This document shows, in pieces, positions 1-33,232 of a stretch of DNA of 33,232 nucleotides. This stretch comes from Chitinophaga pinensis (lineage in GTDB: Bacteria > Bacteroidota > Bacteroidia > NS11-12g > UBA955), in the NCBI GenBank assembly GCA_945888525.1, contig CAMDAF010000028.1:1-33232 (forward strand). The letters run 5' to 3'. The notes beneath the pieces were generated by a model. It did no database searches and was not told the origin of the DNA. It worked only from the letters and a program-made list of their open reading frames with translations. Position numbers and translations under genes: made by a program. Numbering within the stretch: the stretch's first letter is position 1; each line of letters opens with the position of its first letter.

Positions 1-201
1 ATTAAAGACTGTGGCATTCCAACCCTTTACATTATGGGGGCCGAAGACCACATGTTCTTGCCGTCTATCAGCAAATTGGTTAAAAACCATTTGTCTTCAC
101 AACTATACGTAATCCCTGCCTGCGGGCATGTGGTGAATGTGGAACAGCCACTAATCTTTAACGAAGAGGTTATCCGTTTTATCAAACAAGATACTTTATA
201 G
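1..201 (+). CDS. alpha/beta hydrolase, C-terminal fragment
   Basis: The frame is open from the first base and ends at TAG 199-201, giving 66 residues of a protein whose start lies outside the window. The fragment carries GAEDHMFLP, the usual setting of the catalytic acid of the alpha/beta hydrolase fold, and about 35 residues later CGHVVNVEQP, the usual setting of the catalytic histidine near the C-terminus. The nucleophile serine would be upstream and is not visible. The substrate cannot be told. It runs convergent to the epimerase gene, with only 20 bases between their stop codons. Confidence 0.75.
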   Translation: MKDCGIPTLYIMGAEDHMFLPSISKLVKNHLSSQLYVIPACGHVVNVEQPLIFNEEVIRFIKQDTL

Positions 202-221
202 AGCCTTAGTTATAATTGAAT

Positions 222-1220
222 CTATTTATTCAAATAAGCCTCACAGGCTTTTAAAACAATGTCTTTGATGGGCTGCAACGTATAACCCTTTGAAACAATT
301 TTTTGGCTGTTGTAGCGGTGCACTTTTACTGAGGTTCTGAGGGTCTCAGGACTTAGGTTGGTGTTCTTAAATAATAAGCCATTGATTTTAAACAAAACCG
401 TAGCCCAAGGCAAATAGCTTGCTTTCATTTCTATACTTGGAGCTTTAACGCCCAAGCCTTCAGCCATGGTATCGAATAATTCTTTGTAGGTAAGGTTTTC
501 TGCCACCATCACAAAACGTTCGTTTTTAACATCAGAAAACGCAAGTGAAACCATAATATCGGCCAGATTTTCAACCCCTATAAAACCATTGACGCCATTG
601 GTGTAAAACTTCAAGCCTTTGTAAATATTTTCAAACAAACGGCAAGAGCCTTTTTTCCATGCACCTGCACCCAGTATAATTCCAGGATTGACCACCACTG
701 CATCTAGGCCCTCTTCTACCCCACGCCATACTTCAAATTCTGCCAAATGCTTACTTTCTGCATACATGGTATTGTTTAAGTCATCTACCCATTGGGTTTC
801 TTCGTCAATTAAACCAATGCCATCAACACGACCTAAGGCTGCAGTACTGCTGGCGTATATCAATTTTTTAACCCCTGCTTTTAAACAGGCATTGACCACA
901 TTGGCAGTGCCTTCGCCGTTTACTTTAAACAGTTCAACTCTATTGCCATTGAAACTCACTTTGGCTGCCGCGTGAAAAACCATTTCGGCACCTTCAAACA
1001 ACTGATCTAAACGCAAGACATCCAACAAATCTGCATCCTCCCATACCAGGTTGCTTAACAAAGATGTTTTGGTCTCTGAAAGGACCAAATTAGAGATGTA
1101 ATTAAACTCATCTAAGCTAGAGCTGCTGCGCTTTAAAGCCATAACCCTATGGCCTTGTTTAAGCAGGGCACACACTAGATAAGAACCTAAAAAACCATTG
1201 GCACCAGTTACGATCAGCAT
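222..1220 (-). CDS. NAD-dependent epimerase/dehydratase (SDR family)
   Basis: This 332-residue extended short-chain dehydrogenase/reductase begins MLIVTGANGFLG, with the Rossmann glycine motif GANGFLG at residues 6-12. VFHAAA (81-86), the ASST serine region (123-126) and the catalytic pair Y153/K157 in YAESK complete the family pattern. It resembles dihydroflavonol-reductase or 3-beta-hydroxysteroid-dehydrogenase-like members, which reduce or epimerise small carbonyl or nucleotide-sugar substrates; the true substrate cannot be read from the sequence. The frame extends 7 codons upstream to a TTG at 1241, but ATG at 1220 puts the nucleotide-binding strand at the N-terminus, as usual for the family, so I chose it. 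It is divergent from the arginase-like gene, with 53 bases between starts. Confidence 0.85.
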   Translation of the reverse strand: MLIVTGANGFLGSYLVCALLKQGHRVMALKRSSSSLDEFNYISNLVLSETKTSLLSNLVWEDADLLDVLRLDQLFEGAEMVFHAAAKVSFNGNRVELFKVNGEGTANVVNACLKAGVKKLIYASSTAALGRVDGIGLIDEETQWVDDLNNTMYAESKHLAEFEVWRGVEEGLDAVVVNPGIILGAGAWKKGSCRLFENIYKGLKFYTNGVNGFIGVENLADIMVSLAFSDVKNERFVMVAENLTYKELFDTMAEGLGVKAPSIEMKASYLPWATVLFKINGLLFKNTNLSPETLRTSVKVHRYNSQKIVSKGYTLQPIKDIVLKACEAYLNK

Positions 1221-1273
1221 GTTGAAAGATTGATGTGGCAATATTCGGTTTTTTATCTCAATATTGAAGCATC

Positions 1274-2350
1274 ATGTTAGAGGCATTTTTTACCCCCGTT
1301 CAAAAATCAATTACCAAACAATACGCCAAAGCCAGCGGTGTGTTGGGTTCTGAATTGAAAATTTATTCAAACAAGTTCCCAAGCACCAAAAACATTGACA
1401 TTGCCATCATCGGATTGGGTAAAAACGCAGACTTGTGCCGCAAAGAATTGTACGCTTTACACTACCATTTTTCAGGTGTTGAAGTGGCCGATTTCGGGAA
1501 TTTAAACCACGATGGCAGTGACAAAAATTTACTCGACGGCATGCGAGAATGCATTTTTGCCCTGCGTGAAGAAAATATTATTCCAATTTTTATTGGGGAA
1601 AACAGCAACTACAGTGAGGCTTTGTTCAAAAGCATCAATTACCAAAAAACGGATATCGCTATGGTATCGCCTTACATTGCCTACAACCCAGATGAGTTGG
1701 CTTGGAAACTCGAGCAAAAAAGCAAACTGTTCCACGCATCATTTATTGGTATACAAAACTTCCTGAATTCGCATACCACCATACAACTCTCGAGCGATAT
1801 CTTTTCAGAACAAATCCGTTTGGGCGACTTGCGTTCCAATACCGCACAAGTGGAGCCATTGTTAAGACAAGCCGATTTATTTGAATTCGATTTGCGCGGC
1901 ATTAAATACAGCAATTTCAATTCGGCCACTGCACATTTACCCAGTGGATTGAACAACCAAGAAGCCTGTGCCATTTGCCGTTATGCCGGCATTTCTAACA
2001 CCATAGGATTGTATCTGTTCAACCATTTCGAACTCAACGAAACCCATGCAAGCGATGCCCAACAAATTGCACAAATGATATGGTACACCATTGATGGTAT
2101 AGCGGGAAGGTTTAACGACATGCCTATGCTAAACAACCGCAACTTTACGGTTTACAAATGCCATGCCCACAGCGGTGAAGACATGTTGTTTTTGTACAGC
2201 GAATTAAGTGGCAGATGGTGGATGCAGGTACCGCAATTAGACAAGAAGAAAAAAACTGCACCTAAATTTATCGGCTGCTCGGAGAACGACCACCAGGTTG
2301 CCGAACAAGGTGAAGTACCTGAAAAATGGTACAGAGCAAGTGGATACTAG
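1274..2350 (+). CDS. arginase/formimidoylglutamase-family protein, probably catalytically dead
   Basis: The 358 residues match the overall plan of the Bacteroidota branch of the ureohydrolase family. The region LPSGLNNQEACAICRYAGIS (222-241), IAQMIWYTIDG (265-275) and a C-terminal tail with RWWMQVPQLDKKKK followed by CSENDH and a final EKWY are characteristic of that branch as I know it. Active family members bind two manganese ions through GGxH, DxHxD and SxDxDxxDP motifs. Here the corresponding places read IGENSNY (108-113), SPYIAY (132-137) and EFDLRGIKYS (204-213), so most metal ligands are missing. Arginase or formiminoglutamase activity is therefore unlikely, and the role is unknown. 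Start ATG 1274 has no good upstream competitor. Confidence 0.8.
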   Translation: MLEAFFTPVQKSITKQYAKASGVLGSELKIYSNKFPSTKNIDIAIIGLGKNADLCRKELYALHYHFSGVEVADFGNLNHDGSDKNLLDGMRECIFALREENIIPIFIGENSNYSEALFKSINYQKTDIAMVSPYIAYNPDELAWKLEQKSKLFHASFIGIQNFLNSHTTIQLSSDIFSEQIRLGDLRSNTAQVEPLLRQADLFEFDLRGIKYSNFNSATAHLPSGLNNQEACAICRYAGISNTIGLYLFNHFELNETHASDAQQIAQMIWYTIDGIAGRFNDMPMLNNRNFTVYKCHAHSGEDMLFLYSELSGRWWMQVPQLDKKKKTAPKFIGCSENDHQVAEQGEVPEKWYRASGY

Positions 2351-2842
2351 GGTTTAGGGGTTAGGGTATTCACCTTCGTTTCACTGCGGTGAACAAAGTA
2401 GGGTTTAGTGTTTTCGAAAATGACTCATCTTAAAGTAAGTGAAATATGTTGTTGGTATCACCACCAACAACGCTATAAAAAAATGATGTCGTGGTTGTTT
2501 ACGGGGATTCTAAGTCAAAATGAAACTCTCATACTTCTATAAAAGAATTCAATGTGAATGAATACCACATCCGCTCTCACTCTCACTCCCACTCTCCCTT
2601 CCCCGTCCGCCCCTGATGGTAGCGACAGCCTTATGCATACAAATTGCTTTTATTGCACTTAGGGCTAGGCGACGCGGCAGCAAGCCATAGCACAAGTAGC
2701 AAAAAACAAATTTGTAAAATAAGCTAAAGCGGACAGCAGGAAATGGGCCCAAATCCAAAACCAGTGTGAATGTGAATGTGAATGTGAGTCCGAATGTGAC
2801 GATCACTTCAACAATCTGGGGCAGGAGCGCAATCGCTCTCAC
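2351..2842. other. gene-free stretch with G-rich, simple-repeat and palindromic DNA
   Basis: No convincing gene is present. Directly after the arginase-like stop is a telomere-like G-rich run (GGGTTTAGGGGTTAGGG, about 2352-2368), then a possible hairpin TTCACC/GGTGAA (about 2370-2394). From 2574 to about 2800 lie two simple repeats flanking an imperfect palindrome, described separately. A minus-strand reading frame across it encodes low-complexity ESGSESESG and is not believable as a protein. Confidence 0.7.
2574..2800. repeat. imperfect palindromic intergenic element flanked by simple repeats
   Basis: The left flank (2574-2598) is built of CTCTCACT-type repeats and the right flank (2765-2788) of tandem TGTGAA hexamers. 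Between them about 130 bases form an imperfect palindrome centred near 2677. The best arms are TACAAATTGCTTTT at 2638-2651 against the complement of 2701-2716, continued inward by GCACTTAGGGCTA (2655-2667) against the complement of TAGCACAAGTAGC (2688-2700). The outer parts, including GCGGACAGCAGGAAATGGGCCC split around 2729-2750, resemble a dispersed intergenic family I have seen in Bacteroidota genomes, but that is recollection, not a search. Only one copy is in this window. Confidence 0.5.
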
Positions 2843-3259
2843 TTACATTTGTCTATTCGAAGCAACCCACCCGTTGATGTACGAAACAATATCAACTGTA
2901 GAAGTGCCTGGGGCGAACAAACGGGCTACGCCTTGTGCATTGAGGCTTAGCATGTCATCGTCAGGTATAATACCACCGCCAATAAGCAATACATCTTTCA
3001 ATTCTTTTTCCTTCATCACCTGAATGATTTTTGGAAACACGGTGTTGTGTGCACCAGACAATATGCTAACACCAATGACGTCAACGTCCTCTTGCAAGGC
3101 TGCGTTTACAACCATTTCAGGGGTTTGTCTGAGTCCTGTGTAAATAACTTCCATACCAGCGTCTCTTAAGGCTGTGGCAATAACTTTTGCGCCGCGGTCG
3201 TGACCGTCGAGTCCGACTTTTGCGATTAATACACGAATTGGTCTATTGATAGTACTCAT
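2843..3259 (-). CDS. stand-alone cobalamin-binding domain, methylmalonyl-CoA mutase type
   Basis: These 138 residues form a complete B12-binding domain. The DxHxxG signature is D18-G-H20-D-R-G23, where the histidine replaces the lower ligand of cobalamin; SIL at 65-67 and GGG at 94-96 are the other nucleotide-tail contacts of the family. The closest relatives are the C-terminal domain of methylmalonyl-CoA mutase and the small subunits of related acyl-CoA mutases, so it probably partners a separate catalytic subunit that is not in this window. Its ATG overlaps the stop of the lipoprotein gene by one base (TAATG), so it is the third gene of a gltX-led cluster. The partner and the exact acyl-CoA substrate are inferred only at family level. 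Confidence 0.88.
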
Positions 3260-3783
3260 TATTGAATGCGTTTAAATTTTATGGCAGCTCGGCGTTTCAT
3301 GAATTTCTCACAATACGCTTTAAATGCTTGGTTGTCCATGGTGTATTCACCACTTTCTTTTCCTGTTAATTCTAGGCCTGCGCGTTTCATACGCTTAACA
3401 CTTTTCTTGGTCAACACCAATTTGTAAACATACAAATTGTTGAGGTCGAACTCGAAAGGGTAAACAAACCATGCGTGCTTGCCCAGGCTGTCGGTGTGGT
3501 GCACGTTGATGTAGTAAAAGTCGCCCAAATGACTCAAGGTATTGTTGCTGTCGTTTTGAGCCAATATGCCCGACACCAAAGGATCATTGCTGATAACACC
3601 ATTGGCCCCGATAGAGACCACATGGGTGTCATTGTAGCCTTGGTGTTTTTCAATGAACTGGTATTTGCCGTAAATGCTTTCTGGAAATGTTTTAATAATA
3701 ACTCCTGGACGGGCGGTAAAGCTCGCCATTTGACAGGCACTGAGTAAAACTATAAAAACAAAGTAGGCAAAACCTTTTTTCAT
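3259..3783 (-). CDS. small lipoprotein of unknown function
   Basis: The 174-residue protein begins [18 protein letters not shown]: a lysine-rich start, a hydrophobic stretch and an LSAC lipobox, so it should be exported and lipid-anchored at the cysteine. The frame stays open 22 codons further upstream into gltX, but ATG 3783 is the start that gives a lipoprotein signal. The mature part has no domain I recognise; it is rich in aromatic residues and ends in a strongly basic [11 protein letters not shown]. It starts one base after the gltX stop and its own stop overlaps the start of the B12-domain gene, so the three are probably co-transcribed. Confidence 0.75.
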
Positions 3784-3784
3784 A

Positions 3785-5314
3785 TTATGCAGTTTGTGAA
3801 ATTTTTTGAATAGCCGTTTTGATACGCTCTGCTGATGCTTGAAGACCAATCAGCACAAGCATTTCGTACAAAGGCGGTCCACCTGCTTCGCCGCTCAAAC
3901 ATACCCTTAACGGTTGCATCAAAGAACCAGGGTTAATGCCTTGCTCGGTGGCCATTTGCTTCATTGCGGTTTCAACTTCTGTAGCGCTTGCATCCTGCAT
4001 TTTCGCTAAACTATCTGCAAAAGCATCTAAAAACGCAGCCACTTGTGGGTTCCATTTTTTAGCCACTACCTGCTCGTCGTATACTTTAGGCAATTCAAAA
4101 AAGAATGCAGACTTTTCTATTATCTCGTGTTTGAAATTTACTTTCTCACGGATCAGTTGCACCACTTGGGTTAAATAATCCAATGTGGTTTCGTAACCTT
4201 TCTCAGCAACATCAAACAAAATACTCTCAGCAATTTCTCTAGGATCTTTTAGCATAAGGTGTTGGTGGTTAAACCACTTCGCTTTGTCAGGGTCAAATTT
4301 TGCCCCGTTCTTGCTTATCTTTTCTATGCTGAACAATTGTATCAACTCGTCCATACTAAACAACTCGCGGTTGTCTGAAGTATGCCAACCCAATAGGGCC
4401 AACATGTTCACCACAGCCTCAGATTCATAGCCTTTTTCTTTGTAACCACTGCTGATGTCTCCAGTTGTTGGGTCGGTCCATTCCAATGGGAACACCGGGA
4501 AGCCCAAACGGTCGCCATCGCGTTTGCTTAATTTGCCATTGCCATCCGGTTTAAGGATCAAAGGAAGGTGAGCGAATTTAGGCATCACGTCTTCCCAACC
4601 GAAAAATTTGTACAACATCACATGCAAAGGTGCCGAAGGCAGCCACTCTTCACCACGGATAACGTGGGTGATTTTCATGGTGTAATCGTCAACTACATTG
4701 GCCAAATGGTAAGTAGGCATGCCGTCGCTCTTAAACAAAACTTTATCATCCATGGCAGCGGTTTGCACCAGCACCCAACCGCGAATTAAATCGTGGAATC
4801 TTACTTCTTCTTTTCTTGGTAACTTAATGCGGATAACATAAGGTTCGCCAGCGTCCAAAAGTCTTTTCACTTCGTCTTCACCCAGCGTCAAAGAGTTTTT
4901 CATGTTCATGCGGCTAACAGCATCGTATTGAGGAGCCATTCCACCAGCCTTTAACTTCTCGCGCATTTCGTCCAAGTCTTCTGTGGTATCGAATGCGTAG
5001 TAGGCATTGCCGGCTTCAAGCAATTGGTCGGCATATTGACGGTACATGGCTTTTCTATCGCTTTGGCGGTATGGCTCAAAAGGACCGCCCACGTGGGTTC
5101 CTTCATCAAATTTAATCCCAGCCCAGGTCAAGGAATCAATTATGTATTGCTCAGCACCAGGAACAAAACGGCCTTGATCGGTATCTTCTACCCTCAAAAT
5201 CATGTCTCCTCCTTGTTGTTTTGCAAACAAATAATTGAACAATGCGGTTCTAACACCCCCAATGTGTAAGGGTCCTGTTGGACTGGGCGCGAATCTTACT
5301 CTGACTTTCGACAT
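3785..5314 (-). CDS. gltX: glutamate--tRNA ligase
   Basis: The 509-residue class I aminoacyl-tRNA synthetase charges tRNA-Glu with glutamate in the cytoplasm. It begins MSKVRVRFAPSPTGPLHIGG, with the HIGH-type motif HIGG at 17-20, and carries the KMSKS-type loop KLSKR at 261-265. DQGRFVPGAEQYI and the C-terminal helical anticodon-binding part are present and the length is normal. The upstream sequence holds TAATTTCG (5322-5329), one mismatch from the Bacteroidota -7 box, ending only 7 bases before the ATG. It leads a cluster with a lipoprotein gene and a B12-domain gene. Confidence 0.97.
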   Translation of the reverse strand: MSKVRVRFAPSPTGPLHIGGVRTALFNYLFAKQQGGDMILRVEDTDQGRFVPGAEQYIIDSLTWAGIKFDEGTHVGGPFEPYRQSDRKAMYRQYADQLLEAGNAYYAFDTTEDLDEMREKLKAGGMAPQYDAVSRMNMKNSLTLGEDEVKRLLDAGEPYVIRIKLPRKEEVRFHDLIRGWVLVQTAAMDDKVLFKSDGMPTYHLANVVDDYTMKITHVIRGEEWLPSAPLHVMLYKFFGWEDVMPKFAHLPLILKPDGNGKLSKRDGDRLGFPVFPLEWTDPTTGDISSGYKEKGYESEAVVNMLALLGWHTSDNRELFSMDELIQLFSIEKISKNGAKFDPDKAKWFNHQHLMLKDPREIAESILFDVAEKGYETTLDYLTQVVQLIREKVNFKHEIIEKSAFFFELPKVYDEQVVAKKWNPQVAAFLDAFADSLAKMQDASATEVETAMKQMATEQGINPGSLMQPLRVCLSGEAGGPPLYEMLVLIGLQASAERIKTAIQKISQTA

Positions 5315-5321
5315 AAAGGTG

Positions 5322-5329
5322 CGAAATTA
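5322..5329 (-). promoter_or_regulatory. candidate -7 promoter element of gltX
   Basis: On the minus strand the sequence reads TAATTTCG followed by CACCTTT and the gltX ATG. It differs from the Bacteroidota -7 consensus TAnnTTTG at one base. No clear -33 TTTG was found, so this is a weak call. Confidence 0.4.
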
Positions 5330-5504
5330 AAGAAAAAATAGGAGAAAGTTATAGCGATAAAATACGGGTGAAAATTGCTTTAAATCAAGATGAAAATAGA
5401 AGTAATATCTCTATGTTTTTAGCGGCTGTTTAAGCAGCCTTTCAATTCAGAAAAGAGTCCAGGGCCAGAAGGCCATTTAGCATCTATGAAGAAGACCAAG
5501 GCAT

Positions 5505-6077
5505 TCACTTTTTCTTTTTCAATTTACTCAACCATTCTGGAGTTATGCCCATGAATTCTGCAATATATTTTGATGGAACAACCTTAATCACTTGAGGGCA
5601 ATTGGTAATTAAATATTTATATAGATTTTCAGATGATTCAGAAATCACTTTGTTTTTCAAATTGATTTCAACGGCCAAGGTTTCATAAATCAAATTATAG
5701 ACAAATTGAAAAAGCAGGCGGTCGTTAAGGTAGAGACTATCTAAATCACTTTTCTTTATTTCAATAACTCGGGAATCAACTAAAGCGATAATTTCATAGT
5801 TGGTTTTTTTACCCGTAAAAAAGCTGTCGTTACAGGTAAATGTATTTTGAAAATCTTCTAAAAAAAAGTTGATTGTCTTTCGTATCGCGTTATCCTCATC
5901 AATATATTTGCACACAAATGCGCCTTCAATTAAAAAATAATTTTTATCGCAAATTATCTTAGATTTAAGCAATATTTCTTTTTTGTTTATTATCTTTAAC
6001 TGGCAAATGCTTATCATTTTTTCTATTTGATCATGAGATAATTTAGCCAAATGTAATTGGTCAATGAATTTCTGCAT
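5505..6077 (-). CDS. Crp/Fnr-family transcriptional regulator
   Basis: The 190-residue protein has a cyclic-nucleotide-binding-like beta-roll in its first ~115 residues and a helix-turn-helix at the very end (VPSKYIAEFMGITPEWLSKLKKKK, about 167-190). The block SKYIAEFMGITPEWLSKL matches the recognition region of the short Crp/Fnr regulators common in Bacteroidota. No cysteine cluster of Fnr type is present, so the ligand is unknown. The gene is more AT-rich than gltX and accC on either side. It stands alone, with about 180-bp gaps on both sides, and ends in four lysines. The genes it controls cannot be inferred. Confidence 0.82.
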   Translation of the reverse strand: MQKFIDQLHLAKLSHDQIEKMISICQLKIINKKEILLKSKIICDKNYFLIEGAFVCKYIDEDNAIRKTINFFLEDFQNTFTCNDSFFTGKKTNYEIIALVDSRVIEIKKSDLDSLYLNDRLLFQFVYNLIYETLAVEINLKNKVISESSENLYKYLITNCPQVIKVVPSKYIAEFMGITPEWLSKLKKKK

Positions 6078-6258
6078 GTTCTAAAGTAAAAGAGAGTTTA
6101 GTGAAGCGATTTTTAGAACTATTCGATAGCAAAAATTGGAACAAGCTTCAAAATATTGAAGAAGAGAATACTCTAAATTAAAAACAGTTGAATGCTTGCT
6201 AATATATTCTATCATTATTATTTCCCCTATCTAATAATACATTTAAAACAAACTCAAA

Positions 6259-7764
6259 CTAACGCATGCTTCTGCGTTTTTTGTACCAATCGGACTCTAT
6301 GGAACTTGACCCATTAGAAGCCTGAGACGACGCAACTTTATTTGAAAAAGCATAAGAGGCAATTAATCCTAAAGCTTCTTCTAAGGTTTGGTCTTCTTTT
6401 GACTGCAAATATTCAGGTTTGAAATAATTGTCGATAAATTTGGTGTCAAAATTACCGTTAATAAAATGCTCATTTTCCATAACCCAGTGTCCAAATTGCA
6501 AGGTATTGGCTACTCCAGAAATTCTGTATTCTGTGATGGCGCGTTTCATTTTATCAATTGCATTGTCGCGGGTATCGGCCCAAATAATAAGCTTAGCCAC
6601 CATATTGTCGTAATGGATCGGAATTTCCATTCCTTCTTCCATGCAATCATCAACCCTGATGCCCGGTCCTTGCGGCACTCGGTAAGTACTCAAAGTACCA
6701 ATATCTGGCAAGAAGTTATTCATTGGATCTTCGGCGCACACCCTTAGTTCTAAAGCATGTCCATTAATTTTTAAATCTTCTTGGGTAAAACTCAAAGGAT
6801 GTCCTTCAGCCACACGAATTTGTTCCTTAACCAAATCCAAACCTGTTATCAATTCGGTTACTGGATGCTCAACTTGCAAACGGGTATTCATTTCTAGAAA
6901 ATAGAAATTCAAATTCTCATCCAATAAAAACTCAACCGTTCCTGCTCCACTGTAATTTGCCGCTTTGGCAACGTTTACCGCCGCCTCTCCCATTTGCTTG
7001 CGCAATTCTGGAGTCAACACCGCACTCGGCGCTTCTTCAACCAATTTTTGATGTCTTCTTTGAATGCTACAATCGCGCTCAAATAAATAACATACATTGC
7101 CATGGTTGTCGGCCATTAATTGTATTTCAATATGCCTAGGAGCAGCCACATATTTTTCTATAAATACGCTGTCGTCGCCAAACGAACTCAAAGCTTCACT
7201 TTGGGCCATGTGCATTTGTGGTTCAAACTCGTCGATACCATTGACAATTCTCATACCCTTTCCGCCACCGCCAGCACTGGCTTTGATTAATACGGGGAAA
7301 CCGATTTGTACCGCAACTAGCTTAGCTGCTTCTATGTCTGTGATGGCTTCTTTTAGTCCTGGAACCAAAGGCACACCAAATTTTTCAACGGCTTGCTTGC
7401 TGGCAATTTTACTTCCCATCAAATCCATACTCTCAGCAGATGGACCTACGAAAATGATGCCTGCTTCGGCCAATTTAATGGCAAATTCAGACCGTTCACT
7501 TAAAAACCCGTATCCAGGGTGCACAGCATCTACGTTATGGGTTTTGCAAATTTCAATAATTTTATCGGCCAATAAATAACTTTCGCGCGAAGGCGGTGGA
7601 CCAAGTCTGTAGGCCTCATCAGCATAACGAACATGCAGCGCATTGCGGTCGGCATCGCTATAAACAGCCACTGTTTTTATACCCAACTCACGGCAAGTGC
7701 GCATTACACGAATGGCAATTTCTCCGCGGTTAGCCACCAATAGTTTTTTAATTGAACGAATCAT
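6259..7764 (-). CDS. accC: biotin carboxylase subunit of an acyl-CoA carboxylase
   Basis: The 501-residue protein carries the biotin carboxylase fold: MIRSIKKLLVANRGEIAIRV at the start, HPGYGFLSE (82-90), the ATP-grasp glycine loop KASAGGGGKGMR (161-172) and the EMNTRLQVEHPVTE catalytic segment. It carboxylates biotin with ATP and bicarbonate. It is about 50 residues longer than E. coli AccC; the C-terminal tail is polar and ends in basic YKKRRSMR. No biotinyl-carrier domain (AMKM) is present, so a separate carrier and carboxyltransferase are needed. It could serve acetyl- or propionyl-CoA carboxylase; the B12 mutase-type domain 3 kb away makes propionyl-CoA plausible but does not prove it. 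Confidence 0.93.
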   Translation of the reverse strand: MIRSIKKLLVANRGEIAIRVMRTCRELGIKTVAVYSDADRNALHVRYADEAYRLGPPPSRESYLLADKIIEICKTHNVDAVHPGYGFLSERSEFAIKLAEAGIIFVGPSAESMDLMGSKIASKQAVEKFGVPLVPGLKEAITDIEAAKLVAVQIGFPVLIKASAGGGGKGMRIVNGIDEFEPQMHMAQSEALSSFGDDSVFIEKYVAAPRHIEIQLMADNHGNVCYLFERDCSIQRRHQKLVEEAPSAVLTPELRKQMGEAAVNVAKAANYSGAGTVEFLLDENLNFYFLEMNTRLQVEHPVTELITGLDLVKEQIRVAEGHPLSFTQEDLKINGHALELRVCAEDPMNNFLPDIGTLSTYRVPQGPGIRVDDCMEEGMEIPIHYDNMVAKLIIWADTRDNAIDKMKRAITEYRISGVANTLQFGHWVMENEHFINGNFDTKFIDNYFKPEYLQSKEDQTLEEALGLIASYAFSNKVASSQASNGSSSIESDWYKKRRSMR

Positions 7765-7775
7765 GGTTTATGTTG

Positions 7776-7783
7776 CAAACTTA
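7776..7783 (-). promoter_or_regulatory. candidate -7 promoter element of accC
   Basis: The minus strand reads TAAGTTTG, an exact match to the Bacteroidota -7 consensus TAnnTTTG, 11 bases upstream of the accC ATG. About 18 bases further upstream is TTTC, one base from the -33 TTTG. Confidence 0.5.
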
Positions 7784-8050
7784 ATGAAAAATTAAAGTTT
7801 AGAAAGGGTAAAAAAAGTTTAGAATGAAAAAAGCCGTAGAATTGAATACATTTCGAATGTTCATTCTACATATAAACCGAAATAATTCACATTAAAAGAC
7901 AATTAAACACGAACAAAGTAAATTTTGTAGTACAAAACAATACAAATAATTGATTATTAATAAATTAATTTTAATATTATCCATACAAAAATAGTACTAA
8001 TTAGAGGAATAAGCAAGGATAACTCAAAAAAAAACAGCGACCTAATCGTC

Positions 8051-8058
8051 TAAATTTG
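8051..8058 (+). promoter_or_regulatory. candidate -7 promoter element of the membrane-sensor gene
   Basis: TAAATTTG matches TAnnTTTG exactly and ends 12 bases before ATG 8071. A -33 element is not evident. Confidence 0.45.
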
Positions 8059-8070
8059 CACCCAATTAGT

Positions 8071-8832
8071 ATGTCTATTATTGTCTATTTCCTATTTTCA
8101 GCGTTTATGTTTTTTGCTGGGTTCAGCATTTTTTTTCAGGCAGAGGGCAAAAGCTATCAGAACAGATATTTGGGCTTGGCTATTTTATTGAAAAGTGTAA
8201 TCCAAATTTCTTTCATTTTGGTTGTTCTCTTCAACCAAGTACCTTACCTAAAAACAATCCTAAAAATCACTACTCCACTTTATTTTGTGGTTCCACCACT
8301 AGCCTTTTTTTATTTCAGAAACACGCTGGGTAATTCGAACAAAAAACAACGTTATGATTGGATTCATTTTATTCCTTTTATGCTTGTAGTTGCAGTCCTT
8401 ATTTTTGAATTCATGGGTTATAAAAATGCAATTACGTTCAATGAGACAAACATGTCATTTAACGAATTTTTTATACTGCAGTCAATCTCTTCGAAGAATT
8501 TAGCACTCATACAGCCCTTATTTATATTGGCGTATCTAAGTTTTGTATACTTCAAATATCTGAACAAAAACTTACTTAGAAATTTCAGATCAACTTCCGA
8601 CAATATCCGCTTGTTAATTGTCATTTGGTTTGTCTTATTTTGCACGCAAATTGCTAAATTGATGAAACTCTGTTTCGGTGATTTTATCTTAAATAATATA
8701 GGTGATATCTTATTTTCTTTCCTGAATATTTTTATTATCTTCTTGATTTACAAACTCATTGGCATTATTTCCAAAGTAACGGAAAATATTATATCATTCC
8801 ATAACTTCGGAAAATCCCGTTCCGGCAAATAA
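8071..8832 (+). CDS. multi-span membrane protein like the sensor half of an AraC-type regulator
   Basis: The 253-residue protein is mostly hydrophobic, with about seven predicted membrane segments. The layout (an early LxFxxGFSIFF helix, a PLYFVVPPLAFFYFRNTL segment, then WIHFIPFMLV) is that of the N-terminal membrane domain of Bacteroidota regulators that normally continue into a cytoplasmic AraC-type helix-turn-helix. Here it stops after KVTENIISFHNFGKSRSGK, and only 49 bases separate it from the convergent aat gene, so there is no room for a DNA-binding domain in any frame. It may be a decayed regulator or a free-standing membrane partner. The frame could begin at TTG 8056, but ATG 8071 is preferred. 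Confidence 0.65.
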   Translation: MSIIVYFLFSAFMFFAGFSIFFQAEGKSYQNRYLGLAILLKSVIQISFILVVLFNQVPYLKTILKITTPLYFVVPPLAFFYFRNTLGNSNKKQRYDWIHFIPFMLVVAVLIFEFMGYKNAITFNETNMSFNEFFILQSISSKNLALIQPLFILAYLSFVYFKYLNKNLLRNFRSTSDNIRLLIVIWFVLFCTQIAKLMKLCFGDFILNNIGDILFSFLNIFIIFLIYKLIGIISKVTENIISFHNFGKSRSGK

Positions 8833-8881
8833 ACCAAGGGCTTGGCCTTTTGGGAATAAGACTTAAATAAAAAATTAATTA

Positions 8882-9445
8882 CTAGCCCTCGCTTAAGGCT
8901 TCGCTCAACAACTCCAAGAATTCCTTTTGAGGTATTTCCTTGGCCCCAAATTGCAACAAATGCTCGTTGATAAACTGACAATCGAGCAAGATAAAGCCGT
9001 GCAACTTTAACCAATCGACTAAATAGACCAAAGCAATTTTGCTGGCATTGGTGGCGGTGTGAAACATGCTTTCGCCAAAAAATACTTTCCCCATGGCTAT
9101 GCCGTACAAACCACCAACCATTTCTCCATCCAACCAAGCTTCAAAACTAAATCCAAACCCCATTTTATTCAAGCCAGAATACACCTCAACAATTTCTTCT
9201 GAAATCCATGTTTCGTCGCGCTTTGAGCAATTCTCCATGCACAATCGAAAATTGCTGTTAATGCGCAATTCAAATGGATGTTTTAAATACAGTTTTTTAA
9301 GGTTTTTAGGTATGTGAAATTCATCGGGCAAAATAATGCCACGCATGGTCGGCTCATACCAATAAATTGCATCGCCTTCATCCGGATCAGCCATAGGGAA
9401 AATCCCCTGCGTGTATCCATCTAAAACCTGATGCGCCGTGAGCAT
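8882..9445 (-). CDS. aat: leucyl/phenylalanyl-tRNA--protein transferase
   Basis: The 187-residue enzyme transfers Leu or Phe from charged tRNA to proteins with N-terminal Arg or Lys, marking them for ClpS/ClpAP degradation (N-end rule). Visible family motifs are GYTQGIFPMADP near the start, the central GGLYGIAMGKVFFGESMFH followed by NASKIALVYLV, and DCQFINEHLLQFGAKEI. The length is somewhat short compared with E. coli (about 230) but normal for this phylum. Its start is 4 bases downstream of the stop of the PfkB-family kinase, so they are probably co-transcribed. Confidence 0.95.
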   Translation of the reverse strand: MLTAHQVLDGYTQGIFPMADPDEGDAIYWYEPTMRGIILPDEFHIPKNLKKLYLKHPFELRINSNFRLCMENCSKRDETWISEEIVEVYSGLNKMGFGFSFEAWLDGEMVGGLYGIAMGKVFFGESMFHTATNASKIALVYLVDWLKLHGFILLDCQFINEHLLQFGAKEIPQKEFLELLSEALSEG

Positions 9446-9449
9446 AAAT

Positions 9450-10373
9450 TTAGTCTGTTAAAAAATCGACATAAGACAAGCGGCGAAAATCGCTCACCCT
9501 ATCCCTTAATTTATTGGCGTCAATGTCCAATATATTCTCAGTTCCGAATTTCTCAACACAGAAACTGGCCAAAGCGCTGCCATAAATAAGGGCGCGTTTC
9601 ATGTTTTCAAAACTGATATCATCGGTGCTGGCTATCCATCCAATAAATCCCCCCGCAAACGTATCGCCTGCTCCTGTTGGATCGAAAACGTCTTCCAAGA
9701 GCATAGCCGGTGCGAAATAAACTTCCTCCTCAAAAAACAACAAGGCACCATGCTCCCCCTTTTTAATGATTAAATATTTAGGGCCCATGGCCAATATTTT
9801 TCGTGCTGCTTTTCTCAAACTGTATTCACCTGATAATTGCCTAGCTTCTTCGTCATTAATGGTTAAAACATCCACCATGCTAATGGTCTTCATTAAATCG
9901 TCCATCGCAATATCCATCCAAAAGTTCATGGTGTCCATTACAATCAATTTAGGCCTGTTTTTAAGTCTTGAAATTAAAGTACTTTGAACAATTGGCGCCA
10001 AATTTCCCAACATCAAATAGTCTGGACTTTCTAATCCTTCTGGTACTATCGGATCAAAATCAGCCAATACATTTAATTCAGTTATTAAAGTCTCTCTGCT
10101 GTTCATGTCATTGAAATAACGGCCACTCCAGAAAAACGATTTTTCGCCAGCCTTAACTTGCAAACCTTTGGTGTTAATTCCTTTGTTGTTTAACAAGTCA
10201 ATGTATTCTTGAGGAAAGTCATCGCCCACCACTGCAACAAGCGCAACATCTTTGGTAAAATAAGAGGCTGCCAAACTAACATAGGTAGCTGCTCCACCAA
10301 TAATTTTATCGGTTTTCCCAAACGGGGTTTCAATGGCATCGAAGGCTACTGTGCCTGTAACTAATAAACTCAT
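9450..10373 (-). CDS. PfkB-family sugar/nucleoside kinase
   Basis: The 307-residue kinase begins MSLLVTGTVAFDAIETP, has the family glycine motif GGAATYVSLAA near residue 25, and near the C-terminus DPTGAGDTFAGGF, which contains the catalytic aspartate and anion hole. It phosphorylates a sugar, sugar phosphate or nucleoside; no substrate can be chosen from these motifs. The frame extends 18 codons upstream to 10427, but the ATG at 10373 puts the first beta strand at the N-terminus and is preferred. It is followed 4 bases later by aat. Confidence 0.88.
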   Translation of the reverse strand: MSLLVTGTVAFDAIETPFGKTDKIIGGAATYVSLAASYFTKDVALVAVVGDDFPQEYIDLLNNKGINTKGLQVKAGEKSFFWSGRYFNDMNSRETLITELNVLADFDPIVPEGLESPDYLMLGNLAPIVQSTLISRLKNRPKLIVMDTMNFWMDIAMDDLMKTISMVDVLTINDEEARQLSGEYSLRKAARKILAMGPKYLIIKKGEHGALLFFEEEVYFAPAMLLEDVFDPTGAGDTFAGGFIGWIASTDDISFENMKRALIYGSALASFCVEKFGTENILDIDANKLRDRVSDFRRLSYVDFLTD

Positions 10374-10456
10374 AATAAGGTGCAAAAATGGACTTATTTC
10401 TTTAATTAAAAAAACAGAATATCCCATTAAACATAATGACCACGCTCAGTGAATAA

Positions 10457-11335
10457 TTATTTAAATTGAACTTCAAATACCTTGGTTATTTGCCCAACTG
10501 CTGCACCATAAGCATTGGGAACATTGCCTTTTAAAAGTGTTGGCTGAGAAAATGGGTCGTTTTGATAAAACAAATGCTCATTAACTGAGGTATAAAAATT
10601 GTACCCGCTCTCAGAGTGGCTTGATACAAATAAGATTAATTTTACCGTTTTTAAATTGGTCTTATCGCTAAGTGAAGTACCAAATTTAAATTCCTGCTTA
10701 CTGCCCCTAAAGTATTGATCGGTAAACAAAAGATGTTTTTTCGAAAACCGCGATTGAGAATTCTCGGTTAAAATAAAATCAACGCTGTTGATGTCACTCC
10801 ATTCCTCAACAAGTATGGTGTCGGTGCCCTGGACCTTCTTTGATATTTTCTTAAGTCTGAAGCTGAAAAAATTATCTTTGAATACATCATTGCTAAGATC
10901 CAATCTGAATTGAAAAAAGTTGTTTTGACCTTGAAAAATAACTCTTGAAGTATCTACAATATTGAGGTCAAATGTATCCGGAATCATTTCGTCAATCCAG
11001 TAGACTTTATTCTGTTGTGAAATTTTAAAAAGATAATTCTTGGCAGCCCGCGGTTTAACGACAGCTGATTTATAAACCCCATTTCCTTGAGAGGTTAAAA
11101 CATCTAATATCGTGGTGTCTTTGCTAAATACTTCAATAACCGCATCGTCTACTTTCTTCTGGTCGGTATTGTCTGTAATTTTCTGAGTCATTGAAAGGTT
11201 TATTTCTACAAAACTATCGCATAGCAAGTCTGCATTTACAACCAACATTACAGGCCTATCGACAATATTGACTGCAATTTCTTTCTTGCAAGAAACCATC
11301 AAAACAAAAGCGGTATAGATGACTAATTTTCTCAA
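10457..11335 (-). CDS. DUF4249-family lipoprotein, partner of the TonB-dependent receptor
   Basis: The 292-residue protein begins MRKLVIYTAFVLMVSCKKE, a lipoprotein signal with the cysteine at 16. The mature part starts with the IAVNIVDRPVMLVVNADLLCDS pattern and continues with VDDAVIEVFS, NGVYKS and IPDTFDL segments typical of DUF4249 proteins, which in Bacteroidota are regularly encoded next to a TonB-dependent receptor and are thought to sit at the cell surface. The start is TTG at 11335, overlapping the receptor's TGA stop; the only nearby ATG would fall inside the signal peptide. Third gene of the FecR-receptor operon. Confidence 0.8.
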   Translation of the reverse strand: MRKLVIYTAFVLMVSCKKEIAVNIVDRPVMLVVNADLLCDSFVEINLSMTQKITDNTDQKKVDDAVIEVFSKDTTILDVLTSQGNGVYKSAVVKPRAAKNYLFKISQQNKVYWIDEMIPDTFDLNIVDTSRVIFQGQNNFFQFRLDLSNDVFKDNFFSFRLKKISKKVQGTDTILVEEWSDINSVDFILTENSQSRFSKKHLLFTDQYFRGSKQEFKFGTSLSDKTNLKTVKLILFVSSHSESGYNFYTSVNEHLFYQNDPFSQPTLLKGNVPNAYGAAVGQITKVFEVQFK

Positions 11336-13929
11336 AAAATAATTTTATAATTTATACTCGGCAAGACGGGAAACAAACTTACAGCTTCGAACACACGTTT
11401 GCCGTCTGAATTGTATGCGAGATTGACATAAAATGGATTCTGACGGTTGTAGGCATTGTATACACCAAGGCTCAAAATTCTGGTATAATTCTTTTTGAAC
11501 TTTTTAAAATTAAACCCAAAATCTAAGCGGTGGTATGAAGGGAATTTATAATTGTTCCGATCGCCATACACATAAATAGCATTGCCTTTTTGCAAGCCTG
11601 AGTTTACAAAATAAACCTGTTCGGGCAAAGTGTAGTTAGCGCCTGTGCTGTACACCCAAGTGAGAGAGGCATCTAGCCGAGGGGTGAACTCATGGTTAAG
11701 CAATACCGCCAAATTATTGCGTCTGTCATACTTATAAGGAAACTCTTTGCCTCCATTTATTTTGTCAAACTGACGGTAATTCCAACTCAAGGTATAACTC
11801 ACCCAACCTTTGGTTTTTCCATTTCTCTTTTCAGCTAAAAATTCGTACCCATAAGAGCGGCCGCTGCCCACGGTTACTTTTTCTTCCCAATTATTGTCTG
11901 AACCAATATAATTTGCCTGCTCTTTATAGTCGATAACGTTAGACATCTCCTTGTGAAATGCTTCTGCATTAAAAGCATACCCCCCTTTAGAACAGCTTAT
12001 TCCACCGCTGTAGGTATTGGCTGTCTCTGGCCTTGCAAAACTGGTAGAAGGCAGCCACAAATCAATAGGAATACCAATGGTATTGCTGGTGAGCAAATGT
12101 AAAAATTGAGCAGTGCGTTGAAATGCTGCGTGCAAGAGTATGTTTTTAATCGGTTTATAATTGAAAGAAAAGCGTGGCTGCGTAAAATTAAATTGCTTAC
12201 CGCTTATCCGGTATTGCACACAATGCAAACCTGTATTGATGCTTATATTTCTTCTCAAGTTCCATGCTGCATCAACATACGAATTATATTCCATTGCATA
12301 ATACTGGCTAGTATTAACCAGTTCTTTTTGCACGATGCTGTCGGAAGTGTTAATCTCCCTTTGAAATACATGGTAAACCATGCCTACGCCAGCCTTAAGC
12401 GTTAAACTACCCGCAGGCTTGTATTCAAAGTTATAAGACAAAATACTGTTGTTGATTCGAGAAACAAATCGATAATTGTATGCGTTAAAAGTTTTTGAGC
12501 TATCGGTAAACTCATTGTACTCATAGCTCGATTCGTTTCCAAAATTATAGGTGGTAAACGAAGCGTTTACCCATGCCGACAATTTGGGATTGTATACATG
12601 GTGGTCGCGCAAGGATAGCACCGTGTTGCCCCAAAACACATTTTGCTTGTCGCGCTCGCTTATGGTCTTGCCAGGATCCTTTGCAGAAAATGAATTCTTA
12701 ATAAAGGTGTTGTCTTGCCCGGTATAAAACGAAAAAGAAATTTGATGCTTTTGACTAAAGCTGTGCTTAAGCTTGCCATTGGCATCATAGAAATAATATG
12801 AAGTCCTAAGGGGTGAGTTTGAATTAGGTGTCCAAATTTGCTGAGCTGCATTGCTTAGCAGATCCAGATAAGAACGACGCGCCGCCAATAAAAATGTGGT
12901 CTTCCCGTTTTTAAAAATCGGACCATCTATGGCGATTTTAGAAGAAAGTAAACCTAAGCTTGTTTGGAATTTGAGTTTTTTATTGTTCCCATCTAAAGTC
13001 CTAACATCAATAACGCTGCTAAGCCTGCCGCTATAACGCGCGTTTATTCCGCCCTTAAGCAATTTAACATCTTTAACGACATCTGAATTGAACACGCTAA
13101 AGAATCCATAAATATGCGAAGGGTTGTATATGGGTACATCATCCAATAAAACCAAATTTTGATCAGGTCCACCACCCCTTATATTCAAGCCAATGGTGCC
13201 ATCATTCCCAGAACTTACACCCGGCAATAATTGCAATCCTTTCATCACGTCACTTTCGCCAAATAAAACTGGAAGTTGCTTTAAAGTCTTTCCGTTGAAA
13301 TGAAATTCATCTGGCTTGTAATTTGGCCTCTCGTCTATTTTAGACGAAAGCGTATACTGAAGTTCTGAAATTCCATCTTTTAACTCCACATTAAAAACCG
13401 TATTTTCACTTAATTTCAATAACAATGCTTCCGTTCGGTATCCTGGCATTTCAAACACCAACTGTATGCTGTCGGCCAACATTGTCATCGAATAAAATCC
13501 ATCTTGATTGCTTATGCAGCTTTCTATTCCTTTACGGCTATGAATACTCACGCCTATGAGTTTTTCACCGCTACCCTCGTCGTTTACATAACCTGAAATG
13601 GTGTATTTACTTATTTTCTTGGCCTGTTTACTGATAACAATATTTTTACCATATAAAATGGAAAAACCGAGTCTGTGGGGCTTCAAAAGCTGAACCAAAA
13701 CATTGCTCAATTCTTCATCTTTGACATTTATACTAAACCGACCTTCGGGTATAATTTTAGAATTATAATTGAAGGTAACACCGGCTTTAATCTCAATGGC
13801 GTTGAGTATCTCAACCATTGTTTGCTTTTTTATTTTTATGCTTATCCGGGTATTTAATACATCACTTTGGGCATCAACCTTAAGAAAAGTCAATGAAAAA
13901 AGGACGATTAAACTTGCAGCTTTAAACAT
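11332..13929 (-). CDS. TonB-dependent outer-membrane receptor with STN and carboxypeptidase-like domains
   Basis: The 865-residue protein starts MFKAASLIVLFSLTFLKVDAQ, a signal peptide. Next come an STN domain (about 27-95, with KKQTMVEILNAIEIKAGVTFNYN), a carboxypeptidase-regulatory-like domain (about 110-185), a plug domain (about 205-310, with LNIRGGGPDQNLVLLDDVPIYNPSHIYGFF split over its centre) and a beta-barrel to the C-terminal FPVLPSINYKIIF. The STN domain is the usual contact for a FecR-type anti-sigma factor, in keeping with the FecR gene upstream. It imports a nutrient such as a siderophore, peptide or glycan using TonB energy; the ligand is unknown. ATG 13929 is preferred over TTG 13938. 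FecR lies 97 bases upstream. Confidence 0.92.
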   Translation of the reverse strand: MFKAASLIVLFSLTFLKVDAQSDVLNTRISIKIKKQTMVEILNAIEIKAGVTFNYNSKIIPEGRFSINVKDEELSNVLVQLLKPHRLGFSILYGKNIVISKQAKKISKYTISGYVNDEGSGEKLIGVSIHSRKGIESCISNQDGFYSMTMLADSIQLVFEMPGYRTEALLLKLSENTVFNVELKDGISELQYTLSSKIDERPNYKPDEFHFNGKTLKQLPVLFGESDVMKGLQLLPGVSSGNDGTIGLNIRGGGPDQNLVLLDDVPIYNPSHIYGFFSVFNSDVVKDVKLLKGGINARYSGRLSSVIDVRTLDGNNKKLKFQTSLGLLSSKIAIDGPIFKNGKTTFLLAARRSYLDLLSNAAQQIWTPNSNSPLRTSYYFYDANGKLKHSFSQKHQISFSFYTGQDNTFIKNSFSAKDPGKTISERDKQNVFWGNTVLSLRDHHVYNPKLSAWVNASFTTYNFGNESSYEYNEFTDSSKTFNAYNYRFVSRINNSILSYNFEYKPAGSLTLKAGVGMVYHVFQREINTSDSIVQKELVNTSQYYAMEYNSYVDAAWNLRRNISINTGLHCVQYRISGKQFNFTQPRFSFNYKPIKNILLHAAFQRTAQFLHLLTSNTIGIPIDLWLPSTSFARPETANTYSGGISCSKGGYAFNAEAFHKEMSNVIDYKEQANYIGSDNNWEEKVTVGSGRSYGYEFLAEKRNGKTKGWVSYTLSWNYRQFDKINGGKEFPYKYDRRNNLAVLLNHEFTPRLDASLTWVYSTGANYTLPEQVYFVNSGLQKGNAIYVYGDRNNYKFPSYHRLDFGFNFKKFKKNYTRILSLGVYNAYNRQNPFYVNLAYNSDGKRVFEAVSLFPVLPSINYKIIF

Positions 13930-14026
13930 ACACTGCAAAGTACGATAAAAAATAGCTAATTGACCCTTAGAAATTTACGGCCAAATACCAGTTTTCGTTA
14001 AACGGTTAAATTGAAAAGGAATTTGT

Positions 14027-14926
14027 CTATTGTATAGACACGCTGCTGTTAAGGGTTTTACCTAATAATTCAGCTGCTTGCTCAGCATTTAAGCCAGCAA
14101 AAGTGATGGTTAATTTTTCGTTGGATAAAGATTCGTCGTACTTAAACTTAACCTTATATGTTTCTTCAAGAACCTTAACCATTTCCGACAAAAGGGTATT
14201 GTCAAAGCTCAAGTTTCCATCCATCCAAACACCTGCTCTGCTGTCAGAAATACGGGTAACAGTAAATTCACCAATACCCGTTTCTTGAAGATAATCTCCT
14301 GGATTTAATGAGACAATTTTATTGTTGGTTTCAAACTGTATACTGCCTTTTTTAAGATAAATGGAAAATACTTCATTCGGATTGTTTTTAACATCAAACT
14401 CAGTACCCGTTACAGTAACAATTCCCTTATCGGTAATGACTTTAAAAGGCACATCGTTGTGAACAACAGAGAAGAAAACTTCGCCTGTTTTCAATTCCAA
14501 AACCCTCGACTGATTGCTCAAAGACTTAATTTCCAAAACAGTTCCTTTGTTTAATAGAACCTCTGTACCATCTGTCAATTTCTTTTTAAGCAAGTTTGCC
14601 TTGCTTTGCAAGACCATTATTGCATTGTTTTGATTGGGGTTCTTGTAATGCCAAAAGCCCAAGCCGATGGTTAAAATCACTACAGCCGCAGCAACCCATC
14701 TGAACATGCCAAACTTTCGTGGCCGTTTGCTGACTTGCATAGTCACCCCAATATTTGAGGTAAACTTTAGCCATTGCTGATCAACATTTGTTTGGGGGTA
14801 TTTAAAAGAACTTGCAGCATCCAATAAACGCTCAATGTCTTGAATCTCGCGATCAGACATAGCGGCATCTTGCCCATTCTCATGGACAATAAAATCAGGG
14901 ACGCGGAATGTTCTTTTTGAATCCAT
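14027..14926 (-). CDS. FecR-family anti-sigma regulator, lacking its N-terminal anti-sigma end
   Basis: The 299-residue product has the periplasmic part of a FecR-family sensor: a membrane segment at about 76-93, the FecR core (about 105-205, with KLTDGTEVLLNKGTVLEI and GTEFDV), and a C-terminal DUF4974/STN-like domain (about 232-299, with MDGNLSFDNTLLSEMVKVLEETYKVKF). Family members pass a signal from the outer-membrane receptor to an ECF sigma factor. The usual first ~50 residues, which hold the sigma, are instead encoded by the 55-codon frame directly upstream in another phase. The frame stays open to TTG 14974 without a proper start, so ATG 14926 is given. No sigma-70 gene is adjacent. 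Confidence 0.85.
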   Translation of the reverse strand: MDSKRTFRVPDFIVHENGQDAAMSDREIQDIERLLDAASSFKYPQTNVDQQWLKFTSNIGVTMQVSKRPRKFGMFRWVAAAVVILTIGLGFWHYKNPNQNNAIMVLQSKANLLKKKLTDGTEVLLNKGTVLEIKSLSNQSRVLELKTGEVFFSVVHNDVPFKVITDKGIVTVTGTEFDVKNNPNEVFSIYLKKGSIQFETNNKIVSLNPGDYLQETGIGEFTVTRISDSRAGVWMDGNLSFDNTLLSEMVKVLEETYKVKFKYDESLSNEKLTITFAGLNAEQAAELLGKTLNSSVSIQ

Positions 14927-14930
14927 TAAA

Positions 14931-15098
14931 TTATTTTTGTGTTCTAACAGATTGAGGAATGCTTTGTTGAACAAATCCTAAAAACATTTGGTTGGCAGGG
15001 TTGCTTTTTAACCAGTTTTTTAAGAATTTTTCTTCCTCATTGCTGCACATACCAGCCAAATACTTGGTAAATAGATTGGCTTGCAATTGTTCTTTCAT
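14931..15098 (-). CDS. 55-residue protein like the anti-sigma N-terminus of FecR
   Basis: This short frame (ATG 15096-15098 to TAA 14931-14933) encodes a protein beginning MKEQLQANLFTKYLAG and continuing with SNEEEKFLKNWLKSNPANQ. That is the pattern of the cytoplasmic N-terminal domain of Bacteroidota FecR proteins (LLxKYLxG, a glutamate-rich turn, then a WL helix and N). It ends 4 bases before the FecR ATG. The two frames differ by one base in phase and overlap in open frame from 14931 to 14974, so a single insertion or deletion would fuse them into a FecR of about normal length. It is either a real split protein or the front of a frameshifted gene. Confidence 0.65.
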   Translation of the reverse strand: MKEQLQANLFTKYLAGMCSNEEEKFLKNWLKSNPANQMFLGFVQQSIPQSVRTQK

Positions 15099-15186
15099 AA
15101 CCTCTAATACAATTTATTAAAGCCTAGCCCCCAAAAAACATTGAAATAAACACAGATAATCATATAAAGAACTAGAAAACAGAAGT

Positions 15187-15774
15187 TTATTTTTTTATTG
15201 TTTTTAAATAATTGACGGCATCTACACCTTCATTGAACAACAAATCGAGAATACTTAGATGTTCAATAAACCCTAAGTCTTGGGCAAAAACTTGGTAATA
15301 TGGAATTGGTTTGGGCTCAAAACACAGGTCATCAGCAATAAATTCTCCCTGTTCTATTTCTACAGGAAGCTCAATTTTCAGACACTTTAAAATCAAATTG
15401 AAAAGTTCGAAATTAAAATCCCATAAATATTGATGTTCCTTTTTAATTGCTTCTACAAAACGGTAATCGTAATATTCATAAAACGGGCTTTTCCCATACG
15501 AAGTTCTCAAAGCATTAAGCAGTTGATTTTGCCAATGTTCTTGGTACGACAATTCAACCATTCTATAATTGGCTTTGCGGCTTGAGGCTTTTAGGGGAAT
15601 GCTAAAAATCTGCTTTCCTGAAACGCCAGCAAACTCAATTCGATTTCTGTACCCGGCATGCTGAGGAAACTGCCTTTCATCAATTAAAACAATTTTATCT
15701 TGTTCTAAAAATGGCAGGAAAGTTTGAATTGGTCCGGCGCAGTATAAAGGCATTTGCATATTGTTTATTTCCAT
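15187..15774 (-). CDS. WbqC-like family protein
   Basis: The 195-residue protein shows the WbqC-like pattern: a central FPQHAGYRNRIEFAG (NR in the middle), FSIPLK, then HWQNQLLNALRTSYGKSPFYEYY. Family members are linked to O-antigen and other glycan biosynthesis loci, but the reaction is not established to my knowledge. Its ATG lies inside the end of folK, with a 10-base overlap, so the two are translated from one message. No signal peptide or membrane segment is seen. Confidence 0.8.
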   Translation of the reverse strand: MEINNMQMPLYCAGPIQTFLPFLEQDKIVLIDERQFPQHAGYRNRIEFAGVSGKQIFSIPLKASSRKANYRMVELSYQEHWQNQLLNALRTSYGKSPFYEYYDYRFVEAIKKEHQYLWDFNFELFNLILKCLKIELPVEIEQGEFIADDLCFEPKPIPYYQVFAQDLGFIEHLSILDLLFNEGVDAVNYLKTIKK

Positions 15775-16253
15775 CGTTTAACTTCCAGTTGATCGGCACA
15801 AATTAACAACAATTCATTTATGGTTTGATGCAAGACAGGGTGCTTGAATTTTGGAATAATGTCTGAACAAGGTTGCAAAACAAACCTTCTATTTTGAATT
15901 TCTGGATGCGGTAAAACCAACAATTGATTGCTCAAGCGCTTATTGCCATAAAACAACATATCCATATCTAAAGTTCGGGGGCCGTATTTAACCTCTCTTC
16001 TGCGGCCAAAAATCTTCTCAATATCTAAAAGTTTTTTCATAATAATTCCCGCCGGAAAAACACTTTTTATCTTCACCGCTATATTTAAAAAATCTCCCTG
16101 AGGTATTGGCCCCCAGGCTTTGGTTTGGTATATATGGGAGACAGAAACGATTGGACCTATCTCTTTTTCGATTAAGGCAAGCGACACTGCTAAAGTTTTC
16201 GACACATCCCCTTGATTTCCGCCCAACAATAAAATTACACTTTTTATTTTCAA
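15765..16253 (-). CDS. folK: 2-amino-4-hydroxy-6-hydroxymethyldihydropteridine diphosphokinase
   Basis: The 162-residue enzyme transfers pyrophosphate from ATP to 6-hydroxymethyl-dihydropterin in folate synthesis. LLLGGNQGD at the start, the magnesium-binding RTLDMDMLFY (93-102, aspartates 96 and 98) and LPHPEIQNRRFVLQP are the diagnostic motifs, and length is normal. The start must be TTG 16253: the frame opens just upstream after a TAG and contains no ATG or GTG before the first beta strand. It overlaps the WbqC-like gene and is divergent from a gene that also starts with TTG, 27 bases away. Confidence 0.95.
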   Translation of the reverse strand: MKIKSVILLLGGNQGDVSKTLAVSLALIEKEIGPIVSVSHIYQTKAWGPIPQGDFLNIAVKIKSVFPAGIIMKKLLDIEKIFGRRREVKYGPRTLDMDMLFYGNKRLSNQLLVLPHPEIQNRRFVLQPCSDIIPKFKHPVLHQTINELLLICADQLEVKRWK

Positions 16254-16280
16254 TGTTAAATGCTAAGTTTGTTATAGATT

Positions 16281-16730
16281 TTGAGCCACGAAATTAAAAT
16301 ATTATTATACATTATTATTGGGATAGCCTATTTATTTTCTAGGATGTATAAAAAAGAATTAAAAAAGCAAAACGAAAAGAAAATCAATAAAAGACCCGTT
16401 AGCAGTAAAACAGCTAAAGATATTTTCAGAGACCTCCAAAAAACCTTAAATCTCCCAAGTGAAGAATCGCTTAAGCCCTCCGTAGGTCAAACAGTTAAAG
16501 AACGAAAGATTGACGACAAATTAAGCCGTGCACAAAAGATTTTCGTTTCTGCATCAGAATCAAAACTGAAACATTACAAACCTATACAAGCCTCAAAGCT
16601 TAAAAAGAAAGATGATGCCGAAACATTCCACCACCAAACGGTTGTTGAAGAAGAATACGGCCCTAAAATTGATTTTGAGCCTAGAAAGGCGATGATTTTT
16701 TCGGAAATTCTTAAGAAACCTCAATATTAG
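16281..16730 (+). CDS. small membrane-anchored basic protein of unknown function
   Basis: I do not recognise this 149-residue protein. Residues 5-22 (IKILLYIIIGIAYLFSRM) form a single membrane segment, followed by a very lysine-rich stretch to about residue 45, a middle with predicted helix (AKDIFRDLQKTL), and a C-terminal part ending EPRKAMIFSEILKKPQY. It should be anchored in the inner membrane with a basic cytoplasmic tail. TTG 16281 is the only start that keeps the membrane segment. Its 3' end overlaps the convergent GtrA-like gene by 20 bases. Confidence 0.6.
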   Translation: MSHEIKILLYIIIGIAYLFSRMYKKELKKQNEKKINKRPVSSKTAKDIFRDLQKTLNLPSEESLKPSVGQTVKERKIDDKLSRAQKIFVSASESKLKHYKPIQASKLKKKDDAETFHHQTVVEEEYGPKIDFEPRKAMIFSEILKKPQY

Positions 16731-17214
16731 TATCGTCTTTGGGATCTAAATTCGCGGTTCTAAACACCAAGAATTTCTGACCTAAAAAATTGATCACAGC
16801 ACTTACGACAGTGGCAAAGAAAAAGGCTAAAAACTTATGCCCCTTTACTGAAAAAATTGGCTTTACAGCATCTGCCAAGGTCCCCTTAAATGTTACAACC
16901 GTTAAGTTGATGTCAAATTCAGGAATCAATTTAAGCCCATATTTATTGATCAAAATATTGAAAACAAATGAAACGGCGTAAACCATTCCAAATTTCACCA
17001 ACATGCCCTTATTGCTTCTTTCGGTGTATTTCCAAGTCCACAGTTTGTTGAGATAATAGGTGTAAACTGTGCCAACCAAAAAGCCCATGCCCTTAGATAA
17101 ATCAAGGTTTTGGCCCATTAAATCCGATAAAAGATAATAGATAACAAAGTCAACCAATACAGCAGAAACGCCGATGATGAAAAATTTAGTGATTTGTTTT
17201 ACGACTAATTTCAC
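16711..17214 (-). CDS. GtrA-family membrane protein
   Basis: The 167-residue protein has four membrane segments with the GtrA-like motifs KFFIIGVSAVLVDFVIYYLL at the start and GFLVGTVYTYYLNKLWTWK around residue 45-63, and a C-terminal INFLGQKFLVFR. The family takes part in moving lipid-linked sugars across the membrane for glycosylation of surface polymers. There is a longer than usual loop between segments 3 and 4. The start is GTG 17214, overlapping the stop of the LD-carboxypeptidase as GTGA, so translation is probably coupled. Confidence 0.85.
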   Translation of the reverse strand: MKLVVKQITKFFIIGVSAVLVDFVIYYLLSDLMGQNLDLSKGMGFLVGTVYTYYLNKLWTWKYTERSNKGMLVKFGMVYAVSFVFNILINKYGLKLIPEFDINLTVVTFKGTLADAVKPIFSVKGHKFLAFFFATVVSAVINFLGQKFLVFRTANLDPKDDTNIEVS

Positions 17215-18131
17215 GGGTTGGCAAAGGTAAGCATTCCATCTTTAAAATCAGCAGATACGCCAAAAGGAATGGCAATATTTTGCAAGTGATGCCCTGAATT
17301 TAAATCAAAAATGATTGGATAATTATATTCTGAACAATGCTGGGTGATGATATCTTTCGCTGAGTAGCCAAAAGGAATGGTGTGGTCGTGCATGGACATA
17401 AAGCTGCCTACCAAAACAGCTTTCAATCCTTTGAGTTTCCCCGCCCTTTTTAAGGCCAATAGCATACGGTCAATATGGTAATAATATTCATCTAAATCTT
17501 CTAAAAATAAAATCTTACCGGTCCAATCCATTTCTGAATTTGAACCTATAATGCTGTATAAAACAGATAAATTGCCACCTACAATCTCACCTGAAAAATT
17601 TTTTAAATTGATTGAAGGATTTTCTCTTAGATCGAAGTTAGTGTGTTTCCCTCTGAGCGATGCATATAAACTTTTAAAAGCCATTTGTACATCATCAAAA
17701 TCTTGCCCAGCCTTCTCATTCATAAACACGGGCATAGAACTGTGCAATGTCGACATGTTGCAAACCTTTGCAATGTGGCTTAACAAAACTGTTACATCGC
17801 TAAATCCTGCTATCCATTTTGGGTGTTTTTTAAGCAAATCAAAATCAAGCAAATCGACCATGCGAGCACTTCCATAACCGCCTCGTGCACACCAAATCGC
17901 TTTTACATCTTTATTGGCTAAGAGCCTATTGAACAATGCAGCGCGGTGCTTTTCGCTTCCCGCAAATTGATGCTCAACCGCATAAAGTTCTGGGTCCAAA
18001 TAAACCTTTAAACCTTTGGCTTGCATAAATTCAACTGCAGCTTGAATTTGACTGTATTGAACAGATCGTGCAGGCGCAGCAATTGCAATTGTGTCGCCTT
18101 TTTCAAGATAGGGAGGTATGATGCTGTTCAT
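17211..18131 (-). CDS. LD-carboxypeptidase (peptidase family S66)
   Basis: The 306-residue enzyme belongs to the serine peptidases that cut the L,D bond at the end of murein tetrapeptides during peptidoglycan recycling. It begins MNSIIPPYLEKGDTIAIAAP, has RGGYGSARMVDLLD (83-96), the nucleophile motif GFSD with Ser111, FLEDLDEYYYHIDRML carrying the catalytic glutamate, and SGHH with the catalytic histidine near the C-terminus. All three catalytic positions are thus present. ATG 18131 is preferred over TTG 18146. It is the last gene before the repeat array and is followed by the coupled GtrA-like gene. Confidence 0.9.
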   Translation of the reverse strand: MNSIIPPYLEKGDTIAIAAPARSVQYSQIQAAVEFMQAKGLKVYLDPELYAVEHQFAGSEKHRAALFNRLLANKDVKAIWCARGGYGSARMVDLLDFDLLKKHPKWIAGFSDVTVLLSHIAKVCNMSTLHSSMPVFMNEKAGQDFDDVQMAFKSLYASLRGKHTNFDLRENPSINLKNFSGEIVGGNLSVLYSIIGSNSEMDWTGKILFLEDLDEYYYHIDRMLLALKRAGKLKGLKAVLVGSFMSMHDHTIPFGYSAKDIITQHCSEYNYPIIFDLNSGHHLQNIAIPFGVSADFKDGMLTFANP

Positions 18132-18219
18132 GTTTTCGTTGTGCAAAATACATGTTCCTCTTCAATTTCCTAATGACTTATAAAAAAGTTTTCCAAAAAA
18201 ACCCACGATTTTTCAAATA

Positions 18220-18558
18220 GAGATTACTTGCGTGATCTCCAGAGGGGGTGGCTTCAATTTGAATCGCAACCCAATACGCTTCGCGTGTGAAATTGAAATT
18301 CTAATATAAACTGAGATTACTTGCGTGATCTCTAGGGGGGGGGCTTCAATTTGAAACGCAACCCAATAAGCTTCGCCTGTGAAATTGAAATTCTAATATA
18401 AACTGAGATTACTTGCGTGATCTCTAGGGGGGCTTCAATTTGAATCGCAACCCAATACGCTTCGCAGCATATTCAAATCCTTAAAAGAATAGAGATTACT
18501 TGCGTGATCTCCAAAGGGGGTGGCTTCAATTTAAATCGCAACCCAATACGCTTCGCGT
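18220..18558. repeat. four tandem ~90-bp repeat units, each opening with a hairpin
   Basis: Units begin at 18220, 18313, 18405 and 18492 (spacing 93, 92 and 87 bases). Each opens with GAGATTAC-TTGC-GTGATCTC, which as RNA folds into an 8-bp stem (one G-U) with a 4-base loop. A G-run of varying length follows (5 to 9), then GGCTTCAATTTGAATC and GCAACCCAATACGCTTCGC, where ACGC-TTC-GCGT can form a second small stem. Units 1 and 2 share a tail GTGAAATTGAAATTCTAA whose AAATTGAA pairs with the TTCAATTT of the core; unit 3 has a different tail and unit 4 stops at about 18558. Unit lengths are not multiples of three, which argues against coding. Confidence 0.9.
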
Positions 18559-18562
18559 CTTG

Positions 18563-18630
18563 TTTTTTAACGCCTGCTGAAATTCACTCAAGCGCAGAGC
18601 CGCTTGGTGAATTTCTTGGGCGTTAAAAAA
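18563..18630. repeat. nested inverted repeat next to the array
   Basis: The outer arms are TTTTTTAACGCC (18563-18574) and GGCGTTAAAAAA (18619-18630). Inside them AAATTCACTCAAGCG (18580-18594) pairs with CGCTTGGTGAATTT (18601-18614) around a 6-base loop, with one bulge. The result is a long symmetric stem with A/T-rich outer ends, able to form on either strand and possibly a bidirectional terminator. Confidence 0.75.
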
Positions 18631-18653
18631 CCCATAAACCTTCGGTTTATGGG
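18625..18653 (-). terminator. intrinsic terminator of the tRNA-Ser gene
   Basis: On the minus strand, 13 bases after the tRNA CCA end, CCCATAAACC-GAA-GGTTTATGGG forms a perfect 10-bp stem with a 3-base loop and is followed by TTTTTT. This is a textbook rho-independent terminator for the tRNA transcript. Confidence 0.88.
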
Positions 18654-18666
18654 TTGCGTTTCAAAT

Positions 18667-18754
18667 TGGCGGAGAGTGAGAGATTCGAACTCTCGATACC
18701 TTGCGATATACACGCTTTCCAAGCGTGCTCCTTAAGCCACTCGGACAACTCTCC
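18667..18754 (-). tRNA. tRNA-Ser (anticodon GGA)
   Basis: The minus strand gives an 85-base class II tRNA plus an encoded CCA. The acceptor arms GGAGAGT and ACTCTCC pair; the D arm starts TGTCCGAGTGGCTTAAGGA; the anticodon arm CACGC-TTGGAAA-GCGTG carries anticodon GGA (bases 18718-18720), reading UCC and UCU; a long variable arm follows; and the T arm contains GTTCGAATC. The discriminator is G, as in serine tRNAs. Confidence 0.96.
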
Positions 18755-18887
18755 GTTTTCAAAGTGGGATGCAAAATAAATGTATTTTTATCATTTTGTC
18801 ATTACTCAATTACATTTCTATCTTTAATTTCGAAATCATACAAATCTGTTCAATCAAAAATCAATCTTTATTCTTCCTTTTTCAAGT

Positions 18888-18895
18888 TATATTTG
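18888..18895 (+). promoter_or_regulatory. -7 promoter element of the rhodanese gene
   Basis: TATATTTG matches TAnnTTTG and is followed by CAAA and the start codon. With the normal distance to the transcription start, the message would begin at or very near the ATG, so it is probably leaderless. No good -33 element was found. Confidence 0.55.
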
Positions 18896-18899
18896 CAAA

Positions 18900-19499
18900 A
18901 TGAAGTTTTCTGACCCAAAAAACATTCAATTGCCAATTGTTGATGTTCGTGTTCCCGATATTTTTGAACGTGGTTTTATTCCTAAAAGCATTAACGTTGG
19001 ATTGAATGGTCCTTTCGAAGAGCGTTTCTCAGCGCTATTTCCTGATAAAAACCAAGCCCTTTTAATTGTCTGTGACAAAAACGAAGAAGCCAATACAAGA
19101 CTAACAGATATAGGCTATAAAAACTTAGAATTTTTACCCAATGGCTTTAAATCCTACCAGGATTTCGAACTTCCAATTGATATTGTTATTAGCATAACAC
19201 CTGAAGAATTTGAACTTGACCTTAACTTTAATGAGGAAATGGTTATTGATGTGCGCGACGATGAAAAATACCGCGCGGGCCACGTGCTGGATGCACTCAG
19301 TTTTCCTGTAACTGAACTTGAAGCAAAGCTAGACAGTATTCCGAAAGACCGTGTATGCTATGTATACTGTGGCGGCGGATACAGCAGCATGATTGCTTCA
19401 AGTATTTTGCGCAAAAACGGCTATCTATTGGTGAAAAACGTGTATGGTGGAATCGCCAAAATTAGCGAAACCCGCGTGCCAATTATTCCGAGTAAATAG
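18900..19499 (+). CDS. tandem rhodanese-domain protein
   Basis: The 199-residue protein consists of two rhodanese-like domains (about 1-92 and 100-199). The second has [14 protein letters not shown] followed by the active-site loop C157-GGGYSS, the persulfide-forming type of loop. The first has [14 protein letters not shown] and C58-DKNEEA in the equivalent place, an unusual acidic loop, so it may not bind sulfane sulfur in the same way. Such proteins move sulfane sulfur or act as phosphatase-like scaffolds; the partner is unknown. The glycosyltransferase gene starts on the base after its stop codon, so the pair is an operon. Confidence 0.88.
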
Positions 19500-21038
19500 T
19501 TGAAAAAAGAACCTCTATACAAGCTTTTGTTTTTTGCTATCATATGGATAGCATTTTCATCTGCCAGTGGGGTGTTTCAACATTTTCATAAATTACCAAT
19601 GGGCGTGCACCAAAGCGCGCAATGCGATCGGGCTTCTTTGGCGCAAAATTATTACTACGGTGGCCTGCGTTTTTTTTACCCTGAGGTAAACGAGAACAGG
19701 TGCATAGATGGCATTGTTTCCTGCGAGCTTCCTTTAGCCTCATTTCTTGCCGCTTGTAGCTATAAACTATTTGGATTCGACGAATTTTATTTCAGACTTA
19801 TTACATTTTTGTTTTATAGTTTTGGCATGTTTGCCTTGTTTTTGTTGTTTAATACCAGAATGAACAAAACCATGTCAATGGCTCTGCTGTTAATATTGCA
19901 ATTGTCGCCAATCCTCTTATTCTATGGCGCTAATTTTATTCCAGATGTGTGTTCATTAGGTCTTGCATTTCTTGCTTGGTATTGCTTTTTTAAACTCTAC
20001 ATCCACCACCCTTTTGAACCAAATACAAAAGCCATAGGGATGCACATACTTTTTGTCATGTCCTTAGGTTTGTCTGTTGCCATTAAAACCACTTCCCTTA
20101 TTCAATTTATAAGCATCCTTGGTCTTTTGGTCTTTTCTTATCTTCCTTTTTTGAAAATCAAAATTCCCCAAAGGAGAACTTTAAGCATTTCCCTCATGCT
20201 TGCATTTACAATTCCTTTGTCTTGGTATTTATGGAGCAAGTACCTTTCACTTACCCATAACAGCCAATATTTCATGATGAGCCTGCCACATTCAGAATCA
20301 TGGGATAAATATTTTGAAGCTTGGGCGGTGTATCTTGCCAATTGGCCTCCACAAGCCCTATCGTATCCCATTATTTACATTGCAGCATCCTTGTTAATCC
20401 TGCTTGTTTTTTTAAAGAAATTTATCCAAACAGAATTGTATTTTTTATCCATTTTAAATTCAACAGGAAGTATCCTTTTTCTATTTTTAATGATAGAACA
20501 ATTTAAGTACCACGACTACTACTTCATTTGTCTATTTCCAGTTTTTGCACTCAATTGGCTAGCGCTTTCAGATGCTGTTAAAAAATTGCCTCATAATTTC
20601 TGGTGGATTAAAATTGCCATCTTCATTGGTGTTTTAATTTCTTTGAACTTTCAATTTTACACAGGAAGAAAAAATCTTGAAGAACGCTATACTGAAGGCA
20701 ATTATTGGGAGCAATCTCACCACCGTTCTGTAGACATAGACAGCTTTCGATTGAAAATAAAAACCTTAGGCATCAACCGCAACAATTGTGTGTTAGTTGG
20801 TTTTGACCCATCCCCCAACAACCTACTTTATCTTTTGCATTTAAGAGGGCACAGATTGTCCAAAGACCACGACCAAGACAGAATAAACGATGTATTAAAC
20901 AGCTCTCATCCTCAGTATTTTATTAGCAACGATTCTACCCTCACCCAAAAGCTAAAAACCAGTGCTGTTCAAACAAAATTTTTACTCAAATACAAATACC
21001 TAGAATTGTATAAAATTGAATACGACTCTTTGCCATAA
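19500..21038 (+). CDS. GT39-like (ArnT/PMT-type) membrane glycosyltransferase
   Basis: The 512-residue protein is an integral membrane protein with about 10-12 segments. After the first segment comes a loop with HQSAQCDRASLAQNYYYGG, whose acidic residue fits the catalytic aspartate position of PMT/ArnT enzymes, then ELPLASFLAACSYKLFGFDEFYFRL, a typical motif of the family. The C-terminal ~100 residues are a soluble domain. Family members move a sugar from a polyprenyl-phosphate donor to lipid A, protein or other surface acceptors. The start is TTG 19500, immediately after the rhodanese TAG; no other start keeps the first membrane segment. Confidence 0.78.
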   Translation: MKKEPLYKLLFFAIIWIAFSSASGVFQHFHKLPMGVHQSAQCDRASLAQNYYYGGLRFFYPEVNENRCIDGIVSCELPLASFLAACSYKLFGFDEFYFRLITFLFYSFGMFALFLLFNTRMNKTMSMALLLILQLSPILLFYGANFIPDVCSLGLAFLAWYCFFKLYIHHPFEPNTKAIGMHILFVMSLGLSVAIKTTSLIQFISILGLLVFSYLPFLKIKIPQRRTLSISLMLAFTIPLSWYLWSKYLSLTHNSQYFMMSLPHSESWDKYFEAWAVYLANWPPQALSYPIIYIAASLLILLVFLKKFIQTELYFLSILNSTGSILFLFLMIEQFKYHDYYFICLFPVFALNWLALSDAVKKLPHNFWWIKIAIFIGVLISLNFQFYTGRKNLEERYTEGNYWEQSHHRSVDIDSFRLKIKTLGINRNNCVLVGFDPSPNNLLYLLHLRGHRLSKDHDQDRINDVLNSSHPQYFISNDSTLTQKLKTSAVQTKFLLKYKYLELYKIEYDSLP

Positions 21039-21070
21039 AAAAAGGTCAATGTAAAAACACTGACCTTTTT
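21039..21070. terminator. bidirectional terminator between convergent genes
   Basis: AAAAAGGTCAATGT (21039-21052) pairs with ACACTGACCTTTTT (21057-21070), 13 of 14 positions, around an AAAA loop. A-rich and T-rich ends let it work on both strands. It lies directly after the glycosyltransferase stop and before the sulfotransferase-like gene end. Confidence 0.85.
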
Positions 21071-21089
21071 AATTTTCTAATATTAATAT

Positions 21090-23747
21090 TTACTCCCTTA
21101 TAATTCTCAAAACTATATTGCCATTTATTAATAGGCTGTATACGCCTTTAGGTAAATTATTAATTTGATAAACATTATCAGAAACAATTGTTGGATTGCA
21201 TTCAATCACTGCTCCTTTTAAATCAAATACCACCATGCTATTTATTGCCTCATCAGAACAAACGGTAACTACACCTTCACTAGGAACAGGGTATGCTTTA
21301 TAATGGTTGACCATCTTTTCAGCTTGAACATTACTTGCTTTTTCTATGGTAAAAAACCAGCTTCCTGTATCAACACCTGCATAGTATTTCCCAAAGGTAT
21401 CCAACAATGCATTTGCTGGTAATTTGATGCCAATTCTTGAACTCTTGCTAAAATCATTCTTTGCTCTAAAACTCAATTCAGTTCCAATAAAATGAACGCT
21501 GGTATCAGACAATGAAATAGTCTCTTTAAGCGTCTTGTTTTCATACACTAAGATATTTTTAACGCTGTCTAATTTTAGAACGCGGTCAAATGTAACACGC
21601 AGACTTGTGTTGGCCTTGATGTTGCTGGCGTTCTTACTTGGTGTGTAATTTACCACACTTGGATATTGGTAAGTTCTAAAATACCAATCTGCGTAATTTA
21701 AATTGGCTGAAATGGTTCCGAAGGTGTCAATAAAACAAGAATCCATTGCAACTGAAATTAGGGTGTTGGGACTCCATTGAACAATTGGCGTAATGCGCAC
21801 TATATTGTTTGTAACTGATATGCGGCTTGATGCGATGGGAATAATTTCTTTTATAATTCCATTCTCATACAGGGTAATATTGCCCGTATTGCGTTTGTAA
21901 ATCTTCTCATTGTAAACCAATTGAGGAACGACATTCAATGCCACCATATTGGTTTGATGTACTGGAAAAATGGAGGTAATTTTAGGGGCAATTGGAATGG
22001 TATTGAAATGCCAAACAGCACTATCTATGCCTTTCTTCAAAAGATTATTGGAAGAATCTGAAACCAGACCGATAGGCACTACAACAGCGATTCTAGAGTT
22101 TACTGGAAAGGGCTTAAGGTGTGAGACAAACATTGAATCATGCTTAATTTTAATCAAATCGCTACTGATACTAATGCTTTCTAAAAACACATTGTTGCTG
22201 TATATGGTAATACTGCTGTTGCGCTTCAATACAGCCTCACTGAACTTAATCATCAAAGCGGTATTTTGCTTAACTTGGATCTCATTTGTGTTTGGCGAAA
22301 ATGATTTTACCACAGGGGCTATACTTTCATAAATACAAGAATAAGGGTATGAACTGCGCTCGACCGTTCCAAATGAACTTAAATTCCTGTTCTTAAATGC
22401 TGGGTGATTGCTTGCATAAAATGAACACCTAAAAACAGAATTATTTCCAGCCACTTGCCCATCAGCTTGTATGCTTGTTGCATTCACAGGATTTCGATAT
22501 TGCCACACCAATTGCTTATTTGCCGTCACTTCAAAGAAACGCCCCTGAACACCACTGCAAATCAAAACATTTCCATTTGACAGCATTTGAGCGCCCGAAA
22601 TAATTTGAGAATAAAATTTAGTTTTTATAGAATCGGTATACCTCCAAGCTGCATTTGCAGGACCATATGGTGCATTGTAAACATATGAACCGTTAGACAA
22701 TACAGGTGTTCTTATGATGTCTACTGACGAATAGGCTGTGTCTCTACCCCAGCCATTGTTAAAGAGCATGATACTCCCTGAATCGCGCATGCCACCTGGA
22801 ATCCAGTGGGCATTGTGCTGTTTAAATAATTTTCGATCTGAATTAGACCCTTTTCTATACGCTTGTGGATTACCCCAACGGTATAAGAAGTCGCCACCCT
22901 TGTTGTAAGTTCCACCTGCATGGCTTGCGGCCTCGGCCAATGTGGTGCTGTGGTCGATAATCCAAATCTCTGAAATATTGTGGGCACTGATAACAATTTG
23001 GTCTAATTTAGCATTGTAATCCAATGAGTTTGCATGAATCCAATCGTTGGTTTGTAGGTTCAAGGCATAGTTCATATCCATTCGCTCAGGGTGCATATCC
23101 ACTTGGCCGTAATGGATTAAAGTAGAATCTAAATCTTGAATGGTGTGGTCTAATAAGTCCCATTGCCATACCACTTCTGCACTGTCTTTGCCAATAGGTT
23201 TTAATTCAATAATGCGCTCTGACCATAGGTCTGTTTGACTTATACTGAAATTGTTAATTGACCTACCATAAGACATGGCTTTATTTTTAGAAATACTGTG
23301 CCAAGCCAATACCAAAATATTGCCATTGGGCAAAGGTCTGATATCGTGGTGTTGGCATAAAGAATCGTTAAATACCTTGTACGACCAAACCATATTGCCA
23401 TCCCAATCGTATTCCTCTACCATACCACCTCGGCCGCCGGCAAATCCGAAAACCGTATCGGTGTAGGTACCCGCTTTCAATAAATGTCCATTGTCCTTAA
23501 GATAAAGTGAAAGACCTGGCGTGTATTGCGTTTTCCAAGTATGGACTTTTTGGCCACACTTGTTAATAAGATAAGTAGTGTCAACTCCAATTGGAGAAAA
23601 CAGAACATAGCCACTTTCTAAATTACCAGATATCTTTTTGGTTAAACCTAAAGTTTTGGTCTGTGAAAAAAGTGATAGACAGGATACTAAAAGAACGATG
23701 GCAATTGAATACTTTCGCAAACAATGACCTAATTGGGAAACTAACAT
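21090..23747 (-). CDS. arylsulfotransferase-like secreted protein with Ig-like repeats and type IX sorting domain
   Basis: The 885-residue protein has a signal peptide ending near LFSQ (29). Residues about 45-470 look like an arylsulfotransferase beta-propeller: CQHHDIRPLPNGNIL (131-145), DWIHANSLDYN (235-245) and KQHNAHWIPGG (309-319) supply conserved histidines, and NGNVL, NGHLL segments mark blades. Three Ig-like repeats follow (about 476-585, 590-690, 695-800), each with a pattern like VKSFSPNTNEIQVKQNTALMIKFSE. The last ~75 residues (YKAYPVPSEGVVTV to VYSLLINGNIVLRIIRE) are a type A C-terminal sorting domain for the type IX secretion system. Whether it moves sulfate groups is not proven. 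A TATATTTG box lies upstream. Confidence 0.8.
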   Translation of the reverse strand: MLVSQLGHCLRKYSIAIVLLVSCLSLFSQTKTLGLTKKISGNLESGYVLFSPIGVDTTYLINKCGQKVHTWKTQYTPGLSLYLKDNGHLLKAGTYTDTVFGFAGGRGGMVEEYDWDGNMVWSYKVFNDSLCQHHDIRPLPNGNILVLAWHSISKNKAMSYGRSINNFSISQTDLWSERIIELKPIGKDSAEVVWQWDLLDHTIQDLDSTLIHYGQVDMHPERMDMNYALNLQTNDWIHANSLDYNAKLDQIVISAHNISEIWIIDHSTTLAEAASHAGGTYNKGGDFLYRWGNPQAYRKGSNSDRKLFKQHNAHWIPGGMRDSGSIMLFNNGWGRDTAYSSVDIIRTPVLSNGSYVYNAPYGPANAAWRYTDSIKTKFYSQIISGAQMLSNGNVLICSGVQGRFFEVTANKQLVWQYRNPVNATSIQADGQVAGNNSVFRCSFYASNHPAFKNRNLSSFGTVERSSYPYSCIYESIAPVVKSFSPNTNEIQVKQNTALMIKFSEAVLKRNSSITIYSNNVFLESISISSDLIKIKHDSMFVSHLKPFPVNSRIAVVVPIGLVSDSSNNLLKKGIDSAVWHFNTIPIAPKITSIFPVHQTNMVALNVVPQLVYNEKIYKRNTGNITLYENGIIKEIIPIASSRISVTNNIVRITPIVQWSPNTLISVAMDSCFIDTFGTISANLNYADWYFRTYQYPSVVNYTPSKNASNIKANTSLRVTFDRVLKLDSVKNILVYENKTLKETISLSDTSVHFIGTELSFRAKNDFSKSSRIGIKLPANALLDTFGKYYAGVDTGSWFFTIEKASNVQAEKMVNHYKAYPVPSEGVVTVCSDEAINSMVVFDLKGAVIECNPTIVSDNVYQINNLPKGVYSLLINGNIVLRIIRE

Positions 23748-23773
23748 ACGGAGATATAAAATATATTGTTCTA

Positions 23774-23781
23774 CAAATATA
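23774..23781 (-). promoter_or_regulatory. -7 promoter element of the arylsulfotransferase-like gene
   Basis: The minus strand reads TATATTTG, an exact match to TAnnTTTG, 26 bases upstream of the ATG at 23747. No clear -33 element at the usual distance. Confidence 0.5.
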
Positions 23782-23982
23782 AGAAATTGTTTAGTAAATA
23801 ACTTACAACCCAGAGCCTATGTAAAATTAGACTTTTTGAATTAAATGTGGAAATCATCAAAGCAAGCAAAAAACTGTCATTTTATTGTCAGAAAAGTGCC
23901 AAACAAAATTAATAAAATATAGACTTTGTGTTAGACAACCTCATATTTTGAGCGTAAATAAAGAAAGTTAGAATGTGAAAAA

Positions 23983-26900
23983 CTATTGAATAGTATACCT
24001 CAATTTGACCCCAAAATTAGTCAATGCTGTTGGGAATGCATTAGACGCATGCGGTTTAGATGCACGGCGTTCATAGTAAATATTTAAGTTTACATTCTTG
24101 TTGACCATGTAGTTGATGTTTGGCTGTATCATAACAACCCTCTGACCACTTTGAATGGTGTTTGAGTTCAAATCAACCTGCCTGATTACAGTAAAATTAT
24201 TCTGAATACTAATGCGCATGTCCATCAACAAGTCATTTTCCAAGTATATTTTCTTGCCATTTACTTTGATAGGAATTTTAACCCCACTGGTTCTATAACT
24301 TAAATTAAATGAAAAGTCCTTTGACGTTAGCTCCGTTAAAATCGCATTTGGAACAGACAATGAAACATTTCTAGAACGGTTGATTTTAAACCCGCCTGTA
24401 ATGCCCGATTTGGTGGTAACGTCTATACCAATTAATGGACTAAACTGCTCTCTGATATTGACATTGTTGATGTTATACTGACTCACCAAGTCCTTGCCAC
24501 CTCTTGCCGTATCGTTTGGATTGTAATACAAGTTGCTGGTGTATCCACCAATATTGTAGGTTCCAGAATAACGGTGTTGCAGGGTTATATTGGTAAATAT
24601 TTTGCCCAAGGCTTTAATCTTACTTAAGCCATTGTAATTGATGTTCCAGTTTGGCAATGGAAGACTTCTAAATGGGCTCAAAGAAACCTTCGATTGATTG
24701 ATGCCAGTATAAGCAGCAAAGAAAGCCGGAATCAAAGTGTTTTGTGCCTTCGCGCCATATCCATAATAGTATTTGCCACCATTGGTTTTGTCAATACCCT
24801 TAAGCGCAACCCTTCCATCTTCATTGGCTTGCCTTTGTGATACCACAAATCTAAAGTTTTCGAAATTTTGGTAATTTGTACTTTCCCAATTATTCTTTGC
24901 ACTTGCTTTGTCGTTGGCAGTTTGGATAAAAATACCAGTCATTGTAAAGTTTCCAGTTTCCCTCAACGACAAGTCTCTCCATTGACCAGCAATGTTCTTG
25001 TATTCTCCGGTGGTGTCATATCTAAACAACGTTTGCAAGGTGTTTGATCGACTTAAGTTAAAATTCATTTGAATTCTAAAGTCTTTCATCGGCTCTAAAG
25101 TTGCACTACCCTGAATGGTCTTGATGTGGTTTTGAGAATAGAAATTATTAACCCGCACATCATTGGTCAAAGCGCCCATCTGCGCTAAATTGTATCGAAT
25201 GTCTTCATTCTGACTGCCGAGTATAAACGGTATACCTGGCACAGAATGCGCAAAGTTCTGTCCAAAATAGTCAATTTGGTGGACGAATCCTGGCAACATG
25301 ATTCCATCTCTTAAGGTATAATTGACATTGGCATTTCTCACCATCATCAAGGCCCTTAAGAACCCAGTTCCAAAGGCTTGTTTTTCTTTCTTGTTTTTTT
25401 CTGTTGCTGCTGATCCTTTGTCATCAGCGGCAGGCCCTCCAGCCTTGGCTTTCTTTGTGCCTTGGTTGATGCGGCGCAACAATGGAATTTTATTGTACAG
25501 GGACACAAAATTAAACTGAGTATTTAAAGTTAACTCACGGCTATTTTGAATGGTATTTCCTAAGCTTGAGTATGCTGGTGGTGCCTGGGTCCAACCATAA
25601 TTAGCCCCATATCTAACTGTTGAGGTTATCCAATTTAAAATACCAACTTTATCAAATGGTAAGGAGTAGTTGAAGTTAGCAATTTGGTTAAAATCTCTCA
25701 TCCTACCCAAAGCCCAAAAGTCGTTGCGGACAGAGTCTTTCTTTTCTTGGGTGTTCAATTGGCCAAATGGCTCTTGAATACGCGAATTAACGGTGGCCGA
25801 ATAGTCTAATTTCAAATTTTTAGTAATTGGATAATTGACATTGTAAACCCTTTGAATGGTAAAATTCTTATCGAACAATCGCGGCGTTAATTGCTTAAAC
25901 AAATCATTGTTCCTGGCCAACATTTCAGAGTAGTAACGGTCGACATCCATACGGATTGAAATGTTTTGAGGCAGTGCACGGACATTAAAGTCTCTGATCA
26001 AAGCCAAATGCTTGCTCTTTATAAACTTAAATGGCTCCCATGGTTTTGATTTAGGGCTGTACATATACCCCAAACTGCCATGGTAAGTTTTGCTGTACTG
26101 CTGCTCAACTTGAATGTTGCGTTTTTGAAGGTAAATATACGAATAGGTAAAGTTAAAATTCGAAATACTCCAAGGCATAATTTTACCTGAACCCGTTTGG
26201 TTTTTTCTAACGTTTGTAAAGTTTACACTATACCTGGTATTGTAATCTTCTGCATTGCGCAAAACTTGCTTTTTCTGATCGTCTGGCAAGCGCTCAACAG
26301 CCGTTTTTAACTCAATGTCTGGATTTAATGGATTAAACTTAGGTCTTACAATGGTTCCACTGTAGCCAACAAACATCGGTATGTTATAACCTGACTTTTG
26401 TGGGAAGAATTTCCCTAATTCAAAACTAGATGCCAAGTCAAATTGATAATTGTCTGCCAAGTTTCTTTCGTTAAGTCTTTTATCTATTCCACCAAATCCA
26501 ATGGTTGAAATATTTCCAGAAGCAGACAATGTTGCAAAGTCAGCCATTTGTGCAACCACTCTGCTGGTTGCAGCCCAACCGCCTTTGTTGGTAATGTCGG
26601 TAACGCGCAACTCGTTAAACCAAACCTCGCCACATTTTGACTGGTCTGTATTGTTTCTAACCCCTAGCATAATGGTGCGCACATTACTCAAATCGGGCAG
26701 GCCTAATACGGTAATCTTATGCCCTTTGTCGTTGTAATAAAAGAAAGGTCTTGTGAGTTGCACATTGCTTTCACTTCTCTTGTTCTTGGCATTGAACAAA
26801 TCGGACAATTCAAAATCAAATGCGTTTTCAGATTTCCAAATTTGGTCTTCTGAATACGTGCCATCTGGGGTCATCTTTAACGGAATTTCATACTCGTAAT

Positions 26901-29900
26901 AGTTTCCTACCAAATCAGTTCCCAAACGGATAAATGCTGAAATATCGCCGTCTTTCAAATCTGTACCTTCAGCATGCACAAACATTTTTAGGTTTTTGTA
27001 GTTCCGGATATCAAAGTTGGATGTTTTATAGGCTCCTCTTGAATCTCCTGGCTTTAAATTACAAACTCTAAGTGACAATGACTGCTCATTTTGTTGCACC
27101 ACATTTTGAGATGCTGGGTCGCGCACCCTATCTATCCCCGGAGGTTCAACATAGCGGATTGGCTGGCGTTTTCCGTTTTCTTCAATGTTAACTGTAGAAA
27201 CCACAAAGGTTGTATTGTCTGTAGGGTCTAATGGAACCACTGCACCTGGTTTGGTTAGTGAATTCAAATACCGTCTCCAATCGGCGCGAACCAATTGCAT
27301 TTGCGCAAACCTCAAAGTGGTGCTGTCTGAAAACCCTTTCATGTACATGCGCATAAAACGAATAGACTTGAAGTCAGATATGTTACCAACTGATTTGGTG
27401 TATTCTCTTACTGGAATTTTAATTTGTATCCACCTAACTTTTTCTTTTTTGCCATTCTTTAAGGTCTTTTCAATTTCAGAAATATCGGTTACAAACCCCT
27501 TGCCTATTTCAAGGTCTTGCGGACTCAAACTAATTTCATAATTGAAATAGTCCTCCGTTTGGTTCATGGTAAAATCGCTGTTGATGTCTTCGTTATCTGG
27601 AATGGTAGATGCACTTTTTGGCGTGCCATCGTCTAATTTATCTAAAGTAGAATTGCCTTGTAAACTGTTGTAGGCTTTATACCTCGAAACAACCGACGCT
27701 TTAACATCATTGTATTCAGGACTTCTATTGTGTTTGTAATTGTCGTTAGAAGGATCATTCAGAGCTTTTATATAGATATCTGAATTTGCACCAAACAATG
27801 ACTGCAAATTGCTTAAGTATTGCGCATAAAAACTGCGCTCATCATCGTCGTTCATGCCATCCAAACCAACGTCTTGTAATGGCCTTGCCGCCGGTTCATT
27901 GTCGAAGGCACTGTTTAATTGTGGCAATACTGGAACACGACCAAAGCTAGAAGTATCTAGGTCATCCAATTTGCCTTGTGGATTAAATCCATTTTCAAAA
28001 ACCTTGCGTCTATCTGGCAAAATATCTTCACTTACGTTACCAAGATCAATGTATAATTTTCCTTTGTTCGTGGTGTTTTGATCGTATATGAATGGATCCA
28101 TCATCCAAATTTCTATGTAATCAATATTCGCCGCTTCAAAGTCGTTGCTCTCTATTCGGCGCATAATACCACCCCAAGCTTTAACGGGTTCCTTAAAGAA
28201 TCCGTTGCTGGTAAAGTCGTTGGTGGCATTGTAGTTGTACTGGCCTCTTTCTCTAGGATAAAATGCCAAGTCTAAAGTTGGTAAAATATTTGGTGCGCCT
28301 TGTTGGATTTGTTTGTTAGGAAAAACCTCATTCACAGAAATCTCACGCATAAAATGGTTGCTCTGCATTTCGACATCTACGGCAATATGCTCAGGTGTAT
28401 ACTTATCTTTTCTGTAAAAGGTTGGGTCAATATTATACCAAGCGATCTTTCCACGGTTATTGCCCCAAGATTTTTTATCTGTTACAGACAGATTCCATTC
28501 AGGGAATAAAACCGGTTGGTATTGAGGCAAACTTGCCAATTTCCAACTGGAAACCAATCTTAAGTCGAAGGTCGTTTCTGCACCTTCAAAGTCGTCCAAA
28601 TAACTTACGCCTCTGGTTTCGTTTTGTCCACGTGCTTGTCCTGGAAATATACGTGCATACTCCCACTGGCTGCTCAAACGGCTTTCTGCTTTGGTTTGAA
28701 TAAATGGCAAACGGTCTACCAATTTGGTTAAAAACAAGGATGGCGTTGAATAGCTGCCATCAAAACCGATGATGGTATTTAAAAGCGGTTCATCACCAAT
28801 ATTGGTCTTAGGGGTTAAAGCCCTTTCGTACATATGGAGAATGGTTCCACCCAAGATTAATTTCTTGCTTGCAGCATAATCAAAACGTGCACCCAACAAC
28901 GTTTTTTGTTGGATATTAAACATGCTGTTGCTTTCTGCAGATACTTTTATAACCGCCCCTGATTGCAATATGCCTTGGTTGATAATGCTCACTTTACCGG
29001 CATTGTAATCGACAATAAAATCGACGTTTTCTGTTAGTTTCGTCCCGTTGGCTGTTACCACCACAGAACCTTGAGGAACGTTTAAAGCATTTAAGGAAAT
29101 CTCATTTGAACTTGTTCCTTTGTAACTGCCTTTTAAGAAAAACTTATTGTGCGTTACATCTTGCTCGGCCAGCCACTTGGTGCTATCGTACAAGGCATCG
29201 TAAACATATTTGTTGGCTACCAAGGAGTCGCCGTTAAACTTGCGTCTTAAATGGTTGCCGAAAGGCTCTCTGACAGGAAAAATTACACGTCCGTTTTTCG
29301 ATTGGAAGCTTACGTCTTCTATGGCATCAAACACACCGTCAGGCTTTGCTTCACCTTGTCTGTTGATGCGGTCCATATTCATAACGCGGATCAATGGTGT
29401 GCCTCCGCTTAGTTCTGGATAAGCATTCACCGGCATGTAATTCAAATCAGCTCCCGAAGGGTCATCGTTGTAAATTACATTAAAGTTCAGGTCGTTTGCA
29501 TTGATGTTAAATGAACCTAAAGAGTAGATATTTTTCATCATCAATTCCCACATTGGAATTTTTGTTCTGATGATATTGTTCTTCAACATTTTAACCATCA
29601 AGACTTTTGAATCTTCCCTGGTGCTGGAAATTTCAGAAGCAAATTCCCCAACCTTGTAAGGTATTCCATTGTAGGTGTATTCAAATGCAACACCTAAAAT
29701 CTCGTCGTTATTTAACGCTGTATTTAAAGAAATGTAACCCAGTTTTTGATTGATGGTAAAATCATTTTCTCCCAATTGTTTTGCATAAGTGAGCAATTCG
29801 TAATCGAAGCCTTGTTTCAAATTAGGGAAACCCAGATTTAATGCATCAATGGATGTTTTTGATTGTCTAATTAGATCCTTGGATGCGGCATTGGTCAAAT

Positions 29901-31224
29901 CGGCGTACTGGCTATTTGAGAAATTATCTGCAACAGGATTTAGTGAACCGTTTATTAAAGTTTTGTTGTAAGGTGCTTTTTCTCCAATATCCATCAAGGC
30001 CAATACGTCGCGGGTATTGTCATAACTGCCGCCACGGTTGGTTACCCATACCTCAACACGGTTGATCACGATGCCCGAATTAATTAATGGCAAGGTAGAC
30101 ATCGCCCCATCAAATTGATCTTTGAAAAACTCAGACAAGAAATAGTGTCTATTTTGGTCGTAGTTGTGGGCTTGGATATTGAAGTTTGTTATTTGAGCGC
30201 CCCCATTAACGGTTGTTTCTGTGCGTTGACCTTTGTTTTGCGTCGCAATAACCGTCATTTTAAGTTTGCCAAATTGCCAAGACGTTTTGATACCAAATAG
30301 TGATTGTCCTGCTTGAATTAAACTTCCATTTAGCGGAAGGCTAACATTACCCAATTCGACAGACTTTAACATTTGGTCTTCTTTGCCAACCCAATTCAAT
30401 TTGGTTTGGTTGTCAAAATCAAAGGTCGCATCGGTATCGTATTTAATACCCAAGTTAAGGGCATTGCCAATTTTACCCTGTACGTTTAATTGAATTTTTT
30501 GATCAAAATCAAACTGACCCGTTCTTTGCATACGGGCGCTGTACATTGGGTTTCGAACGGTATTAAAAATACCGCCAAAAGTTAACTCCGCAGATCCACT
30601 TGGTTGAATATCGATTAGGCCGCCTCTAAACAATTTGTCTAATACCTCTGGTGTTTTGACAAGCGTTGGCGATTTGTTGTTGTTAAATCCACTTTGACCG
30701 GCATTGCTTTTAGATTTTTGATCAAAATACCGCTTGCGTTCCTCTTTTGCACTTTCGGCCATGTATTCATCGCGGGTCATCTCACGCAGCAAGGTTTTTT
30801 TACCTGCTACCTCCTTGTATTCTTCATACATCTTGGTTTCGGTATTGTATTCTATGTAGGTTTTAACAGAGGGGTCGTTGAGGTCTATATTGTTCTTATA
30901 CTTAGAATCTTCACGGCCTTTGTTGTCTTTAACTGGGTACAACAAATCATCTTTTTTACTGCTGTCCTTCCCTGCTTTTTTGCTTTTAGAGGTGTCGGCA
31001 GGCGCTGAATCAAATTCTTTTAGGCTAAGATTTTTGTCTGATTCAAATATTTTTGCGCCAAATTCTTCTTCGATACCTTCTATCGAAAGCGCTAATATTG
31101 GAGGAATTTCCATCCAAGCTGAGGCAGATCGAGAAAGCGTAATTAGTGGCAGTCCAGCAATACTGAACAACAACCACAACCCTCCCTTTGACCAAAGCTT
31201 ATTTAAAGACTGCGTTGGTTTCAC
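23983..31224 (-). CDS. sprA: SprA, outer-membrane translocon of the type IX secretion system
   Basis: At 2413 residues this has the length of SprA/Sov, the giant beta-barrel through which type IX cargo crosses the outer membrane and which is needed for gliding in motile relatives. Diagnostic stretches include RGQNETRGVSYLDDFEGAE near residue 865-885, WWFNELR-type text (CGEVWFNELRVTDITNKGGWA) and the C-terminal ALTNFGVKLRYTIQ. The start is GTG 31224, giving a basic start and a hydrophobic signal (GLWLLFSIAGLPLITL). Two charged lysine-rich segments stand out: about 72-115 after the signal and about 1920-1940 (TKKAKAGGPAADDKGSAATE), probably linkers or loops. It is encoded alone, with its cargo candidate next door. 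Confidence 0.97.
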   Translation of the reverse strand: MKPTQSLNKLWSKGGLWLLFSIAGLPLITLSRSASAWMEIPPILALSIEGIEEEFGAKIFESDKNLSLKEFDSAPADTSKSKKAGKDSSKKDDLLYPVKDNKGREDSKYKNNIDLNDPSVKTYIEYNTETKMYEEYKEVAGKKTLLREMTRDEYMAESAKEERKRYFDQKSKSNAGQSGFNNNKSPTLVKTPEVLDKLFRGGLIDIQPSGSAELTFGGIFNTVRNPMYSARMQRTGQFDFDQKIQLNVQGKIGNALNLGIKYDTDATFDFDNQTKLNWVGKEDQMLKSVELGNVSLPLNGSLIQAGQSLFGIKTSWQFGKLKMTVIATQNKGQRTETTVNGGAQITNFNIQAHNYDQNRHYFLSEFFKDQFDGAMSTLPLINSGIVINRVEVWVTNRGGSYDNTRDVLALMDIGEKAPYNKTLINGSLNPVADNFSNSQYADLTNAASKDLIRQSKTSIDALNLGFPNLKQGFDYELLTYAKQLGENDFTINQKLGYISLNTALNNDEILGVAFEYTYNGIPYKVGEFASEISSTREDSKVLMVKMLKNNIIRTKIPMWELMMKNIYSLGSFNINANDLNFNVIYNDDPSGADLNYMPVNAYPELSGGTPLIRVMNMDRINRQGEAKPDGVFDAIEDVSFQSKNGRVIFPVREPFGNHLRRKFNGDSLVANKYVYDALYDSTKWLAEQDVTHNKFFLKGSYKGTSSNEISLNALNVPQGSVVVTANGTKLTENVDFIVDYNAGKVSIINQGILQSGAVIKVSAESNSMFNIQQKTLLGARFDYAASKKLILGGTILHMYERALTPKTNIGDEPLLNTIIGFDGSYSTPSLFLTKLVDRLPFIQTKAESRLSSQWEYARIFPGQARGQNETRGVSYLDDFEGAETTFDLRLVSSWKLASLPQYQPVLFPEWNLSVTDKKSWGNNRGKIAWYNIDPTFYRKDKYTPEHIAVDVEMQSNHFMREISVNEVFPNKQIQQGAPNILPTLDLAFYPRERGQYNYNATNDFTSNGFFKEPVKAWGGIMRRIESNDFEAANIDYIEIWMMDPFIYDQNTTNKGKLYIDLGNVSEDILPDRRKVFENGFNPQGKLDDLDTSSFGRVPVLPQLNSAFDNEPAARPLQDVGLDGMNDDDERSFYAQYLSNLQSLFGANSDIYIKALNDPSNDNYKHNRSPEYNDVKASVVSRYKAYNSLQGNSTLDKLDDGTPKSASTIPDNEDINSDFTMNQTEDYFNYEISLSPQDLEIGKGFVTDISEIEKTLKNGKKEKVRWIQIKIPVREYTKSVGNISDFKSIRFMRMYMKGFSDSTTLRFAQMQLVRADWRRYLNSLTKPGAVVPLDPTDNTTFVVSTVNIEENGKRQPIRYVEPPGIDRVRDPASQNVVQQNEQSLSLRVCNLKPGDSRGAYKTSNFDIRNYKNLKMFVHAEGTDLKDGDISAFIRLGTDLVGNYYEYEIPLKMTPDGTYSEDQIWKSENAFDFELSDLFNAKNKRSESNVQLTRPFFYYNDKGHKITVLGLPDLSNVRTIMLGVRNNTDQSKCGEVWFNELRVTDITNKGGWAATSRVVAQMADFATLSASGNISTIGFGGIDKRLNERNLADNYQFDLASSFELGKFFPQKSGYNIPMFVGYSGTIVRPKFNPLNPDIELKTAVERLPDDQKKQVLRNAEDYNTRYSVNFTNVRKNQTGSGKIMPWSISNFNFTYSYIYLQKRNIQVEQQYSKTYHGSLGYMYSPKSKPWEPFKFIKSKHLALIRDFNVRALPQNISIRMDVDRYYSEMLARNNDLFKQLTPRLFDKNFTIQRVYNVNYPITKNLKLDYSATVNSRIQEPFGQLNTQEKKDSVRNDFWALGRMRDFNQIANFNYSLPFDKVGILNWITSTVRYGANYGWTQAPPAYSSLGNTIQNSRELTLNTQFNFVSLYNKIPLLRRINQGTKKAKAGGPAADDKGSAATEKNKKEKQAFGTGFLRALMMVRNANVNYTLRDGIMLPGFVHQIDYFGQNFAHSVPGIPFILGSQNEDIRYNLAQMGALTNDVRVNNFYSQNHIKTIQGSATLEPMKDFRIQMNFNLSRSNTLQTLFRYDTTGEYKNIAGQWRDLSLRETGNFTMTGIFIQTANDKASAKNNWESTNYQNFENFRFVVSQRQANEDGRVALKGIDKTNGGKYYYGYGAKAQNTLIPAFFAAYTGINQSKVSLSPFRSLPLPNWNINYNGLSKIKALGKIFTNITLQHRYSGTYNIGGYTSNLYYNPNDTARGGKDLVSQYNINNVNIREQFSPLIGIDVTTKSGITGGFKINRSRNVSLSVPNAILTELTSKDFSFNLSYRTSGVKIPIKVNGKKIYLENDLLMDMRISIQNNFTVIRQVDLNSNTIQSGQRVVMIQPNINYMVNKNVNLNIYYERRASKPHASNAFPTALTNFGVKLRYTIQ

Positions 31225-31306
31225 AAGTAACGAAAAATACTAAAATTTATCAAAAATAAGTTAATTGGTAGCGTCTTTTCTATAGGCTTTTGAGGGTATT
31301 AATGTG

Positions 31307-31314
31307 CGAATATA
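31307..31314 (-). promoter_or_regulatory. weak candidate promoter element of sprA
   Basis: The minus strand reads TATATTCG, one base from TAnnTTTG, about 80 bases upstream of the sprA GTG. A second near match, TATTTTTC, lies closer to the start. Neither has a convincing -33 element. Confidence 0.25.
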
Positions 31315-31371
31315 ACGAAGTTCTTTAAAAAAAAATGCGGTTTTAAAAATTTTATGACCTTAAAATTACAA

Positions 31372-31400
31372 TTGAGCAATACTATTTTCTAGTATTTTTG
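31372..31400 (+). promoter_or_regulatory. promoter of the PagL-like gene
   Basis: TTG (31372-31374) and TATTTTTG (31393-31400) are 18 bases apart, close to the Bacteroidota -33/-7 arrangement. The -7 box ends 4 bases before the GTG start, so the transcript may have almost no leader. Confidence 0.55.
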
Positions 31401-31404
31401 CAAG

Positions 31405-32523
31405 GTGACCAACAAACGCCTACTTATCGCTTTTTGTATTTTGCCTTTATTGCTAAATGCACAAAAATACCAGGGCCTTCAGGTAAATTTTTTGCCTGGC
31501 TTTCTTATTGCCCATAGAGAATACATGGCAAATATGGAAGCCCACACATTTGGATTGGAACTTAATTACAGCAGCAATTATACGGGTTGGTCTCAAGCAG
31601 ACCAAGGATACAAGCATTTCCGCTGGGGCACAGGCCTTAGCTATTTCAATATGGGAAACCGCAATTTGAATGGCAATGTTTTGGCTTGGCATATCCATGT
31701 TGAAGCAAATCTCAAAAAACGCGAAAAATTTCAAGCGGTTTTAAAATTTGGTTCAGGCATCGGTTACCTCGACCGTCCTTACAATTTGGAGTCGAACAAG
31801 AAAAACAAAGCCATTGGGTCTAAACTTAATGGGAACATGCAAGTAATGTATAAGGCTTACTTTGATTTAAACAAAAAGACATCTTTGGTTTTAGGCGCTG
31901 GCGTTACGCATTACAGCAATGGAAATTTTAAACGCCCCAATCTTGGTATTAATATGATGCACTTGGATTTTGGTCTATTGCAAAAAATAAAAATTTCAGA
32001 AGACAAAAAACCTAAAAGCCTTCCAATCCTTTTCCCTAGCTCAGGCTTTGAAATTATGGCTGGATATGCCCGCAAACAAATAGCTGTGGCTGACACCCGC
32101 TTTTTTAACATCTATTCTTCTAGTCTTTTGTACTATTTCAGGCACAACAACAATAGAAACTGGCGCATGGGAACAGAAGTGTTTTTTGATAAAACTTATC
32201 CATATACCCTATTCAACGAGGCTTCTTTAAAAGGTGTAAAAGCCAAAGACATTACTGAAGTGGCGCTTAAAGTAGGGCATGAATTTATGTTTGGCCGCTT
32301 GGCCATTGTAACCGATTTGGGCACTTATCTTTACCGACCAAGCGACTATAAAAAACGCGTATATTTTGCCATAGGTTTTAACTACTGCTTTGGAAAAGGT
32401 ATTATTGCCCAAACCCGCTTAAAAACGCATATGGCCGTAGCGGATTACTTTTACTGGGGGGCAGCTTACCGATTTAATCCACTAAACAATAAAGTGTCAT
32501 CTCCTAATCAAAATTGGCAATGA
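31405..32523 (+). CDS. acyloxyacyl hydrolase (PagL-like lipid A 3-O-deacylase)
   Basis: The 372-residue protein starts with signal peptide MTNKRLLIAFCILPLLLNAQ and then alternating beta strands of a small outer-membrane barrel. The PagL-type active site is visible at about residue 169: THYSNGNFKRPNLGIN, with the catalytic His and Ser in HxS and the trailing N-x-x-x-N. It would remove an acyl chain from lipid A in the outer membrane. It is longer than PagL itself (about 170), with an extra C-terminal barrel-like half. The start is GTG 31405, fixed by the signal peptide. Its stop overlaps the next gene's ATG (ATGA). Confidence 0.85.
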   Translation: MTNKRLLIAFCILPLLLNAQKYQGLQVNFLPGFLIAHREYMANMEAHTFGLELNYSSNYTGWSQADQGYKHFRWGTGLSYFNMGNRNLNGNVLAWHIHVEANLKKREKFQAVLKFGSGIGYLDRPYNLESNKKNKAIGSKLNGNMQVMYKAYFDLNKKTSLVLGAGVTHYSNGNFKRPNLGINMMHLDFGLLQKIKISEDKKPKSLPILFPSSGFEIMAGYARKQIAVADTRFFNIYSSSLLYYFRHNNNRNWRMGTEVFFDKTYPYTLFNEASLKGVKAKDITEVALKVGHEFMFGRLAIVTDLGTYLYRPSDYKKRVYFAIGFNYCFGKGIIAQTRLKTHMAVADYFYWGAAYRFNPLNNKVSSPNQNWQ

Positions 32524-33232
32524 AAAATTTAAACGTATACTTTTCACTTATCGTCTTCAGTTTATTTTTCTCAAACTGCAAACACGCGGACGATCTGGTG
32601 ACCTCTTATGGAGATGAAACTACTGAAACCCGAAAGGTCGAAAGCTTTGACAAAATTTTGGCCGGCGAAAAATTTGACATTGAATTGGTGCAAGATTCAG
32701 CCAAAGCTGGAACCATTGAAATAACGGCCGGTTCCAATGTAATTAAAGGATATACCACAAAAGTGAACAATGGCGAACTTATTATTGCCAACGACAACAA
32801 ATACAATTGGGTGCGCAAGCTGAAAGTACGCCAAAAAGTTGTGGTGTACTTTGAAACTTTAAATAAGATTCAAATCAATGGTTCTGCTAAATTTACTTGC
32901 CGAGATTCCATCATCAACAAAGGCACCTTAGAAATCAAGCATGGTGGATTGGAAGATGCTGATTTATTGGTGAAAGGTGATTATGTTTTTGTTGACTGCA
33001 CCAATACGGGTGGCGTGAACTTAGAAGGCAGCTGTTTTTTACTTTCTGCATCTATTGATGACATTAGCTTTGTTAATTCATATAAGTTAAATGCTGAAAA
33101 AACGTATATCAGCAGTTTTAGCAAAGATGACAGTTATATTTTCGGAAGAAACATCATAGACATCAAACTATGGGGCACTGGAAATATCCATTACAGAGAC
33201 AGCAGCAACACCAGTGTAAATATTATTGACAC
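32520..33232 (+). CDS. DUF2807 (GIN-domain) lipoprotein, cut by the window end
   Basis: The frame begins at ATG 32520, overlapping the PagL-like stop, and is open to the window end (237 codons). MKNLNVYFSLIVFSLFFSNCKH is a lipoprotein signal. ETRKVESFDKILAGEKFDIELVQD and the following NNGELIIANDN, LKVRQKVVVYFETLNKIQINGSA text match the head-GIN/DUF2807 beta-helix pattern found in Bacteroidota surface proteins. The function is unknown. Co-transcription with the deacylase is very likely from the 4-base overlap. Confidence 0.85.
   Translation, partial: MKNLNVYFSLIVFSLFFSNCKHADDLVTSYGDETTETRKVESFDKILAGEKFDIELVQDSAKAGTIEITAGSNVIKGYTTKVNNGELIIANDNKYNWVRKLKVRQKVVVYFETLNKIQINGSAKFTCRDSIINKGTLEIKHGGLEDADLLVKGDYVFVDCTNTGGVNLEGSCFLLSASIDDISFVNSYKLNAEKTYISSFSKDDSYIFGRNIIDIKLWGTGNIHYRDSSNTSVNIID

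Follow-up and report, generated by a model that had tools for sequence, protein, structure and literature searches.

Organisation of the array

The window, by which we mean the whole stretch of DNA analysed (33,232 nucleotides), is one entire contig of a 2.42-Mb draft genome and contains, at 18220-18558, an array of four units that start at positions 18220, 18313, 18405 and 18492 (spacings of 93, 92 and 87 bases), together with a tRNA-Ser(GGA) gene (18667-18754, minus strand) which is convergent with the units. The first-pass annotation had described four units at these spacings beside a tRNA-Ser gene, each with a G-run and a conserved core, and had judged the array not to be CRISPR. This description was upheld: the same starts were recovered, the 20-mer GAGATTACTTGCGTGATCTC is identical at the head of all four units, TRF reported a single array (18220-18556, period 92, 3.7 copies), G-run and core are both present in the units, and a CRISPR reading was dropped as there are no unique spacers. 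With up to three mismatches allowed, the 20-mer was confined to the array within the 2.42-Mb draft genome. An LD-carboxypeptidase gene starts approximately 70 bases from the array, and a 2413-aa ORF elsewhere in the window (23983-31224, minus strand) has, by eye, the look of the type IX secretion protein SprA. The features of the array and the adjoining tRNA gene are as follows.

18220-18312, plus strand: unit 1, the most distal from the tRNA gene, with head hairpin (18220-18239), G-run and core, and trailer copy; no T-run terminator seen
18313-18404, plus strand: unit 2, with head hairpin (18313-18332), G-run and core, and trailer copy
18405-18491, plus strand: unit 3, with head hairpin (18405-18424), short G-run and core, trailer copy and a different tail
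18492-18511, plus strand: head hairpin of unit 4, the presumed attachment site; its left half is the tRNA T-arm half, its right half belongs to the element
18498-18685, plus strand: unit 4 as a complete element of 188 bp, from inside the head hairpin to the T-loop of tRNA-Ser, with boundaries placed by analogy with the tRNA-Pro insertions
18512-18528, plus strand: conserved core, N4-GGGGG-TGGCTTCA, in the place of a tRNA's acceptor strand
18529-18574, plus strand (the unit strand): inverted near-copy of the tRNA trailer, terminator-like hairpin and T-run
18580-18615, no strand assigned: central palindrome between two mirror-image arms
18630-18666, minus strand: terminator hairpin and trailer of tRNA-Ser, which unit 4 presumably brought in, as suggested by the empty tRNA-Pro sites
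18667-18754, minus strand: tRNA-Ser(GGA) with encoded CCA and with a T-loop (18683-18689) presumed to be the target of insertion

Followed along its own strand, a complete unit passes from the hairpin through a G-rich core to a near-copy of its tRNA's trailer and terminator, and in its second half from the central palindrome to the real terminator and trailer of the tRNA, in mirror image. In the window the unit tail ATTTGAAACGCAACCCA corresponds to the 3' trailer of tRNA-Ser(GGA), copied in inverted orientation, the outer three base pairs of the head hairpin match the T-stem of that tRNA, and the last unit extends to the T-loop at about 18685. Over 18210-18760, a segment that takes in the tRNA, each of the two strands has a much more stable fold than shuffled sequence (z about -8). 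No displaced tRNA fragment is recognisable in the window (2/14 identity), and no empty site for its own tRNA-Ser(GGA) locus was found in relatives.

Distribution and association with tRNA genes

When 59 related genomes, the own one among them, were searched at the DNA level, units of clear similarity turned up in further members of the genus, and a scan with one genome per species found the exact 20-mer in four records, two of which are labelled Bacteroidales and Marinilabiliales. Within the order, 48 of 108 genomes (own included) had covariance matches at E ≤0.05, and across the phylum a second model matched 19 of 395 genomes (own included) at E ≤0.001, the same geometry of unit and tRNA recurring in another nine of the phylum genomes sampled. 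The family is therefore widespread, yet present in few genomes of the phylum at this search sensitivity, and the possibility raised at first pass that the array might have no second locus in any genome is disposed of by the many loci found.

The first-pass annotation had proposed to record whether further copies neighbour tRNA genes: at 40 of the 54 array loci of the order (E ≤0.001) a tRNA gene lies on the opposite strand within 600 bases, and at none on the same strand. In 34 of these 40 linked loci the distance between the tRNA end and the start of the last unit is 150-187 bases, and the facing tRNAs are Ser (28), Pro (5), Cys (4), Arg (2) and Asp (1); a case with a Met tRNA occurs in the window's own genome. 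The remaining 14 loci comprise eight at contig ends and six that lack an intact tRNA, two of which still have part of a tRNA, cut within or close to the T-loop. The other four (L091, L114, L121 and L122) have neither tRNA nor recognised fragment and count against the linkage, three of them (L114, L121 and L122) looking like chance matches. By eye, the tRNAs at L111, L112, L118, L120, L129 and L029 (the last at 3000-4000) seem to have been cut within or close to the T-loop, as by a further insertion, with the 3' fragment facing the unit; some of these broken tRNAs are, again by eye, followed by an integrase-like ORF. Among the phylum matches listed outside the own genome with E <1e-4 and with downstream sequence present, units stand 153-260 bases before a convergent tRNA-Ser or tRNA-Pro; the two listed without a convergent tRNA (L181 and L189) are at a contig end. 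Thirteen further matches listed, with E of 1e-4 to 1e-3, include four with a convergent tRNA (L169, L172, L179 and L184) and nine without (L168, L170, L171 and L173-L178), the latter being probably due to chance.

In the window's own genome an inverted trailer copy is, by eye, correctly placed at nine of the 30 tRNA genes for which downstream sequence is available, namely Ser GGA, Ser TGA, Cys, Arg TCT, Arg ACG, Met, Lys, Leu TAA and Ala; the Leu TAA copy has no clear core, those at Lys and Ser TGA scarcely exceed the best shuffle, and the covariance models detect five of the nine. Inspection by eye found no element shared by two tRNAs of this genome, so that no recent jump from tRNA to tRNA is seen. 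Since arrays often end contigs, draft genomes probably undercount them. Three further observations were made at individual loci. Nine units about 102 bp apart extend over two contig ends of one genome (G152 C32 and C8; L162, L181), one end leading to tRNA-Ser(TGA). On another contig of that genome (C54; L278) a unit faces tRNA-Pro(TGG) and then tRNA-Ser(GCT), 163 bases off. In the own genome, at L136, L141, L145, L147, L148 and L160, the trailers of several other tRNA genes have a terminator arm resembling GAGAGTGAATGTGAAAGCG in common, and may form a second repeat family linked to tRNAs.

Occupied and empty sites

The clearest comparison was provided by tRNA-Pro(GGG) within one genus, where four genomes carry an insert in the T-loop (G093, 162 bp; G021, 163 bp; G083, 162 bp; G087, 163 bp) and six have an uninterrupted tRNA at the same base (G091, G095, G092, G090, G033 and G085). 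The flank query matched 13 of the 15 genomes of the genus, of which three were uninformative. Several matches to another tRNA with a similar terminator were left out of the counts, contigs ending inside the tRNA (G089 C116 and G095 C1) were not counted as empty, only the other tRNA was seen in G094, and G086 C137 is rearranged; on this last contig (L201) insert and host terminator are fused, as though the hairpin side had been deleted.

The four occupied sites are bounded by exact flanking repeats of 18, 18, 18 and 12 bp, and the element is flanked on one side by an intact tRNA and on the other by the displaced 3' fragment of the same tRNA. The element carries its own tRNA 3' end, trailer and terminator, repeats the latter two in mirror image on the opposite strand, and has the conserved G-rich core and a hairpin of which the element-derived half fits the T-stem of the target. 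Two features by which a tRNA-targeted integrative element is recognised, a direct repeat of the tRNA 3' end with a restored tRNA, and an empty site in relatives, were observed at tRNA-Pro; a third, an integrase encoded by the element, is absent. CCA is encoded in the tRNA-Pro of the occupied genomes and absent from that of the empty ones; an element with encoded CCA beside a displaced host end without it was read at L104, L108, L164 and L172, and CCA is encoded at neither tRNA end at L115, L130 and L167.

Over 47 loci, a displaced tRNA acceptor end (at least 8/14 identity) precedes the first hairpin at 12, against 3.5 expected from other isoacceptors, a clear fragment being lacking in the other 35. 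The match is locked to the T-loop, the mean peaking at one of ten offsets (0-9). At tRNA-Ser(TGA), in the genus of genome G372, which belongs to another family, the gene is intact in eight relatives and G372 has a displaced end; this comparison is weaker in that the flanks beyond the terminator are not alignable, and the 11 rows considered among those listed comprise the eight intact genes, two fragments cut in the T-loop and the query genome. All such comparisons were made mostly on draft genomes, in which arrays are often at contig ends.

Stacking of elements and intervening ORFs

At tRNA-Ser(GCT), two genomes (G006 and G011) have a type 1 element in the distal position and a type 2 element adjoining the tRNA, the two being separated by a displaced tRNA end, and a third (G004) has the two types in reverse order. 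The proximal element of G004 is 0.90 identical to the distal one of G006, the distal element of G004 is 0.77 identical to the proximal one of G006, and unlike pairs reach 0.58-0.69; these values exclude the distal piece of G011, which spanned three units. The swapped order is expected if elements enter successively at the tRNA; recombination among units would be another possible cause.

Inner units are often without the mirror half and the old tRNA end, a loss that would account for the window's spacing of 87-93 bp. Three arrays contain approximately 1 to 2.5 kb between units, with ORFs inside that are candidate cargo: the own genome has one of 306 aa on contig C18, G013 one of 280 aa, and G015 genes for AraC and a short-chain dehydrogenase. 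At a further locus (L039, G009 C47, 9850-13030), the array is separated from the LD-carboxypeptidase gene by two ORFs (298 and 605 aa), which are either candidate cargo or an unrelated difference.

Head hairpin and conserved core

An alignment of 22 units, from which a covariance model was built, gave G(A/G)GATTA(C/T)-loop-(G/A)TGATC(T/C)C as the usual hairpin, followed on its 3' side by about four loose bases, the G-run and GGCTTCA. The loop varies in length across units and the stem is kept, and one U-G pair of the hairpin is retained in 105 of the 106 testable sequences. The element-derived triplet of the hairpin equals T-stem positions 61-63 of the facing tRNA in 44 of 48 loci, some of them close relatives and hence not all independent (permuted mean 20.4, reached in 0 of 20000 permutations). 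The compensatory stem changes that the first-pass annotation had proposed to look for were found in part: among 121 aligned units, cells changed on both sides of the stem were in excess (80, against a shuffled mean of 21.9, 0/500), and two of the five measures, i.e. pairs changed (3) and pair types (11), did not rise above the shuffles, it being understood that the alignment was fitted to the model and that the shuffles ignore the relatedness of the units. By eye, the core resembles the D-arm of tRNA-Ser. A T-box-like pairing of the core UGGC with 3'-GCCA of tRNA-Ser was considered and dropped, as the T in question is not conserved.

Recombinase genes and the modelled excised form

The own genome encodes XerD, a XerC-like protein, two other integrases and one fragment, and these five PF00589 matches all lie on contigs other than those of its five model-detected arrays, beside which no recombinase was found. 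As the elements (162-188 bp) are too short to encode one, a recombinase acting in trans is likely. In genome G000 an integrase of 417 aa (C11:39283-40807; L222, L155) is encoded at a distance of about 1 kb from tRNA-Ser(GCT), and probably belongs to a larger integrated element. Modelled as an excised circle, the element adopts a stable mirror-image fold (z -6.7 to -8.4), both strands alike, and 0.75 of the bases are paired in the excised strand of the tRNA-Pro element. No homologs were found in viral contigs by two strict pattern scans or in phages by blastn, and plasmids gave a single weak match (Fusobacterium, E 0.3).

Discussion

Insertion into a T-loop with restoration of the tRNA 3' end is a mark of site-specific integration, according to the available text of the Islander study (PMC4383910). 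Based on the occupied and empty tRNA-Pro sites and the geometry shared across loci, we consider it very probable that the array in the window consists of stacked minimal, non-autonomous, site-specific integrative elements at the T-loop of tRNA-Ser(GGA), with a complete element measuring approximately 160-190 bp; the units are probably not a family of RNA genes. In the mechanism that we propose, a site-specific recombinase would insert and excise the element by recombining its hairpin (attP) with the T-arm (attB), the enzyme being most likely, we infer, a tyrosine recombinase supplied in trans. Newcomers would enter beside the tRNA and push older elements outward, whose displaced tRNA ends and half-palindromes would then decay to leave the approximately 90-bp units of the window, while the paired outward terminators may render the insertion harmless to the tRNA. 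Of the readings offered at first pass, that of a tRNA-linked element multiplying in place came closest, and requires amendment in that the element also inserts and that its presence and order vary between genomes; processing or termination signals survive to the extent that terminator-like hairpins are parts of the unit, and as the main account neither they nor small structured RNAs are supported, on the same two grounds of a missing promoter signal and empty sites in relatives.

It is highly improbable, in our estimation, that the units are small RNA genes convergent with the tRNA genes, each producing a hairpin RNA ended by its own terminator, notwithstanding the paired stem changes, the near-invariant U-G pair (105/106), the stable fold and the T-runs found at many loci downstream of the hairpin on the unit strand. 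Changes in the stem track the target tRNA, close relatives have empty sites, and a -7 motif precedes only five of 48 first units (shuffled mean 2.4, largest shuffle 7), while the same test was positive at 37 of 53 tRNA genes (shuffled 3.0); the test employed the Bacteroidota -7 motif in what we take to be its consensus, and an unusual promoter would escape it. Nor does Rfam provide a known RNA family, since only tRNA reached gathering score and the weak matches (E 0.24 or worse) were taken as chance, so that neither an own promoter nor a known family, the usual marks of a small RNA gene, was found. The trailer order (direct, inverted, direct), the hairpins at both junctions and the mirroring of the arms at each locus would also be produced by template switching on the palindromic T-arm and terminator, which by tandem inversion duplication would copy the tRNA 3' end in inverted orientation with no mobile element at all. 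We regard this as very unlikely, given that the core (N4-GGGGNGGC, ATTAY..RTGAT) is common to different tRNAs and families and is not a tRNA acceptor, that the arms of the tRNA-Pro element differ from the host's own trailer, and that two element types occur in swapped order.

REP-like elements moved by a RAYT/Y1 transposase (relatives of IS200/IS605) would likewise present an imperfect hairpin with a wobble conserved on one strand, and 12 of the 17 genomes from the genus have Y1_Tnp matches, above cut-off in 11. There is, however, no Y1_Tnp in the own genome or in the array-bearing G005 and G010, the flanking repeat is the tRNA 3' end, the 20-mer is confined to the array and the family to the neighbourhood of tRNA genes; dispersed intergenic copies with a resident RAYT gene were thus not found in the own genome, and this origin appears extremely improbable. 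The available description of REP/RAYT palindromes is of short imperfect hairpins in high copy between genes (PMC3733652), in contrast to units found beside tRNA genes. A MITE would show terminal inverted repeats and a short target duplication made by a transposase, and here the flanking repeat is the tRNA 3' end, locked to the T-loop. The 188-bp PINSR repeat of Prevotella was set aside, being scattered between genes at more than 100 copies per genome in the portion of the source available (PMC4755523).

How the stacked integrative elements move is a separate matter. Integron cassettes and CALIN arrays are stacked mobile units with a hairpin site of variable loop, in which genes are optional. 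An integron-like route, in which a folded single-stranded hairpin recombines with the tRNA T-arm (as attI) and the units are cassettes, some with genes, does not contradict the preferred explanation, and we hold it to be possible, if doubtful. It would fit the variable loop on a kept stem, the U-G pair that makes the strands unequal, the ORFs between units in three arrays, the changes in stack order and the largely self-paired excised strand; a double-stranded circle of approximately 162 bp would be stiff and is unlikely. Against it, ordinary double-stranded recombination is also available, and both element strands fold about equally well, so that energies favour neither. The head hairpin seems to differ from the attC consensus. 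The target here is a tRNA gene, and no integron integrase was identified among the four full-length tyrosine recombinases of the own genome, which fell below cut-off for TIGR02249 and NF011946; only NF040815 (archaeal XerA, whose description also names integron integrase) was just passed, by XerD (220.6 against a cut-off of 220). Taken to its full extent, this would be a phylum-wide cassette system in Bacteroidota with tRNA T-arms as landing sites, its mobile form being a folded, dumbbell-like single strand of approximately 160-190 bases whose hairpin mimics the chosen T-arm, acted upon in trans by a host recombinase (e.g. XerC/XerD), rebuilding the tRNA 3' end, sometimes with encoded CCA, and occasionally carrying genes; in this complete form we think it rather unlikely.

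NBU1, NBU2 and Tn6031 are of kilobase size. They are, in the part of the review available, tyrosine-integrase elements of Bacteroidota at the 3' ends of tRNA-Leu, Ser and Pro genes (PMC5704250), and share with the present elements the phylum and the choice of tRNA 3' ends; they differ in encoding their own integrase, the separation being made on description. The closest concept is that of CIMEs (cis-mobilizable elements) with tandem accretion at tRNA 3' ends, CIMEs being, in the same partial source, decayed ICEs or IMEs which keep their att sites, lack integration and transfer genes and stack at one target (PMC5704250). The tRNA-Pro elements likewise retain attL and attR without integration or transfer genes. 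A CIME is also expected to be mobilised in cis by a neighbour; other T-loop insertions seem, by eye, to adjoin units at several loci, and a common ancestry with them would be conjectural. The present elements differ from CIMEs in their size of 160-190 bp, in being usually geneless and alike in build over the loci seen, and in possessing terminators in mirror image and a hairpin adapted to the individual tRNA. The closest parallel to the T-loop insertions themselves is provided by the ssrA islands of Dehalococcoides, some of which lack an integration module; these differ in having a single target gene, in bearing genes and in using a serine recombinase, and the available part of their description mentions neither hairpin nor mirror-image arms (PMC3146451). 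Islander tRNA/tmRNA islands, as far as the available text goes, carry an integrase, peak in size at 13.6 and 39.9 kbp and include four tandems of three or more in the table; their T-stem crossover class shares the insertion in T-stem or loop, the restored tRNA and the displaced 3' fragment, and the integrase filter applied there would exclude the present elements (PMC4383910). The smallest cryptic integrated element reported for Thaumarchaeota measures 2.6 kb in the excerpt available (PMC6563490), and in the open-licence literature, as represented by such partial texts, no description of gene-less 160-190-bp units at tRNA genes was recognised.

If the elements are what we propose, they would constitute a class of mobile DNA about 80 times smaller than the 13.6-kbp island peak in the available Islander text, and one missed at least by finders that require an integrase (PMC4383910). 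They would explain the odd repeats beside tRNA genes of Bacteroidota, and would indicate that a mobile element is reducible to little beyond an attachment site and insulation. With many tRNAs and many hairpins, they would offer a natural series for understanding how a recombinase recognises the T-arm. The 3' ends, trailers and terminators of tRNA genes would, moreover, be subject to exchange by mobile DNA, including the gain of an encoded CCA.
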